A program made the position numbers and the translations under genes. Under the pieces are notes generated by a model that was not told where the DNA came from, did not search any database, and saw only the letters and a program-made list of their open reading frames with translations. From positions 1-64,000 of the forward strand of contig JAUWAC010000015.1 in assembly GCA_030602245.1 (NCBI GenBank): a DNA stretch of 64,000 nt, in the 5' to 3' direction. This DNA comes from Marinobacterium sp. (GTDB taxonomy: Bacteria > Pseudomonadota > Gammaproteobacteria > Pseudomonadales > Balneatricaceae). Each line of letters opens with the position of its first letter. Position 1 is the first letter of the stretch. Shown here piece by piece: positions 1 through 64,000 of this stretch.

Positions 1-174
1 GATTGCTGGAGAGTGAAGGTACGCATGAGCCGAAAGCACTAACTGGGTGAATGGGTGTCAGATGCTATTATATCGCTCTAAGCCTTGTTATTGCAGGCTT
101 TGGGCGTGAGTTCAGCTCGTTGAAGTCACGGATTCAGGTTATAGTTGACCGCTTAGGCAACCTGGCGAATTACC
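1..174. other. Non-coding or undetermined left edge
   Basis: No convincing gene lies here. A short open frame at 3-50 could be the last 15 codons of a plus-strand gene that starts outside the window, but nothing in it can be recognised. The stretch just before the MarR gene is more AT-rich than its surroundings and probably holds that gene's promoter. I could not find a -35/-10 pair with normal spacing. Confidence 0.4.
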
Positions 175-651
175 ATGAGCTCATCGACACCGCGCCTTCG
201 GCGCTACAACCCGACCAGCGACGACTTCAAGAAGGAGGAGTTTCCGCTCTACTGGCTGGCCCGGGTGCATGGTCGTTACACGCTCGCCATGGAGAAGGCG
301 CTGAAGAAGATCGGCATGGATATTCCCCGTTACCGCATTCTGTTCATTCTCAAGGAACAGGGCGTGTCCAGCATTACCGAAATCGCCGAACACGCCATCG
401 CCAAACTCCCCACCGTAACCAAAACCGTTTACCGCATGAAAGCGGACGGGCTGGTCGATACCCAACCCAGTGCCGACGATGGGCGTGTCACTCAGGTCAC
501 GTTGACACCACTTGGGCAGGACGCCATCGATAAGATCGAGCTGGCCACCGCCGGGTTGTTCGCACAGAGCTTCAAGGGGATGACCGAGGCCCAGCTCAAA
601 CGCCTGAACAAGCTGCTGGAAAACATCTTCAACAACCTGCCCGAACACTGA
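175..651 (+). CDS. MarR family transcriptional regulator
   Basis: This 158-residue protein has the MarR layout: N-terminal dimerisation helices, a winged helix-turn-helix at about residues 60-110 (TEIAEHAIAKLPTVTKTVYR is the helix pair, DGRVTQV the wing), and a C-terminal helix that packs in the dimer. MarR proteins bind palindromic operators as dimers and usually repress a neighbouring gene until a small ligand binds. The next gene, metY, lies 155 bases downstream on the same strand, so its target may be itself, metY or a gene left of the window. The ATG at 175 has no strong ribosome-binding site, so the start is the least certain point. The ligand cannot be told from the sequence. Confidence 0.85.
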   Translation: MSSSTPRLRRYNPTSDDFKKEEFPLYWLARVHGRYTLAMEKALKKIGMDIPRYRILFILKEQGVSSITEIAEHAIAKLPTVTKTVYRMKADGLVDTQPSADDGRVTQVTLTPLGQDAIDKIELATAGLFAQSFKGMTEAQLKRLNKLLENIFNNLPEH

Positions 652-762
652 CCGAGCCCCAACGCGCACGAACGGGCCGACTGAGGGCAGGGCACAATGA
701 CTGCCGCTCCACGCTGAAGGCGACACACACGCGTTTTCGATCCCCGCCCTTTTGGTTAAGCT

Positions 763-774
763 AGAGCGCGCTCT
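763..774. promoter_or_regulatory. Perfect 12-base palindrome upstream of metY
   Basis: AGAGCGCGCTCT lies 33 bases before the metY start. It is a self-complementary site in the promoter or leader region and could be an operator, perhaps for the adjacent MarR regulator. That role is inference; the sequence shows only the symmetry and the position. Confidence 0.3.
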
Positions 775-806
775 GGACAACAATAACGCAACCACAGGAT
801 GTCCCC

Positions 807-2078
807 ATGAAACTGGAAACCCTCGCCGTACACGCCGGCTACAGCCCCGATCCCACCACCCGGGCGGTCGCCGTGCCGGTCTACCAGACCACCTCCTATG
901 CCTTTGATGATGCCCAGCATGGCGCCGATCTGTTCGACCTCAAGGTCGCCGGCAACATCTACACCCGCATCATGAACCCGACCACCGATGTGCTGGAGCA
1001 GCGTGTCGCGGCGATGGAAGGCGGCATCGCCGGTCTGGCCGTCGCCTCGGGCATGGCCGCGATCACCTACGCGATCCAGACCATCGCCGAGGTCGGCGAC
1101 AACATCGTCTCCACCAGCGAGCTGTACGGCGGCACCTACAACCTGTTCGCCCACACCCTGCCACGGCAGGGTATCGAGGTGCGTTTCGCCAACAAGGACG
1201 ACTTCGCCGGTATGGAGCAGCTGATCGACGACCGTACCAAGGCGATCTTCTGCGAAACCGTCGGCAACCCGTCCGGCGGCGTGGCCGACATCGAAAAGCT
1301 GGCCGAGATCGCACACCGCAACGGCGTGCCGCTGATCGTCGACAACACGGTGCCGAGCCCGGTGCTGTGGCGCCCGATCGAGCAGGGTGCCGATATCGTC
1401 GTCATCTCCGCGACCAAGTACATGGGCGGCCACGGCAACTCCGTCGGCGGCGTCATCGTCGATTCCGGCAAGTTCCCGTGGGACCAGCACAAGGAGCGCT
1501 TTGCACTGCTCAATGAAGCCGATCCGTCCTACCACGGCGTCGTCTACACCGAGGCGTTTGGCCCCGCCGCGTTCATCGGCCGCGCCCGCGTGGTGCCGCT
1601 GCGCAACACCGGCGCGGCGATCTCGCCGATGAACGTGTTCCTGCTGCTGCAGGGCCTCGAGACGCTGCCACTGCGCATGGAACGGATCTGCGACAACGCG
1701 CAGAAGGTCGCCGAATATCTGGAAAACCACCCGGCCGTGACCTGGGTGAACTACGCCGGTCTGGAGAGCCACAAGGATCACGCGCTGGCGCAGAAATACA
1801 TGGGCGGACGCGCCTCCGGCATTCTCAGCTTCGGCCTCAAGTCCGGCCGCGAAGGCACCCGCCGCTTCTATGATGCGCTGAACGTGTTCCTGCGCCTGGT
1901 GAACATCGGCGACTGCAAGTCGCTGGCGGCGATTCCGGCGGAAACCACTCACCGCCAGCTCAACGATGAAGAGCTGAAATCCGCCGGCGTGTCACCGGAA
2001 ATGGTGCGGCTGTCGATCGGCATCGAGCATATTGACGACCTGATCGCCGATCTGGATCAGGCGCTGGCGAAGGCCTGA
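807..2078 (+). CDS. metY: O-acetylhomoserine sulfhydrylase (PLP enzyme)
   Basis: This 423-residue cytosolic enzyme of the Cys/Met metabolism PLP family joins O-acetylhomoserine with sulfide to give homocysteine. Such proteins often also accept O-acetylserine. The PLP lysine is Lys204 in SATKYMGG, followed by the HGNSVGG motif typical of the MetY branch; YTRIMNPTTDVLEQR near residue 52 is the N-terminal family signature. Length is normal for MetY (about 420-430). AGGA stands 7 bases before the ATG at 807. The stop overlaps the end of the convergent LysR gene by 22 bases. Sulfur-related neighbours (the YeiE/YeiH-like pair) fit the role. MetZ (O-succinylhomoserine) is less likely given the length and motif context. 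Confidence 0.92.
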   Translation: MKLETLAVHAGYSPDPTTRAVAVPVYQTTSYAFDDAQHGADLFDLKVAGNIYTRIMNPTTDVLEQRVAAMEGGIAGLAVASGMAAITYAIQTIAEVGDNIVSTSELYGGTYNLFAHTLPRQGIEVRFANKDDFAGMEQLIDDRTKAIFCETVGNPSGGVADIEKLAEIAHRNGVPLIVDNTVPSPVLWRPIEQGADIVVISATKYMGGHGNSVGGVIVDSGKFPWDQHKERFALLNEADPSYHGVVYTEAFGPAAFIGRARVVPLRNTGAAISPMNVFLLLQGLETLPLRMERICDNAQKVAEYLENHPAVTWVNYAGLESHKDHALAQKYMGGRASGILSFGLKSGREGTRRFYDALNVFLRLVNIGDCKSLAAIPAETTHRQLNDEELKSAGVSPEMVRLSIGIEHIDDLIADLDQALAKA

Positions 2079-2923
2079 CAGGCGGTAACGAAGCGCGCCA
2101 GTGCCGGGGTTTCCCGGCGCTGGCGATGGCGCACAATGTAGAACGGGCGCCGGACCCGGTGCGCGGCTGACAACTCCACCAGCTCGCCACTGTCCAACGC
2201 ACGCGCCACCACCTGCCGCGACAGGCAGCTGATGCCAAGCCCGGCCAGCAGTGCCGTGTGAATCGCCTCCGAACTGCCCAGCTCAAACGCAATATTGACC
2301 TCGTCCAGCTGCGACAGCAGCTGCTGCTCGACGACACTGCGCGTGCCGGAACCTGCTTCGCGCATGATCCAGGGCGCCTGCGCCAGCCGGCGGCGGTCGG
2401 CACCGATGGCCGCCCAGCGCGAGCCGGCGGCGGCCACCACCAGCATCTCGTCTTCACACCAGTGGCTGACGCTGAGTTCCGGATGCTGCACACTGCCCTC
2501 CACCAGCCCCAGCTCCAGATCGCAGCGCGCCACCTGCTCGGCAATCACGCGGGTGTTGGCGATGCTGACCTGCGCCTGCGCCATCTCCTGCGGCAGGCTG
2601 GCCAGCAGACGCGGCAGCAGATAGTTGCCGATCGTGGTACTGGCGCCCAGCTGCAGGCGACTGCCGCCGGCGGCGAACAACCCGCTCAGACTGCGCGCCT
2701 GCTCCAGCAGTTGCCGCGCCTGTGGATAAAACCGCCGGCCGTTGCTGTTCAGCACCAGGCGCCGGCCGACGCGATCAAACAGCGCTACCGCCAGGCGCTG
2801 CTCCAGCTCGGCCAGCGCGGCGCTGGTTGCCGACTGGGACAACGCAATCTGCTCCCCCGCCGCGGTGGTCGAGCCGCACTCGGCCACGGCCAGAAACACT
2901 TCGACCTGACGTATCGAAATCAT
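2057..2923 (-). CDS. LysR family regulator, YeiE-like
   Basis: This 288-residue LysR-type regulator has an N-terminal winged helix-turn-helix (QVEVFLAVAECGSTTAAGEQ, then SQSATSAALAELEQRLAV) and a C-terminal periplasmic-binding-protein-like effector domain. It is transcribed away from the YeiH-type exporter gene. In enterobacteria the divergent neighbour of yeiH is yeiE, a LysR gene linked to sulfite sensing, so the pair looks homologous by context; that assignment is inference. The shared 106-base intergenic stretch is AT-rich and would hold its operator. The ATG at 2923 has AGG 8 bases upstream. The 3' end overlaps metY tail to tail, so the two messages can form a short duplex. Confidence 0.85.
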   Translation of the reverse strand: MISIRQVEVFLAVAECGSTTAAGEQIALSQSATSAALAELEQRLAVALFDRVGRRLVLNSNGRRFYPQARQLLEQARSLSGLFAAGGSRLQLGASTTIGNYLLPRLLASLPQEMAQAQVSIANTRVIAEQVARCDLELGLVEGSVQHPELSVSHWCEDEMLVVAAAGSRWAAIGADRRRLAQAPWIMREAGSGTRSVVEQQLLSQLDEVNIAFELGSSEAIHTALLAGLGISCLSRQVVARALDSGELVELSAAHRVRRPFYIVRHRQRRETPALARFVTACQAFASA

Positions 2924-3029
2924 CTTTTTACCTATTTATTGGGTTATCTATAACAAATTAAACCGTTTTACCGATTATATACCGCTCTCTAGACTGCCGA
3001 TATTCCGCTCAACCCAACAGGATGCCGCC

Positions 3030-4094
3030 ATGTACGGACAACTTCGCCAGCACCGCCTGCCGCTCGCGCTGACCCGCCCGCTGGGCTGGCTGCCCGGTCT
3101 TGCCTTCTGCGCACTGATCGCGCTGGCAGCCCGCGTACTGGCGGAACTGCCGCTGCCGGCACTGGCCACGCTGGGGCCGCTGACACTGGCGATGCTACTG
3201 GGCCTGCTGGTGGGGCAGCGCCTGCCGACCTCGACCCGTGCCAGCCTGTCGGCGGGCACGGCACTGGCGCGCCAGCGCCTGTTGCGGATCGGGATCGTGC
3301 TGTACGGACTGCGCATTGCCCTCGACAGCCTGCTGCAGATCGGCCTGCCGGCGCTGTTGACCGACCTCGCCGTCGTTGGCGGCATCTTTATGCTCGCCGG
3401 CTGGGTCGGCACTCGCTGGCTCGGGCTGGAACGGCGCACGGCCCTGCTGATCGGCGCCGGCAGCGCGGTCTGTGGTGCCGCCGCCATTCTGGCTATTGCC
3501 CCGGCGCTGCGCGCCCGGCCGCAGACGCTGCCGGTGGCGATCGCGACGGTGGTGCTGTTTGGCACCGCGGCGATGCTGCTGTACCCCTGGCTCTGGTCAC
3601 TGCCGGCGGTGCAGGCGCTGTTTGATGGTTCGGCCACGGCGTTTGGTCGCTATGTCGGTGCCACTGTGCATGAGGTGGCACAGGTGGCGGCGATTGGCGC
3701 GAGCCTTGAGCCGAGCGCGGGCGAAACCGCCGTGGTGACCAAGCTGATTCGGGTGATGCTGCTGGTACCGCTGATTCTGATCGTGGCCCGCCTGTTCCGC
3801 GCTGAGGCGCACGAGGCGGAGCAGCGCCCGGTCGCGGTGCCCTGGTTTGCGCTGCTGTTCATGCTGATGCCGCTGGTGCGTGCCAGCGGACTGCTGGACG
3901 CGACCTGGCTGGAATGGATCCGCCAGCTCGACAACCTGCTGCTGGCGATGGCGATGGCGGCACTGGGACTGGAGACCCGCTTCGCGGATCTGCGCAGCAG
4001 TGGCCTGCGACCGCTGCTGCTGGGTGCCCTGTTGTTCCTGACATTGGTGATTGCAGGGCTGGGCGTGACCCTGCTGGCCGGTATGCTGGCCTGA
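3030..4094 (+). CDS. yeiH: YeiH family putative sulfate/anion exporter
   Basis: This inner-membrane protein of 354 residues has about ten hydrophobic segments with short loops, as in the UPF0324/YeiH family, annotated as putative sulfate exporters. Family features visible are the small-residue motif LIGAGSAVCGAAAI near residue 145 and the VHEVAQVAA motif near residue 215. The substrate is not proven for the family; sulfite or sulfate export is the usual suggestion and fits the sulfur genes beside it. The start at 3030 follows CAGGA with 7-base spacing. Its stop codon ends one base before the last base of the convergent carbonic anhydrase gene, leaving no intergenic space. Confidence 0.85.
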   Translation: MYGQLRQHRLPLALTRPLGWLPGLAFCALIALAARVLAELPLPALATLGPLTLAMLLGLLVGQRLPTSTRASLSAGTALARQRLLRIGIVLYGLRIALDSLLQIGLPALLTDLAVVGGIFMLAGWVGTRWLGLERRTALLIGAGSAVCGAAAILAIAPALRARPQTLPVAIATVVLFGTAAMLLYPWLWSLPAVQALFDGSATAFGRYVGATVHEVAQVAAIGASLEPSAGETAVVTKLIRVMLLVPLILIVARLFRAEAHEAEQRPVAVPWFALLFMLMPLVRASGLLDATWLEWIRQLDNLLLAMAMAALGLETRFADLRSSGLRPLLLGALLFLTLVIAGLGVTLLAGMLA

Positions 4095-4754
4095 TCAGCC
4101 GCGCATGACGCGGGCAACGCGGGATACGGCGCGATCCAGCTCCGGATCGATCTCGTCGCGACCGCTGACACAGAAGTCGAGATCGGTCAGCTTGCCGTTA
4201 GTGAGGGTATAGACCCAGCCGTGCACGGTGAGCGGCTGGCCGCGATCCCAGGCATCCTGCACGATCGTCGTATTACAGACGTTGTGTGCCTGTTCGATGA
4301 CGTTCAGCTCACACAGACGGTCGTTCTGTACCGCCGTATCCTGCCAGGGACCGATCAGATCGCGGTACTGGTGGTAGACGTCACGGATATGGCTGAGCCA
4401 GTTGTCGATCAGACCGTGGCGGCGAGTGTCCATTGAGGCACGCACCCCGCCGCAGCCGTAATGCCCGACCACCATCACATGCCGTACCTTGAGTACCTCG
4501 ACCGCGAACTGCAGCACCGAGAGGCAGTTCATGTCAGAGTGCACGACAAGGTTCGAGACGTTGCGGTGTACAAACAGCTCGCCCGGCAACAGATCGACGA
4601 TCTCGTTGGCCGGCACCCGGCTGTCGGAACAGCCGATCCACAGGTACTGCGGCGCCTGCTGCGCCGCCAGTGTGGGAAAGAAGTCCGGGTCCTGCTGGCT
4701 GATCCGTTCGGACCAGCCCTGATTTTTGTCAAACAGATCCTTGAGGCTGCTCAT
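4095..4754 (-). CDS. can: Beta-class carbonic anhydrase
   Basis: This 219-residue cytosolic zinc enzyme interconverts CO2 and bicarbonate, supplying bicarbonate for carboxylases. The zinc ligands sit at the same numbers as in E. coli Can: Cys42 and Asp44 in CSDSRVPANE, then His98 and Cys101 in HYGCGGVRA. Arg46 pairs with Asp44 in the family. Length is normal (E. coli 220). The ATG at 4754 follows AGGA with about 6-base spacing. The gene is convergent with the yeiH-like gene and in the same direction as hemE upstream (83-base gap), so a two-gene transcript with hemE is possible. Confidence 0.97.
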   Translation of the reverse strand: MSSLKDLFDKNQGWSERISQQDPDFFPTLAAQQAPQYLWIGCSDSRVPANEIVDLLPGELFVHRNVSNLVVHSDMNCLSVLQFAVEVLKVRHVMVVGHYGCGGVRASMDTRRHGLIDNWLSHIRDVYHQYRDLIGPWQDTAVQNDRLCELNVIEQAHNVCNTTIVQDAWDRGQPLTVHGWVYTLTNGKLTDLDFCVSGRDEIDPELDRAVSRVARVMRG

Positions 4755-4837
4755 AGTGTCCTGTCATGTCAGATGCCGGAGCGCGCGGCGCCGGCGCGGG
4801 AGCGCCTCAACGGATCTCCCGGTGGCTGGCAGTGGTT

Positions 4838-5902
4838 TCAGCGGTGGTACGGAGCACTGAGTTCATGCACCGCATCGACGAAGATGCCGGCATGCTCCGG
4901 ATCCACGAACTGGTGGATGCCGTGACCCAGGTTGAACACGTGGCCGTTGCCATGGCCATAGCTTTCCAGAATCCGCGCCACCTCATCACGGATGCGGCTC
5001 GCCGGTGCATAGAGTACGCTCGGGTCCATGTTGCCCTGCAGCGCGACCCGGTCTCCGACGCGGGCACGGGCATCGCCGATCTCGGTGGTCCAGTCCAGTC
5101 CAAGCGCATCGGCACCGGTATCGGCCATCGCCTCCAGCCACTGACCGCCATTCTTGGTGAACAGGATCGCCGGCACACGGCGCCCGTCATGCTCACGGAT
5201 CAGACCGTTGACGATGCGCTGCATGTAAGCGAGCGAGAATTCGCGGTACATCGGGCCACTCAGGGCGCCGCCCCAGGTATCGAAGATCTGCACCGCCTGC
5301 GCGCCGGCCAGGATCTGCTCGTTCAGATACAGCGTCACGGCATCGGCCAGCTTACCCAGCAGCCTGTGCATCACCTCCGGACGGGCGTACATCATCTCCT
5401 TGATATGACGGAAATCCTTGCTCGAACCGCCCTCGACCATATAGGTCGCCAGCGTCCAGGGGCTGCCGGAGAAACCGATCAACGGCACCCGACCGGCCAG
5501 CGCGGAGCGAATCTCGCGCACCGCCGCCAGCACGTAATCCAGATCGGTCGCCACGTCCGGCAGCGGCAGCGCCTCGACGTCGTCGGCGCTGCGTACGATC
5601 TTCTTGAAGCGCGGGCCTTCGCCGGCTTCGAAATAGAGGCCCAGCCCCATGGCGTCGGGGATGGTCAGGATATCGGAGAACAGGATCGCCGCATCCAGGT
5701 CATAGCGCTCCAGCGGCTGCAGCGTGACCTCGCAGGCGAGCTGAGGATTCTTGCACAGGCTCATGAAGTCGCCGGCGCGGGCGCGGGTTTCGCGATATTC
5801 CGGCAGGTAGCGTCCGGCCTGACGCATCATCCAGACCGGGGTCCGGTCTACCGGCTCACGCAGCAGCGCGCGCAGAAAACGGTCGTTCTTCAACTCAGCC
5901 AT
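4838..5902 (-). CDS. hemE: Uroporphyrinogen decarboxylase
   Basis: HemE removes four acetate carboxyl groups from uroporphyrinogen III to give coproporphyrinogen III in haem synthesis, in the cytosol and without a cofactor. The start I chose gives [20 protein letters not shown] and 354 residues, the E. coli length; AGGA lies about 10 bases before it, whereas the in-frame upstream codon at 5935 has no support. The signatures [16 protein letters not shown] (near residue 25) and [16 protein letters not shown] (near residue 140) are both present. In Pseudomonas, from memory, hemE lies next to gltD; here a proline utilisation block of about 6.5 kb separates them. The Asp of the ILFSDIL motif, the catalytic residue in the family, is intact. 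Confidence 0.97.
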
Positions 5903-6081
5903 GGTGTCATTCCTGTTGTTCGCTTGGGTCGCCATAAAAAGATGGGCGCCATTGTAACGGTTTCAGCCGCGTTCAAGTAGTAATCGGCATGCGCTTGAAC
6001 TGTGTGCATGATCGACACCAGTCAACCCTGTGCTATCCTTTGCGATCGGTTTTGATTTCTGTCAACCAGCGTCGATCAAGC

Positions 6082-6846
6082 ATGCGTAAAGAAGCCAGCG
6101 TTATCTCTCTGCCGGACCGCGCCGACCAGCATGATCATGGCTATCACCAGCTGGTGTTCGGTCTCGAGGGCGATACGGAATTCGATCTTGCCGGGTACTG
6201 CCGTCCGGTTCATGCCGGCTGGGGCTGTCTGCTGCCCTCCGCCACCGGGCACGCCTTCCACGGTCTGGGGGATAACCGCATCGTTGTCGTCAACCTGCCC
6301 ACGCAGGGCGACGACCGCCAGCTGCAGCAGCGGGTCGAGCGCCTGTTCGATCGCGCCGACTATTTCAACTGCGCGCCCCAGATGCAGATGCTGGTACAGA
6401 CGCTGGGCCGTGAAATGCAGCACAATCCCGGTGACGAGCTGCTGCAGGATGCCTGCGCCAGCACGCTGGTCTGTGCCCTGCAGCGCCAGTTCGAACAGCA
6501 GACCCGCCAGCCGCGCAGCCATGGCCGGCTGAATCTGGACCTGATCAACAGCTACATCGATCTGCACATCGGCCGCCGCATCGGCGTATCGGAGCTGGCC
6601 GGCGCCGTCTGTCTCAGCGACAGCCAGTTCCACGCCCTGTTCCGCGATCAGACCGGCCTGACACCACAACAATATGTACTGGAGCGCCGCCTGCACGCCG
6701 TTGCCCGGGCCCTGCTCCACTGCGATCAGCCGATCGCCGATCTGGCCGTGCGCTACGGCTTCGCGACCCAGAGCGCGCTGACCCGCGCCTTCAGCCGCCG
6801 CTTCGACATGCCGCCGGCCCGCTACCGCCGTCTGTACCAGTCCTGA
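6082..6846 (+). CDS. AraC family regulator beside putA, likely proline-responsive
   Basis: This 254-residue protein has an N-terminal cupin-like sensor domain (HDHGYHQLVFGLEG, HAGWGCLLPSATGHAFHG) and a C-terminal pair of AraC helix-turn-helix motifs: IGVSELAGAVCLSDSQFHAL, then PIADLAVRYGFATQSALTRA and the final FDMPPARYRR. I start it at 6082, where the sensor domain begins; the frame is open further upstream to 5989, but that extension has no family character. It lies upstream of putA on the same strand, and two 21-base-spaced direct repeats lie between them. In Pseudomonas aeruginosa the AraC-type activator PruR controls putA, so the same role is likely here. The effector would be proline by analogy; that is not shown. 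Confidence 0.85.
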   Translation: MRKEASVISLPDRADQHDHGYHQLVFGLEGDTEFDLAGYCRPVHAGWGCLLPSATGHAFHGLGDNRIVVVNLPTQGDDRQLQQRVERLFDRADYFNCAPQMQMLVQTLGREMQHNPGDELLQDACASTLVCALQRQFEQQTRQPRSHGRLNLDLINSYIDLHIGRRIGVSELAGAVCLSDSQFHALFRDQTGLTPQQYVLERRLHAVARALLHCDQPIADLAVRYGFATQSALTRAFSRRFDMPPARYRRLYQS

Positions 6847-6853
6847 TCCCGAC

Positions 6854-6877
6854 GGCGGGCGTGTGGCGACGCCCGCC
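6854..6877 (+). terminator. Hairpin after the AraC gene
   Basis: A 9-base-pair GC-rich stem (GGCGGGCGT with ACGCCCGCC, loop GTGGCG) starts 7 bases after the regulator's stop codon. It has no T tract, so it is either a weak terminator or a stabilising 3' hairpin separating the regulator message from putA. Confidence 0.4.
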
Positions 6878-6895
6878 CCCTCCTGCGCAGCAAAA

Positions 6896-6924
6896 CCGGA
6901 GTCGGTGACAAAAATCCCGGAGTC
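6896..6924. promoter_or_regulatory. Direct repeats CCGGAGTC, 21 bases apart, upstream of putA
   Basis: CCGGAGTC occurs at 6896-6903 and again at 6917-6924, exactly 21 bases (two helical turns) apart. This is the spacing at which AraC-family proteins with two DNA-binding motifs bind tandem half-sites. The second copy also sits in the palindrome CCCGGAGTCCGGG (6916-6928). The site lies between the AraC gene and putA, 130 bases before the putA start, which suits an activator site. Binding by the adjacent regulator is inference. Confidence 0.5.
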
Positions 6925-7053
6925 CGGGAAAAGACCCCGTCATACCTCTGTCCTTAACCTGCGGTCATGGTGGGCAGCGTCTACAGTGGGAGCAATCACG
7001 TTTTGCTTCCCGGGGCCGCGATGCTGCCCGGTACGACTATTCAGGAGAGTTCT

Positions 7054-10000
7054 ATGTTCAAGGCGATCGATGTCCTCGACCCGGCTTTCATCGAGCAACC
7101 ACTGGCGACGCTGTGGCAGCAGATCAGTCCGCTCTACTCGGCGGACGAGGAGCAGGTACTGCGTGAGCTGATGCCGCTGGCCGAACCGCGCGGCGACGAG
7201 CTGGCGCGCATCGAAGCCCGGGCTACCCGGCTGATCGAGCAGGTGCGTGCCGATGACGGCGCGATCCACATGATCGATGCGCTGCTGCTGGAGTACAGCC
7301 TCGATACCCGCGAAGGCATTCTGCTGATGTGTCTGGCGGAAGCGCTGATGCGCATTCCCGATGCCGACACCGCTGACGCGCTGATCCGTGACAAGCTCAG
7401 CATCGCCGACTGGAAACGTCACCTGAGCCAGTCCGATTCCCTGCTGGTCAACGCTTCCACCTGGGGGCTGCTGCTGACCGGCAAGGTGGTCACGCTGGAC
7501 GAGCGGGAGGACGGCACCCCGGCCGGCATCATCAACCGCCTCGTCAACCGCCTGTCGGAGCCGGTGATCCGCAAGGTGATGCAGCAGGCGATGAAAATCA
7601 TGGGCCACCAGTTCGTGCTCGGGCGTGATATGCCGGAGGCGAGCAAGCGCGGCCGCGAATACCGTGAGCGCGGCTACACCTACTCCTTCGACATGCTCGG
7701 CGAGGCCGCGCTGACCGAGGCCGACGCCCAGCACTATTTCGACGACTACGTGCGCGCCATCGAGCATGTGGGTGCCATGCCGGCGATCGGCCCGAGCCCG
7801 AAGCCGAGCGTCTCCATCAAGCTGTCCGCACTGCACCCACGCTACGAGAACTTCCAGCGTGAACGGGTCATGTCCGAGCTCGCCGAGCGCGTCCTCCTGC
7901 TGATCCGCCGCGCCCGTCCGCTGGGCGTCGCGCTGACGATCGATGCCGAGGAAGCCGACCGCCTCGAGCTGTCGCTGGCACTGTTCGAGCAGCTGTATCG
8001 TGACGACGCCACCCGCGGCTGGGACGGCTTCGGTCTGGTGGTACAGGCCTACTCCAAACGTGCCCTGCCGGTACTCGCCTGGCTCGCGGCCCTGTCCCGC
8101 GAGGTCGGCGACCGTATCCCGGTGCGACTGGTCAAGGGCGCTTACTGGGACAGCGAGATCAAACTGTGCCAGCAGCGCGGTCTCGACGGCTACCCGGTGT
8201 TCACCCGCAAGGAAGCCACCGATGTCTCCTATCTGGCCTGCGCCCGCTTCCTGCTCAGCGAGCAGGTCCGCGGTCTGATCTGGCCCCAGTTCGCCAGCCA
8301 CAACGCCCACACCGTGGCCGCGATCATGACCCTGGCCGAGCACGCCGACTTCGAATTCCAGCGCCTGCACGGCATGGGCGATGCGCTCTACGATCAGGTA
8401 CTGGAGCAGGCCGGCGTCGCCGTGCGTATCTATGCGCCGGTCGGCAACCACAAGGATCTGCTGCCCTATCTGGTACGCCGCCTGCTCGAGAACGGCGCCA
8501 ACAGCTCGTTCGTGCACCGTCTGGTGGATCAGCGCTGCCCGATCAGCGATCTGGTGCAGCATCCGTGGCAGGTTCTGAGCGGGCGCAGCACTCTGCACAA
8601 CCCGAACATTCCGCTGCCGCGTGACATTTACGGCAGCGAACGTCAGGCGTCGCAGGGCCCCAACGTGCTGATTCAGAGCCAGTGGCAGCCGTTCGCTGCA
8701 CGCGTGGATCGCTTCATGGGCTACTGCTGGCAGGCGGACCCGATCATCAACGGCAGCCGCGAAACCGGCAGCGCACTGCAAAGCGATGTGCGCTCGCCGG
8801 CCAACCGCGACAATCTGGTCGGACAGGTCAGCTGGGCCGGTGCCGAGCAGGTGGCTCGGGCGATCGATGTGGCCGAAGCGTTCCTGCCGCAGTGGCAGCA
8901 GAGCGACGTCAGCGCGCGCGCCGCCGCCATCTGTCGTCTGGGCGATCTGCTCGAGGAGCATCTCGAGGAGTTCGTCGCCCTTTGCCATCAGGAAGCCGGC
9001 AAGACCGTGCAGGATGGCATCGATGAGGTCCGCGAGGCGGTGGATTTTTGTCGCTACTACCCCAACCAGGCCGAAGCGCTGTTCGCCGAGCCGCTGCAGC
9101 TGGAGCAGCTGGATGGTCGGACCACACACTGGCAGCGTCAGGGCCGGGGCATCTTTGTCTGCATCAGCCCCTGGAACTTCCCGCTGGCGATCTTCCTCGG
9201 CCAGATCAGCGCTGCGCTTGTCGCCGGCAACTGCGTCATCGCCAAACCGGCAGAGCAGACCAGTCTGGTCGCGGCGCGGGCCATCGAACTGATGCTTGAG
9301 GCCGGTATTCCGGGCGGCGCGATCCAGCTGCTGCCGGGCGATGGCGCCACCGTCGGCGCACGCCTGACGGCCGATCCGCGGATCGCCGGCGTCGCCTTCA
9401 CCGGCTCCACCGAAACCGCCCAGCGCATCAACCGTGCGCTGAGCCAGCGCGACGGTGAGCCAGCCACGCTGATCGCCGAAACCGGTGGCCAGAACGCGAT
9501 GATCGTCGACTCCACCGCACTGCCGGAGCAGGTGATCAAGGATGCCGTGATGTCGGGCTTCGCCTCGGCCGGACAGCGCTGTTCAGCGCTGCGCATCCTC
9601 TGTGTGCAGAACGATATCGCCGAACGCATCATCGAGCTGCTCAAGGGCGCGATGGCCGAACTGCGTGTCGGTGAGCCCTCGCTGCTCAGTACCGACGTGG
9701 GTCCGGTGATCGATGAGACCGCGCAGCGCGGCCTGCTGGCGCATATCGAGCGGATGCAGAAGGAGGCCCGTCTGATCGCTCAGACGCCGCTGCCGGCTCA
9801 CGCCGACAAGGGCTACTTTGTGCCACCGACGGCGATCGAGATCAGCCGTATCGACCAGATCGGCCGCGAGCAGTTCGGACCGATCGTCCATCTGCTGCGC
9901 TACGAGGCGCGCGACCTGGACAAGCTGATCGACCAGATCAACGCCGCCGGCTACGGTCTGACGCTCGGCATCCACAGCCGCAACGAGCGCACCGCCATGC

Positions 10001-10173
10001 ATATCGAAGCCCGCGCCCGGGTTGGCAACACCTACATCAACCGTAACCAGATCGGCGCTGTCGTCGGCGTCCAGCCGTTCGGCGGTCAGGGGCTGTCCGG
10101 CACCGGTCCCAAGGCCGGCGGTCCGCACTACGTGCCGCGCTTTACCCGACTGATTCCGGTTGATGCCCAGTAA
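7054..10173 (+). CDS. putA: Bifunctional proline dehydrogenase / P5C dehydrogenase, lacking the DNA-binding and C-terminal domains
   Basis: PutA oxidises proline to glutamate in two steps at the membrane face. The 1039 residues hold an FAD proline dehydrogenase barrel (GPSPKPSVSIKLSALHPRYE near residue 250, RLVKGAYWDSEIK near 365) and an NAD aldehyde dehydrogenase domain (CISPWNFPLAIF near 705, FTGSTETAQ near 787, catalytic Cys843 in SAGQRCSALRI). The start at 7054 follows AGGAGA; the open frame reaches back to 6967 without family similarity. There is no ribbon-helix-helix domain at the N-terminus, so this PutA cannot be its own repressor, unlike E. coli PutA. The protein stops soon after GGPHYVPRF, where longer PutAs continue into a C-terminal domain. 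That domain is the next gene. Confidence 0.95.
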   Translation: MFKAIDVLDPAFIEQPLATLWQQISPLYSADEEQVLRELMPLAEPRGDELARIEARATRLIEQVRADDGAIHMIDALLLEYSLDTREGILLMCLAEALMRIPDADTADALIRDKLSIADWKRHLSQSDSLLVNASTWGLLLTGKVVTLDEREDGTPAGIINRLVNRLSEPVIRKVMQQAMKIMGHQFVLGRDMPEASKRGREYRERGYTYSFDMLGEAALTEADAQHYFDDYVRAIEHVGAMPAIGPSPKPSVSIKLSALHPRYENFQRERVMSELAERVLLLIRRARPLGVALTIDAEEADRLELSLALFEQLYRDDATRGWDGFGLVVQAYSKRALPVLAWLAALSREVGDRIPVRLVKGAYWDSEIKLCQQRGLDGYPVFTRKEATDVSYLACARFLLSEQVRGLIWPQFASHNAHTVAAIMTLAEHADFEFQRLHGMGDALYDQVLEQAGVAVRIYAPVGNHKDLLPYLVRRLLENGANSSFVHRLVDQRCPISDLVQHPWQVLSGRSTLHNPNIPLPRDIYGSERQASQGPNVLIQSQWQPFAARVDRFMGYCWQADPIINGSRETGSALQSDVRSPANRDNLVGQVSWAGAEQVARAIDVAEAFLPQWQQSDVSARAAAICRLGDLLEEHLEEFVALCHQEAGKTVQDGIDEVREAVDFCRYYPNQAEALFAEPLQLEQLDGRTTHWQRQGRGIFVCISPWNFPLAIFLGQISAALVAGNCVIAKPAEQTSLVAARAIELMLEAGIPGGAIQLLPGDGATVGARLTADPRIAGVAFTGSTETAQRINRALSQRDGEPATLIAETGGQNAMIVDSTALPEQVIKDAVMSGFASAGQRCSALRILCVQNDIAERIIELLKGAMAELRVGEPSLLSTDVGPVIDETAQRGLLAHIERMQKEARLIAQTPLPAHADKGYFVPPTAIEISRIDQIGREQFGPIVHLLRYEARDLDKLIDQINAAGYGLTLGIHSRNERTAMHIEARARVGNTYINRNQIGAVVGVQPFGGQGLSGTGPKAGGPHYVPRFTRLIPVDAQ

Positions 10174-10189
10174 TCGAGGAGACGATGCC

Positions 10190-10891
10190 ATGACCGATCA
10201 TCAATTCTTCGGCCCAGAAGCCGCCAGCGTATTTGAAACCTGGAATCGGCGCGGCTTCGCCGCCCGCTGCGATCTGCTCGGCGGCGCACTGGCCCAGCTG
10301 CCGTTGTGTGCCGACCACGAGGAGCAGTCCCGCCTGCTGCCGCGCCTGCTGGACCGGGCGCGCCTGCTGGACCAGCCGATCGAACTGCCGGGGCCCACCG
10401 GCGAAAGCAACGAGCTGTACGAAACCGCCCGCGGCCTGACGCTGGTCGTGGGCAGCGACAGCGCCACGCCGCGCGCCCTCGCCGGGCAGCTGTTCGCCGC
10501 GCTGGCCTGCGGCAACCCGGTGATCTTCAGTGCCGAGCCGGAACCGGAGTGGGGCAGTCGTCTGGTCACGCTGCTGCATCAGGTTGGCGTGCCGCGCGGT
10601 GTCCTCGTCTGCGCCGACAACGCCCCGCTCGAGACCCTGCTGCAACTGCCGTCGCTGACGCTGGTCGCACCGGTCTGTCGCCCCGAAGAACTGATCCGCA
10701 TCCAGCGCCCTCTCGCCGAGCGGGATGGACTGCTGGTACAGTTGGCCGCCGAAACGGACCCGGACGGCTGCACCACACTGCTGCAGCCCGATCATCTGCA
10801 TCGTTTTCTGACCGAAAAGACGCGGACGATCAACACAACTGCCGTGGGGGGCAACGCGACCCTGCTGGAGCTGGGCAGCAGTGCCCCCTGA
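10190..10891 (+). CDS. Stand-alone PutA C-terminal (inactive ALDH-like) domain
   Basis: This 233-residue protein begins 16 bases after putA with GAGGAG spaced 8 bases from its ATG. It matches in order the C-terminal region of long (type B) PutA proteins as I recall it: GPTGESN at about residue 67, an ALDH-fold middle without catalytic cysteine or NAD motif, and at the end INTTAVGGNATLLELGS (about 214-230), which resembles the conserved C-terminal PutA motif. In single-chain PutAs this domain helps close the substrate channel and stabilises the aldehyde dehydrogenase part. The likely role is to join the 1039-residue PutA in trans. An automatic label of P5C dehydrogenase would be misleading, as it cannot be an enzyme alone. 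The domain match is strong by eye; the trans role is inference. Confidence 0.8.
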   Translation: MTDHQFFGPEAASVFETWNRRGFAARCDLLGGALAQLPLCADHEEQSRLLPRLLDRARLLDQPIELPGPTGESNELYETARGLTLVVGSDSATPRALAGQLFAALACGNPVIFSAEPEPEWGSRLVTLLHQVGVPRGVLVCADNAPLETLLQLPSLTLVAPVCRPEELIRIQRPLAERDGLLVQLAAETDPDGCTTLLQPDHLHRFLTEKTRTINTTAVGGNATLLELGSSAP

Positions 10892-10923
10892 CCCTTTAAC
10901 CCCAACGATAACGAGAAGACAAG

Positions 10924-12414
10924 ATGACCGATAACAACCTTGCCATCTACGGCACCTTTGTCGTCTACCTGATCCTGATGCTCGCCATCGGCTACTACGC
11001 CTACCTGAGGACGGCCAACTCCTCGGACTATTTTCTGGGCGGGCGCTCCCTCGGCCCCTGGCCGGCAGCCTTGTCGGCCGGCGCCTCGGACATGAGCGGC
11101 TGGTTGTTGCTCGGTCTGCCCGGCTACGCCTATGCCGCCGGTCTGGAATCACTCTGGCTGGCCGGCGGCCTGCTCGCCGGTACCTGGGCCAACTGGCAAT
11201 TCACCGCCAAGCGTCTGCGCACCTACAGCATCGTCGCCAACGACTCGCTGACGCTGCCCGAGTTCTTCGCCAACCGCTTCCAGGACAGCTCGCGCCTGCT
11301 GCAGGTGATTTCCGCCTTCTTCATCCTGCTGTTCTTCCTGTTCTACACCAGCTCCGGCCTCGTTGCCGGCGGCAAGCTGTTTGAAACCGTATTCGGCCTC
11401 GACTACAGCACCGCGGTCATCATCGGCACCGTCTGCGTGGTCTCCTATACCCTGTTCGGCGGTTTCCTCGCCGTGTCCTGGACCGACCTGGTGCAGGGCT
11501 TGCTGATGGCCGCCGCACTGCTGATCGTACCGGTCATCGTGATGCAGGTGGATGGCGGCTGGGGCGCCATGTTCACATCGCTCGACGAGCTGAACCCGCA
11601 ACTGCTGACCCTGTTCAACGACACCAACGGCGAGGCGCTGAGCTGGATCGCGATCGTATCGTTGGCGGCCTGGGGTCTTGGCTACTTTGGTCAGCCGCAT
11701 ATCCTCGCCCGCTTCAAGGCCGCCCGCAGCAACGCCGAGATCCCGACCGCACGCCGCATCGCCGTGGCCTGGAGCGGCCTGTCGATGGCCGGTGCCGTGT
11801 TCGTTGGTCTGGCCGGTCTGGTCTACGTCAACGGCCACATGGCCGGCAACATCGCCGATGGCGAGAAGATTTTCATGGTGCTGGTCAACGCCGTGTTCCA
11901 CCCGGTGATCGCCGGCATTCTGCTGGCGGCCATTCTGGCGGCCATCATGAGTACGGCCGACTCCCAGCTGCTGGTGTCCTCGTCCGCACTGGCGGAGGAC
12001 TTCTACAAGAAGCTGATCCGCCCGAATGCGAGCCAGAAAGAGATCGTCAACGTCGGCCGTGGCGCCGTGCTGGCGCTGTCCGTGGTGGCGCTGATGCTGG
12101 CATTCAATCCGGATTCTACCGTGCTGGGGCTGGTGTCCTATGCCTGGGCCGGTTTCGGTGCCGCGTTCGGTCCGGCGCTGCTGCTGAGCCTGTACTGGTC
12201 ACGCATGAACCGTAACGGCGCGCTGGCCGGTATCGTCGTCGGCGCCCTGACCGTGGTGATCTGGAAGCAGCTCTCCGGTGGCATCTTTGATCTGTACGAG
12301 ATCGTGCCGGGCATCCTGTTCGCCACCGTCGCCATCGTCGTCGTATCCCTGCTCAGCGCCGCGCCGCACGAGGCGATCCGCGCGCAGCACCGCGAGATGC
12401 TGAACAAGCTCTGA
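10924..12414 (+). CDS. putP: Sodium/proline symporter
   Basis: This is a 496-residue inner-membrane protein of the sodium:solute symporter family with about 13 membrane segments. It brings in proline with sodium for PutA. Family motifs visible are SSDYFLGGRSLGPWPAALSA near residue 33, GYFGQPHILARF near residue 255 and the sodium-site region AAIMSTADSQLLVSSSALAE near residue 340. Length matches E. coli PutP (502). GAGAAG precedes the ATG at 10924. It closes the putA operon 32 bases after the split PutA domain gene, and a strong terminator follows. Confidence 0.95.
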   Translation: MTDNNLAIYGTFVVYLILMLAIGYYAYLRTANSSDYFLGGRSLGPWPAALSAGASDMSGWLLLGLPGYAYAAGLESLWLAGGLLAGTWANWQFTAKRLRTYSIVANDSLTLPEFFANRFQDSSRLLQVISAFFILLFFLFYTSSGLVAGGKLFETVFGLDYSTAVIIGTVCVVSYTLFGGFLAVSWTDLVQGLLMAAALLIVPVIVMQVDGGWGAMFTSLDELNPQLLTLFNDTNGEALSWIAIVSLAAWGLGYFGQPHILARFKAARSNAEIPTARRIAVAWSGLSMAGAVFVGLAGLVYVNGHMAGNIADGEKIFMVLVNAVFHPVIAGILLAAILAAIMSTADSQLLVSSSALAEDFYKKLIRPNASQKEIVNVGRGAVLALSVVALMLAFNPDSTVLGLVSYAWAGFGAAFGPALLLSLYWSRMNRNGALAGIVVGALTVVIWKQLSGGIFDLYEIVPGILFATVAIVVVSLLSAAPHEAIRAQHREMLNKL

Positions 12415-12442
12415 CACCGTGCTTTCGGTTGTTTGGCTGATT

Positions 12443-12468
12443 GGCGCTCCCCCAGGAGCGCCTTTTTT
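12443..12468 (+). terminator. Rho-independent terminator of the put operon
   Basis: A stem of 8 base pairs (GGCGCTCC with GGAGCGCC, loop CCCA) is followed by six T. It begins 29 bases after the putP stop. Confidence 0.9.
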
Positions 12469-12494
12469 CATCTCTGACCGGCACCGCCGGCAAC

Positions 12495-12520
12495 AAAAAA
12501 GGGCTGCCATCGGGCAGCCC
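12495..12520 (-). terminator. Rho-independent terminator of gltBD
   Basis: Read on the minus strand, GGGCTGCC-CGAT-GGCAGCCC is followed by six T (A run at 12495-12500). It starts 23 bases after the gltD stop and is back to back with the putP terminator, so the two convergent operons are well insulated. Confidence 0.9.
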
Positions 12521-12542
12521 TTCTTGTATGCGCAGACGCGGA

Positions 12543-14015
<1,473 letters not shown>

Positions 14016-14054
14016 TCAGTAATACGGAAAACCTGTCGGGTGTCAGCTGCGCAC

Positions 14055-17000
14055 TTACTCAGGGCGCTTGCAGATGCTGTCGAGCAGCTGACTGAGGCTC
14101 GCGGCCTTGGGCTTGACCAGCCAGAACAGCCCGATGTAATCGATGAAGTTCTCGACGATCTCCTGACCCCAGGTGCTGCCGGTTTCCCGGGTAAACTCAA
14201 TGATCACGGAGCGCAGGTGGTTCTTGTACTGTTCCATCTGCTCGGTGTGGATCCGGTGGATCTCAACCAGCTCGTGGTTGTACTTGTCGACGAACGAGCG
14301 GTCCTGATCCAGTACATAGGCAAAACCACCGGTCATGCCGGCACCGAAGTTGTACCCGGTCGGGCCGAGTACGGTCACCAGCCCCCCGGTCATGTACTCA
14401 CAGCAGTGATCGCCGGCACCTTCGATGACCGCGTGCGCGCCGGAGTTGCGCACCGCGAATCGCTCACCGGCGCTGCCCGCCGCAAACAGCTTGCCGCCGG
14501 TGGCACCGTAAAGACAGGTGTTACCGATAATCGCCGTCTCGTTGGACTTGAACGTGACCTCCTTGAACGGACGGATCACGATCTTGCCGCCGGCCATGCC
14601 TTTGCCGACGTAGTCGTTGGCATCGCCTTCCAGATACAGGTTCTGACCGCCTGCGTTCCAGACCCCGAACGACTGCCCGGCGTGGCCGCGGAAGTTGAAC
14701 TCGATCGGCTGCTCGGACATGCCCAGGTTACCGTGACGCTTGGCGATGGCACCGGAAGTACGGGCACCGACGGAGCGGTCGCAGTTGCCGATGTCCAGCG
14801 TCCACTGGCCGCCGGCTTTCTGCTCGATCGCCTCAGCCGCCAGTTCCAGCATGCGGTTGTTCAGCTCGCCCGCATCGTACGGGGTATTGCGGTGTTCCTG
14901 CACGGTCTGCGGGTATTCTGCCGGGATGTCGGCATCGCTGATCAGACCGGACAGATCCAGACTGCGCTGACGCTCGGTTTCACCTTCAACCACTTCAAGC
15001 AGATCGACGCGGCCGACCAGCTCTTCCAGCGTGCGCACGCCCAGTTTGGCCATCCACTCGCGGGTCTCCTCCGCAACGAAGCGGAAGTAGTTCTTGACCA
15101 TCTCCACGGTGCCACGGAAGTGGTCACGACGCAGCTCGTCGTTCTGCGTCGCCACACCGGTGGCACAGTTGTTCAGGTGGCAGATACGCAGGTATTTGCA
15201 GCCCAGTGCAACCATCGGCATGGTACCGAAGCCAAAGCTCTCGGCGCCGAGGATCGCGGCCTTGACCACGTCCAGACCGCTCTTCAGACCGCCGTCTGTC
15301 TGCAGGCGGATCTTGCCGCGCAGGTGGTTGGCACGCAGCGACTGGTGCGCATCAACCAGACCCAGCTCCCACGGCGAACCGGCATAGTGGATCGAGGTCA
15401 GCGGCGAGGCGGCAGTACCGCCGTCATAGCCGGAGATCGTGATCAGGTCGGCATAGGCCTTGGCCACGCCACAGGCGATGGTGCCCACGCCCGGACGCGA
15501 TACCAGCTTCACCGAAACCTGACCTTCCGGGTTGACCTGCTTGAGGTCGAAGATCAGCTGCGCCAGGTCTTCGATCGAGTAGATATCGTGGTGCGGCGGC
15601 GGCGAGATCAGGGTCACACCCGGCACCGAGTAGCGCAGGCGCGCGATCAGTTCGTTGACCTTGCCACCCGGCAGCTGACCACCTTCGCCCGGCTTGGCGC
15701 CCTGCGCGACCTTGATCTGCATGACATCGGCGTTGACCAGATACTCCGGCGTGACACCGAAGCGACCGGACGCGATCTGCTTGATCTTGGAGCGTTTCAT
15801 GGTGCCGTGACGGGCCGGGTCTTCGCCGCCCTCACCGGAGTTGGAGCGACCGCCGAGCTCGTTCATCGCCATCGCCAGCGCTTCGTGCGCTTCCGGCGAC
15901 AGCGCGCCGAGTGACATCGCCGCCGAGTCGAAGCGCGGGAACAGCGCCTCAACCGGTTCGACCTCTTCGATCGGAATCGGTTTGACGTCCTTGCGCAGTG
16001 CCAGCAGATCGCGCAGCGTCGCAACGCCGCGGTTGTTCACCAGATCGGCATAGCGCTGGTAGGCCGCCTTGCTGCCGGTGCTGACCGCTTCGTGAATCGC
16101 CTTCACCACGTCCGGGTTGTAGGCGTGGTATTCACCTTCAAACTTGTACTTGAGCAGGCCACCCGGGCGGATCGGTTTGCGTGCGGTCCAGGCTTCCTTG
16201 GCCAGCACGGCCTGATCAGCCTGGAAGTGCTCGAAACGGGCGCCCTCAATGCGGCTGGTGACACCCTTGAAGCAGAGATCCACCACCTCGGAGCTCAGGC
16301 CCACCGCCTCGAACAGCTGCGCACCGCGGTAGGACGCCAGCGTCGAGATACCCATCTTGGACAGGATCTTGAACAGGCCCTTGTCGATCCCCTTGCGGTA
16401 CTTCTCGTGGCTGTCGAGCGGATTCATCGGCAGCTCGCCGGTGCGGCACAGATCGTTCAGCACGCGGTAGACAAGGTACGGGTACACGGCGGTCGCACCG
16501 AAACCGAACAGCACGGCGAAGTGGTGCGGATCGCGTGCGGTACCGGTTTCAACGACGATGTTGGCGTCGGTACGCAGGCCCTTGTCGATCAGTCGGTGAT
16601 GCACCGCACCGGTGGCCATCGCCGCATGGATCGGCAGCAAGCCCTGACGGATGTTGGCATCGGACAGGATCAGAATGACCTTGCCATTGCGCACCGCCTG
16701 CTCGGACGCATCGCACAGGTTTTCGATCGCCTGCTGCAGACTCAGCTGCGTCGGATCGTAGTTCAGATCGAGGATGATCGGCTCGAAGCCTTCCTCCTGG
16801 TTGTCACGGATGCGATTGAACTTGCTGGCCGACAGCACCGGCATGGTCAGGATGACGCGGCGGGCGTGCTCCGCGGTCTCCTCGAATACGTTACGCTCGC
16901 GACCGAGGCAGGTTTCCAGCGACATGACGATCGACTCACGCAGCGGGTCGATCGGCGGGTTGGTCACCTGCGCAAACTGCTGGCGGAAGTAGTCGTACGG

Positions 17001-18512
17001 CGAACGGATCTGCTTGGACAGCACCGCCATCGGCTTGTCGTCGCCCATGGAGCCGACCGCCTCCATACCGGTCTCGCCCAGCGGGCGAATCACCTGGTCG
17101 CGTTCCTCGAAGGTCACGTTGAACATCTTCATGTGAGTGTGCACCTCTTCGGTGCTCATCTCGGTGAAGGAGCGCGACTCTTCGGTCAGGTTCATCGTGT
17201 TCTCAAGGCGCAGCGCGTTCTCCTTGAGCCACTTCTTGTACGGGTTCGCCGTCTTCAGACGGTTATCGACATCGGCGGTATGCATCACTTCGCCGGTTTC
17301 GGTGTCGATCGCCAGGATCTGGCCCGGACCCACACGGCCCTGCGCCACGATATCGGACGGCTCATACTTGAACACGCCGATCTCGGAAGCGGTACAGATC
17401 ATGTTGTCACGGGTCATCACCCAGCGGGACGGACGCAGGCCGTTACGGTCCAGCATACAGACGGCGTAGCGACCATCGGTCATGACCATGCCGGCCGGGC
17501 CGTCCCACGCTTCCATGTGCATGGAGTTGTATTCGTAGAACGCGCGCAGCTCGGAGTCCATGGTGTCCACGTTCTGCCACGCCGGCGGCACGATCATACG
17601 CACCGCACGATAGATGTTCATGCCGCCCACCAGCAGGAACTCGAGCATGTTATCCATGCTGGAGGAGTCGGAGCCGGTGGTGTTGACGATCGGCTGCAGC
17701 TCGTTGAGGTGCGGCAGCTCCGGCGTCACGAACTTGGGCGCACGGGCGCGGGCCCAGTTGCGGTTGCCTTCGATGGTGTTGATTTCACCGTTGTGCGCGA
17801 GGAAACGGAACGGCTGGGCCAGCGGCCAGCGCGGTGCCGTATTGGTGGAGAAGCGCTGGTGATAGGTGCAGACCGCAGTCTCGAGGCGCGGGTCGGCCAG
17901 ATCCTTATAGAACACCGGCAGATCCACCGGCATCATCAGACCCTTGTAGCTCAGAACGCGATGAGACAGCGTACAGATATAGAAGTCGGGATCGGCGGCC
18001 AGCGCCAGCTCGGCTTTGCGGCGGGCGGTGAACAGTGCAACCGTCAGCTCGCGCTCGCTCTTGTCCGGCGCATTGACGATGACCTGCTCGATCTGCGGCA
18101 GCGTATCACGCGCAATCGGACCCAGACAGCTCTGGTCAGTCGGTACAACACGCCAGCCCACCACATCGAGGCCCTGAGCCTTGAGTTCGGTATCGAGACG
18201 ATCACGTGCCTGCTGGGCCAGACCGGCTTCGCGCGACAGGAACACCATACCGACCGCAAACAGGTCGGCCAGCTCGGCGCCCAGTTCCTCGCGCACGACG
18301 GCACGCATGAACCCCTGCGGCATCTGCATCAGCAGACCGCAGCCATCGCCGGTTTTACCGTCGGCAGCGATACCACCGCGGTGCGTCATGCAGGCGAGTG
18401 CTTCGATCGCTTTCTCAAGCACACTGTGGCTCGCCTTGCCCTGCATGTGGGCCATCAGGCCAAAGCCACAGTTATCCTTGAACTCACCGGGGCGATACAG
18501 ACCTTTGCTCAT
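14055..18512 (-). CDS. gltB: Glutamate synthase (NADPH) large subunit
   Basis: GltB converts glutamine plus 2-oxoglutarate to two glutamate. The 1485 residues carry, in order, the Ntn glutaminase domain with nucleophile Cys15 in [10 protein letters not shown] (a 14-residue propeptide must be removed), the central domain, the FMN synthase barrel, a 3Fe-4S site ([15 protein letters not shown] near residue 1100), and the C-terminal beta-helix domain ([22 protein letters not shown]). Length is normal for the family (about 1480-1520). A sigma70-like promoter lies about 90 bases upstream. It makes glutamate from ammonium assimilation, next to a put operon that makes glutamate from proline. Long open frames run on the opposite strand through most of the gene; they are composition artefacts. 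Confidence 0.97.
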
Positions 18513-18603
18513 AAGCCAATCCCACTAAAAAACAAACAAATTCAATACTTTAGCTTTTATCTCTTTTCCCGACTTACGGTTTGGCGGACGAAAAGGGACA
18601 GCA

Positions 18604-18632
18604 ATTCTACACGTCGGGCTCTACGGGGACAA
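18604..18632 (-). promoter_or_regulatory. Candidate sigma70 promoter of gltBD
   Basis: On the minus strand TTGTCC (18627-18632) and TAGAAT (18604-18609) are separated by exactly 17 bases, about 90 bases before the gltB start. The rest of the 258-base gap between gltB and the damX-like gene (18513-18770) is AT-rich and holds no gene; I saw no clear terminator for the damX-like gene in it. Confidence 0.55.
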
Positions 18633-18770
18633 ATATTGACCAGCCGAGGGCTCAGCAACCAACACTAAAAATGGTCGCCTAAAGAGAAAATAATTTTGCA
18701 AAAAACGCTTTTATTAGACTTTATGACTAGACATCGACCGAACCTCGACCAGGTTACTCTGTCATCACGC

Positions 18771-20408
18771 TCACTTTCGGATATCGGCCTTGACCCCGGC
18801 GATCGAGCGCGCCCAGGGCCGCAGCTTGCGCAGTTCAGGGGGCAGGGTTGCCACGGCATTCATTGCCGCCGTCCGGTCAGCAAACTGGCCGTAGACGACA
18901 ACATGCCAGGGGGCGTTCTTGTAGACCGTTTCAAAGTAGTAGAAGCGCTCCGGGTTGGGCTGCGCAGCGAGAAACTTCTCGACACTTTCCACGGCACGGG
19001 CAGCCAGCAACTGTAATGTATACCCGGAATCGGGCCACTCCAACAGTTCATCCGCACGCGACAGCGAATGAGCCTTGCGGTCATCGCCTGTTGCCGGCGC
19101 CGCTACAGCTGTTTCGCGCGCAGGCGCTGAACCGGGTGCTGTCGCAGCCGGAGCAGGTGCAACGGCTTCCGTCACCGTCTGAATACTGGCACCGGGCGCG
19201 CCCGGTGCACGCTCTGCCGGCACGGTGGCCTGCGCTGTTTTGGCCGGCTCGACCGCACCGGCCTCCGGCTGTGTACGGGCAGACGGCTGGCCGGTGGCGA
19301 CCGTATCAACGCTCTCGACGGGCGTCCCGCGATCCGCCGGCACCGCCGCCACGTCCGCCGGGTCAGCTGCGGCCGAGGCGGCGGATGCGACCGGGGTATC
19401 GGTGCTTTCGGCTGCCGCGGGCTCAGCGTCCGCGCCGACGGCTGTACGCATCTCCGCCAGCTGCTGCTCCTGCTCCCGCAAGCGCTGCTGCAGCTCTTCA
19501 CGCACGTCGATCACCGGCGTCGCCGGCTCGGTGGCGGCCGGCACCGGCAGATCGATCGGCAACACGACACGGGTGGTTGCCTCTTCCGACTCAAGCATTG
19601 AGTCCGGCAGGTAGAGCCACAGCGAGGTACCAAAAATGGCGATCAGCACCAGTACAATCGCCGCCAGATGCAGGCGCGGCAGCGGAAATGCTCGGGCACT
19701 GCGGCGCTTGATCGCGCCATCGCGAATCTGTGCCAGCAGCGCACGATGCAACAACCCGGGTAAACCGCCACTGTCGTCGACCAGCCGGCGGATCTGCTTC
19801 GGTGACAGCTCGGTGCCCGGCGGCAGAAACTCCTGCAGGAACGCTTCCGCCTCGTCCTCCTCGAACGGCTCCAGCAGCTGCACATGCAGACGCCCATCCA
19901 GCAACTGGTCCAGCTCGTTGGCGAGAAAGCGCTGCTCGAACTCCGGGGTGCCGGTCAGGACAATGCGCGGTGCTGCATCTTCCAGCACCGCGAAATTGGT
20001 CAACAGTTCAAGTGCGTTGTTGGTCAGATAATCGGCATCGTCGAGCAACAGGATCAGCGGCACACCGGCTTCATGCAGCGTGCGGCTGTACTGGTGTAAC
20101 GCGGTCAGGCGTACCCGGTTATCGGCATCGGCCGGACAGTCGAGATCAAGCGCGTCGCTCAGAGAGGTCAGCAGGCGCGTTACGTCCACGGTTTCGTCGA
20201 AGCGCAGCAGCACTTCACGCCGGTCCCCCTGCGCATCCTGCGCCTTCAGCTGCGTCAGCACCGTGCTGCGCCCACTGCCGTTGACGCCGATAATCATCAG
20301 CATCAGGTCGGAAAAGCGCACAAGATGACGCAGTTTGGACACCAGCTGCGTGCGGGAAGCGGGCTCGACGTAGTGGCTCAGAGCGTCCATCGCGGCAACC
20401 TCAGTCAT
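18771..20408 (-). CDS. DamX-like AAA ATPase with SPOR domain
   Basis: This 545-residue protein has an N-terminal ATPase domain of the ExeA/AAA22 type (Walker A GVNGSGRST near residue 45, Walker B ILLLDDADYL near residue 120). A single membrane segment follows (LAAIVLVLIAIFGTSLWLYL near residue 250), then a long Ala/Pro/Thr-rich linker and a C-terminal SPOR domain (YTLQLLAARAVESVEKFL). SPOR domains bind denuded septal peptidoglycan, so it probably acts at the division site, like DamX, whose gene also follows aroB in E. coli. The start at 20408 is 8 bases after the aroB stop. An alternative ATG seven codons on is also possible, since GAGG lies before it. Confidence 0.85.
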   Translation of the reverse strand: MTEVAAMDALSHYVEPASRTQLVSKLRHLVRFSDLMLMIIGVNGSGRSTVLTQLKAQDAQGDRREVLLRFDETVDVTRLLTSLSDALDLDCPADADNRVRLTALHQYSRTLHEAGVPLILLLDDADYLTNNALELLTNFAVLEDAAPRIVLTGTPEFEQRFLANELDQLLDGRLHVQLLEPFEEDEAEAFLQEFLPPGTELSPKQIRRLVDDSGGLPGLLHRALLAQIRDGAIKRRSARAFPLPRLHLAAIVLVLIAIFGTSLWLYLPDSMLESEEATTRVVLPIDLPVPAATEPATPVIDVREELQQRLREQEQQLAEMRTAVGADAEPAAAESTDTPVASAASAAADPADVAAVPADRGTPVESVDTVATGQPSARTQPEAGAVEPAKTAQATVPAERAPGAPGASIQTVTEAVAPAPAATAPGSAPARETAVAAPATGDDRKAHSLSRADELLEWPDSGYTLQLLAARAVESVEKFLAAQPNPERFYYFETVYKNAPWHVVVYGQFADRTAAMNAVATLPPELRKLRPWARSIAGVKADIRK

Positions 20409-20415
20409 GGTGATC

Positions 20416-21504
20416 TCAGATGCGCCCCAGGTCCGCACCGGCACTCAGTGTCTGATGCAGCAGCGCGGTGTCAAATTCATCCGTCACCACCGCATCGCCG
20501 ATCGCGTGCAGCAGCACCAGACGCAGACGCCCGTCCAGCACCTTCTTATCCACCGACATCAGCGCCACAAACTGATCGGGACTCATGTCAGCCGGCGCCT
20601 GCACCGGCAACCCGGCCGCCTCGATCAGCCGACGCGTACGCGCCACGTCGTCCGCATCGATCCAGCCACAGCGGGCCGACAGGTCCGCGGCCATCAGCAT
20701 ACCGGTCCCCACGGCTTCACCGTGCAGCCAGTTGCCATAGCCCTGCGCCGTTTCGATCGCATGACCAAACGTATGCCCCAGATTCAACAGCGCGCGGATG
20801 CCGGATTCACGCTCATCCTGCGCGACCACTTCCGCCTTGATTTCGCAGGCGCGATAGATCGCGTAGGTCAGGGCATCGTTATCCCGCGCCCGCAGGGCCG
20901 CCATATTCGCTTCAAGCCAGGTAAAGAACGCGTTGTCGTAGATCAGCCCGTACTTGATGACTTCGGCCAGACCCGCCGACAGCTCGCGCTCCGGCAGCGT
21001 CTGCAACACCTCCGTATCGATCAGCACCGCCACCGGCTGATGGAAGGCGCCGATCATGTTCTTGCCCTGCGGATGGTTAACCCCGGTCTTGCCACCGACC
21101 GATGAGTCAACCTGCGACAGCAGGGTGGTCGGCACCTGGATGAAATTTACGCCGCGCTGGTAACAGGCCGCGGCAAACCCGGTCATGTCACCGACCACAC
21201 CGCCGCCGAGTGCAACCAGCGTCGTGGTGCGGTTGTGGCGCGCCCCCAACAGGGCATCAAAAATCCGGTTCAGGTGCGCCATATCCTTGTACTGTTCACC
21301 GTCCGGCAAAATCACGTCGGCCACCTCCAGTCCCGCGAACTGCGCGTGCAGACGCTCAAGGTAGAGCGGGGCCACGGTCTCGTTGCTGACAACCATGACC
21401 TGGCGTCCGGCGATATGGGGCTTCAGCAACGCCTGATCGAGCAGGCCGGTGCCGATATGGATCGGATAGCTGCGATCGCCAAGATCGACAGTCAGGGTCT
21501 GCAT
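20416..21504 (-). CDS. aroB: 3-dehydroquinate synthase
   Basis: AroB makes 3-dehydroquinate from DAHP in the shikimate pathway, using NAD and a divalent metal. The 362-residue protein (E. coli 362) shows DGEQYKD near residue 68, [19 protein letters not shown] near residue 100 (NAD binding), and the metal-ligand region with His in [12 protein letters not shown] near residue 245. GGAG precedes the ATG at 21504. It is 28 bases after aroK in the same operon, the usual aroKB-damX order. Confidence 0.97.
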
Positions 21505-21532
21505 GGTGCTATTTCTCCGGATACAGGGGGCG

Positions 21533-22060
21533 TCAGCCGGACTGCGACAACGCCCGATGTTTGTTGAGCTGGCGTACGATTTCGGCCACGACGCTGCGCG
21601 GATGGCGGCGATCGGTCTTGACGATCAGGTCGCAGCACTCACGATACAGGGGATCGCGCTCGGCCATCAGTTTGGTCAACACGCCGCGCGGATCATCGCT
21701 CTGCAGCAACGGCCGATTGCGATCACGCGCGGTGCGCTCAAGCTGCTGCTCGACCGACGTTTGCAGATAGACGACGAAGCCACGGGATTTGAGATGTTGG
21801 CGATTTTCCGGCCGCAATATGGCACCGCCGCCGGTGGCCAGGACGATCCGGTCGCGCTGCGTCAGCAGGTCGATGACGGTCTGCTCCCGGTTGCGAAAGC
21901 CCGCCTCGCCCTCGACATCAAAAATCCAGGGAATATCGGCGCCGGCCCGTTCCTCTATTGCCTTGTCCGAATCGACGAACTCCTGATGCAGTTCATTGGA
22001 AAGCAAACGCCCTATGGTGCTCTTGCCAGAGCCCATAGGGCCGATCAGAAAAACATTCAA
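21533..22060 (-). CDS. aroK: Shikimate kinase
   Basis: AroK phosphorylates shikimate with ATP. The 175 residues show Walker [10 protein letters not shown] (7-15), the shikimate-binding region FVDSDKAIE with Asp32/Asp34, the GGGAIL motif near residue 80, and the lid near residues 112-125. The only start that fits is TTG at 22060: the next in-frame ATG is inside the P-loop and a TAA lies just upstream. AAGG stands 10 bases before it, so translation may be weak or coupled to pilQ, whose stop is 17 bases upstream. Pseudomonas has the same pilQ-aroK-aroB order. Confidence 0.95.
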
Positions 22061-22077
22061 TGACAGTTAACCTTTTA

Positions 22078-24204
22078 CTACCTGACTGTCAGCGACTCAC
22101 GGATCAATGTCGGAGTGATGAAGATCAGCAGTTCGTTCTTTTCATCGGTCTGCTGACGGTTACGGAACGCCGCCCCGATCAGCGGCAGATCGCCGAAGAA
22201 CGGTACCTTGCTGACGCTTTCTGTCTTCTCGTTACGGAACACACCACCGAGCACCACGGTGTCGCCGTCGTTGACGACAACTGAGGTCTGCAGCTCATTG
22301 GTGTCGATCGCGATTTCACCGTTGGACAGCGTCTGACCGATATTATCCTGGGTGATGACCAGGTCGAGCGAGATTCTATCACCCGGATTGATCTGTGGCG
22401 TTACTTCGAGGCTCAGCGCAACATCCTTGAACTCGATGCTGACTTCACCGTCTTCGACCGACTGATACGGCACTTCCTGACCGGAGCTGATCAGCGCCGG
22501 CTTGCCGTTGGTGGTGATCACCTTCGGCTGCGAGATCACCTCACCACTGCCGTCGCTTTCCAGCGCCGACAGTTCAGCCGCCAGCAGCAGGCTGTTACCG
22601 GCAATCCCGATCGCGATCGAGTTGCTTGAGGCCGCGCCCAGATCCACCATCAGGCCGGGCGCAGCCGCGGCAGCGCCACCATCGCCATCCACACCGCGGG
22701 TGATATCCCCGACGGTCTTACCCACCGTGACATCGCCCAGATTGCCGTTATCGGAGAAGCCCCAGCGGACACCGATATCCTTGGCAAAGTCGGTTGTTGC
22801 TGTCACCACCCGCGCCTCGATCATGATCTGCGCGACCTCGACGTCGAACTTGCGCAGGGTGCGGCGGATCTCTTCGAGCTGGGTCGGCGTTTCGCGGATC
22901 ATCAGCACGTTGGTCTGATCATCCGCCAGCACGAAGCCGCGCTCGGAGATCAGCTTGGCTTCTTCGATGTGCGACTTGAGTTCAGATGCGCGACGGAAGT
23001 CGATCTGTACGAATTCGGTGACCAGCGGCGCCAGCTCCTCGACCTGCTTCTGGCTTTCCAGCTCCTGACGCTCGCGTTCAGCGATCTCCTGCGCGGTACC
23101 GATCAGCAGCACATTGCCGACTTCACGCTTGTCGAGGCCTTTGGTCTTAAGAATGATGTCCAGCGCCTGATCCCAGGGCACATTCTTCAGGCGCAGCGTG
23201 ATATTGCCGGCGGACTGGTCAACCGTATCGCTGATGACCAGGTTCTTTTCAGCCACTTCGGCGATGATCTGCAAAATCGAGCGCACCGACACATCCTGGA
23301 AGTTCAGGTCGATTTTCTCGCCATCGTACGGGAACAGGTCACGCTGAGCATCCGCCTGTTCACGTGACGTCAGCGGTTTGAAGTCGACATAGAGCTGGTT
23401 GCCGGTCTGGTACGCCATGTAGTCGTACGGTTCCGCAGACGGCTTGATCAAAATCGTGGTGTTCTCGCCGCTGACCATGGAGTCGATGAACATCACCGGC
23501 GTCGCGAAGTCCTGCACATCCACACGCTGCTCAAGGTTATCGGACAGTGCCGCGCCGACCAGATTGAGCACGACGTTGTTGCCCTCTTCGATCACATCGA
23601 GCCCTGCCTCATCATCGCTCATCGTGATCACGACACGGCCCTGATTGCCGGCGATACGCTCGAAGTCGATACCGGTGACACGGGTCCGATCATCCTGCAT
23701 CACCGGCATGCGCGGCCCGGCAACCTGACGCGGTGTGGCGATCGGCGCCTGCGCGGCAACCGCTTCGTCCATGCCGGCGAACTCGATGAACAGGCTGTTG
23801 TTCTGCGCGAAAGTGCGGTACTGCACCGGCTCGTTCAGGTTGGTGACGATGCGCAGGCGCCCTTCCGCCTGGGCGAAACTCAGGCTGTCGACCTGGCCGG
23901 ACTTGATATCCAGCTGGCGGACACCAAGATCGTTGGCGACACCCCAGAAATCCATTACCAGCCGCGGCGGACTTTCAATCATGTACGCTTTCGGCGAAGG
24001 TGGCGGCTGGTCGAAATCAAGCCGCACTTCCAGCTTGTTGCCCGGCAGGGCGACAAACGATGAATCCTGCAGCTGTACGTTCTGAGCCAGCACCGGAGTG
24101 ACCGCCAGCGACAGGAAAAAGAGGATCACCCCACGCAGCCAGAGGCGCGCTTCGGCCAGCAACCGACCATCTTGTTTTCCGTTGTATCTATTCACAGTCA
24201 GCAT
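22078..24204 (-). CDS. pilQ: Type IV pilus secretin
   Basis: PilQ forms the outer-membrane gate for type IV pili. The 708-residue precursor has a signal peptide (hydrophobic core GVILFFLSLAVTPVLA, cleavage before QNVQLQ), and two AMIN domains that bind peptidoglycan (about 45-125 and 170-265). N0/N1 domains follow (INLNFQDVSVRSILQIIAEV near 300), then the C-terminal secretin barrel with VISQPKVITTNGKPALISSG near residue 560. It is the last gene of pilMNOPQ. The ATG at 24204 touches its AAGG; the GTG three codons later (24195) has better spacing and could be the true start. Confidence 0.96.
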   Translation of the reverse strand: MLTVNRYNGKQDGRLLAEARLWLRGVILFFLSLAVTPVLAQNVQLQDSSFVALPGNKLEVRLDFDQPPPSPKAYMIESPPRLVMDFWGVANDLGVRQLDIKSGQVDSLSFAQAEGRLRIVTNLNEPVQYRTFAQNNSLFIEFAGMDEAVAAQAPIATPRQVAGPRMPVMQDDRTRVTGIDFERIAGNQGRVVITMSDDEAGLDVIEEGNNVVLNLVGAALSDNLEQRVDVQDFATPVMFIDSMVSGENTTILIKPSAEPYDYMAYQTGNQLYVDFKPLTSREQADAQRDLFPYDGEKIDLNFQDVSVRSILQIIAEVAEKNLVISDTVDQSAGNITLRLKNVPWDQALDIILKTKGLDKREVGNVLLIGTAQEIAERERQELESQKQVEELAPLVTEFVQIDFRRASELKSHIEEAKLISERGFVLADDQTNVLMIRETPTQLEEIRRTLRKFDVEVAQIMIEARVVTATTDFAKDIGVRWGFSDNGNLGDVTVGKTVGDITRGVDGDGGAAAAAPGLMVDLGAASSNSIAIGIAGNSLLLAAELSALESDGSGEVISQPKVITTNGKPALISSGQEVPYQSVEDGEVSIEFKDVALSLEVTPQINPGDRISLDLVITQDNIGQTLSNGEIAIDTNELQTSVVVNDGDTVVLGGVFRNEKTESVSKVPFFGDLPLIGAAFRNRQQTDEKNELLIFITPTLIRESLTVR

Positions 24205-24210
24205 CCTTCG

Positions 24211-24786
24211 TTATTCCTGCTCCGGCATGGCGAGATTGCGCGGCCGCTTCATCCAGCCACCCCGCCCGTTCGACACGACCTCGACCAGCTTCACGGCCTG
24301 TTCGTTGACTTCCACCACTTCACCATAATCAAGCCCCATGTGATCGCCCACGGTCACGCGGTGAATCTCGCCCTGGTTATCGCGCACCAGCGCGTACAGC
24401 CCCTGTTGATTCAGCGGCGTGATGGTGCCGACCATGTCGAGCTGATCGATGGCAAAGCTCTCGAGATAATCTTTCGGCCGCTCCTGATCCGGCTGGATTT
24501 CAGGGTCGCCCGCCGCCAGCTCCTCCGCCTCCGATGCTGGTACCAGCGGCTTGAACGGATCTCGCAGACTGGAGCCTTCGTAGACGAAACTTTCATACGG
24601 CTTGAATTCAGGCAGCGGCTCGATCTTGCCGCCCGGCTTGGCCAGCGTCGTCGCCACGAACTGGCGCAGATCGTTGGTATCCTCTACCCAGATGCAGCCG
24701 GACAGCAGCAGTGTCGCAAGCGACAGCGCGATCCAGGTGCGAGACGGCACTCCGTGTGCCCTGACGGCTTCAGTTCGTATCATCAT
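24211..24786 (-). CDS. pilP: Type IV pilus assembly lipoprotein
   Basis: PilP is the inner-membrane lipoprotein that links the PilN/PilO pair to the PilQ secretin in the periplasm. The 191-residue precursor has a lipobox LLLSGC near residue 31, so the mature N-terminus is a lipidated Cys. A flexible linker and a C-terminal beta domain follow (SFAIDQLDMVGTITPLNQQG near residue 107, then YALVRDNQGEIHRVTVGD). The start overlaps the pilO stop by 17 bases, which suggests translational coupling. Two ATG codons stand together at 24786 and 24783. Confidence 0.94.
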   Translation of the reverse strand: MMIRTEAVRAHGVPSRTWIALSLATLLLSGCIWVEDTNDLRQFVATTLAKPGGKIEPLPEFKPYESFVYEGSSLRDPFKPLVPASEAEELAAGDPEIQPDQERPKDYLESFAIDQLDMVGTITPLNQQGLYALVRDNQGEIHRVTVGDHMGLDYGEVVEVNEQAVKLVEVVSNGRGGWMKRPRNLAMPEQE

Positions 24787-25381
24787 AGCGATAGGTCTTG
24801 GCGCTGATTGTCATCGACAGCTGATCGTTGCCAGCCGGGCGGATGGAGTAGTCGTGCAGTGTGACGATTCGTTTGATCGCGGCGACCCCGCTGACGAATT
24901 CGCCCATCTGGTGATAGTCACCCGCGACCTGAATATTGATCGGCAGCTCGACATAGAACTGGGACTTGCGCTCGGCCTGCAGTGCGATGCTGTTGATATC
25001 CAGACCGGCGTTCCTGCCGATCGCCGTGATATCCTCGAGCAGCCCCGGCACTTCCTTGTCGGTCGGCAGCTGGCGCAGCAGCTCGGCAAAGCGACCTTCC
25101 ACGTCCGCCATCTGCTTGCGCAGCGCATCCAGATTCGCCACCTGAAATGCCTTCGACTCGAACTGCTGTTTCAGGTCACGTTCACGTGCAATCTCACGCT
25201 CGACCGCATCGTGCTTGTCGAGAATCAGGAAGTAGATCCCGGCACCTACGAGCGCGGCAAACACCAGCAGATAGACAATGACCTTGATCCCGACCGGCCA
25301 GGTACCGGCGGTATTGAAATCCATATCATTGGGATCAAAGCCGCGAAATGCGTTCTTGATTCCATCCAGGCTCATGCTCAT
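24770..25381 (-). CDS. pilO: Type IV pilus alignment protein PilO
   Basis: This 203-residue inner-membrane protein has one membrane segment near residues 28-52 (WPVGIKVIVYLLVFAALVGA), a coiled coil (about 60-100) and a periplasmic ferredoxin-like domain. It forms a heterodimer with PilN in the alignment complex between the PilM ring and the PilP/PilQ outer part. Its ATG overlaps the pilN stop (ATGA), a typical coupling junction. Weak sequence conservation is usual for PilO; the identity rests on topology plus position. Confidence 0.94.
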   Translation of the reverse strand: MSMSLDGIKNAFRGFDPNDMDFNTAGTWPVGIKVIVYLLVFAALVGAGIYFLILDKHDAVEREIARERDLKQQFESKAFQVANLDALRKQMADVEGRFAELLRQLPTDKEVPGLLEDITAIGRNAGLDINSIALQAERKSQFYVELPINIQVAGDYHQMGEFVSGVAAIKRIVTLHDYSIRPAGNDQLSMTISAKTYRYDDTN

Positions 25382-25932
25382 TTGCCGGACTCCTCAGCCT
25401 TGGGCTTCTCCAGCGGCACCGACAGATTGAAGCCGCGCATGCCGCCATCCGCCGCAACCACGCGCGACAGGTTGGGCTCGCCAAACCAGATTGAATTGTC
25501 GAGGCTGCGCATCAGCATGGAGACATCGTCGTTGGCCTCGGCCAGACCATCGATGTTGATACGCTCTCCGCTGCGGGTGAGGGAACGGTAGTACAGGCCA
25601 TCCGGCAGCACCCGTACCAGCTCATCGAAATTGCGCACGATAACAGGACGGTTGCCCTGCAGTTCCTGAATCGCATTGAGGCGCTCGAGCAGACGTTCAC
25701 GCTTGCGGCGCAGTTCCTGAATCTCGGCGATTTTCTTATCCAGGCGGGTAATTTCGGTACGCAGATAGTTGTTGCGCGCCTGCTGGCGATCCATCTGCAT
25801 GTCGTAGTAGTAACTGATGCCAAACACCGTCAGGGCCCCCAGCACCGCTGCCGCCGCGATATTACCGATAAATCGCTTCTGCAGCTGTGCGTTGCGTTCC
25901 TCGCGCCAGGGCCTTAGGTTGATACGCGCCAT
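25378..25932 (-). CDS. pilN: Type IV pilus assembly protein PilN
   Basis: PilN begins with MARINLRPWREER, the cytoplasmic peptide that docks into PilM; I place the start at 25932 for this reason, although the frame is open to 25953. A membrane segment (IAAAAVLGALTVFGISYYY near residues 20-40), a coiled coil with Lys/Arg/Glu (KKIAEIQELRRKRERLLERL) and a periplasmic domain follow. Length is 184 residues, the family norm. The gene starts 10 bases after pilM and overlaps pilO by 4. Confidence 0.95.
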   Translation of the reverse strand: MARINLRPWREERNAQLQKRFIGNIAAAAVLGALTVFGISYYYDMQMDRQQARNNYLRTEITRLDKKIAEIQELRRKRERLLERLNAIQELQGNRPVIVRNFDELVRVLPDGLYYRSLTRSGERINIDGLAEANDDVSMLMRSLDNSIWFGEPNLSRVVAADGGMRGFNLSVPLEKPKAEESGK

Positions 25933-25942
25933 AGATTCATCC

Positions 25943-26998
25943 CTACCTGTCAAAGCTTCTCAGCGCCAGGCCACAGGCCTTGGCCAGCATCGGCGCATCT
26001 TTCGTGAGGCGATCCTGATTCAGACGCGGACCGACGCCCACCCTGGCAAACGGATTGGCGACTTTGGTCGGTACACCAATCTCCTCCTGCATCAGCTCCG
26101 GAAGCCCTTCGATACCGGCGGTACCTCCGGCCAGATACAGCTCCGTCAGCTGACTCTGCACACCTGAAGAATAGAAGAACTGCAGCGCGCGCGACACCTG
26201 TTGAATCACCGACTGCCGGAACGGCATCACCAGCATTTCACGGATTTCGTCATCCAGCTCCCCGGTGCGCAGCTTCTGCTCCACCTCGCCGATCTCCAGC
26301 CCGTACTGCTGATGAATCGCATTGGTCAGTTCGTTTCCGCCAAACGCCTGCTCGCGGTTGTAGATGATCTTGCCGTCACGGAACACGTTCAGCGTCAGCG
26401 TCGCGGCACCGATATCGACCAGACCGACCAGCGCTTCCGGCGCGAAATCATCCAGCAGCGGCAGCAGCCGCTCGATGGCAAAGGTGTCCACATCGACGAT
26501 ATCGCACTTGAGTTGCGCGGCGTTGACCGCTTCTTCGCGGCTGTCCACATCATCGCGACGACAGGCCACGAGCAGGATCTCGTTCAGGTTCGGGTGTTTG
26601 TCGACGGGGCCGACGACTTCAAAGTCGAGCGCCACTTCGTCCAAGGCGTAGGGAATGAACTGGTCAGCTTCGATTTTGACCTGCTCCTCCAGATCCAGCC
26701 CGGTGAAGGCATTGCTGATCTCGAGGCGTTTGGTGATGACGGCGGAGGAAGGCACGGCAACGACGGCGTGCTTGAGTTTGTTGCCACAGATTTTCAGACC
26801 ACGTTCAATGGCGTCGGATACTTCGGACTGGTTCTCGACGCTGCCATCGACCACGGCGGTCGGCGGCAATGACACGATGGCATACGAATCGATCTGGTAG
26901 CCCTGTCCCTGCTGCGACAGCGAGACCAGCTTGACGGATGAGGAGCCGATATCGACGCCCACCCAGCCAGCAGTTTTGGAACCGAACAAGCTGACCAC
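25943..26998 (-). CDS. pilM: Type IV pilus assembly ATPase-like protein PilM
   Basis: PilM is an actin/FtsA-like cytoplasmic protein that binds PilN. The 351 residues show the ATP-binding phosphate motif VGVDIGSSSVKLV near residue 14, GLVDIGAATLTLNVF near residue 190, and the adenosine motif LYLAGGTAGIEGLPEL near residue 290. The start is GTG at 26998, with AAGGA 7 bases upstream; an ATG five bases earlier is out of frame and too close to the AAGGA. Only 15 bases separate the GTG from the end of an IS630 element, so this operon no longer has its own promoter directly upstream. Confidence 0.96.
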   Translation of the reverse strand: MVSLFGSKTAGWVGVDIGSSSVKLVSLSQQGQGYQIDSYAIVSLPPTAVVDGSVENQSEVSDAIERGLKICGNKLKHAVVAVPSSAVITKRLEISNAFTGLDLEEQVKIEADQFIPYALDEVALDFEVVGPVDKHPNLNEILLVACRRDDVDSREEAVNAAQLKCDIVDVDTFAIERLLPLLDDFAPEALVGLVDIGAATLTLNVFRDGKIIYNREQAFGGNELTNAIHQQYGLEIGEVEQKLRTGELDDEIREMLVMPFRQSVIQQVSRALQFFYSSGVQSQLTELYLAGGTAGIEGLPELMQEEIGVPTKVANPFARVGVGPRLNQDRLTKDAPMLAKACGLALRSFDR

Positions 26999-27013
26999 GA
27001 CATTTTCCTTATA

Positions 27014-28144
27014 CTAATTCGAAATAAAGTAAGCGAACATTACCCGGAGATATAAGCCAAATCCGGATGGCCAAAAAACGATTTCAATAGTCGTGGCAAT
27101 TTTTGCAAACGTCAAAGCTGCCGGTAAACAGTGCTCCGAAGTTGTTCTTTGCTGTTAATGATCTTTTTACCGACGTGATGGTATTTGATATAGCCCCAAA
27201 CAGACTCGTCAGGATTCAGCTCCGGCGAGTACGGCGGCAGGAAGAACAACCTGAGCTTGCCGTCGAGACTCTCAACATAGTCTCGAACCCGACGAGCATG
27301 ATGAACCGGGTGGTTATCGAGGATCAGGAAAACCGGCTTGTCAACGTCTTGCACCAGAGCCTTGAGGAAACCAAGAAACGCATCGGTGTTCATGTTGCCC
27401 TGAATGGTCTTAAAGCGAAGCTCGCCGCGAGGCGAGATGGCCGAGATCAGATTGATGCTGAAGCGACTGCCCGTATTACGGATGATCGGAGTTTCACCCC
27501 TGGGTGCCCAGGTGGTGCCACTGTGATAATCAGACCGAATGCTGGCTTCATCGCCGAAATAGATGGTGGCGCCGACTTTTTTTGCTTCCTTGCGAATTTC
27601 CGGGTAGGTCTCTTCTTTCCATTGTTTCACGGCCTCTGGCTTTTGCTGGTAGGCCCGATGCAGGGGTTTCTGAGGCGTCAGCCCCAGGTTTCGAAGCAGA
27701 CGACCGACCGAGACATCGCTTAACCGGACGTTGAACTTTTGCCGGATGAGCTCACGCACTCGGCCCCGAGTCCACAGGGCAAAATCAAACTTCAACTGGT
27801 CCGGCGTAAAGGTCGTTATCCAGATATACAGCTCCCGGATCTGAGCACCGCTCAGTTTCTTGGGACGACCGGAAATCTGCTTGGCCTTGAGCGCGTCAAA
27901 GCCACCCTCGCGGTAGGCAGCCAGCCATTCATAGATTCGTGCTCGGCTCATCCCCAGCGCTTTGATGACGACTTCTGGACTCTCGCCATCCATGACCCGT
28001 TGAACGGCGCGAACGCGAATGGCTTCTAATGTTTTGTGATCAAGTTTACGACCGTCATCGTGGCGCATGTGTGTAAATATCCGATAAGCTTGGCGAACGG
28101 AGCCTACATTATAAATGATGTTCGCTTACTTTCGAACCCATTAG
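27014..28144 (-). mobile_element. IS630-family insertion sequence in the pilM-mrcA intergenic region
   Basis: The element of about 1131 bases holds one DDE transposase gene. Its ends are imperfect inverted repeats: with flanking bases, 27011-27040 and the complement of 28118-28147 agree at 24 of 30 positions, including an exact inner block AAAGTAAGCGAACAT. TA stands at both borders (27012-27013 and 28145-28146), as expected from IS630/Tc1-type target duplication. The left border is two bases from the pilM Shine-Dalgarno sequence. The transposase reads toward pilM. Element boundaries are my reading; the named IS type is not known. Confidence 0.88.
27112..28068 (-). pseudogene. IS630-family transposase with premature in-frame stop
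   Basis: The 318 readable codons include the N-terminal helix-turn-helix (SPEVVIKALGMSRARIYEWL near residue 30) and the DDE catalytic domain, with Asp in IYFGDEAS, Asp in FLILDNHPVHHA and Glu in LNPDESVWGYIK all present. The frame meets TGA at 27112-27114. After it the same frame continues for 23 codons as RLQKLPRLLKSFFGHPDLAY then ISG, the usual end of IS630 transposases, to TAA at 27040-27042, which lies in the inverted repeat. A single C-to-T change (CGA to TGA) would explain it. The catalytic core is intact, so activity may be reduced rather than lost. Confidence 0.85.
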
Positions 28145-28152
28145 TATCTTGG

Positions 28153-28173
28153 AGTGACATTCCGAATGTCACT
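28153..28173. repeat. 21-base perfect inverted repeat beside the IS right end
   Basis: AGTGACATTC and GAATGTCACT flank a single central C. The site is 7 bases from the TA at the IS border. If the IS is removed in thought, the palindrome would stand about 18 bases upstream of the pilM ribosome-binding site, so it is either an old pilM operator or a leader hairpin. No family could be named. Confidence 0.6.
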
Positions 28174-28191
28174 TTAGTCTCAATGATGCAG

Positions 28192-28220
28192 AATTTAAAC
28201 TGTTGTTCACTAGAGGCCAA
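28192..28220 (-). promoter_or_regulatory. Candidate original promoter of pilMNOPQ
   Basis: On the minus strand TTGGCC (28215-28220) and TAAATT (28192-28197) are spaced by 17 bases, each agreeing at 4 of 6 positions with sigma70 boxes. It now points into the IS element and is about 1.2 kb from pilM. Confidence 0.35.
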
Positions 28221-28234
28221 GCATTAGCTGTCGA

Positions 28235-28240
28235 TATAAT
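28235..28240 (+). promoter_or_regulatory. Candidate -10 box of mrcA
   Basis: TATAAT stands 35 bases before the mrcA start. No good -35 hexamer is present at 16-18 bases, so only the -10 element is claimed. Confidence 0.35.
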
Positions 28241-28275
28241 GCGCAGGCTCAAATTTTCTCCGCCTCAAGGTTAGC

Positions 28276-30717
28276 ATGCGAACTTTCTACACATTATTCA
28301 AATGGCTGAGTGCACTGGCACTGATTGGCGCACTCGCCGGCATCGCGACCGTGGCCGGCATCTACTACCATTTCGCTCCCCAGCTCCCCGATGTCGAGAC
28401 CCTGCGTGAGGTCAAACTGCAGACCCCGCTGCGGGTGTACTCCGCGGATAACAAGCTGATTGCCGAGTTCGGCGAAAAACGCCGCACCCCGATCAGCTAC
28501 AACGAAATCCCGACCGACTTTGTGCACGCACTTCAGGCGGCAGAAGACGCCCGTTTCTTCGAGCATTTTGGCATCGACATCAAGGGCCTCAGCCGCGCGG
28601 CTTTCCAGCTCGCCAGCACCGGCGAGATCCAGAGCGGCGGCTCCACCATCACGATGCAGGTCGCCAAGAACTTCTTCCTCTCCCACGAGCGGACGTTTAC
28701 CCGCAAATTCAAGGAGATCCTGCTCTCGCTCCAGATCGAGCGTGAGCTGACCAAGGAAGAGATCCTCGAGCTCTATATCAACAAGATCTACCTCGGTCAG
28801 CGTGCCTACGGGATACAGGCGGCCGCTACTGTTTATTACGGCAAGCCGATTCAGGACTTGAGTCTGGCGCAGCTGGCCATGATCGCCGGCCTGCCGAAGG
28901 CGCCCTCAGCCAACAATCCACTGTCCAACCCGGAGCGCGCACTCGGCCGTCGCAACTGGATCCTCGGCCGCATGCTGGAGCTTGGGTATATCGATCAGGC
29001 ACGCTACGAGCAGGCCAGCGCGGAGCCGATCACGGCGCGCTACCACGGCAGCGATATCGAGCTCGAAGCGCCCTACATCGCCGAAATGGTTCGCAGCGAG
29101 CTGTATGAGCAGTACGGCGAAGACCTCTACACCGAGGGCCTGCGGGTCTACACCACGGTTGACAGCCGCCTGCAGGAAAGCGCGACCCGCGCCCTGCGCC
29201 AGGGGCTGCACGCGTACAGCGAACGCCATGGTTATCATGGCCCCGAGCAACAGGTTGCACTGGCCGAGCTGGATCAGCCGGCACGCCTGAAGCTGCTGCG
29301 CGAGACACCGATTTTTGGCGACCTGCAACCCGCCCTTGTGCTCGACGTCCAGGAGCGCAGCGCTACTCTGCTGCTGCGTGACGGCAGCGAGGCCACGCTC
29401 GACTGGGACGGCATGGCCTGGGCCAGCCCCTACAAGAGCGTCAACTACGCCGGGCCGGAACCGAAAACGGCCCGTGACGTCGTCGCACCGGGGGATCTCG
29501 TGCGGGTCCTGCCGCGGGACGCTGGCTGGCTGCTGCGTCAGATCCCGCAGGTACAGGGCGCCCTGATCGCCATGAACCCGACCGACGGCGCGATTCGCGC
29601 CCTCAGCGGCGGCTTCAGCTTCGCCCACAACAAGTTCAACCGCGCCACCCAGGCCTATCGCCAGCCCGGCTCCAATATCAAACCATTCCTGTACACCGCG
29701 GCACTGGAATACGGTTTCACACCCGCCTCGATCATCAACGACGCACCGGTGGTATTCCATGACGTCAGCCTCGAAAGCAACTGGCGCCCCGAGAACGACA
29801 ACGGCCGTTTCGGCGGCCCGACTCGCCTGCGTGAAGCACTCTACCGCTCGCGCAATCTGGTCTCCATCCGCCTGATGCGTTCACTGGGAATCGAGCGCGC
29901 CCGCGACTATATGCTGCGCTTCGGCTTCAGCCCCGAACGCTTCCCGGCCAACCTGTCACTGGCACTGGGCAGTGCCGACGCCACACCGCTGCAGATGGTC
30001 ACCGGCTATGCCGCGCTGGCCAACGGCGGCTTCAAGGTCGCGCCCTACCTGATCGAGCGCATCGAAAGCGCCACCGGCGAGCTGCTCTATCAGAGCCAGC
30101 CGCTGCGTGCGTGCCCGGACTGCACCTATCACGCGGCCACCTCCGACACCGCCGAGGCAACAGCGACAGCGGACGGCGAACCGACCGGCCCCATCGTCAT
30201 GGTCAGCGATACCGAACATGCCGCACCGCGTATCATCACACCGGAAAGCGCCTTCCTGATTCAGGATGTGATGCGCGACGTCATCCGCCGCGGCACCGGA
30301 CGGCGTGCACTGGCACTGAACCGCTCGGATCTGGCGGGCAAGACCGGCACCACCAACGAGCAGAAGGACGCCTGGTTCAGCGGCTTTAACCCGGACCTGG
30401 TAGCCACGGCATGGGTCGGCTTCGACCAGCCCGCACCGCTGGGTCGGCGTGAGTACGGCAGCACCGCAGCGCTGCCGATCTGGATCGACTTCATGGCCGA
30501 TGCACTGGAGGGCGTGCCCGACCGCACCGCCGAGCCGCCGGCCGGCATCACCAGCGCACTGATCGACCCGGCCACCGGCAAGCTGGCCTACCCGGGTCAG
30601 GCCGACGCCATTGAGGAATACTTCCGCCGCGAACAGCTCCCCACCGAGCACGCCCGCAGCCCGGAAGAGCAGCTGGCACCGCCCACCACCGAGCAGATCT
30701 TCGGCTACGGCGGCTGA
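28276..30717 (+). CDS. mrcA: Penicillin-binding protein 1A (bifunctional class A PBP)
   Basis: This 813-residue inner-membrane enzyme polymerises and crosslinks peptidoglycan. An N-terminal membrane anchor (about 8-32) is followed by the GT51 glycosyltransferase domain with ALQAAEDARFFEHFG near residue 90 and GGSTITMQVAKNFFL near residue 122. An OB-like insert follows, then the transpeptidase with catalytic Ser466 in QPGSNIKPF, SRN near residue 530 and KTGT at 689-692. Length fits PBP1A (E. coli 850). AAGG lies 5 bases before the ATG. It is divergent from pilM as in Pseudomonas, but here an IS sits between them. A bidirectional terminator follows. Confidence 0.96.
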   Translation: MRTFYTLFKWLSALALIGALAGIATVAGIYYHFAPQLPDVETLREVKLQTPLRVYSADNKLIAEFGEKRRTPISYNEIPTDFVHALQAAEDARFFEHFGIDIKGLSRAAFQLASTGEIQSGGSTITMQVAKNFFLSHERTFTRKFKEILLSLQIERELTKEEILELYINKIYLGQRAYGIQAAATVYYGKPIQDLSLAQLAMIAGLPKAPSANNPLSNPERALGRRNWILGRMLELGYIDQARYEQASAEPITARYHGSDIELEAPYIAEMVRSELYEQYGEDLYTEGLRVYTTVDSRLQESATRALRQGLHAYSERHGYHGPEQQVALAELDQPARLKLLRETPIFGDLQPALVLDVQERSATLLLRDGSEATLDWDGMAWASPYKSVNYAGPEPKTARDVVAPGDLVRVLPRDAGWLLRQIPQVQGALIAMNPTDGAIRALSGGFSFAHNKFNRATQAYRQPGSNIKPFLYTAALEYGFTPASIINDAPVVFHDVSLESNWRPENDNGRFGGPTRLREALYRSRNLVSIRLMRSLGIERARDYMLRFGFSPERFPANLSLALGSADATPLQMVTGYAALANGGFKVAPYLIERIESATGELLYQSQPLRACPDCTYHAATSDTAEATATADGEPTGPIVMVSDTEHAAPRIITPESAFLIQDVMRDVIRRGTGRRALALNRSDLAGKTGTTNEQKDAWFSGFNPDLVATAWVGFDQPAPLGRREYGSTAALPIWIDFMADALEGVPDRTAEPPAGITSALIDPATGKLAYPGQADAIEEYFRREQLPTEHARSPEEQLAPPTTEQIFGYGG

Positions 30718-30732
30718 CCCAACGGACGCAAC

Positions 30733-30762
30733 AAAAAAACCAGCCCGAGGGCTGGTTTTTTT
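30733..30762. terminator. Bidirectional terminator between mrcA and the malic enzyme gene
   Basis: The stem CCAGCC-CGAG-GGCTGG (30740-30755) has seven T on one side (30756-30762) and seven A on the other (30733-30739), so it can end both convergent messages. It starts 16-23 bases after the mrcA stop. Confidence 0.92.
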
Positions 30763-30781
30763 GTTGGCCTGAGTGCGCCGA

Positions 30782-32026
30782 TCAGTCGCGGTACTGTTCC
30801 GGCAGTGGCAGACGTGCGACACCGGTATCGACCGCCGCCTTGGCAACCGCCTTGGCGATCGTGTTCAGCAGACGCGAGTCGGTCGCTTTCGGCAGGATGT
30901 AGTCACGACCGAATTCCAGTGAATCCAGACCGTACGCATCCAGCACTTCCTGAGTGACCGGCTGCTTGGCCAGCTCCGCCAGCGCGATAACCGCAGCCGC
31001 TTTCATCTCTTCGTTGATGGCAGACGCACGCACGTCCAGCGCACCGCGGAAGATGAACGGGAAGCCCAGCACGTTGTTGACCTGGTTCGGGAAGTCAGAA
31101 CGACCGGTCGCCATGATGACATCGGAGCGGGTTGCGCGCGCCACGTCCGGCAGGATCTCCGGATCCGGGTTGGCACAGGCGAAGACCACCGGGTTGTCAG
31201 CCATCTTCAGCAGGTTTTCCGGCGACAGCAGGTTCGGACCGGACAGACCGACGAACACATCGGCACCGTCGATCGCATCTTCCAGCGTGCGCTTGTCAGT
31301 TTCAGTGGCAAACGCGGCCTTTTCCGGCGTCAGATCATCACGGCCGGAGTGGATCACGCCCTTGCGGTCGAGCATGTAGATATTTTCGACCTTGGCGCCC
31401 ATGTTGATGAGCAGCTTCATACAGGCGCTGGCCGCTGCACCGGCACCGAGGCAGACGATCTGCGCTTCTTCCAGCGTTTTGCCCGCCAGTTCCAGCGCGT
31501 TGATCATGCCGGCCGCGGTCACGATAGCCGTCCCGTGCTGATCATCGTGGAAGACCGGAATGTTGCAGCGCTCAATCAGCGCGCGTTCGATCTCGAAGCA
31601 CTCCGGCGCCTTGATATCTTCCAGATTGATGCCGCCAAAGGTTTCCGCGATGCGGGCGACGGTATCGATGAAGGCCTGCGGACTTTCCGCGTCGACTTCG
31701 ATATCGATGGAATCGATGCCGGCGAAGCGCTTGAACAGCAGCGCCTTGCCTTCCATAACCGGCTTGGACGCCAGCGGGCCGAGATCTCCAAGACCAAGAA
31801 TGGCGCTTCCGTTAGAAATAACGGCAACCAGGTTACCTTTCGCGGTGTAACGGTACGCTGCATCCGGATCCTTGGCTATTTCACGAACCGGCTCGGCGAC
31901 ACCCGGAGAGTAGGCCAGAGACAGGTCACGGGAAGTCTCAGCAGGGGTCGTCAGTTCGACACTGATTTTACCGGGGCGAGGAAACTCATGGTAATCCAGT
32001 GCCGCTTGTTTGAAATCTTGAGACAT
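30782..32026 (-). CDS. Malic enzyme, short form (malate to pyruvate, NAD(P))
   Basis: This 414-residue enzyme oxidatively decarboxylates malate to pyruvate. It is the short bacterial type without the C-terminal phosphotransacetylase-like domain of MaeB. The N-terminal domain shows SLAYSPGVAEPVREI near residue 37 and GNLVAVISNGSAILGLGDLG near residue 65; the metal-site region FEIERAL and the PVFHDDQHGTAIV motif follow. The dinucleotide motif is VCLGAGAAASACMKLL near residue 190. I start at ATG 32026; the frame is open to a TTG at 32041. GGA lies 10 bases before the ATG. Cofactor choice cannot be settled by eye. Pseudomonas has the same gene beside ponA. Confidence 0.92.
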   Translation of the reverse strand: MSQDFKQAALDYHEFPRPGKISVELTTPAETSRDLSLAYSPGVAEPVREIAKDPDAAYRYTAKGNLVAVISNGSAILGLGDLGPLASKPVMEGKALLFKRFAGIDSIDIEVDAESPQAFIDTVARIAETFGGINLEDIKAPECFEIERALIERCNIPVFHDDQHGTAIVTAAGMINALELAGKTLEEAQIVCLGAGAAASACMKLLINMGAKVENIYMLDRKGVIHSGRDDLTPEKAAFATETDKRTLEDAIDGADVFVGLSGPNLLSPENLLKMADNPVVFACANPDPEILPDVARATRSDVIMATGRSDFPNQVNNVLGFPFIFRGALDVRASAINEEMKAAAVIALAELAKQPVTQEVLDAYGLDSLEFGRDYILPKATDSRLLNTIAKAVAKAAVDTGVARLPLPEQYRD

Positions 32027-32110
32027 GGTTGCTGTTTCCAACTAAGGTTGCATATGGAGAGCTTGCATCATATAGAAAGAGGTTATAAGCGACAACAGCA
32101 CTTCCGGACC

Positions 32111-32896
32111 TCAACGTCGGTAGGATTTCAGATGCCGCAGATCGCTCAGCGCCACCAGCCAGCGCTTGTAACCCCGTTTCAAATCACCCCCGCGATCGAC
32201 CACCCAGCCCCGCACCTCGACCTGTTGGCCCTGCAGTGACTGCAGCCACGACTGCCGTTGCGCATCGATCAGATCATGCCCAATCCGGATGACAAGATGA
32301 TCGTCGAGCTCGACATAATAGGCGCGCCGCGCGCGGTTGATGCGGGTGACCTGCCCACGCAGCAGCGCAAAGCCGCCACGCGACACCGCTGCAGCCGGCT
32401 GCACCGGATCCTGCTGCCAGAGCCCGCGGCGTGCCTGACGGGCTCGCGCCTCGGCGGCGAACAGACAGTCCGACAGTCGCAGGTCCGGCGCGATCGAGAC
32501 CGCAAACCCCAGCCCCTGCTCGACCAGACGCTCGGCGACCGACTCCCCATTCAGCGCCAGATGCCCGAGCAGCCGGCCGTAGCGGTCACGCGGATTCAGT
32601 CCCGGCACCAGCGCCACCTCCCGCCCCTCGATCCAGCGCCTCAGCACCTGTCTGGCGGCCTGCGCCCCAGCCTCGTCCGCCCGCCCATCGCGCCCGATCT
32701 CCGGCGTATTGATACCGATCAGGCGGACCGATTCGCCGCTGCCCAGACGCACCGTATCGCCGTCGATGACCTGCGCAACGCTGACATGACGCGCCGCCGG
32801 CGGTAACGAACAGGCCGCCAGCGCCGCGCGCCAGGGGACATAACAGGCAATAAAAAAGGCACTCACAAGGAGTGCCTTTCTCAGCAGTATCTGCAT
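32111..32896 (-). CDS. Secreted thermonuclease-like (SNase family) protein
   Basis: The 261-residue precursor has a signal peptide (MQILLRKALLVSAFFIACY, cleavage near AALA-AC). A staphylococcal-nuclease domain covers about residues 38-150. The conserved region VRLIGINTPEI carries the first active-site Arg, and DRYGRLLGHL the second Arg region. The C-terminal 100 residues look like an OB-type beta domain (LLRGQVTRINRARRAYYVEL). It probably cleaves nucleic acid in the periplasm or outside. The gene starts 10 bases after rpmE with no clear ribosome-binding site, and the rpmE terminator lies in its first codons, so expression is likely low or depends on readthrough. Confidence 0.85.
   Translation of the reverse strand: MQILLRKALLVSAFFIACYVPWRAALAACSLPPAARHVSVAQVIDGDTVRLGSGESVRLIGINTPEIGRDGRADEAGAQAARQVLRRWIEGREVALVPGLNPRDRYGRLLGHLALNGESVAERLVEQGLGFAVSIAPDLRLSDCLFAAEARARQARRGLWQQDPVQPAAAVSRGGFALLRGQVTRINRARRAYYVELDDHLVIRIGHDLIDAQRQSWLQSLQGQQVEVRGWVVDRGGDLKRGYKRWLVALSDLRHLKSYRR
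32852..32879 (-). terminator. Rho-independent terminator of rpmE, inside the nuclease gene
   Basis: On the minus strand GGCACT-CCTTGTG-AGTGCC is followed by six T (A run at 32852-32857). It begins about 30 bases after the rpmE stop but lies within codons 7-15 of the SNase-like gene, where it encodes part of the signal peptide. Confidence 0.75.
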
Positions 32897-32906
32897 GGCT
32901 GCCGAA

Positions 32907-33122
32907 TTACTTCTTCAGCGAGCGGCTGCCGAAACGCTTGTTGAAGCGGTCTACGCGGCCACCGGAGGTCGCTTCTTTCTGCTTACCGGTGTAGAACGGG
33001 TGGCACTGGCTGCAAACGTCGACCAGCATGTCTTCACCCAGGGTAGAGCGAGTGTTCATGACGTTACCGCAGGAACAGGTAACCTTGATTTCTTTGTAAT
33101 CCGGATGGATACCAGCTTTCAT
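32907..33122 (-). CDS. rpmE: 50S ribosomal protein L31, zinc-binding form
   Basis: This 71-residue L31 begins [16 protein letters not shown]. The zinc ligands CSC (16 and 18) and CSQC (37 and 40) match the C+ form that stores zinc, as opposed to the C- paralogue made in zinc shortage. The start at 33122 has GAGG about 7 bases upstream; the frame is open to 33269 but the extra codons are not L31. The promoter lies about 170 bases upstream, leaving a long leader, which fits L31 genes being regulated through their leader. Confidence 0.97.
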
Positions 33123-33290
33123 GTCAGACCTCGAATCGTTGTTTAATGTGCCGCCACCCGTCCGCCGGGCCTGATAGCCTCGTGATGCGCCGGGCACCGC
33201 ACGATCGACAAAAGCAGCGTCGTGGCGACATGGCTGCCTCTGTAGCTTGTAGTCTCGCGTCTTGCGCATATGCCCAAGTCAAGGCGGCGA

Positions 33291-33319
33291 ATTATACGCA
33301 TCGCCCCCGCCAGCCGCAA
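33291..33319 (-). promoter_or_regulatory. Candidate promoter of rpmE
   Basis: On the minus strand a perfect TATAAT (33291-33296) is preceded at 17 bases by TTGCGG (33314-33319). The gap between rpmE and priA (33123-33452, 330 bases) otherwise holds the rpmE leader of about 160 bases and the priA upstream region. I saw no further gene in it. Confidence 0.6.
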
Positions 33320-33452
33320 CCTTGGCGTCCGCCTCTTTGTGGCGCCTTGTAACCCCCCCACCCACGTACCACGTCGGGATTAGTCTTGAGCCCGACGGGC
33401 TGCTAGTCTAGCCGCTTTGACACGCGACCACCCGCCCGAGCCAGAACCCGAC

Positions 33453-35657
33453 GTGATACTGCGCATCGCTCTGCCGACACCATTGCACCGCCTGTTCGAC
33501 TACCGCCTGCCGGTCGATCCTCCGGCCGACCCGCCGGCGCCCGGATGCCGCGTACGCGTGCCGTTCGGCAACCGCGAGCTGATCGGCCTGATCGTCGAGC
33601 ACAGCGAACACAGCGAGATGCCGCTGACAAAACTTAAACCGGTGCTCGAGATTCTCGACCGGGAACCGGTACTGGACCCTTTACTGTTCGACCTTGGCCG
33701 CTGGGCCGCACGCTATTATCAGCACCCGATCGGCGATGCGCTGAGCCAGCTGCTGCCGGTGCTGCTGCGACAGGGACGCGCGGCCGAGTTTGCCCACGCC
33801 ACCCTCTGGCGCGCCAGCGCCGACGCCTCGCTGGAACGTCTGAGCAGCAGCGCGCACCGTCAGCGCGAACTGCTGCAACTGCTGCTCGACCATCCGCAGG
33901 GCATCAGCACCGATGCCATTCGTGCCGAGGGCGGACAGCCGCGCCTGCTGACAACGCTGGAAGAAAAAGGACTGGCGGAGTCGTTCGCACACCACCCGCA
34001 ACCGGCCAACGCGGCCCTGACCGAGCAGGTGCTGCAGGAAGCCCCGCTGCCGCTGCACGACGAGCAGGCCGCAGCGATGCAGGCGTTGCAGGCCGCCACA
34101 GGCTTCACGCCCTTCCTGCTCTACGGCGTGACCGGCTCCGGCAAAACCGAAATCTACCTGCAGGCGATCGAGCGCACCCTGATGGCCGGGCGACAGGCAC
34201 TGGTTCTGGTGCCCGAGATCGGCCTGACACCGCAAACGCTGGCCCGCTTCCGCGCCCGGTTCCGGGTGCCGGTCCATGTGCTGCACTCCAACCTCAGCGA
34301 CCGCGAACGCCTCGACACCTGGCTGCATGCACGCCACGGCAGCGCGCGCATCGTCATCGGCACCCGCTCGGCGATCTTCACACCACTGAAAAACCCCGGG
34401 CTGATCATCGTCGACGAGGAGCACGACGCCTCCTTCAAGCAGCAGGACGGCTTTCGTTATCACGCCCGCGACCTCGCCGTGGTGCGCGCCAACCGTGAGG
34501 GCATTCCGATTATCCTCGGCAGCGCGACACCGGCACTGGAGTCGCTGCACAACGCCGCCGAGGGGCGTTATCGACTGCTGCGCCTGAGCCGCCGTGCCGG
34601 CAACGCGAAGCCGCCGCGCTTCGAACTGCTCGACATTCGCCAGCAGCCGCTCGACGCCGGCCTGTCACAGGAACTGATGCGGCGCATGCACGACCACCTC
34701 GGCCGTGGTACTCAGGTGATGCTGTTTCTTAACCGCCGCGGCTTTTCCCCCTCATTGATCTGCGACCAGTGCGGCAGCGTGGTCGACTGCACCCGCTGCG
34801 ATGCCCACATGACCCTGCACCGCAGCCCACCCCACCTGCACTGCCACCACTGTGACCGCCAGACGCCGATCCCGCGCGCCTGCGCCCAGTGCGGCAGCAC
34901 CACACTGAAACCGCTGGGTATCGGCACCGAACGCGCCGAGGATGCCCTGCAGCGCCACTTTCCCGACATCCCGATTCTGCGCGTGGACCGTGACAGCACC
35001 GCACGCAAGCAGTCGCTGGAGCGGATCATGGCGCAGGTCCACAGCGGCGAACCCTGCATCCTGATCGGCACCCAGATGCTGGCCAAGGGACATCATTTCC
35101 CACGCGTCACACTGGTTGCGATTCTCGATGCCGATGCGGGCCTGTTCAGTGCTGATTTTCGCGGCATGGAGAAAACCGCGCAGCTGATCCTGCAGGTGGC
35201 AGGCCGTGCCGGCCGTGCCGACCATCCGGGCGAAGTGCTGCTGCAGACGCTGCACGCCGAGCACCCGATGCTGCAAACCCTGATTTCAAGTGACTACCTC
35301 ACCTTTGCCGGACAGGAGATGAACCTGCGCCGGGCCGGCGCGCTGCCGCCGTTCGCACACCACGCACTGCTGCGCGCCGAGGCGACGCGTCAGGGCTGGG
35401 CCGAACAGTTCCTGCGCGAACTGGCCGCCCAGACACTGCAGACCCGGCCGTTGCCGCCCGGGGTGCAGACCATCGGCCCGTTCCCGTCACCGATGGAGAA
35501 GCGCGGCGGCCTGTATCGTGCCCAGCTGCTGATCGCCGCGCGCAGCCGCGGCCCGCTGCATGCGCTGCTTGCGGCGCTGATCGGGCAGGCACAGGCGCAC
35601 CCGCAGGGGCGGCGCGTGCGCTGGACCGTCGACGTGGACCCGGTGGACAACTATTGA
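33453..35657 (+). CDS. priA: Primosomal protein N' (replication restart helicase)
   Basis: PriA recognises stalled forks and reloads DnaB. With the GTG start at 33453 it has 734 residues (E. coli 732) and begins ILRIALPTPLHRLFDYRLP, the normal 3'-end-binding domain start. The frame is open to a TTG at 33417, and neither start has a good ribosome-binding site. Helicase motifs are LLYGVTGSGKTEIYLQ (Walker A, near residue 225) and LIIVDEEHDASFK (DEEH, near residue 325). The zinc-binding cysteines follow (CDQCGSVVDCTRC, CHHC, CAQCGS, about 435-485), then the C-terminal helicase lobe with QVAGRAGRADHPGEV. Confidence 0.96.
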   Translation: MILRIALPTPLHRLFDYRLPVDPPADPPAPGCRVRVPFGNRELIGLIVEHSEHSEMPLTKLKPVLEILDREPVLDPLLFDLGRWAARYYQHPIGDALSQLLPVLLRQGRAAEFAHATLWRASADASLERLSSSAHRQRELLQLLLDHPQGISTDAIRAEGGQPRLLTTLEEKGLAESFAHHPQPANAALTEQVLQEAPLPLHDEQAAAMQALQAATGFTPFLLYGVTGSGKTEIYLQAIERTLMAGRQALVLVPEIGLTPQTLARFRARFRVPVHVLHSNLSDRERLDTWLHARHGSARIVIGTRSAIFTPLKNPGLIIVDEEHDASFKQQDGFRYHARDLAVVRANREGIPIILGSATPALESLHNAAEGRYRLLRLSRRAGNAKPPRFELLDIRQQPLDAGLSQELMRRMHDHLGRGTQVMLFLNRRGFSPSLICDQCGSVVDCTRCDAHMTLHRSPPHLHCHHCDRQTPIPRACAQCGSTTLKPLGIGTERAEDALQRHFPDIPILRVDRDSTARKQSLERIMAQVHSGEPCILIGTQMLAKGHHFPRVTLVAILDADAGLFSADFRGMEKTAQLILQVAGRAGRADHPGEVLLQTLHAEHPMLQTLISSDYLTFAGQEMNLRRAGALPPFAHHALLRAEATRQGWAEQFLRELAAQTLQTRPLPPGVQTIGPFPSPMEKRGGLYRAQLLIAARSRGPLHALLAALIGQAQAHPQGRRVRWTVDVDPVDNY

Positions 35658-35760
35658 CCACCGCGGGTTGGCAATCCCCGCCCCGGCGGCGATATAATGC
35701 CCGGTTTCTCGGAGCCCGCATCGGCGGGCCACAGGTCCACTCACCCTCCAGGGTACGTTG

Positions 35761-37518
35761 ATGAAAGAACTTATCGCACAGCTGATCGAATCTGCGCTCG
35801 AGACACTGGTGGCCGACGGCACTCTGCCGGCGGAGATCCAGCCCAAGATCATGGTCGAGAACACGCGCGACAAGGCGCACGGCGACTTCGCCTCCAACAT
35901 CGCGCTGACACTGGCCAAACCGGCCCGATGCAACCCGCGCGAACTGGCGCAGAAGCTGTGCGACGCCCTGCCGGCCTCCGACAGCATCGCGAAAACCGAG
36001 ATCGCCGGTCCCGGCTTCATCAACTTCTTCCTGACGCAGGCCAGCGCCTACGCTGTCATCGGTGACATTCTCGAGCAGGGCGAGCAGTTCGGTCGCGCCG
36101 CCAAAAACTCAGGCCCGCGCGTGCAGGTCGAATTCGTTTCGGCCAACCCGACCGGCCCGCTGCACGTCGGCCACGGCCGTGGCGCGGCGTATGGTGCCAC
36201 CGTTGCTGATCTGCTGGACGCGGCCGGCGTTCAGGTGGAGCGGGAATACTACGTCAACGATGCCGGGCGCCAGATGAACATCCTCGCGGTCAGCATCTGG
36301 CTGCGCTATCTGGAGCTGCTGGGCGCGGAGATCGCGTTCCCGAGCAATGGCTATCAGGGCCACTACATCCGTGATATCGCTCACGATCTGGAGAAGAGCT
36401 TCGGCACCCGCCTGAGCCGCCCGGTGGATGAGGTGTTCGCCGATATCGTGCCGGACGAGCCTGCCGGCGGTGACAAGGAAGCCCACATCGACGCACTGAT
36501 CGAGCGCGCCCAGCACCTGCTGGGGGCCGACTACGAACAGGTATTCGACGCGGGCCTGAACTCGATCCTCAGCGACATCCGCGAGGATCTGGGCGAGTTT
36601 GGCGCCGAGTATCAGGTCTGGTTCTCGGAGCGTTCGCTGACCAGCAACGGCGACGTGGAGAAGGCCCTTAACCTGCTGCAGGAGAAAGGTTACCTGTACG
36701 AACAGGACGGCAACCTCTGGTTCCGCTCCACCGACTTCGGCGACGACAAGGACCGCGTGGTCAAGCGTGCCAACGGCCAGACCACCTACTTCGCGTCCGA
36801 CATCGCCTACCACATGAACAAGTTCGAACGCGGCTTCGATCAGGTCATCAACATCTGGGGCGCCGACCACCACGGCTATATCACCCGCGTCAAGGCGGCG
36901 ATTCAGGCGCTGGGCTACGACCCGGACAAGCTGGTGGTCAAGCTGGTGCAGTTCGCCATTCTCTACCGCGGCGGCGAGCGGGTGCCGATGTCGACCCGCT
37001 CCGGCTCCTTCGTCACCCTGCGCGAGCTGCGCGAAGAGGTCGGCGCCGATGCGTGCCGTTTCTTCTACGTCACCCGCAAGGCTGACCAGCACATGGACTT
37101 CGACCTTGATCTGGCCAAGTCCGAATCCAAGGACAACCCGGTGTACTACATCCAGTACGCTCACGCCCGCGTCTGCTCGATGATGCGCAAGCTCGAAGAG
37201 CAAGGTCAGGCGTGGGATCAGGCGGCGGGTCTGCAGCATCTGGCACGGCTGGATACGGACGCGGAGAAGGATCTGGTCAGCACGCTGGGCAAATATCCCG
37301 AACTGCTGAAAAACGCGGCCCTGAACCACGAACCGCACCTGCTGGCCAACTATCTGCGCGATCTGGCCGGCGACTTCCATACCTACTACAACGCGCACAA
37401 GATGCTGATCGACGATGCCGAGCTGCGTAACGCGCGTCTGACGCTCAGCGCCGCGGTACGACAGGTACTGGCCAACGGCCTGAAGCTGCTCGGTGTCAGC
37501 GCACCGGAGCAGATGTAA
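35761..37518 (+). CDS. argS: Arginyl-tRNA synthetase
   Basis: This 585-residue class I synthetase charges tRNA-Arg. It shows the N-terminal Add-1 domain, the HIGH-type motif in [17 protein letters not shown] (near residue 130), the MSTRSG stretch that replaces KMSKS in many ArgRS (near residue 410), and a DALR anticodon-binding domain at the C-terminus ([19 protein letters not shown]). The first ATG, at 35761, follows AGGG. Length is close to E. coli ArgS (577). It lies 103 bases after priA, and the SPOR gene follows after 6 bases. Confidence 0.97.
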
Positions 37519-37524
37519 GCGACG

Positions 37525-38166
37525 ATGGCTCGACAGGATTACGCCCAGAAACGCCGGGGAGGCAGCTCGGCCAGCCGCAAGGCGCCGTCGCGCAGCCGCA
37601 AACCGGCACCGCCGCCGCGCCGCCCCTGGGGGCTGGCGCTGGTTTCGCTGGCCGCCCTCGGTGGCCTTGGCGTGCTGATCTATCTGCTGCTGCAGACGCC
37701 GCCCAACGGGGCCGCGGGTACGCCCGCAGCCAGCACACCGGCAGCCAAGACCGCCCCAGCCAGCGCACCGGTCACGGCGAGCAAGCCGAAACCGGCGCCG
37801 GCACCGGAGAGCCCCCCGACAGCGGGCGGCGACGGCGAGCGCTTCGAGTTTTACGACATGCTGCCGAAGAGCACCGTCGAAACGCCGGAGGTGTCGGCCT
37901 ACAAGTCGACACCGAAAACGGCAAAACTGGAGACCCGCGTACTGCTGCAGGCCGGCTCGTTCCGCAACGCGGCCGACGCCGAGCAGATGCGTGCGCGCAT
38001 GATTCTGGCGGGCCTGCCCAATGTCAGCACCAGCCGGACCGAAGGCAGCAATGGCGTCTGGTACCGGGTTCGTACCGGTCCGTTCGACACGCGCGCCGAG
38101 GTCAATCTGGCCACCAACAAGCTGTACGAGCTCAATATCCATCCGCTGGAGATCCGCGCCGACTGA
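37525..38166 (+). CDS. FtsN-like SPOR domain cell division protein
   Basis: This 213-residue bitopic membrane protein has a basic N-terminal cytoplasmic part (KRRGGSSASRKAPSRSRK), one membrane segment (WGLALVSLAALGGLGVLIYL, about 36-56) and a Pro/Ala-rich periplasmic linker. A motif-like helix follows (FEFYDMLPKSTVETPEV near residue 110, with FYDMLP typical of this FtsN-like group), then a C-terminal SPOR domain (LLQAGSFRNAADAEQMRAR). It probably binds septal peptidoglycan and helps activate the divisome. It is 6 bases after argS. FtsN itself is the likely identity by position and layout, but divergence makes that unproven. Confidence 0.85.
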   Translation: MARQDYAQKRRGGSSASRKAPSRSRKPAPPPRRPWGLALVSLAALGGLGVLIYLLLQTPPNGAAGTPAASTPAAKTAPASAPVTASKPKPAPAPESPPTAGGDGERFEFYDMLPKSTVETPEVSAYKSTPKTAKLETRVLLQAGSFRNAADAEQMRARMILAGLPNVSTSRTEGSNGVWYRVRTGPFDTRAEVNLATNKLYELNIHPLEIRAD

Positions 38167-38205
38167 GGCGCGGCCCGGTGCCGCGCCCCAATCTGCACGC
38201 CAGCC

Positions 38206-38233
38206 CTTGAAATCCCCGCTGCGATAACCATAT
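38206..38233 (+). promoter_or_regulatory. Candidate heat-shock (sigma32) promoter of hslVU
   Basis: CTTGAAA at 38206-38212 matches the sigma32 -35 element exactly. Thirteen bases later comes AACCATAT (38226-38233), agreeing at 6 of 8 positions with CCCCATAT. It stands 41 bases before the hslV start. HslVU is heat-shock controlled in E. coli by this sigma factor. Confidence 0.65.
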
Positions 38234-38273
38234 CTGTAGCCAGTATCAATCGGCCAACAGGGTATCCTCTGTC

Positions 38274-38804
38274 ATGACAACTATCGTTTCTGTTCGCCGC
38301 GGCGACCAGGTCGTCGTCGGCGGCGACGGCCAGGTGTCCCTCGGCAACACCGTAATGAAAGGCAGCGCACGCAAGGTCAACGTGCTGCCCAAGCACAAGG
38401 TGATCACCGGATTCGCCGGCAGCACCGCCGACGCCATCACCCTGCGTGATCTGTTTGAACAGCAGCTCGACAAGCATCAGGGCAACATCGTCACCGCCGT
38501 GATCCAGCTCGCACGCGAGTGGCGCTCCGACCGGGTCCTGCGCCGCCTCGAAGCGCTGATGCTGGTGGCCAACAAGGACAAGACGTTTCTGATCTCCGGC
38601 AGCGGCGACATCATCGAGCCGGAAGATGGCGTCATCGCCATCGGATCCGGCGGCAACTATGCCCTCGCCGCCGCCCGCGCACTGGTCGACAACACCGATC
38701 TTAGCGCGCGCGATATCGTCGAAAAAAGCCTGAATATCGCCGCCGACATCTGCGTCTTCACCAATGGCAACCTGACCATCGAAGTACTCGAGTCGGCCAG
38801 CTGA
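38274..38804 (+). CDS. hslV: HslV peptidase subunit of HslUV protease
   Basis: HslV forms the double hexamer ring of the ClpYQ protease. The 176-residue protein (E. coli 176) begins [20 protein letters not shown]; Met is removed so that Thr is the N-terminal nucleophile. Lys33 in [11 protein letters not shown] is the conserved active-site lysine region, and [14 protein letters not shown] near residue 125 is typical. It is followed after 10 bases by hslU, its ATPase, and preceded by a sigma32-like promoter. Confidence 0.97.
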
Positions 38805-38814
38805 GGAGATTCCC

Positions 38815-40149
38815 ATGTCCAGTATGACCCCGCGCGAAATCGTCCATGAGCTGAATCGTCATATCGTCGGCCAGGATGAGGCCAAGCGCGCCGTCGCCAA
38901 CGCCCTGCGCAACCGCTGGCGTCGCATGCAGCTCGACGACGAGCTGCGCCCGGAAGTCACGCCGAAAAACATTCTGATGATCGGCCCCACCGGCGTCGGC
39001 AAGACCGAAATCGCCCGTCGTCTGGCCAAACTGGCCAACGCACCGTTCATCAAGGTCGAAGCGACCAAATTCACCGAAGTGGGCTATGTCGGCCGCGACG
39101 TGGAAACGATCATCCGCGATCTGGTCGAGATGTCACTGAAGATGGTGCGCGAGCAGGCGATGGAGAAACACCGTTTCCGCGCCGAAGAGCTGGCCGAGGA
39201 ACGGATCCTCGACGCCCTGCTGCCACAGGCGCGCTCCAGCGGCTTCGACAGCGACAGCTCCAGCAAAACCGACTCCGCCACCCGTCAGATCTTCCGCAAG
39301 AAACTGCGTGAAGGGCAGCTCGACGACAAGGAGATCGAGGTCGAAGTGGCACAGCCGCAGGTCGGCGTCGAAATCATGTCACCGCCCGGCATGGAGGAGA
39401 TGACCAGCCAGTTGCAGAGCCTGTTCTCCAACCTCGGCCAGGGACGCAAGCAGACGCGTCGCATGAAAGTGAAGGACGCCTTCAAACTGCTGACCGACGA
39501 GGAAGCCGCCGGCCTGGTCAAGGAAGATGAGATCAAGCAGCAGGCGGTAGAGCGCGTCGAGCAGAACGGCATCGTCTTCCTCGACGAGATCGACAAGGTG
39601 TGCAAGCGTGCCGACAGCGGCGGCGCCGACGTCTCCCGCGAAGGCGTGCAGCGTGACCTGCTGCCGCTGATCGAGGGCTGTACCGTCAGCACCAAGTACG
39701 GCATGGTCCGCACCGACCACATCCTGTTCATCGCGTCCGGCGCGTTCCACCTGTCACGGCCGTCCGATCTGATTCCGGAGCTGCAGGGCCGCCTGCCGAT
39801 CCGCGTCGAACTCGAGGCGCTGACGCCGGAGGACTTCCGTCGCATTCTGACCGAGCCCAAGGCATCACTGACCGAACAGTACCGCGCGCTGCTGGCCACC
39901 GAAGGGGTCGACATCCGGTTTACCGACGACGGCATCGCCCGCATCGCGGAGCTGGCCTACCAGGTCAATGAAACCACCGAGAATATCGGTGCCCGCCGCC
40001 TGCACACGATGATGGAGCGCCTGCTCGAAGAGCTGTCCTTCTCCGCCGCCGATCGCAGCGGCGAGTCGATCAGCATCGACCGCGCCTTTGTCGACGCCCA
40101 GCTCGGCGAAGTCAGCCGCGACGAGGATCTGAGCCACTACATCCTCTGA
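38815..40149 (+). CDS. hslU: HslU ATPase subunit of HslUV protease
   Basis: HslU is the AAA+ unfoldase that feeds HslV. The 444 residues (E. coli 443) show Walker [14 protein letters not shown] near residue 60, the GYVG pore loop in [15 protein letters not shown], the inserted I domain (about 110-240), Walker [10 protein letters not shown] near residue 255, the sensor Arg region [11 protein letters not shown], and the C-terminal tail EDLSHYIL that docks into HslV. GGAG precedes the ATG. A hairpin with a short T run (40163-40188) follows, before the DUF971 gene. Confidence 0.97.
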
Positions 40150-40208
40150 TCGCCGACCCATCGGCGCCGGCGCGACGTCGGCGCCTTTCTCCACAGGAGG
40201 AGACACAC

Positions 40209-40586
40209 ATGGTTGAGGTTCCGCTGCCACGCGACATTCGCCTGCACATGAAATCGCGCACGCTGGAGCTGGTATACGACGACGGCAGTTACGAGCTGAC
40301 CGCCGAGTTCCTGCGCGTGCACTCCCCCTCCGCCGAGGTGCGCGGCCACGGTATCGGTCAGGGCGTCCTGCAGACCGGCAAAAAGCATGTCGGCTTCCGC
40401 GGTATCGAGCCCTCCGGCAACTACGCGCTGAAGATCATCTTCGACGACGGCCACGACTCCGGGCTCTACACCTGGGAATACCTGTACGACCTGGCCCACA
40501 ACCACGACAGCTACTGGCAAACCTATCTGCAGCAGCTCGAGGCCGCCGGCAAGAGCCGGGATAACGGATTGATCGCACGGGGGTAA
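40209..40586 (+). CDS. DUF971 (gamma-butyrobetaine hydroxylase N-terminal-like) protein
   Basis: This 125-residue protein consists of a DUF971/GBBH-like N-terminal domain: [20 protein letters not shown], then [16 protein letters not shown] and [20 protein letters not shown]. The domain is a zinc-linked small beta fold found alone or in front of carnitine-synthesis oxygenases; when alone its role is unknown (links to iron-sulfur protein assembly have been suggested). GGAGGAG lies 9 bases before the ATG. Its position after hslU is conserved in Pseudomonas, where PHA synthesis genes follow; here ubiE follows directly. Confidence 0.88.
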
Positions 40587-40674
40587 ACGGGCCCGGATCG
40601 GCCTCCCGTGCAGGACAAACACCCCCGCGCGGCGCTACAATGCGTTCATCTTTCACCAGTCGATCGAGCGGACG

Positions 40675-41430
40675 ATGAGCGAGAAAAAGCAGGACACCAC
40701 CCACTTCGGCTACCAGGAAGTACCCGTCGAGGAGAAAGTGAAACGGGTCGCCGACGTGTTCCACTCCGTAGCCGGCAAGTATGACCTGATGAACGACCTG
40801 ATGTCCGGCGGCATCCACCGGCTCTGGAAGCGCCTGACCATCGAGCAGAGCGGCGCCCGTGCTGGCATGAAGGTGCTCGACATCGCCGGCGGTACCGGTG
40901 ATCTGACGCTGAAGTTCTCCCGCATCGTCGGCCCCACCGGCAAGGTCGTACTGGCCGACATCAACGACTCCATGCTCAAGGTCGGCCGCGACAAGCTGAT
41001 CGACGCCGGTGCCGCCGGCAACATCGAATACGTACAGGCCAACGCCGAGTGCCTGCCGTTTGCCGACAACAGCTTCGACATCCTCACCATCGCCTTCGGC
41101 CTGCGCAACGTCACGGACAAGGACGCGGCGCTGCGCTCGATGCTGCGCGTGCTCAAGCCCGGCGGCAAAGTGATGGTGCTGGAGTTCTCCAAGACCAACA
41201 ACCCGCTGCTGACCAAGGCGTACGACTTCTATTCGTTCAACATCCTGCCGCAGATGGGCCGCCTGATCGCCAACGACGCCGACAGCTACCGCTATCTGGC
41301 CGAGTCGATCCGCATGCATCCGGATCAGGAAACGCTGAAACAGATGATGGAAGACGCCGGCTTCGTCAACTGCCGCTATCAGAACATGACCGGCGGCGTC
41401 GTCGCGCTGCACACCGGTATCAAGCCCTGA
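40675..41430 (+). CDS. ubiE: Ubiquinone/menaquinone C-methyltransferase
   Basis: UbiE methylates the quinone ring with SAM. The 251-residue protein (E. coli 251) has [18 protein letters not shown] near residue 40, SAM motif [16 protein letters not shown] near residue 65, the acidic strand end [11 protein letters not shown] near residue 93, and post-motif [14 protein letters not shown] near residue 160. The ATG at 40675 follows GAGCGGAC. TACAAT at 40635-40640 may be the -10 box of its promoter. It is followed by ubiJ after 19 bases. Confidence 0.97.
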
Positions 41431-41449
41431 GACCATTCGGGAGGTCGCC

Positions 41450-42082
41450 ATGCCGTTCGAAACGTCCAACACCGCACGCACGACCGGTTTTGAGATGGTC
41501 AGCGCCAGCCTGCTCGGTATCGCCGAGCAGAGCCTGAATCGCATTCTGCGTCAGGATCCGGTGACCCTCGACAGGCTTGGCGAGCTGGCCGGCACGGTGA
41601 TCGCCGTCGACTGCAGCGCACCGGCATTTACACTGTTCCTGCTGCCACACAGTGAAGGGATCGACCTGCTCGGCCACTACGATGGTGATGCGGATGTCAC
41701 GCTCAGCGGCAGCGCGCTGCTGCTGGCACGGCTGCCGATGGCCGGCAACGAGGTGCTGTTCGGGCGTGGCGTCACGCTGCGCGGCAACGCATCGGTGGCG
41801 CACCGCCTGCAGGCGATTCTGGCCGACACCCGCATCGACTGGGAAGCCTGGCTGGGCAACCTGCTCGGTGATGCCGCCGGCCATGAGGCCGCCCGCGTCC
41901 TGCGCACGCTGTTCGGCTACGGTCGTGACAGCGCCCGCTCGCTGCTGCACAGCACGCAGGAGTATCTGCAGGAGGAAGCACGCCTGCTCCCGACGCGCGT
42001 CGAGATCGAGATGTTCATGGACGACGTCGATGAACTGCGCGAGCGCGCCGAACGGCTCGAAGCGCGCATTCGGCGGCTGTAA
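41450..42082 (+). CDS. ubiJ: Ubiquinone biosynthesis accessory factor UbiJ (SCP2 domain)
   Basis: UbiJ is a lipid-binding SCP2-fold protein that, with UbiK, helps the Ubi enzyme complex handle hydrophobic intermediates. The 210 residues show an SCP2-like domain (about 25-120: LAGTVIAVDCSAPAFTLFLL, DADVTLSGSALLLARL) and a C-terminal helical and coiled-coil part (VEIEMFMDDVDELRERAERL) for partner binding. GGGAGG lies 6 bases before the ATG. In most relatives ubiB follows ubiJ directly; here the next gene is on the other strand, so ubiB is missing from its usual place. Confidence 0.92.
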   Translation: MPFETSNTARTTGFEMVSASLLGIAEQSLNRILRQDPVTLDRLGELAGTVIAVDCSAPAFTLFLLPHSEGIDLLGHYDGDADVTLSGSALLLARLPMAGNEVLFGRGVTLRGNASVAHRLQAILADTRIDWEAWLGNLLGDAAGHEAARVLRTLFGYGRDSARSLLHSTQEYLQEEARLLPTRVEIEMFMDDVDELRERAERLEARIRRL

Positions 42083-42093
42083 GCAGTGAAGGG

Positions 42094-42510
42094 TCAGAAC
42101 GGCTTCAGCACGACGAAGATCAGAATCGGAATGAAGATCAGCAGTGGCAGCTCATTGAACAGCCGAAAATAGCGCCCGCTCTGTGCCAACTGCCCCGCCT
42201 GCAGACGCTTCAGGTACTGGCGGCACCAGAGGTGATAACCGATCAGCAGCGCCACGAACAGCAGCTTGGCGTGAATCCAGGCACCGCTGTTGCCCCACCA
42301 GCCGAGCCAGAGCCAGAGGCCAAAACCGACCGTGAACAGCGCCATGATCGTCATGAATCCGTACAGCTTGCGGGCCATGATCTCGAGCCGGGTCACATCC
42401 TGACCGGCGGCCCGCCCCTCGACGTAATGCACGAAAATCCGCGGCAGGTAGAAAATCCCCGCCATCCAGCTGGTCATCGCCAGTATGTGCAGCATTTTGA
42501 CCCAGAGCAT
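42094..42510 (-). CDS. hemJ: HemJ-type protoporphyrinogen oxidase (UPF0093)
   Basis: This 138-residue membrane protein with four hydrophobic helices matches HemJ: MLWVKMLHILAMTSWMAGIF (with the conserved His), FYLPRIFVHYVEG, a central LYGFMTIMALFTVGFGLWLW helix, and WIHAKLLFVALLIGYHLWC with the conserved Lys. HemJ oxidises protoporphyrinogen IX to protoporphyrin IX in haem synthesis. Two ATG codons stand together; the second (42510) has AGGAG at 5 bases and gives the usual MLW start. The gene ends 11 bases from the convergent ubiJ. HemE is in the same window, but far away. Confidence 0.88.
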   Translation of the reverse strand: MLWVKMLHILAMTSWMAGIFYLPRIFVHYVEGRAAGQDVTRLEIMARKLYGFMTIMALFTVGFGLWLWLGWWGNSGAWIHAKLLFVALLIGYHLWCRQYLKRLQAGQLAQSGRYFRLFNELPLLIFIPILIFVVLKPF

Positions 42511-42598
42511 CATCTCTCCTTGTGCGTTGATCTAACGATTCTCAATCGCGCCATTCTACCCTCAGTGAGGAAGCGTGGCAGCCGCGCGAGAGGGCGGG

Positions 42599-43261
42599 TC
42601 ATTCGGCGTGGGTATCGACCCGCAGCAGATCAACGATCTCGGCCCGCAGCTGATCGCCGGCATGCAGCTCACCGACGCCGGCCGGGGTCCCGGTCAGCAC
42701 GATATCGCCGGGCTCCAGCGTGAACCAATCGCTGATATAGCTGATCAGCTTCAGGATCGGGGTGATCATCTGCTGGCTGTTGCCGTCCTGGCGCACCTCG
42801 TCATTGATGCTCAGGCGTACCTGCACATCGGTCAGGTCACCCACCGTGGCCGGAGTCAGGAACGCCGATACCGGGCAGGCACCGTCAAAGCCTTTTGCCC
42901 GCTCCCACGGGTGGCCCTTGGCCTTGAGCGCATCCTGCACATCGCGCAGCGTCAGATCGAGCGCGAGCCCGATGCCGACGATGCCGTGCTGCGCCCCCTG
43001 CTCATCGACCCCGGTCAGGCGTTCACCGATCAGCACGGCGATCTCGGTTTCGTAATGCACACGACCGCGATCACGCGGCAGTTGAATCGGTGCTTCCAGC
43101 GGCGCCAGCGCCGTGGCCGGCTTCATGAACAGCAGCGGCTCGGCAGGCACTTCGTTGTTCAGCTCGCGGGCATGCTCGGCATAGTTGCGGCCGATGCAGA
43201 CTACCTTGCCGACCGGCAGATCGATCGCGGTGCCATCGGCCATCTTGTGCTGATAGGTCAT
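42599..43261 (-). CDS. Fumarylacetoacetate hydrolase family protein (FAHD1/YcgM-like)
   Basis: This 220-residue single-domain FAH-fold enzyme has GKVVCIGRNYAEHARELNN at residue 18, EPLLFMKPATAL near residue 45, the metal-binding VHYETEIAVLIGERL near residue 72 (two Glu ligands), and DIVLTGTPAGVG near residue 190. Family members are acylpyruvate hydrolases or oxaloacetate decarboxylases acting on small keto acids with Mg. The start at 43261 has AGGA at 8 bases; the frame is open far upstream to 43756, but that part is antisense to nothing real and unlike the family. It follows the MFS gene by 140 bases. Confidence 0.9.
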   Translation of the reverse strand: MTYQHKMADGTAIDLPVGKVVCIGRNYAEHARELNNEVPAEPLLFMKPATALAPLEAPIQLPRDRGRVHYETEIAVLIGERLTGVDEQGAQHGIVGIGLALDLTLRDVQDALKAKGHPWERAKGFDGACPVSAFLTPATVGDLTDVQVRLSINDEVRQDGNSQQMITPILKLISYISDWFTLEPGDIVLTGTPAGVGELHAGDQLRAEIVDLLRVDTHAE

Positions 43262-43401
43262 CTGATTATCCTGATTGTCATGGAGATCAAGGCGCACTTG
43301 CCTGCGACGAGCGAGCGGGTATCGCCGGGACAGCCCGTTGTTCTCACCGCGCCGGCAGCCCGTGCGCCCGGTTTCGGTTGGACACCATGTTAGCGCCCGG
43401 C

Positions 43402-44595
43402 TCAGGCGGCGGCCAGCACCGTGCGCCCGCGCCGCGCCAGCCAGACCGAGCCGGCGAGGGTCAGACTCAGTACCAGCAACGAACCGGCGACAACACCGGG
43501 CCAGCCGCCCTGCTCCCAGAACGGGTGCAGATAGAAGCCACCGCTGCTGGCGCCGATGTAATAGAACACCAGATACAGCGACGAGGCACTCGCCTTGGCG
43601 CGCTCGGCATTGTGGCTGACCCAGCTGCTGATGCTGGAGTGCGCAAAGAAAAAGCCAAAGCTGTTGATAAAGAAGCCGGCGATGATCGCAACCAGACTCG
43701 GCAGCAGCGTCACCAGCGAGCCGCTGATCAGGATCAGCACACCCAGCGCCATGCACCAGGGCTGCGACAGACGCAGCGCCACGCGACCGGCCAGTGTCGA
43801 GCCGACGGTACCGGTCAGGTAGGTCAGGAACAGCAGGCCAAGAAAGCTGGCCGACAGGCTGTAGGGCGCCTCCGACAGCACGAAGGTGATGTAGCTGTAC
43901 TGGTTAACGAAAATAAAGAAGTTGAAGCCGCCGATCAGGTAGGCCGTCAGTAGCAGCGGATTGCGCAGATGGCCGAGCAGATCGGACGCCATCTGACGTG
44001 GATGCAGCGGCCGGGGCTGGAAATGCTGCGATGCCGGCAGCATCAGTACGAACAGCGCCAGACAGACAAGACTCACCGCGCCCATCACCAGAAAGGCACT
44101 GTTCCAGCCCAGCCAGTCGCCGACGAACCCGCCGATCAGGCGCCCGCCGATGCCGCCCAGGCTGTTGCCGCTGATATACAGCCCCACCGCCACGGCCACC
44201 GCCCGCTTGCTGAACTCATCGCCCATGTACGCGATGGCGATCGCCGGCAACCCACCGAGCAGGAAGCCTTGCACCGCGCGCAGCAGCACCAGCGTCACAT
44301 ACTCCTCGGTCAGCGCCAGTGCAAACGTCAGCAGCGTCGCCCCCGCCATCGTCGCCAGCATGATGCCGCGCCGCCCCAGCGCATCCGACAGCGGCCCGTA
44401 CAACAGCAGTGACAGACCGAGCATCAGTGTGGTGACGGTGAAGCTCCAGCCGGCCAGCAGCGGCGACACGGCAAACTCGTCGGCCAGCATCGGCAGCAGC
44501 GGCTGGGTCACGTATACGTTGGCAAAAATCATGAACGAGCCCAGACAGAGCGCGACCGTGGCGCGCCAGAACGCCGGGTTGCCCAGTTCGATCAT
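43402..44595 (-). CDS. MFS transporter, YnfM-like
   Basis: This 397-residue inner-membrane protein has 12 predicted membrane helices. It begins MIELGNPAFWRATVALCLGS, then FANVYVTQPLLPMLADEF, the loop 2-3 motif YGPLSDALGRRGIML (motif A type, near residue 75) and a second-half repeat. Substrate is unknown; relatives are drug or metabolite exporters. CAGGAG stands 9 bases before the ATG at 44595. It is divergent from a LysR gene 96 bases away, which probably controls it. Confidence 0.85.
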   Translation of the reverse strand: MIELGNPAFWRATVALCLGSFMIFANVYVTQPLLPMLADEFAVSPLLAGWSFTVTTLMLGLSLLLYGPLSDALGRRGIMLATMAGATLLTFALALTEEYVTLVLLRAVQGFLLGGLPAIAIAYMGDEFSKRAVAVAVGLYISGNSLGGIGGRLIGGFVGDWLGWNSAFLVMGAVSLVCLALFVLMLPASQHFQPRPLHPRQMASDLLGHLRNPLLLTAYLIGGFNFFIFVNQYSYITFVLSEAPYSLSASFLGLLFLTYLTGTVGSTLAGRVALRLSQPWCMALGVLILISGSLVTLLPSLVAIIAGFFINSFGFFFAHSSISSWVSHNAERAKASASSLYLVFYYIGASSGGFYLHPFWEQGGWPGVVAGSLLVLSLTLAGSVWLARRGRTVLAAA

Positions 44596-44691
44596 GGCGG
44601 TGAACTCCTGAATGACAGATCGGCGTGAGCATAGCGCTGGCAAGTCAATCATAGAAATATATAATCATTATCTAATTCATAAGGATTGCTT

Positions 44692-45570
44692 ATGCTCGAA
44701 ATCAAGGCGCTGCGCTACTTCCTCGCCGTCGTCGACGAAAACGGTTTTACCGCCGCCGCCCGGGCGCTGCACGTCGCCCAGCCGGCGGTCAGCATGGCGA
44801 TCCGCAAGCTCGAAGAGACGCTGGAGCTGAGCCTGTTTCACCGCCGCGAGCGCGGCATCGAGCTCACCGACGAGGGCCGCGTGCTGCTTGAGCACGCCCG
44901 CCGCATTCTGCAGGCGGTCACCGATGCGGAACTGGAGATGAACGAGCTGCACGGACTCGGCCGCGGCGAGGTGCGGATCGGCGTTCCGAGCATGCTCGGC
45001 TCCTACTACTTCCCGCCGATTCTGATGGCCTTTCGCCACCGCTACCCCAACCTGCAGCTGACCGTGGTGGAGTCCGGCACGCGCAAGATTCAGCAGATGA
45101 TCTCCGATGGCGAGATCGATATGGGCGTCATCGTCACCGACACCCCGCCGGCCGATCTCGAGAGCCACATTTTCCTGCGCGATCAGATGATGGCAATTCT
45201 GCCGCACGATCACCCGCTGGCGCAGCAGCCCAGCGTCAGCTTCGAGGCGTTCTTTGCCGAAGATCTGGTCGTGTTCAAGCAGGGTTATTTTCACCGCGAA
45301 GTGCTGGATCGGCTGGCCGCGGCGTCGCATTCGCCGCTGAAGATCGGCTTCGAGACCAACCTGCTGCCGCTGATCAAGCAGATCGTGCGGCAGGGGTTTG
45401 CGATCTCCACGCTGCTGGAGATGGCGATCGCCGACGCGTCCGATCTGGTCGCGCGCCCGTTCGCCGAACCGGTCTGGCTCGACCTGTCGATCGCCTGGCG
45501 CAAGGACGGTTACCTGTCACGCGCCAATCGTGCCTTTGTCGATTTTCTGCTCAGTCATACCCGCACATGA
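44692..45570 (+). CDS. LysR family regulator, divergent from the MFS gene
   Basis: This 292-residue LysR protein has an N-terminal winged helix-turn-helix ([20 protein letters not shown], then [18 protein letters not shown]) and an effector domain from about residue 90 ([18 protein letters not shown]). The ATG at 44692 has AAGGA 6 bases upstream; the upstream TTG at 44686 is too close to it. It is divergent from the MFS exporter with a 96-base AT-rich gap suited to a LysR operator. Effector unknown. Confidence 0.88.
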
Positions 45571-45622
45571 CAGACGCCCGCCTTGCCACTATGATGCCCC
45601 TTTTTCTGCGGAGAGATGCGCA

Positions 45623-45904
45623 ATGCTGAGCGTAAACGAGTACTTCGACGGCAAGGTAATGTCGATCGCGTTCGAAGGCCCGGATGGCCCCGTCACGTCC
45701 GGTGTCATGGCCCCGGGCGAGTACACTTTCGGCACCAGCCAGAACGAGCTGATGAAGGTGACCTGCGGCGAGCTGGTGGTGCGCCTGCCCGGCAGCAGCG
45801 ACTGGCAATCATTCCCGGCCGGTACCGAGTTCAGCGTCGCCGCCGACCAGTCGTTCGATCTCAAGGTGGCCAAGCCCACCGCGTATCTGTGCTACTACAG
45901 CTGA
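45623..45904 (+). CDS. ppnP: Pyrimidine/purine nucleoside phosphorylase PpnP
   Basis: This 93-residue cupin-like protein (E. coli PpnP/YaiE is 94) begins [19 protein letters not shown] and contains [18 protein letters not shown] and the end [10 protein letters not shown]. The family splits many nucleosides with phosphate in salvage. GGAGAG lies 8 bases before the ATG at 45623. A longer open frame from 45398 overlaps the LysR gene and is not real. It is 53 bases after the LysR gene on the same strand. Confidence 0.94.
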
Positions 45905-46115
45905 GCCGCCCGCCGAGCGAGCGATCAGCACCCGGTGCAGGCTCCGAGCGGGCCTGCAGCGTCCCCCGCGTACTCCAATCCTGTTCATGATCGGCTGAGA
46001 AAATTTCCCCCACCGCGCCCCGCCGGCGGCACTCACAAAACCGCCGTTATGCTACAATGCGACGCTTTCTTACCACCGGCCGACATTTTCGGCGCAAGTT
46101 AGGAACCTGTTGCAG

Positions 46116-47351
46116 ATGATGAGCAAACCGACTTCTCTCGACAAAAGCAAGATCAAGATCCTGCTGCTCGAGGGCGTGCACCAGTCCGCGATCGACACCC
46201 TGAATGCCCACGGCTACACCAACATCGAGTTCCACACCGGCTCGCTGCCGGAAGAGGAGCTGCTGGAGCGGGTCAAGGACGTTCACTTCATCGGTATTCG
46301 TTCCCGCACTCAGCTCACCGAAAAGGTGTTCGAGGCCGCCGAAAAGCTGGTCGCGGTCGGCTGCTTCTGCATCGGTACCAACCAGGTGGATCTTGAAGCC
46401 GCAACACGTGCCGGTATCGCCGTCTTCAACGCGCCCTACTCCAACACCCGCTCCGTGGCCGAGCTGGTACTGGCCGAGTCGATCATCCTGCTGCGCGGCG
46501 TCGCCGAGAAGAACGCCAAGGCACACCGGGGCGTCTGGCTCAAGAGCGCGAAAAACTCCTACGAAATCCGTGGCAAGAAGCTCGGTATCGTCGGTTACGG
46601 CAGCATCGGTTCCCAGCTCAGCGTACTGGCCGAAGGTCTCGGCATGCAGGTCTACTTCTACGACGTAGTTACCAAACTGCCGCTGGGCAACGCCACTCAG
46701 GTCAGCTCGCTGGCCGAGCTGCTCGGCATGTGTGACATCATCACCCTGCACGTTCCGGAAACCCCGGCCACCAAGAACATGATGGGCCAGCTGCAGTTTG
46801 AGCAGATGAAGGACGGCGCGATCTTCCTCAACGCCGCCCGCGGCACCGTCGTCGATATCGACGCCCTCTGTTCCGCGCTGGCCAGCGGCAAGCTGCTGGG
46901 CGCCGCGGTGGACGTATTCCCGGTCGAGCCGCGCAGCAACGATGACGAGTTCATCAGCCCGCTGCGCGAGTTCGACAACGTGATCCTGACCCCGCACGTG
47001 GGCGGCTCAACGATGGAAGCGCAGGAAAACATCGGCTACGAAGTGGCCGAGAAGCTGGTCAAGTACAGCGACAACGGCTCCACCATCACCTCCGTCAACT
47101 TCCCGGAGGTGGCGCTGCCGAGCCACCCGAACGCGCACCGTCTGCTGCACGTGCACCAGAACGTGCCGGGCGTACTGTCGAAGATCAACAACGTATTCTC
47201 CGAGAACGACATCAACATCTCCGGTCAGTATCTGCAGACCAACGACAAGGTCGGTTATGTCGTCATCGACGTGGACGCCGACTACTCGCATCTGGCACTG
47301 GAAAAACTGAGCCAGATCGACGGCACCATCCGCTGCCGCCGTCTGTTCTGA
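46116..47351 (+). CDS. serA: D-3-phosphoglycerate dehydrogenase
   Basis: SerA starts serine synthesis by oxidising 3-phosphoglycerate with NAD. The 411-residue protein (E. coli 410) begins with IKILLLEGVHQSAIDTL; it has the NAD motif LGIVGYGSIGSQLSVLAEGL near residue 158, the catalytic Arg in LNAARGTVVDIDAL, the catalytic His in VILTPHVGGSTMEAQ near residue 292, and a C-terminal ACT domain (about 338-411) for serine feedback. AGGAA stands 10 bases before the ATG at 46116; a second ATG follows at once. TACAAT at 46053-46058 may be its -10 box. A terminator follows. Confidence 0.97.
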   Translation: MMSKPTSLDKSKIKILLLEGVHQSAIDTLNAHGYTNIEFHTGSLPEEELLERVKDVHFIGIRSRTQLTEKVFEAAEKLVAVGCFCIGTNQVDLEAATRAGIAVFNAPYSNTRSVAELVLAESIILLRGVAEKNAKAHRGVWLKSAKNSYEIRGKKLGIVGYGSIGSQLSVLAEGLGMQVYFYDVVTKLPLGNATQVSSLAELLGMCDIITLHVPETPATKNMMGQLQFEQMKDGAIFLNAARGTVVDIDALCSALASGKLLGAAVDVFPVEPRSNDDEFISPLREFDNVILTPHVGGSTMEAQENIGYEVAEKLVKYSDNGSTITSVNFPEVALPSHPNAHRLLHVHQNVPGVLSKINNVFSENDINISGQYLQTNDKVGYVVIDVDADYSHLALEKLSQIDGTIRCRRLF

Positions 47352-47374
47352 GCGCGGCGACGCACTCGCTTGAA

Positions 47375-47406
47375 CGCCCGGCCGGGTCCGCCCCGCCGGG
47401 CGTTTT
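47375..47406 (+). terminator. Terminator of serA
   Basis: An 8-base-pair stem (CGCCCGGC with GCCGGGCG) with a 12-base loop is followed by four T. It starts 24 bases after the serA stop. Confidence 0.75.
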
Positions 47407-47416
47407 CATATCGGCT

Positions 47417-48409
47417 TCAGTCGTCTGCAACCCTCTCCTGCAGCGCCGCCGCCACCATCCGGTACACCGGCCGGCGCCAGCGACCGGCTTCGTTGATCAG
47501 ATTGTGCCGCGCCCCCTCGATCAGGCGCTGCTCGCCATTGGGGAACAGCCGCGCCAGCACCTGCAGGTTATGCTGCCAGTCGACAGTGGCATCGGCGCTG
47601 CCCTGTATCACCAGCGGGCGCAGCGGATGCGGCGCTTGCGCCTCGAACCAGCGAATCCACACCAGCATGGCACCGATCCAGCGCACCGGGATGTAATCGT
47701 GCTGCAACGGGTCGTGGCAGCGCACGAAGTTCAGGAAGCGCCGGTCGTGGCTGTTGCGCTTGTAGAAACGGCGCACCCGGCGCAGCAGGAACCGCAACAC
47801 CTGATACTTGCGCCGGATGCTGCGCCAATGGCTCGGGCGCACCAGTGGTGCCAGCAGAATCGGCCGTGTCAGCGGCGTCCGCGCCAGCGCCGGCTCGCGC
47901 AGCAGCAGAGTCGTGATAATCGCAGCGCCGGTGCTGTGGCCGATCAGCGTCAGCGGGGTATCAGCCTGCGGCAACAGCTGTCGCAGCAGGTCGCCCAGCT
48001 GGTCGGCATAGTGGAAGAAGTCTTCGACTTCGTAGCGCGGCCCGGCGGAGAGACCATGCCCGGGCAGATCGTACAGCACCAGATCCCAGCCGCGCCGGAA
48101 CAGATACGCGGCCAACGGCCGGGTCAGACCGGCATGATCCATGTAACCGTGCACCAGCACCACGCGGCCGCGACTCGGCCCACGCTGGCAGAACTGCTGC
48201 ACCACCAGCTCGGCCCCCGCCACCGCCAGCCGTGCCGCGCGGTAGTCCGCGACACGGGCAAGCCGGGCCAACCCATACCAATTCAGGTAGGCGCCGAGCG
48301 ACAGCGGCAGCGGCTGCAGCGGGCTCAGCTGCGCCGGCAGCTGCTGACGAATCTGCCCGGCATCAAACGCAGCGCGGGCCGCGGTGGTATTCTGGCTGTA
48401 TCGGCTCAA
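47417..48409 (-). CDS. Alpha/beta hydrolase, lysophospholipase-like
   Basis: This 330-residue protein has the alpha/beta hydrolase fold: VVLVHGYMDHAGLTRPLAAY (oxyanion region), LVLYDLPGHGLSAG, the nucleophile elbow LIGHSTGAAIITTLLL (Ser near residue 165), and the late Asp/His parts ADATVDWQHN and LIEGARHNLINE. Related proteins act on lipids or small esters; the substrate is not known. No signal peptide is seen. The start is TTG at 48409, supported by AGGA 7 bases upstream. It is divergent from the MscK-like gene. Confidence 0.85.
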   Translation of the reverse strand: MSRYSQNTTAARAAFDAGQIRQQLPAQLSPLQPLPLSLGAYLNWYGLARLARVADYRAARLAVAGAELVVQQFCQRGPSRGRVVLVHGYMDHAGLTRPLAAYLFRRGWDLVLYDLPGHGLSAGPRYEVEDFFHYADQLGDLLRQLLPQADTPLTLIGHSTGAAIITTLLLREPALARTPLTRPILLAPLVRPSHWRSIRRKYQVLRFLLRRVRRFYKRNSHDRRFLNFVRCHDPLQHDYIPVRWIGAMLVWIRWFEAQAPHPLRPLVIQGSADATVDWQHNLQVLARLFPNGEQRLIEGARHNLINEAGRWRRPVYRMVAAALQERVADD

Positions 48410-48470
48410 GACCCTTTCCTATAATCGTTCTGGTACGACCATATCAGTATCTGCTCTGGCGACCCAACTC

Positions 48471-51400
48471 ATGCCGCGACTCACGCCGCAACACCTGTTC
48501 TGCTTCTGTTTGACCCTGATCCTGCTGCTGACTGCTGCCATGCCGGCAGGGGCTGCGCTGCCGAGCCAGCAGGCGCTGACGCAGCAGCTGGAGCGACTGA
48601 ACCCGGACGACACCAGTGCCACCACTCAGGCCCTGCGCGAAACCTATCAGCAGATCCAGACCACGCTGAACACGCTGGCCCAGCTACGCGAGCGCACCGA
48701 CACCCTCAACCAGCAGATCGCCGATCAGCCACAACAGCTGCGGGAACTGCGCACGGCGTTGGACACAGCACGCGCCGCGGTGGTACCCGATACCGAGCAG
48801 CTGACACTGGAGCAGCTCGAACAACGCCTGACTGAAACCCGGGCCGAGCTGGTCCAGCTTGAACAGCGGCGGGACCAACTGCTCGAAGCGATCAGCCGTA
48901 CCGACGAACGCCTGATCAGCCTGCGCGCCCGGCTGGCAAAGCTCAAGCAGGAGGCCGACCAGCCGGCACCGGCGCTGGAAAGCGGCCTCTCCACCCAGCT
49001 GCGCGATGCACGCGAAAGCCTGCGCGAGGCGCTGGCCGAAGAGCAGGCGGCACGGATACAGGCGCTCGAACTCGAACTGCTGGTGCTGCCCGGTGAGAAC
49101 GAACTCAACCAGCTGCGCCTGACCCGGGTGCGGCGTCAGCTCGAGCAGGCACAAAGCCGCATCGAAACGCTGCAGAGCCGCCTGCTTGAACGCCGCCGCA
49201 GCCAGCTGGAGAGCGCCGTCGAGCAACTCGGCCCAGACCCGGAAACACTGCCACCGCCACTGGCCGAGATTGCACAGCAGAATCAGCACACCAGCGAACA
49301 GCTGCGGGCACTGCTGCGCGAGCTCGACACCAGTAACCAGCGCCAGCAACGGCTTGGCCAGCAGCTGGAACAGATCAGCCAGCGCTACCGCCTGATCCAG
49401 CAGCAGCTGGAACTCGACCTGCCCCAGCTCAGCGCCGAGCTGCGCCGTTTTACCCGCCAGCTGATGCGCCCGCTCGATACCGCCGCCACCCGCGCTCAGA
49501 TCAACCAGCTGCGGCTGGCCAACCTGACCAGCGACCGCGACCTGCTGGTCGCCGAGCAGCTGCAGGAGCAGCCACCGGAAGCGCTGGCGCAGCTGCCCGA
49601 CAGTGCCCGCCTGCGCTACCTCGACCTGCTCGACACCCGTATTGGTCTGCTCGAGCAGTTGCGCAGTACCCGCCAGCAACTGATCAATGCACGCTCCCAG
49701 TTGCTCGGCACGCAACAGCAGATCAACGAACAACTACAGCAGGCACGGGTGCTGATCGGGCAGCATCTGCTCTGGCTGCCCAGCGTACCGCCGCTGAGTC
49801 TGGCGTGGCCGGAGCAGTTCCGTGCCGGCCTGCAGCACCTGAGCCAACGCTGGGCACAGCTGGAGGGCGTGCCCCTGCTGCAGGCGGAGGCCCGTTACTG
49901 GCTGCTGATCGGAGTGCCGCTGGCACTGGCACTGATCGCCTGGGGCGTGCGCCGTTATCTGCGCCGCCACTGCGCGCGCTGGCATGAACAGATCGGTCGC
50001 GTCACCCAGGACCGCATCTCGCGGACCCTGCGCCTGCTGCTGGCAGGCCCGCTGCTGGCGGCGCCGCTCCCCGTGTTCGCACTGCTGCTCGAGGGCCAGC
50101 TGAACCCGAACCATCCGATTCACGACAGCCTTGTCACCCTGCTGCAGACAAGCGCGGCAACGACGTTCATCTACCTGCTGGCCCTGACCTGGCTGCGGGT
50201 GCCGCACGGCCTGCTGGCCGGCCATCTGGATCTGTCTGTCCGTCTGTGCCGGGTGCTGCGGCGCGAGGTGCAGATTCTGTTCTGGGGCGTGCTGCCGCTG
50301 CTGGCCGGCTTCATCATCGCCGACGGACTGGAGGAATCCGCCCTGCTGGCCTCCGCCGGGCGCCTGCTGTTCCTGCTGCTGGTCGCACTGCTGCTGCGCT
50401 TCTGGTGGATCCTGTGGAGCTTCAGCGACGACCTCAACCGGCTCGCCAGCGAGCTGCGCTGGTGGCGCGATGCCCGCGTCTGGATCGGCGCATTACTCGT
50501 CTTCAACGTGGCGATGCTGGGTCTGGGCATCGCCGGCTACCTGGTCAGCGCCCTGTTCCTGATGCTGGTGGTGGCCATTCTGGTGCTGGAGGTGGTGCTG
50601 ATTTACGTGCTCTACCGTCTGGGGCTGCGCTGGCTGCTGATCGAAGAGCGCCGCTTCGCATTCCGGCAGGCGCTGCAGCGGCGTGACGAGCTGCGCAAGG
50701 CACGCGAGCGCGAACGTGACGGCGAACGTGACAGCGGCGACGAAGTGCCTCTGGAAGAGAACTATCTCGACCTCAACACCATCTCGCTGCAGGCGCAGAC
50801 ACTGCTGCAGCTGCTCAGCCTGTCGTTGCTGGTACTGCTGATCTGGCTCACCCTTGGCGACCTGCTGCCGACGCTGCAGGTGCTGGAGCGCGTGCAGCTC
50901 TGGAGCACCTACCAGACCACCGCCAGCGGCGAGGCACTGACGGCGATCACCCTTGGCGACATCACCACCGGCTTTGCCATACTGCTGCTCAGCCTCGTCG
51001 CCGCCTACAACCTGCCGGGGCTGCTGGAGCTGCTGGTGCTGCGTCATCTGCGACTGACGCCGGGCACCGGCTACGCCATCACCACGCTGCTGAAATACAT
51101 GCTGATCCTGGTTGGCGTCATGGCCGGGATCAACCAGTTCGGGCTCGAGTGGAGCAAGCTGCAATGGCTCGTCGCGGCGCTCGGCGTCGGCCTCGGGTTC
51201 GGTCTGCAGGAGATCGTGGCGAACTTCGTCTCGGGGCTGATTCTGCTGTTCGAGAAACCGATCCGCATCGGCGATACCGTCACCATCGGCGATGTCACCG
51301 GCAACGTCTCGCGCATCCAGATCCGCGCCACCACACTGGTGGACTGGGATCGCAAGGAGGTGGTGATTCCGAACAAGACCTTCATCACCGAACGGCTGAT

Positions 51401-51752
51401 CAACTGGTCGCTGACCGACTCCACCACCCGCATCGTGCTGCAGGTCGGTGTCGCCTACGGCAGCGACACGGAAAAAGTTAAACAACTGCTGATCGAAGCC
51501 GCCCGCGAACACCCGGACGTGCTCGACGACCCGGCGCCGGATGCCTACTTCCGCGCCTTCGGCAACAGCACGCTGGATTTCGACCTGCGCGTCTACGTCA
51601 GCCGCATGGAAGACCGCATCCCGGTCACCGACGGTCTCAACCACTGCATCGACCGGCGTTTCCGCGAGGCGGGCATCGAGATCGCGTTCCCGCAGCTCGA
51701 TGTGCACCTGCACCGGCCGGCGCGCAAGCCGCCGCCCCCGCAGGACAGCTGA
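48471..51752 (+). CDS. mscK: MscK/KefA-like mechanosensitive channel
   Basis: This is a large 1093-residue MscS-superfamily channel that lets ions out on osmotic downshock. It has a signal peptide (MPRLTPQHLFCFCLTLILLL, cleavage near GAA-LPS), then a long periplasmic coiled-coil domain of about 430 residues rich in Gln, Leu and Glu. Several membrane helices follow (about 480-830). The MscS core comes next: pore helix WLVAALGVGLGFGLQEIVAN near residue 900, beta domain RIGDTVTIGDVTGNVSRIQI, and a C-terminal alpha/beta domain. Size fits E. coli MscK (1120). TATAAT at 48420-48425 may be its -10 box. The exact start is uncertain, as no strong ribosome-binding site is seen. Confidence 0.9.
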   Translation: MPRLTPQHLFCFCLTLILLLTAAMPAGAALPSQQALTQQLERLNPDDTSATTQALRETYQQIQTTLNTLAQLRERTDTLNQQIADQPQQLRELRTALDTARAAVVPDTEQLTLEQLEQRLTETRAELVQLEQRRDQLLEAISRTDERLISLRARLAKLKQEADQPAPALESGLSTQLRDARESLREALAEEQAARIQALELELLVLPGENELNQLRLTRVRRQLEQAQSRIETLQSRLLERRRSQLESAVEQLGPDPETLPPPLAEIAQQNQHTSEQLRALLRELDTSNQRQQRLGQQLEQISQRYRLIQQQLELDLPQLSAELRRFTRQLMRPLDTAATRAQINQLRLANLTSDRDLLVAEQLQEQPPEALAQLPDSARLRYLDLLDTRIGLLEQLRSTRQQLINARSQLLGTQQQINEQLQQARVLIGQHLLWLPSVPPLSLAWPEQFRAGLQHLSQRWAQLEGVPLLQAEARYWLLIGVPLALALIAWGVRRYLRRHCARWHEQIGRVTQDRISRTLRLLLAGPLLAAPLPVFALLLEGQLNPNHPIHDSLVTLLQTSAATTFIYLLALTWLRVPHGLLAGHLDLSVRLCRVLRREVQILFWGVLPLLAGFIIADGLEESALLASAGRLLFLLLVALLLRFWWILWSFSDDLNRLASELRWWRDARVWIGALLVFNVAMLGLGIAGYLVSALFLMLVVAILVLEVVLIYVLYRLGLRWLLIEERRFAFRQALQRRDELRKARERERDGERDSGDEVPLEENYLDLNTISLQAQTLLQLLSLSLLVLLIWLTLGDLLPTLQVLERVQLWSTYQTTASGEALTAITLGDITTGFAILLLSLVAAYNLPGLLELLVLRHLRLTPGTGYAITTLLKYMLILVGVMAGINQFGLEWSKLQWLVAALGVGLGFGLQEIVANFVSGLILLFEKPIRIGDTVTIGDVTGNVSRIQIRATTLVDWDRKEVVIPNKTFITERLINWSLTDSTTRIVLQVGVAYGSDTEKVKQLLIEAAREHPDVLDDPAPDAYFRAFGNSTLDFDLRVYVSRMEDRIPVTDGLNHCIDRRFREAGIEIAFPQLDVHLHRPARKPPPPQDS

Positions 51753-52148
51753 TACAGCCCCGTGGCGCCGCCCGGCGCCACGATATTGTCGACACCCATG
51801 CTGCCCTGCCGTCCGCTGCCAAAGCGGGCCGATACCACAGCGGCCGATTTACAACGCCGAAGGCGCCAGCAACCGCCATTCGATCCCCCTGATGCGCCCG
51901 CTCAGCGGCGAAAATTCTAGTAAAAAAACAACCAAAACATGCGCGAAAAGGTGTCGACAACGCGCAATTTTGTCGCCAAAAAACACGAACAGCCCGGTTT
52001 TTCATACTTTAGGCCAAGAGGGGTTACATTCGCCGGGAATTACGCTATTTTCGCAATGCACAATCGTTTTACTGTGGTAATCCCAACCCGCCGGAGAGGG
52101 CAGCCTCGCCGAGAACCGGGGGACTCAAAACAATTTGAGGCATATCTC
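51753..52148. other. Intergenic region between mscK and glcB
   Basis: The 396 bases hold no gene I can support. A 9-base-pair hairpin, CGTGGCGCC-GCCC-GGCGCCACG (51761-51782), near the mscK stop may end that message, though it lacks a T tract. Around 51955-51975 CGACAA and TTGTCG form a small inverted repeat in an AT-rich stretch that could carry the glcB promoter or operator. The frame of glcB stays open upstream to 51939, but the family start is at 52149. Confidence 0.5.
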
Positions 52149-54323
52149 ATGAGCCAACGCATTCAGGTTGGCGGCCTGCAGGTCGCTGAAGATCTCTACA
52201 ACTTCATCAACCGCGAAGCCCTGCCGGGTACCGGGGTGGATCAGGAGGCCTACTGGAGCGCCTTCGACGCCATCGTGCACGAACTGGCCCCGCGCAACCG
52301 GGAGCTGCTGGCCAAACGTGATGAGCTTCAGGCCCGCATCGACGAGTGGCACCGCGCACATCGCGGCCAGTTCGACTTCGCCGCCTACAAGCGCTTCCTC
52401 GTCGATATCGGTTACCTGCTGCCGGAAGGCGAAGACTTCACCGCGACCACCAGCAACGTCGACCCAGAGATGGCCACCATGGCCGGTCCGCAGCTGGTGG
52501 TGCCGGTGATGAACGCGCGCTACGCCCTGAACGCCGCCAACGCGCGCTGGGGCAGCCTCTACAACGCGCTCTACGGTACCGACGCGATCTCCGACGAGGG
52601 CGGTGCCGAAGCCGGCGAGCGCTACAACCCGGCCCGCGGCGCCAGGGTCATCGCGTTTGCACGTCAGTTCCTCGACGACAACGCCCCGCTGGCCCAAGGC
52701 TCGCACAAGGACTCCGCCGGTTACCACATCGCCAACGGTGCGCTGGTCGTATCCCTGCGCGACGGCAGCGAGACCGGACTGGCCGACCCGGCACAGCTGG
52801 TCGGCTTCACCGGTGAGGCATCACACCCGACCGGTATCGTGCTGGTGCATAACGGTCTGCACTTCGAAATCCAGATCGACCGCGACGACCTGATCGGCAA
52901 GACCGATGCCGCCGGCGTCAAGGACATCCTGATGGAGTCTGCGCTGACCACCATCATGGACTGCGAAGACTCCGTCGCCGCCGTCGATGCCGAAGACAAG
53001 ATCCTCGTCTATCGCAACTGGCTCGGCCTGATGAAGGGCGACCTGACCGAAGAGGTCACCAAGGGCGGCAAGACCTTCACCCGCCGCATGAACCCGGACC
53101 GCGTCTACCGCGCGCCGAACGGGGGCGAAGTGACGCTGAAAGGGCGCAGCCTGATGTTCGTGCGCAACGTCGGCCACCTGATGACCAATCCGGCGATTCT
53201 GGACCGCGACGGCAACGAGATCCCGGAAGGCATCATGGACGGCCTTGTCACCACCCTGATCTCGATCCACGACATCAAGGGTAACGGCCAGTTCAGCAAC
53301 ACCGTCACCGGCTCGATCTACATCGTCAAACCCAAGATGCACGGCCCGGAAGAGGTCGCCTTCACCAACGAACTGTTTGGCCGCATCGAAGACGCGCTGG
53401 GGCTTGAGCGCTACACGATGAAAGTCGGCATCATGGACGAAGAGCGCCGCACCACGGTCAACCTCAAGGAGTGTATCCGGGCCGCCAAGGAGCGCGTGGT
53501 GTTCATCAACACCGGCTTCCTCGATCGCACCGGCGACGAGATTCACACCTCGATGGAAGCGGGACCGATGATCCGCAAGGGCGACATGAAAGGCGCCGCC
53601 TGGATCAAGGCCTACGAAGACTGGAACGTGGATACCGGGCTGGCCTGTGGCCTCAGCGGCCGCGCCCAGATCGGCAAAGGCATGTGGGCGATGCCGGACC
53701 TGATGGCCGGCATGCTCGAAGCCAAGATCGGCCACCCGCTGGCCGGCGCCAACACCGCCTGGGTACCCTCGCCGACCGCCGCCACGCTGCACGCGCTGCA
53801 CTATCACAAGGTGGACGTGTTCGCGCGGCAGCAGGAGCTGAAGTCCCGCCCGCGCGCGGCACTGGACGACATCCTGACCATTCCGGTGGCGCAGAACCCG
53901 GACTGGAGCGCTGAAGAGATCCAGCAGGAGCTCGACAACAACGCCCAGGGCATTCTCGGCTACGTGGTGCGCTGGATCGATCAGGGCGTCGGCTGCTCGA
54001 AAGTGCCGGACATCAACGATATCGGCCTGATGGAAGACCGCGCCACCCTGCGTATCTCCAGCCAGCACATCGCCAACTGGCTGCACCACGGCATCTGCTC
54101 CGAGCAGCAGGTGATGGAAACGATGAAGCGCATGGCCGCCGTTGTTGACCGTCAGAACGCGGGCGACCCGGCCTATCAGCCGATGGCTGACGACTTCGAC
54201 GGCTCGGTCGCCTTCCAGGCTGCATGCGATCTGGTGTTCAAGGGCCGCGAGCAACCCAACGGCTACACCGAGCCGGTGCTGCACCGTCGTCGCATCGAAG
54301 CCAAGGCAAAACAGGCCGGCTGA
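52149..54323 (+). CDS. glcB: Malate synthase G
   Basis: This enzyme condenses glyoxylate with acetyl-CoA to give malate in the glyoxylate route. The 724-residue protein (E. coli 723) begins [20 protein letters not shown]. It shows the barrel motif [19 protein letters not shown] near residue 268, the catalytic Arg region in [18 protein letters not shown] near residue 385, [16 protein letters not shown] near residue 425, and [19 protein letters not shown] near residue 535. TTGAGG lies 9 bases before the ATG. No glc genes are next to it. A terminator follows. Confidence 0.97.
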
Positions 54324-54342
54324 TCTGCCCCGTCGGCAACGC

Positions 54343-54366
54343 AAAGCCCCGCGCTCGCGGGGCTTT
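54343..54366 (+). terminator. Terminator of glcB
   Basis: AAAGCCCCGC-GCTC-GCGGGGCTTT is a 10-base-pair stem 20 bases after the glcB stop, ending in three T followed by CTG. Confidence 0.75.
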
Positions 54367-54440
54367 CTGTTTTCAGCCAACTCCGGCTCTGTCGTACACT
54401 CAAGCGATACCGCTATCGCCGTCGTCATCGAGAGTATGCC

Positions 54441-55406
54441 GTGAGAATCACCTTTCTGGGCACCTCCTCCGGAGCCCCCACCCGTCATCGCAACGTCAGT
54501 GCCACCGCCGTTCAGCCCGAGCGCGGCAGGCCCTGGGTATTGATCGATTGCGGTGAGGGTACCCAGCACCGGCTGCTGCGCACGCGCCTGTCACCGCAGA
54601 AGCTGGAGGCGATCCTGATCACCCACATCCACGGTGACCACTGCTACGGCCTGCCCGGACTGCTGGCCTCCTGCCAGCTCAACGGCCGTACCGCCCCGCT
54701 GACGCTGGTCGGCCCGGCGTCGGTCTGGGACTACCTGCAGGCGGTCATCCGTATCACCGAGATGCGCATCGAGTATCCACTGCACTTCGTGCCGGCGAGC
54801 CCGACGCTCCAGCTGGACGCGGCCGGATTGCGCATTGCCGCAGCAGAACTGAGTCATCGCACCGAGTGCTGGGGTTATCGGCTACAGGAAACGCAGGTAC
54901 CCCTGCGCTTGAATGTGGAACGACTGCGCGCAGAAGGGATCGAGCCCGGACCGCTCTACAACCAGCTGCAGCGCGGTGAGGACGTGCAGCTGGCGGATGG
55001 CCGTCGCCTCAGCAGCGCCGACTATACCGAGCCCTCACGCAAGGCCCGTGTGGCGGTGATCGGTGGTGACAACGATCAACCGGAGCGGCTGCGCGGGTTG
55101 TGTCAGGACGCGGACCTGCTGGTGCACGAAGCCACCTACACCGAACCAGTACTGGTTCAGATCGGCCCCGAGCCGCAGCACAGCAGCGCAGCCCGCGTGG
55201 CCCGGTTCGCCCAGTCCGCTGCAATTCCCAACCTGATCCTGACTCACTTCAGCCCTCGCTACCAGCCCCGCGCCCGTCGCCCCGGCGACCTCACCATTAC
55301 CGCCCTGCGGGATGAAGCGGCGGCGCAGTTCAGCGGCAAACTGGTGCTGGCCGAGGATTTCGCCCGCTACCTGCTCAGCCGCGAAGGCTGTCTGCTGCCC
55401 CTGTGA
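54441..55406 (+). CDS. rnz: Ribonuclease Z (tRNA 3'-end processing)
   Basis: RNase Z cuts tRNA precursors after the discriminator base. The 321-residue beta-lactamase-fold protein has ITFLGTSSGAPTRHRN at the start, the metal motif THIHGDHCYGLPGLL near residue 60, the AELSHRTECWGYRL region with a metal His near residue 140, and later ligands in LVHEATYT and LILTHFSPRY. The start is GTG at 54441 with GAGAG about 7 bases upstream; a nearby ATG is out of frame. Length fits the short bacterial form. Confidence 0.93.
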   Translation: MRITFLGTSSGAPTRHRNVSATAVQPERGRPWVLIDCGEGTQHRLLRTRLSPQKLEAILITHIHGDHCYGLPGLLASCQLNGRTAPLTLVGPASVWDYLQAVIRITEMRIEYPLHFVPASPTLQLDAAGLRIAAAELSHRTECWGYRLQETQVPLRLNVERLRAEGIEPGPLYNQLQRGEDVQLADGRRLSSADYTEPSRKARVAVIGGDNDQPERLRGLCQDADLLVHEATYTEPVLVQIGPEPQHSSAARVARFAQSAAIPNLILTHFSPRYQPRARRPGDLTITALRDEAAAQFSGKLVLAEDFARYLLSREGCLLPL

Positions 55407-55417
55407 CCGCGCGACGA

Positions 55418-56074
55418 TCAGATTGCGCGGTCAAAATAGAGATCCACCCCGGTCAGCTGTGAGACCTGTTCAAGGTAGTCGCTGACAATGGTCGGCAGCT
55501 TCAGATCGCGGATCAGCGTCAGGCAACGCAGCATCGGGAAGATCATCACATCATCCCAGCTCAGCAGGTTATCGCGGTGCGATGGCAACGACAGCGCCGG
55601 CAGGCTCGCCAGCATCGCCTCAACAACAACCTTGTCCGCCTCGGTACGCGCCAGCGCTGCGTCGAACGACTCCCCGATCATCTTTTCCTTGTTGACACGG
55701 AAGTACTCGCGCGCGCTTTCGGTAGCAAACTCGGGCAGCCCGATACGGGTAATGCGAGCAAAGTTCAGCGGCCACATGGCACTGCCGGCCGTGGCCAGAT
55801 GTTCGGTAACCGCTTTGCTCAGCGGGGTCTGCGGCGTTATGACCCGCGCCGCGTTGCCGATCTGATCCAGCTTGTGACAGATATCGAGGCTCTCCGCGGT
55901 GATCTCGCCGTCATGCTCAAGGATCGGCACCATCTTCTTGCCGATCAGATCGTGGCAGGTTTTCTCGTCATCGTTGAGCAGCACGACGCGCTCGAACGGC
56001 ACCTGTTTATACGCGGCTACCATGGTCGCACGTACGCAGAATGGGCAGTGGTCGTACAGATAGATCCGTGTCAT
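55418..56074 (-). CDS. grxB: Glutaredoxin 2 (GST-fold)
   Basis: This 218-residue protein begins MTRIYLYDHCPFCVRATMVA, with the redox motif CPFC, followed by VVLLNDDEKTCHDLIGKKMVPILEHDG and a helical GST-like C-terminal domain. It matches E. coli Grx2 (215). It reduces disulfides with glutathione in the cytosol. Two in-frame ATG codons exist; the second, at 56074, has GAAGAG at 6 bases, while the first (56080) touches it. It is convergent with rnz. Confidence 0.93.
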   Translation of the reverse strand: MTRIYLYDHCPFCVRATMVAAYKQVPFERVVLLNDDEKTCHDLIGKKMVPILEHDGEITAESLDICHKLDQIGNAARVITPQTPLSKAVTEHLATAGSAMWPLNFARITRIGLPEFATESAREYFRVNKEKMIGESFDAALARTEADKVVVEAMLASLPALSLPSHRDNLLSWDDVMIFPMLRCLTLIRDLKLPTIVSDYLEQVSQLTGVDLYFDRAI

Positions 56075-56234
56075 GGGCATCTCTTCGCAGTTGGTTGTGA
56101 CTGAATTCTAAACACGATCCTCAATACGCTTTCCAGTCGGTTCCGATCAGGCCATTGAGACGATGTAAGAAAAAATCCAAACGTGCTCTGTTACAGTACA
56201 AGGGTAAAACGCCCACTGCGGAGGCAATCTGGAG

Positions 56235-57107
56235 ATGACGCAGGCCGATTCCCTGTTCGATTTCATTCAGCGATACCCGCGCCTGATGGTGCTGACCGGT
56301 GCCGGTATCAGTACCGACTCCGGCATCCCCGATTACCGTGATCGCAACGGCGAATGGAAGCGCAAACAACCAGTACAGCATGGCGATTTCATGCGCGATC
56401 ATCACACGCGACAGCGCTATTGGGGTCGCAGCCTGATCGGCTGGCCAGTGATGCAGCGGGCGCAGCCGAATGAGGCCCACCACGTGTTGGCCACGTTGGA
56501 ACAGCTGGGCCATATCGACCTGCTGGTGACGCAGAACGTGGACGGTCTGCATCAGCGCGCCGGCTCTCGTGCCGTTATCGACCTGCATGGCCGTGCCGAT
56601 CAGGTGCTCTGCATGAGCTGCGGCTATCGCTGCACGCGGGATGAAGTACACCGCCGCTGCGGGGCGCTGAACCCCGATTTTCTCGGCTATACCGCGACCA
56701 CGGCGCCTGATGGCGATGCGGATCTGGAAGTCGATTTCAGTCGCTTTGAAGTCCCCCAGTGTCCCGACTGCCGCGGCATCCTCAAGCCGGACGTGGTGTT
56801 CTTTGGCGACAACGTACCCAAGCCACGTGTGCAGCAGGCGCTCGACGCCCTTGAGCGCGCCGATGCCCTGCTTGTGATCGGCTCATCGCTGATGGTCTAC
56901 TCCGGCTTTCGCTTCTGTCGCCGCGCCCGCGAGTGGGACAAGCCGATCGCCGCCCTGACCCTCGGCAAGACCCGCGCCGACGATCTGCTCGACCTCAAAC
57001 TGGACGCCCCGATCGCACCAGTACTGCAGCAGACACTGACTGCACTCGGCACCCGCCCTGACGCCATGACGAAGTCGCCGCTGCAATCAGCCAAGCCTTC
57101 CGCCTGA
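56235..57107 (+). CDS. SIR2 family NAD-dependent protein deacylase (class II-like)
   Basis: This 290-residue sirtuin has the NAD motif [20 protein letters not shown] at residue 18, the [12 protein letters not shown] catalytic stretch near residue 97, the catalytic His in [11 protein letters not shown] near residue 118, and four zinc cysteines (CMSCGYRC region and CPDCRG). [12 protein letters not shown] and [13 protein letters not shown] follow. The layout is like SIRT4-type (class II) sirtuins. Targets are unknown. It is not of the defence SIR2 type, which is fused to or next to other modules. The gene is divergent from grxB; a non-coding stretch of 521 bases follows it. Confidence 0.92.
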
Positions 57108-57146
57108 AGGCAACCCCCATCGCCAAGCTCACATCCGCCCCGCCCC

Positions 57147-57179
57147 GGAGCACAACGTCTGCCCTAAGGGCTGTGCTCC
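57147..57179 (+). terminator. Hairpin after the sirtuin gene
   Basis: GGAGCACA (57147-57154) pairs with TGTGCTCC (57172-57179); the loop contains a second small palindrome GCCCTAAGGGC. It has no T tract, so it is a possible terminator or mRNA end hairpin. Confidence 0.4.
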
Positions 57180-57215
57180 CGGTAACGCCGTTGCAACTCA
57201 CCCTTCACACCCACC

Positions 57216-57555
57216 TGTGAATAAGTTTCTATCGGCGATCAACACCTGCTCTGCAACAGGTTATTCACATTTACCCACAACTCTACCCACACCTGTGCTC
57301 GCGCCCTGCTCCTTGTCTGTTGGGGATAAAAATAACCGCCGCGGTGGAAATTGGATAACGACTGCCCAGTTTTCATAGGCCAAGCGCTGAAGCGCCTTTG
57401 CAGCACCTATAGACGTTTTGTTCGAAACTTTTCCACAGAGCTGTGCATCCAATTACGTGGATAACGACTCCCGCCTTGCCAGCTGCATTGTGGAAAACGC
57501 CAGCCCAGGCCCAACAAATAATCCACACGCACGATATTTGACCGGCTGTTGATAA
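57216..57555. repeat. Cluster of DnaA-box-like 9-mers
   Basis: Two exact TTATTCACA sites stand in inverted order (57216-57224 minus, 57261-57269 plus). Six more differ by one base from TTATNCACA: 57271-57279, 57429-57437, 57456-57464 (minus), 57489-57497 (minus), 57519-57527, and 57547-57555 (minus). All lie in a 521-base gap (57108-57628) that is less GC-rich than the neighbouring genes and holds no gene. Such clusters bind DnaA at origins and at datA- or DARS-type sites. No usual oriC neighbours (dnaA, dnaN, gyrB, rpmH, parAB) are in the window. Function is not shown. Confidence 0.6.
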
Positions 57556-57628
57556 CATTTCTGGGGCTCTTAACCGCTACCGGTGTGCGATATGATGTCC
57601 CGATTCGGCAGCGATATAGGGACGCGAT

Positions 57629-58417
57629 ATGAAAACCACGCCATGGACCCACGACCAATTAAAGCTCGCATTCCAGCTGTATTGTCAGCTGCCGTTTGGC
57701 CGCCTTCACCGCCGCAACCCCGAGATTATCGCGCTGGCCAAATTGATAGACCGAACACCCTCCGCGGTCGCGATGAAACTCGTCAACTTTGCCAGTCTCG
57801 ATCCCACCATCGTCGCATCGGGACGCAAGGGTCTTAGCAGCGCTTCGACGCGTGATCGCGAGATTTGGGATGCCTTTCATGCGGATTGGGAGGGGCTGGT
57901 AGTTGAGTGCGCGCGTATCCGCGCCACCCTTACCGACCCACACGAAGCCGGGAGGCTTGATGGTGCAAACCAATTGGCCGAGTCTGCCGAGCCAACGGAC
58001 TTCAGCGGCGACTCACGTACGGTTACGGTCGAGCAGCGTATCAAACAATCCTTTTTCCGCCGCACGGTGCTAACCAGCTACCAACAGCGTTGCTGTGTCT
58101 GTGATTTATCGGTACCCACCCTGCTGATTGCCAGCCATATCGTGCCTTGGCACCAGAATAAAGAGAACCGACTCAACCCACGCAATGGCTTGTGCTTATC
58201 GGCCCTCTACGACCGCGCGTTCGATCGCGGTCTGATCACATTCGACGATGACTGGCGCTTACTGGTAGCCAATGAACTGCGGCAGGCCGATGATGCTGCG
58301 ACTCAGGCGCTGTTCGTCGCTCTTGAGGGTAAACGGATGCAGCTGCCAGAGCGCTTCGCTCCGGACCCAACACTGATGCAGTGGCATCGGGAGCAGATAT
58401 TCCTGGGTCAGGGGTGA
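57629..58417 (+). CDS. HNH endonuclease family protein
   Basis: This 262-residue protein has an N-terminal domain with WTHDQLKLAFQLYCQLPFG and RTPSAVAMKLVNFASLDP, resembling a DNA-binding module often paired with this nuclease. A C-terminal HNH domain follows: CCVCD zinc cysteines, ASHIVPWHQNKENRLNP (first His) and NGLCLSALYDRAFDRGLITF. Such genes are scattered among bacteria and are often labelled putative restriction endonucleases. AGGGA lies 6 bases before the ATG. The codons are less GC-biased than in neighbours and no methylase is next to it, so it may be an acquired solitary nuclease. Cutting specificity is unknown. Confidence 0.85.
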   Translation: MKTTPWTHDQLKLAFQLYCQLPFGRLHRRNPEIIALAKLIDRTPSAVAMKLVNFASLDPTIVASGRKGLSSASTRDREIWDAFHADWEGLVVECARIRATLTDPHEAGRLDGANQLAESAEPTDFSGDSRTVTVEQRIKQSFFRRTVLTSYQQRCCVCDLSVPTLLIASHIVPWHQNKENRLNPRNGLCLSALYDRAFDRGLITFDDDWRLLVANELRQADDAATQALFVALEGKRMQLPERFAPDPTLMQWHREQIFLGQG

Positions 58418-58459
58418 TGGAGTACGGGGCGACCCGCGCAGGGGATCGGGGAGGATACA

Positions 58460-58491
58460 TGCCCCGAGCGCCCCTGACGGGCCTCGGGGCA
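58460..58491 (-). terminator. Hairpin after proV
   Basis: A 9-base-pair stem (TGCCCCGAG with CTCGGGGCA) starts 10 bases after the proV stop on the minus strand. It has no T tract, so it is a tentative operon end. Confidence 0.45.
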
Positions 58492-58501
58492 TCAGGCAGG
58501 A

Positions 58502-59722
58502 TCAGGCGTTAACCTTGCTGTCGTCCTTTTCAACGGGCTTCTGACTCTCCCCCAGCACTTCAGCCAGGGTACCGCGGGTCAGCTGCCCGGTGAGCTGGCC
58601 CTCTTCATCCACCACCGGCAGCGGGTAGTCGGCGTCGAGGGTGTTGGGGATCACGGTTTCCAGCACCGCCTGCGGATCGACCGGCTCGACATCTTCATAC
58701 AGGGTTTCGTCGAGCGTGGCGTCCTTGTCAGCCTGATAGGCTTCTTCCAGCCGTTCCGCTTTCACCACGCCCTGATAGCCCTCGTCGTTGACGATGTAAC
58801 CGTAGTCGCGACCAAAGCCCTTCATCTGCTGCAGCGCACCGGCGATGGTATCGGCGGTGATGCGGTAGGCCGGATCCTTCATCACCGTTTCCACGGTCAG
58901 CGCGCGGGCACGGTTGACGTCGCGCACGAACGCTTCGACGTAGTCGTTGGCCGGGTTGAGCAGGATCTCCTCCGGCTCGCCCTGCTGGACGATCTCGCCG
59001 TCCTTGAGGATGGCGATGCGATCACCCAGACGCAGCGCTTCGTCGAGGTCGTGGGTGATGAAGATGATGGTCTTGTGCAGCTTCTCCTGAAGCTGTACCA
59101 GCTGATCCTGCATCTCGGAACGGATCAGCGGGTCGAGGGCGGAGAACGCCTCGTCCATCAGCAGAATTTCGGCATCGGTACAGAGCGCCCGGGCCAGCCC
59201 CACGCGCTGCTGCTGCCCGCCCGACAGCTGCGCCGGGTACTGCTCCTCGTAGCCGGCCAGCCCGACGGTCTCCAGCCACTGACGACCGCGGCTCAGTGCC
59301 TCGGCCTTGCTGACGCCCTGAATCCGCAGCCCGTAGGCCACGTTCTCGAGCACCGTCTTGTGCGGCAGCAGACCAAAGCGCTGGAATACCATCGACATCT
59401 TGTGGCGCCGGAACTGCTCCAGCTCCTTGGCGTTGAACTGCATGACATCGGTGCCTTCCACCTTGATCACACCCTCGGTGGGATCGATCAGCCGGTTGAA
59501 GTGACGGATCAGGGTGGATTTGCCGGAACCCGACAGCCCCATGATGACGAAGATCTCGCCGGCGTTGATGGTCAGGTTGATGTCCTTCAGCCCCAGCGTA
59601 TGGCCGGTTTCCGCCAGAATTTCGTCCTTGCTTTTGCCCTGATGCACCAGCGGCATGTATTTCTCGGGGCTGTTACCGAACAGTTTGTAGAGGTTTTCAA
59701 CACGAATCAGGGCATCAGCCAT
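58502..59722 (-). CDS. proV: Glycine betaine/proline ABC transporter ATP-binding protein
   Basis: ProV powers uptake of osmoprotectants. The 406 residues (E. coli 400) hold the ABC domain with Walker A MGLSGSGKSTLIRHF near residue 62, the signature LSGGQQQRVGLARAL near residue 168, Walker B ILLMDEAFSALDPL near residue 188, and a C-terminal tandem CBS part (about 285-395) that senses ionic strength in this family. The start at 59722 has GGAGGG at 8 bases and overlaps the proW stop by 8. The frame is open to 59803 but that part belongs to proW in another frame. Confidence 0.97.
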   Translation of the reverse strand: MADALIRVENLYKLFGNSPEKYMPLVHQGKSKDEILAETGHTLGLKDINLTINAGEIFVIMGLSGSGKSTLIRHFNRLIDPTEGVIKVEGTDVMQFNAKELEQFRRHKMSMVFQRFGLLPHKTVLENVAYGLRIQGVSKAEALSRGRQWLETVGLAGYEEQYPAQLSGGQQQRVGLARALCTDAEILLMDEAFSALDPLIRSEMQDQLVQLQEKLHKTIIFITHDLDEALRLGDRIAILKDGEIVQQGEPEEILLNPANDYVEAFVRDVNRARALTVETVMKDPAYRITADTIAGALQQMKGFGRDYGYIVNDEGYQGVVKAERLEEAYQADKDATLDETLYEDVEPVDPQAVLETVIPNTLDADYPLPVVDEEGQLTGQLTRGTLAEVLGESQKPVEKDDSKVNA

Positions 59723-60614
59723 TGTCCATCCCTCCGAGGTGACGCTGTGTGCGCTTGGCATAGGCCTGAGAGACGCGGTCGAAGATGATCGCCAGCGCGA
59801 CAATCGCCAGACCGTTGAGCAGCCCCAGCGTGAAGTACTGGTTGGTGATCGACTTCAGCACCGGCTGGCCCAGACCGGCCACGCCGATCATCGAGGCGAT
59901 GACGACCATCGACAGCGCCATCATGATGGTCTGGTTGATACCGGCCATAATCGTCGGCATCGCCAGTGGCAGCTGGACGCCGAGCAGGCGCTGCATCGGG
60001 CTGGCACCGTATGCGGTCGCCGCTTCCAGCACATCCTTGTCGACCAGTCGAATCCCCAGATTAGTGAGACGGATCACCGGCGGAATGGCGTAGATAATGA
60101 CGGCGATCACACCGGGAATCTTGCCGATACCCAGCAGCATGACCACGGGGATCAGGTACACGAACGCCGGCATCGTCTGCATCACATCCAGAATCGGCGT
60201 GATGAGGGTCTGCATGCGGTCGGACCGCGCCATGATAATGCCGATAGGCACCCCCAGCACGATTGCCATCAGGGTACACACCAGAATGATGCTCATGGTA
60301 CTCATGGCATCTTCCCACATGCCGAAATAGCCGATCAGCATGAAGGATACGATGACCCCGAGGCTCAGCTTCCATGACCGGCTGGCGAGGTAGGCAAGCC
60401 CTGCCACGATGGCGATCACCAGCCACCAGGGCGTCGCCAGCAGCAGTTTTTCGAACCAGACGAGGAAGGACAGCAGGGGGTCGAAGAAGGCTTCGATCAT
60501 TTCGCCGTGCTCGCGGGAAAAGTCGCGATAGGCGGTATCAAGCGTCTTGCGGATGTCCCGCAGTTCGGAACGATCCAGTTGCGGAATTTCAGTTAACCAG
60601 TTGGATTCTGCCAT
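59715..60614 (-). CDS. proW: Glycine betaine/proline ABC transporter permease
   Basis: This 299-residue inner-membrane permease has about 6-7 helices. A long N-terminal cytoplasmic/helical part (to about residue 45) is followed by hydrophobic segments and the EAA-type loop AATAYGASPMQRLLGVQLPL near residue 205, where ProV docks. Start at 60614 (MAESNWLTEI) has GGGAGG at 9 bases. It lies 68 bases after proX, with a strong hairpin between them, and overlaps proV. Confidence 0.96.
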   Translation of the reverse strand: MAESNWLTEIPQLDRSELRDIRKTLDTAYRDFSREHGEMIEAFFDPLLSFLVWFEKLLLATPWWLVIAIVAGLAYLASRSWKLSLGVIVSFMLIGYFGMWEDAMSTMSIILVCTLMAIVLGVPIGIIMARSDRMQTLITPILDVMQTMPAFVYLIPVVMLLGIGKIPGVIAVIIYAIPPVIRLTNLGIRLVDKDVLEAATAYGASPMQRLLGVQLPLAMPTIMAGINQTIMMALSMVVIASMIGVAGLGQPVLKSITNQYFTLGLLNGLAIVALAIIFDRVSQAYAKRTQRHLGGMDNG

Positions 60615-60633
60615 GGGAAGGCCTCCCGTGCGG

Positions 60634-60664
60634 ACCACAGCCCGGCCGTTGACCGGGCTGTGGT
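60634..60664 (-). promoter_or_regulatory. Strong hairpin between proX and proW
   Basis: A perfect 12-base-pair stem (ACCACAGCCCGG with CCGGGCTGTGGT, loop of 7) lies 18 bases after the proX stop. There is no T tract, so it is more likely a barrier to 3' exonucleases that raises the level of proX message over proWV than a full terminator. Confidence 0.6.
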
Positions 60665-60682
60665 ATCAGCGAGTTTCACACC

Positions 60683-61687
60683 TCAGAGGGCATCCTTGAC
60701 CTTGGCCGCCACCTCAGCGGACAGCCACTTCGTCCAGACCTCTTCATGCTCGAGCAGGAAGTACTCCATGGCGTATTCGCCATCGGCCTGATTGTCTTCC
60801 ATCCATGCCAGCAGGCGGTTCATCTGATCGTTGGTAAACGAACGCTTGGTCAGGTAGTCGTAGGCGTCCGGTGCCCGCTCGGCGAAGCTCTCGGTAACAA
60901 CCGTCTGTACCGGTGACGGCGGGTACATGGTCACGGTCGGCTCGACGCAATCGGCGCTGGTGATACAGTTGATGAACGCGTCTTCATCCACACCGCTGCC
61001 GAAGTCGACCTTCACCATGTCGTACTTGCCCAGTACGGAGGTCGGCGCCCAGTAGTAGCCGAACCAGGGCTCCTTGCGCTCGTAGGCCTTGGCGATGGCA
61101 CCGGCCAGACCCGCACCTGAACCCGGATCGACGATTTCGAAACCGGCCTTGTCCAGCTCGAGGGCACGGAACAGGTTGCCGGACGAGATCTGGCAGTTCC
61201 AGCCGGCCGGGCAACCATAGAATGCGGACAGATCCGGATCTTCCGGATGCTCGAACAGCTCGGCGTTGGCGATGACGCCCTCGATGGTCGCCAGGCTCGG
61301 ATCTTTCTCGACCATGTAGGCCGGCACCCAGAAGCCCTCTTCACCGCCGTCCGACAGGGAGTGACCGGCGTAGCGCAGACGGCCCTCTTCGACACCCTTG
61401 TCCAGCGCGTCCTTCAGTGAGTTGCTCCACATCTCCGGAGCGATATCCGGCTCGCCCTTCTCGATCATCGAGGTACCGGTCGGCATGGTGTCACCCGGAA
61501 CCAGCGAGGCGTCGCAGCCATAGCCGTGTTCCAGAATAAAACGGTCGATGTTGGCGATCAGGCTGGCGGAGCTCCAGTTCATGTCCGCGATCTTGACCGT
61601 TCCACACTCGCCGGCATGTGCGACGGAGCTGCCAATGGCCAGGGGGAGTGCAGCGGCCAGTGCCGCCGTTTTCAGTGCCTTGTGCAT
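60683..61687 (-). CDS. proX: Glycine betaine/proline ABC transporter substrate-binding protein
   Basis: This 334-residue periplasmic binding protein has a signal peptide (MHKALKTAALAAALPLAIGS, cleavage at AHA-GEC). The mature part starts CGTVKIADMNWSSASLIANI, typical of ProX/OpuAC proteins with Trp residues for the quaternary amine. Two cysteine pairs (YGCPAGWNC, NCITSADC) may form disulfides. GGAGAG precedes the ATG. It is the first gene of proX-proW-proV, the reverse of the E. coli order, and has a good promoter 45 bases upstream. Substrates may be glycine betaine, proline or similar; which one is preferred cannot be told. Confidence 0.95.
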   Translation of the reverse strand: MHKALKTAALAAALPLAIGSSVAHAGECGTVKIADMNWSSASLIANIDRFILEHGYGCDASLVPGDTMPTGTSMIEKGEPDIAPEMWSNSLKDALDKGVEEGRLRYAGHSLSDGGEEGFWVPAYMVEKDPSLATIEGVIANAELFEHPEDPDLSAFYGCPAGWNCQISSGNLFRALELDKAGFEIVDPGSGAGLAGAIAKAYERKEPWFGYYWAPTSVLGKYDMVKVDFGSGVDEDAFINCITSADCVEPTVTMYPPSPVQTVVTESFAERAPDAYDYLTKRSFTNDQMNRLLAWMEDNQADGEYAMEYFLLEHEEVWTKWLSAEVAAKVKDAL

Positions 61688-61731
61688 ATTCTCTCCGGTT
61701 ATATGGTCAGAATTGAACGATTTACAAAATC

Positions 61732-61760
61732 ATATTACAAATCTAATATTTAGAGTTCAA
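61732..61760 (-). promoter_or_regulatory. proX promoter with a palindromic operator in its spacer
   Basis: On the minus strand TTGAAC (61755-61760) and TAATAT (61732-61737) are 17 bases apart. The spacer contains the perfect 13-base palindrome TCTAATATTTAGA (61742-61754). A protein bound there would block RNA polymerase. The divergent MarR gene is the obvious candidate; that link is inference. Confidence 0.65.
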
Positions 61761-61885
61761 ATCTTTCGGCGTCTAAAAGGTTGTCCACCATCGTATAACG
61801 GCCTGAAGGCCCAAACGACGCGGCACCTCTTACGCACTGCGCCGTAGAACCCGATCAAATCGAACGAAGCAAGAAATAAACCAGC

Positions 61886-62338
61886 ATGGCTGAACCCTTG
61901 ACGAACGCGCCCGACTGGCAAGAGATCCTCGTGTGCCTGCGCCAGATCATGCGGGCCACCGACCTGCATTCGAAGCAGGTCAGAAAGGCCTGCGGCCTGA
62001 CCCTGCCGCAGGTGATGCTGCTACGTGCAATCAGTGCACAGGGCGACGTGACGGTGCGTAAGCTGGCCCGCGATATCTCGCTGAGCCAGCCGACCGTCAC
62101 CACCATTCTGGATCGTCTCGAGGAGAAAGGTCTGGTCGAACGGGTGCGCAGTCTGCACGACCGCCGCATCGTCAACGCGCGCCTGACGCAGCAGGGCAAA
62201 GCGATGCTGGACATTGCGCCACCGCTGTTGGATGAGCGCTTCATGCAGCGCTTTGCCGACCTGCCGGAGGATGAGCAGCACGCGCTACAGGACGCGCTGG
62301 TCAAGATCGTGCGCTTGCTGGATCAGGAACAGAAGTAA
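61886..62338 (+). CDS. MarR family regulator, divergent from proXWV
   Basis: This 150-residue MarR protein has a winged helix-turn-helix (VTVRKLARDISLSQPTVTTI, then LDRLEEKGLVERVRS with wing HDRRIVNARL) flanked by dimerisation helices. It is divergent from proX with a 198-base gap that holds the proX promoter and a palindrome. MarR-type regulators such as EctR and CosR control compatible solute genes in other bacteria, so repression of proXWV is the likely job. No strong ribosome-binding site precedes the ATG at 61886. Confidence 0.86.
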   Translation: MAEPLTNAPDWQEILVCLRQIMRATDLHSKQVRKACGLTLPQVMLLRAISAQGDVTVRKLARDISLSQPTVTTILDRLEEKGLVERVRSLHDRRIVNARLTQQGKAMLDIAPPLLDERFMQRFADLPEDEQHALQDALVKIVRLLDQEQK

Positions 62339-62378
62339 GGGCGGTTCGAGGCGGGGTCGACCGGCGGGCCGGCTCCGC

Positions 62379-63263
62379 TCACCAGGGCAGGCCGTCGCGG
62401 AAGCGCTCGACGAGGAAGTCGCACAACACCTGCAGCTTGGCGGAGCGCTGCTTCGCCTGCGGGTAGACCAGCCAGACACCGCTGAACGGATAGCGGTACT
62501 GCTCCAGCATCGAAATCAGCTCACCGCGCGCCAGCAGCGGCTCGACGTAATAGTCGGGCAGCTGGGCGATACCCAGCCCTTTCCTGACCGCATCGAGCAG
62601 GGCCGGGCCTGATTTCGAACGCCAGTTACCCTGCACCTTGAGCTCCCGCCGCTGACCGTTCTCGCTGAACAGCCACCAGGGGTTGGAGCCGAGCAGACAG
62701 TTGTGGTGCGACAGCTCCGCCAGCGTGTGCGGCATCGAGTGGCGCTGCAGATAGTCGGGGCTGGCGCAGAGATACTCGCGCCGGTCACAGAGCCGGCGTG
62801 ACAGCAGCGACGAGTCCTTCAGCGACCCCATCCGCACGGCCAGATCATAGCCTTCGGCGATCAGATCCGTCTGCCGGTTGGTCAGATGCAGATCGAGCCG
62901 AATCTTCGGATATTTCAGCATGAAATCATTCAGCTGCGGTGCCAGAAAGCGCTCGCCGAAGGTGGTCGCACAGGTCACGCGCAGCTGGCCGCTGGGTTCA
63001 CGCTGCGCCTGACTGATCGCCTCCTCGGCGCTGAGGAACCCCTCCAGCAGCCGGTGACACTGCTCGAAGTACTGCTCCCCCGCCTCGCTGAGCCGGATCG
63101 AGCGGGTGGTACGATAGATCAGCGGGGTGCCGAGCCGTTTTTCCAGCTCGGCCACCCGGCGACTGATATGCGATGCGGATACGCCCAGCCGCTCGGCAGC
63201 CGCGCTGAAGCTGCCCTCGCGCACCACCGTGACGTAGGCCTCGATCGCATCCCATTTCCTCAC
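62379..63263 (-). CDS. LysR family regulator (CrgA/DsdC-like group)
   Basis: This 294-residue LysR protein begins RKWDAIEAYVTVVREGSFSA after its start, with the helix-turn-helix AERLGVSASHISRRVAELEK and an effector domain (GQLRVTCATTFGERFLAPQL) of the common LysR group. The start is GTG at 63263, with GGGGAG 6 bases upstream; the frame is open to a TTG at 63281, which has no support. It is divergent from the XylR/DmpR-type gene (175-base gap) and may also act on it. Target unknown. Confidence 0.86.
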   Translation of the reverse strand: MRKWDAIEAYVTVVREGSFSAAAERLGVSASHISRRVAELEKRLGTPLIYRTTRSIRLSEAGEQYFEQCHRLLEGFLSAEEAISQAQREPSGQLRVTCATTFGERFLAPQLNDFMLKYPKIRLDLHLTNRQTDLIAEGYDLAVRMGSLKDSSLLSRRLCDRREYLCASPDYLQRHSMPHTLAELSHHNCLLGSNPWWLFSENGQRRELKVQGNWRSKSGPALLDAVRKGLGIAQLPDYYVEPLLARGELISMLEQYRYPFSGVWLVYPQAKQRSAKLQVLCDFLVERFRDGLPW

Positions 63264-63438
63264 TGCGCGCTCCCCTTTCAATTATTGCAGGGGAGCAAAA
63301 ATAGCACGGCCACGCTGCGCGCAGCCAGCACAGCCCGTCGTCGCTGCCAGAGATAGCTGTTGGCGCGCATCGGCGGGCTGGCCAGTCACACCCGTTACGT
63401 GCGAGCATCGTGGCGAAACAGAAGAATAAATATAAGAG

Positions 63439-64000
63439 ATGAGCACAACCAAAGGTCACCATCAGCCCTCCGGCATCGAGCGCAACATCCTCAACACCAC
63501 CGAAGAGGGAAAAATTTACCTGCTGGATCAGCGCATGCTGCTCCTGCACGGCTACTCCCTCGCCAGTATTCGCCGGGAGTTCATCGAGCGCGTTGGGCTC
63601 AAGACGACCCGCGAGATCTTTACCCGACTCGGGTATCAGCAGGGTACTCAGGATGCGCTCAGGCTGAAGGACTCCGGTATCCGGGATCTGGAAGAGCTGT
63701 TCCGCTACGGCCCGAAAATCCGCGAAATCGAAGGCTTCGTGCTCAACCGGGCGGTCGAGCGTATGCGCTACGATGAAAGTACCGGCAGGTTCTGGGGTGA
63801 CTACATCTGGGAATCCTCCTGGGAATCCAAAGCCCACCTGGAGCATCTCAGTGTCAGCGGCTTTCCCTCCTGCTGGCTGATGACCGGTTATGCCTGTGGC
63901 TATACCACGACGGTGATGGGACGGCCGATCCTGTGGAAGGAGGTCGAGTGCGTCGCCATGGGCCACAAGCAGTGCCGCGTGATCGCGATGCCGCTGGAAG
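63439..64000 (+). CDS. XylR/DmpR-type sigma54 activator, 5' part only
   Basis: The first 187 codons are in the window and have no stop. They show an XylR_N sensor domain (YLLDQRMLLLHGYSLASIRR near residue 26, IFTRLGYQQGTQDALRL near residue 55) followed by a V4R domain (GYACGYTTTVMGRPILWKEV near residue 153, GHKQCRV near the edge with a conserved Cys). In XylR, DmpR and similar proteins this part binds aromatic effectors and restrains a AAA+ sigma54-activating domain and Fis-type helix-turn-helix, expected beyond 64000. Aromatic degradation genes may therefore lie to the right. The ATG at 63439 is the first plausible start, but its ribosome-binding site is poor. Confidence 0.82.
   Translation, partial: MSTTKGHHQPSGIERNILNTTEEGKIYLLDQRMLLLHGYSLASIRREFIERVGLKTTREIFTRLGYQQGTQDALRLKDSGIRDLEELFRYGPKIREIEGFVLNRAVERMRYDESTGRFWGDYIWESSWESKAHLEHLSVSGFPSCWLMTGYACGYTTTVMGRPILWKEVECVAMGHKQCRVIAMPLE

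Follow-up and report, generated by a model that had tools for sequence, protein, structure and literature searches.

The window analysed here is a stretch of 64,000 nucleotides of Marinobacterium sp. (contig JAUWAC010000015.1, positions 1 to 64,000). In its list of ORFs, a series of genes lies on the + strand in the order AraC-type regulator, putA, a gene of 233 codons and putP. The features of this locus are:

5989..6846, + strand: gene for an AraC-family regulator (ORF; pattern match; AraC annotated at the equivalent site in Salinivibrio)
7054..10173, + strand: putA, catalytic chain of 1039 aa with PRODH and P5C (GSAL) dehydrogenase modules and without the C-terminal motif (ORF, domain matches, trees)
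9106..9126, + strand: QLDGRTT in the catalytic chain, an eroded form of the flap tip that reads GPTGESN in type A PutAs (alignment, loop comparison, translation)
9580..9582, + strand: catalytic cysteine codon (GQRC) in putA (motif reading, translation)
10176..10181, + strand: GAGGAG, ribosome-binding-like site of the small gene (sequence)
10190..10891, + strand: small gene, 233 aa, an NAD-binding-like aldehyde dehydrogenase (ALDH) half that lacks the catalytic domain but has the oligomerisation flap and the C-terminal motif (alignment, predicted fold)
10391..10411, + strand: GPTGESN (residues 68–74 of the small protein), the turn of the flap hairpin between model strands 64–67 and 73–80 (model)
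10829..10879, + strand: conserved C-terminal motif INTTAVGGNATLLELGS (residues 214–230 of the small protein)
10924..12414, + strand: putP, sodium/proline symporter gene (ORF; putP annotated at the equivalent site in Salinivibrio)

The putA frame begins with an ATG at 7054 and has 1039 codons before a TAA stop; the longest frame opens at 6967. After a spacer of 16 bases the small gene runs from an ATG at 10190 to a TGA ending at 10891. Coordinates and translation agree with a first-pass annotation of the window, which had described a PutA of this length followed at this distance by a 233-aa gene carrying GPTGESN and the C-terminal motif. The AraC-type gene at 5989..6846 is probably the regulator of the put operon and may have a PruR-like role. 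The neighbouring genes on the - strand look, from reading of their translations, like those for uroporphyrinogen decarboxylase (hemE, 4838-5935) and the glutamate synthase small chain (gltD, 12543-13973).

Substrate channelling has been studied extensively in PutA. The 1039-aa protein has the make-up of a PutA, with PRODH and aldehyde dehydrogenase modules and the catalytic Cys and Glu in one chain, and both GQRC (Cys 843) and AETGG are present. It stops 13 residues beyond GTGPKAGGPHY. Neither the GPTGESN flap tip nor the C-terminal motif is part of it; the two sit in the product of the 233-aa gene. The top sequence match of this core is the type A BjPutA of Bradyrhizobium japonicum. The protein has neither the type A set of a GPTGE flap tip and a C-terminal motif on the catalytic chain nor the type B arrangement of a C-terminal domain within the core chain, the two parts being encoded by separate genes. 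No N-terminal ribbon-helix-helix DNA-binding domain, the mark of type C, was among the four hits of a Pfam search. The host genome (90.7 % complete) contained one PutA module at E 1e-110.

Similarity of the 233-aa protein to a PutA chain is more than would be expected by chance (phmmer, E 2.1e-17). Its best solved sequence match is the type A BjPutA (residues 627–762 and 971–997, 66 bits), against 29 bits for the C-terminal domain of the type B SmPutA of Sinorhizobium meliloti. The protein falls under the Pfam cut-off (16.5 versus 23 bits) and is matched weakly by PutA models (66 and 37 bits). It is 65–70 % identical to its counterparts in four other species of the genus, and matches in its own genome at E up to 1 consisted of itself and the PutA module only. 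In the alignment, it covers the half of a type A module that binds the nucleotide, as far as the AET site, and continues directly with the flap strand and the C-terminal motif, with approximately 200 residues, including the catalytic cysteine, missing. The usual nucleotide-binding motifs are also absent. The small protein contains six cysteines, none of which is equivalent to the catalytic one because the catalytic domain is absent; the lack of a catalytic Cys had been pointed out in the first-pass annotation.

An AlphaFold2 model of the small protein (pLDDT 88.9, pTM 0.86) had a low-scoring tail. Foldseek placed BjPutA first (E 6.5e-12), as did VIA-align (BjPutA 546..989, Z 23.6, 219 residues, 2.6 Å), with the aldehyde dehydrogenases that came next scoring approximately 2 Z units lower, and SmPutA was not among the best 50 fold matches listed. 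The small protein resembles a PutA C-terminal domain, being a Rossmann-like domain with a flap that ends in the conserved motif and has no catalytic domain. The earlier proposal that such a domain is separately encoded here is upheld. Monofunctional P5C dehydrogenases of the ALDH4 kind share the fold of the NAD-binding half; unlike them, the small protein does not contain the catalytic cysteine domain of a P5C/GSAL dehydrogenase or the usual nucleotide-binding motifs. As had been anticipated, it has nevertheless been annotated as an enzyme, either as an 'aldehyde dehydrogenase family protein' or, according to PMC3858670 on Vibrio campbellii, as 'PutC', a P5C dehydrogenase. The middle tag in V. 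campbellii was identified as the small gene because of its place, the order in record L004 being putA, small gene, putP. This naming is the point in favour of the small protein itself being a P5C dehydrogenase, a reading that is barely credible for a protein without a catalytic domain and with neither SPWNF nor KPAEQT in its sequence.

A further question is whether one long gene has been made to look like two by a premature stop or by a frameshift, programmed or not. VCA1072-1073 of V. cholerae, seemingly the same locus, is recorded in PMC9201469 as an 'authentic point mutation, causing a premature stop', with PutA and PutP named. Against such an artefact, 100 locus rows, representing at most 85 distinct places as 15 were counted twice (L008–L021 and the window, again among L153–L168), used all three stop codons for PutA (TAA 59, TGA 37, TAG 4) and all three frames of the small gene relative to putA (+2 in 49, +1 in 34 and +0 in 17). 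The distance from the PutA stop to GPTGE in these rows was 184–273 bases. A ribosome-like site, identified by a loose rule, was located near a candidate start in all 84 rows that remained after removal of doubles. The dN/dS ratio of the small gene was 0.05–0.19 in 15 of 15 pairs and that of the catalytic module 0.016–0.098 in 14 pairs, with one further pair saturated; figures from pairs with dS values above 1, of which there were several, are rough. The small gene is under purifying selection, and in all 14 comparable pairs its product has changed faster than the catalytic module. The pair is not a sequencing error, because it is conserved across loci with mixed stops and frames and is under selection. 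On the same grounds a pseudogene, frameshift or premature stop was ruled out, and an artefact of any of these kinds has almost no remaining probability. By analogy with its relatives, the V. cholerae locus may be the normal split form. The first-pass annotation had named a lack of similarity to the PutA C-terminus and a frameshift joining the two frames as decisive against it, and neither was found.

It had also proposed a search for the same split in related genomes, where the arrangement proved to be present. Among the best 80 of 457 confirmed GTDB relatives, 32 loci were split, 46 were fused and two were broken or cut. The latter two, L082 (broken) and L111 (cut at the contig start), were excluded from the 32 split loci, in three of which (L039, L040 and L056) putA itself is broken in the draft. 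The stand-alone small gene occurred in 15 of 57 genomes in a sample of relatives, in five of eight within the genus and in at least eight of 200 genomes of a phylum sample; an even draw of 274 genomes across the class gave, among the matches listed, the source genome only. Split loci were found in Marinobacterium, Nitrincola, Marinomonas, Neptuniibacter, Neptunomonas, Enterovibrio, Salinivibrio, Photobacterium, Vibrio and Moritella. No DNA match to the small gene was obtained in E. coli genomes.

Searches with the catalytic chain gave 30 loci among relatives, comprising 16 split, eight type A, five type B and one that was not classed (L176). The small gene was present in 15 of these 16 split loci, and the remaining locus ends with its contig. 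For the Vibrionaceae, 54 of 61 genomes matched and the small gene was present in all of the best-scoring 30 of the 54 loci. Taken together, the loci approached from the catalytic chain included 46 with a split putA; the small gene follows putA immediately in 45 of them, and the 46th is at a contig end; three loci first flagged as lacking the gene had it when all frames were read. A motif pattern detected putP downstream in 26 of 37 loci and, in three named Marinomonas loci, in none. Two other loci differ in appearance. The PutA of Colwellia maritima lies in two overlapping frames (L082:2157-6028) and has the look of a fused gene that has been broken rather than of a split pair. A short frame ending TNNTAALGGNASLLALGDE is located between an AraC-like gene and putP in L144 (3000-3250), with a type B putA just past putP, and may be what is left of a putA 3' end or lid gene that has been lost.

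The flap tip and the C-terminal motif have a complementary distribution over the two chains. In pattern-matched rows, GPTGE was present in the catalytic-domain loop of 22 of 23 distinct type A loops, none of 46 type B loops and none of 77 split loops. The flap loop of split catalytic chains is of type A length (33–35 residues) with the motif eroded, whereas that of type B catalytic modules is mostly shortened (19–35 residues, median 22). Tails of split catalytic chains are 10–35 residues long and lack the C-terminal motif in 84 of 84 cases. In three related chains (L043, L167 and L168) the last residues are GGNA, which may be left over from the lost motif. On the small chain, GPTGE was found in 83 of 84 split rows, with GATGE in the other, and the C-terminal motif also in 83 of 84, L066 having a garbled end; these lid motifs are among the invariant or nearly invariant columns of the protein. 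In the rows compared, the tip motif and the C-terminal motif thus occur jointly, on the part that would serve as lid.

A tethered proxy of the pair was modelled from Marinomonas balearica as one chain, with the stop read as glycine and PRODH omitted (pTM 0.87). On the type B SmPutA (554..1221) it aligned over 646 residues covering both domains (2.4 Å, Z 48.6), and Foldseek gave a TM of about 0.78 for the whole chain, at 6.7–7.1 Å. The C-terminal motif had pLDDT values largely below 50 in this model, as in that of the small protein. The proxy supports the pose but does not prove it, because 22 of the 37 rows in its alignment are type B, from which the pose may be inherited, and the motif tail was placed without confidence.

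The type A PutA dimer is described in PMC5786444 as domain-swapped, with the oligomerisation domain of one chain covering the tunnel. The complementary motifs support a two-subunit PutA at the split loci, in which an asymmetric heterodimer would be formed by a catalytic chain with the active sites and tunnel and a small chain acting as a lid (probability about 0.72). Also in its favour are the constant place of the small gene behind split putA, the confident models of the small protein and of the proxy, the purifying selection and the type A grouping of the core. The 1039-aa chain would keep both active sites and the tunnel after loss of the flap tip and C-terminal motif, while the 233-aa chain would be a partial copy of an ALDH module in which the flap and the motif are kept but the catalytic domain and the usual nucleotide-binding motifs are gone. 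The two chains would bind in a 1:1 ratio, pairing either as the halves of a type A dimer or as the core and C-terminal domain do inside one type B chain, and the flap of the small chain would seal the tunnel of the catalytic chain, with an effect on channelling. The catalyst would then no longer need the parts that seal a partner, and the lid would no longer need an active site; the observed losses match expectation for a swapped pair in which one chain has become the catalyst and the other the lid. Assembly in trans is the likeliest reading of the split. Points against the heterodimer are the limits of the proxy, the low pLDDT of much of the C-terminal motif that is supposed to form the seal, the faster evolution of the small protein, which would not be needed in an obligate core subunit, and the GGNA ends of three catalytic chains, perhaps scraps of the motif.

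Two alternatives concern what the small protein would do instead. The catalytic chain may still homodimerise, with the small protein as an add-on (e.g. in an α2β2 form) that tunes membrane binding or channelling. The whole aldehyde dehydrogenase module and a loop of type A length are kept in the catalytic chain, the small chain evolves faster, and PMC5293562 links the type B C-terminal domain to functional switching, all in line with an add-on; erosion of the flap tip in all 77 distinct split loops and absence of the C-terminal motif from all 84 catalytic tails, bar the three GGNA scraps, make it unlikely. A loss-of-cap variant, offered in the first-pass annotation beside assembly in trans, would have a catalytic chain that leaks P5C and a small protein with another job, e.g. 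in regulation. The motif tail left unplaced in the models would suit such a variant. It is rendered quite improbable by the near-constant presence of the small gene beside split putA (all but the locus at the contig end), its purifying selection and the near invariance of the lid motifs.

The proposed heterodimer shares properties with both established types. Like the type B SmPutA and RcPutA, it combines a core with a dead ALDH-like C-terminal domain ending in the conserved motif, and the tethered proxy is predicted to take the same arrangement. It differs in being encoded by two genes where type B has one chain, in a core that does not group with type B rows and in an eroded loop where the type B loop is mostly shortened. 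SmPutA is reported in PMC12398946 to be mainly a monomer at assay concentrations. Type A BjPutA resembles the split system in core kinship, loop length, the top core sequence match and the top fold match of the small chain, and its domain-swapped dimer serves as the model; in type A, however, both sealing elements are on each identical chain, while here they are on a separate chain without a catalytic domain.

Phylogenetic trees were reconstructed for the catalytic chain from 48 chains and 1028 columns and were unrooted. The rows were hand-picked from 92 that were classed, with near-duplicates and some long rows omitted and some long rows kept. Rows in which the pattern did not find a full putA were left out (17 in one set and 15 in the other), so that most Rhodanobacter-like type A rows are missing. 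The 19 split catalytic chains formed one clade (100/99), and the nearest branches were three type A rows (supports 96/86, 97/89 and 100/99). A single clade of the 19 split and 17 type B/C rows, a group named after a first tree had been seen, was rejected by the AU test (lnL 207.6 lower, p 5.8e-78, L097 omitted). This indicates that the catalytic chain belongs with the short type A PutAs and not with the long type B PutAs, and rules out fission of a type B PutA as its origin. The first-pass annotation had taken the pair for a split long single-chain PutA, which does not fit the type A grouping and loop length of the catalytic chain or the higher score of the small protein to the BjPutA module than to the type B C-terminal domain. 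The split clade spans Oceanospirillaceae and Vibrionaceae, a spread that may be due to vertical descent with losses or to transfer.

For the small protein the trees did not discriminate. With 274 columns, a clade with type B C-terminal domains was not rejected (AU p 0.582, the tree being 1.88 log units better), nor was a grouping with two type A sisters (AU p 0.498). Lone small rows fell on the wrong module when aligned with the joined chain and were omitted. In a first tree, a starred branch placed the small proteins with catalytic modules, apart from most type B domains; an independent origin was read from this branch and then set aside, as the AU tests support no choice. The small gene could be a detached type B C-terminal domain that joined a type A PutA. 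The small protein is collinear with these domains, with the catalytic domain missing at the same junction, and one clade with them is compatible with the AU test. The type A module is, however, the best sequence match, the starred branch pointed to catalytic modules, a grouping with two type A sisters is likewise compatible with the AU test, and in the type A sister G020 putP comes straight after putA, without a lid gene. Such an origin is tentatively placed somewhat below an even chance. Close to an even chance, and still short of it, is a third PutA design in which part of a type A putA was copied in tandem and the swapped homodimer then broke its symmetry, giving a catalytic chain and a dead lid subunit in an event separate from the rise of the fused type B domain. 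If true, this design would represent a halted stage of the path by which other lineages arrived at one long chain, and would be an experiment of nature in making substrate channelling rely on a second protein.

No description of a split PutA lid was found in searches of an open-access library; reference titles on V. vulnificus refer to a putAP operon. If the two-subunit reading is correct, the annotation of the lid in Vibrionaceae and marine Oceanospirillales as a P5C or aldehyde dehydrogenase would be corrected, and the pair would illustrate how complementary losses can convert a swapped homodimer into a heterodimer. Engineered proteins have been used, as described in PMC5293562, to approach what the extra C-terminal domain does in long PutAs; a natural, separate and removable lid subunit would let the role of the lid be tested by adding or omitting it.

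Other long PutAs also had unusual flap loops. The core of the fused PutA of 1294 aa in L097 (2108-5992) groups with type A rows (with L142 at 100/99), and its own flap loop is full length but eroded; this protein may represent another independent gain of a C-terminal domain. In the long PutAs of L118 and L120 (open frames of 1361 and 1365 aa), the flap loop of the catalytic module is likewise full length but eroded.
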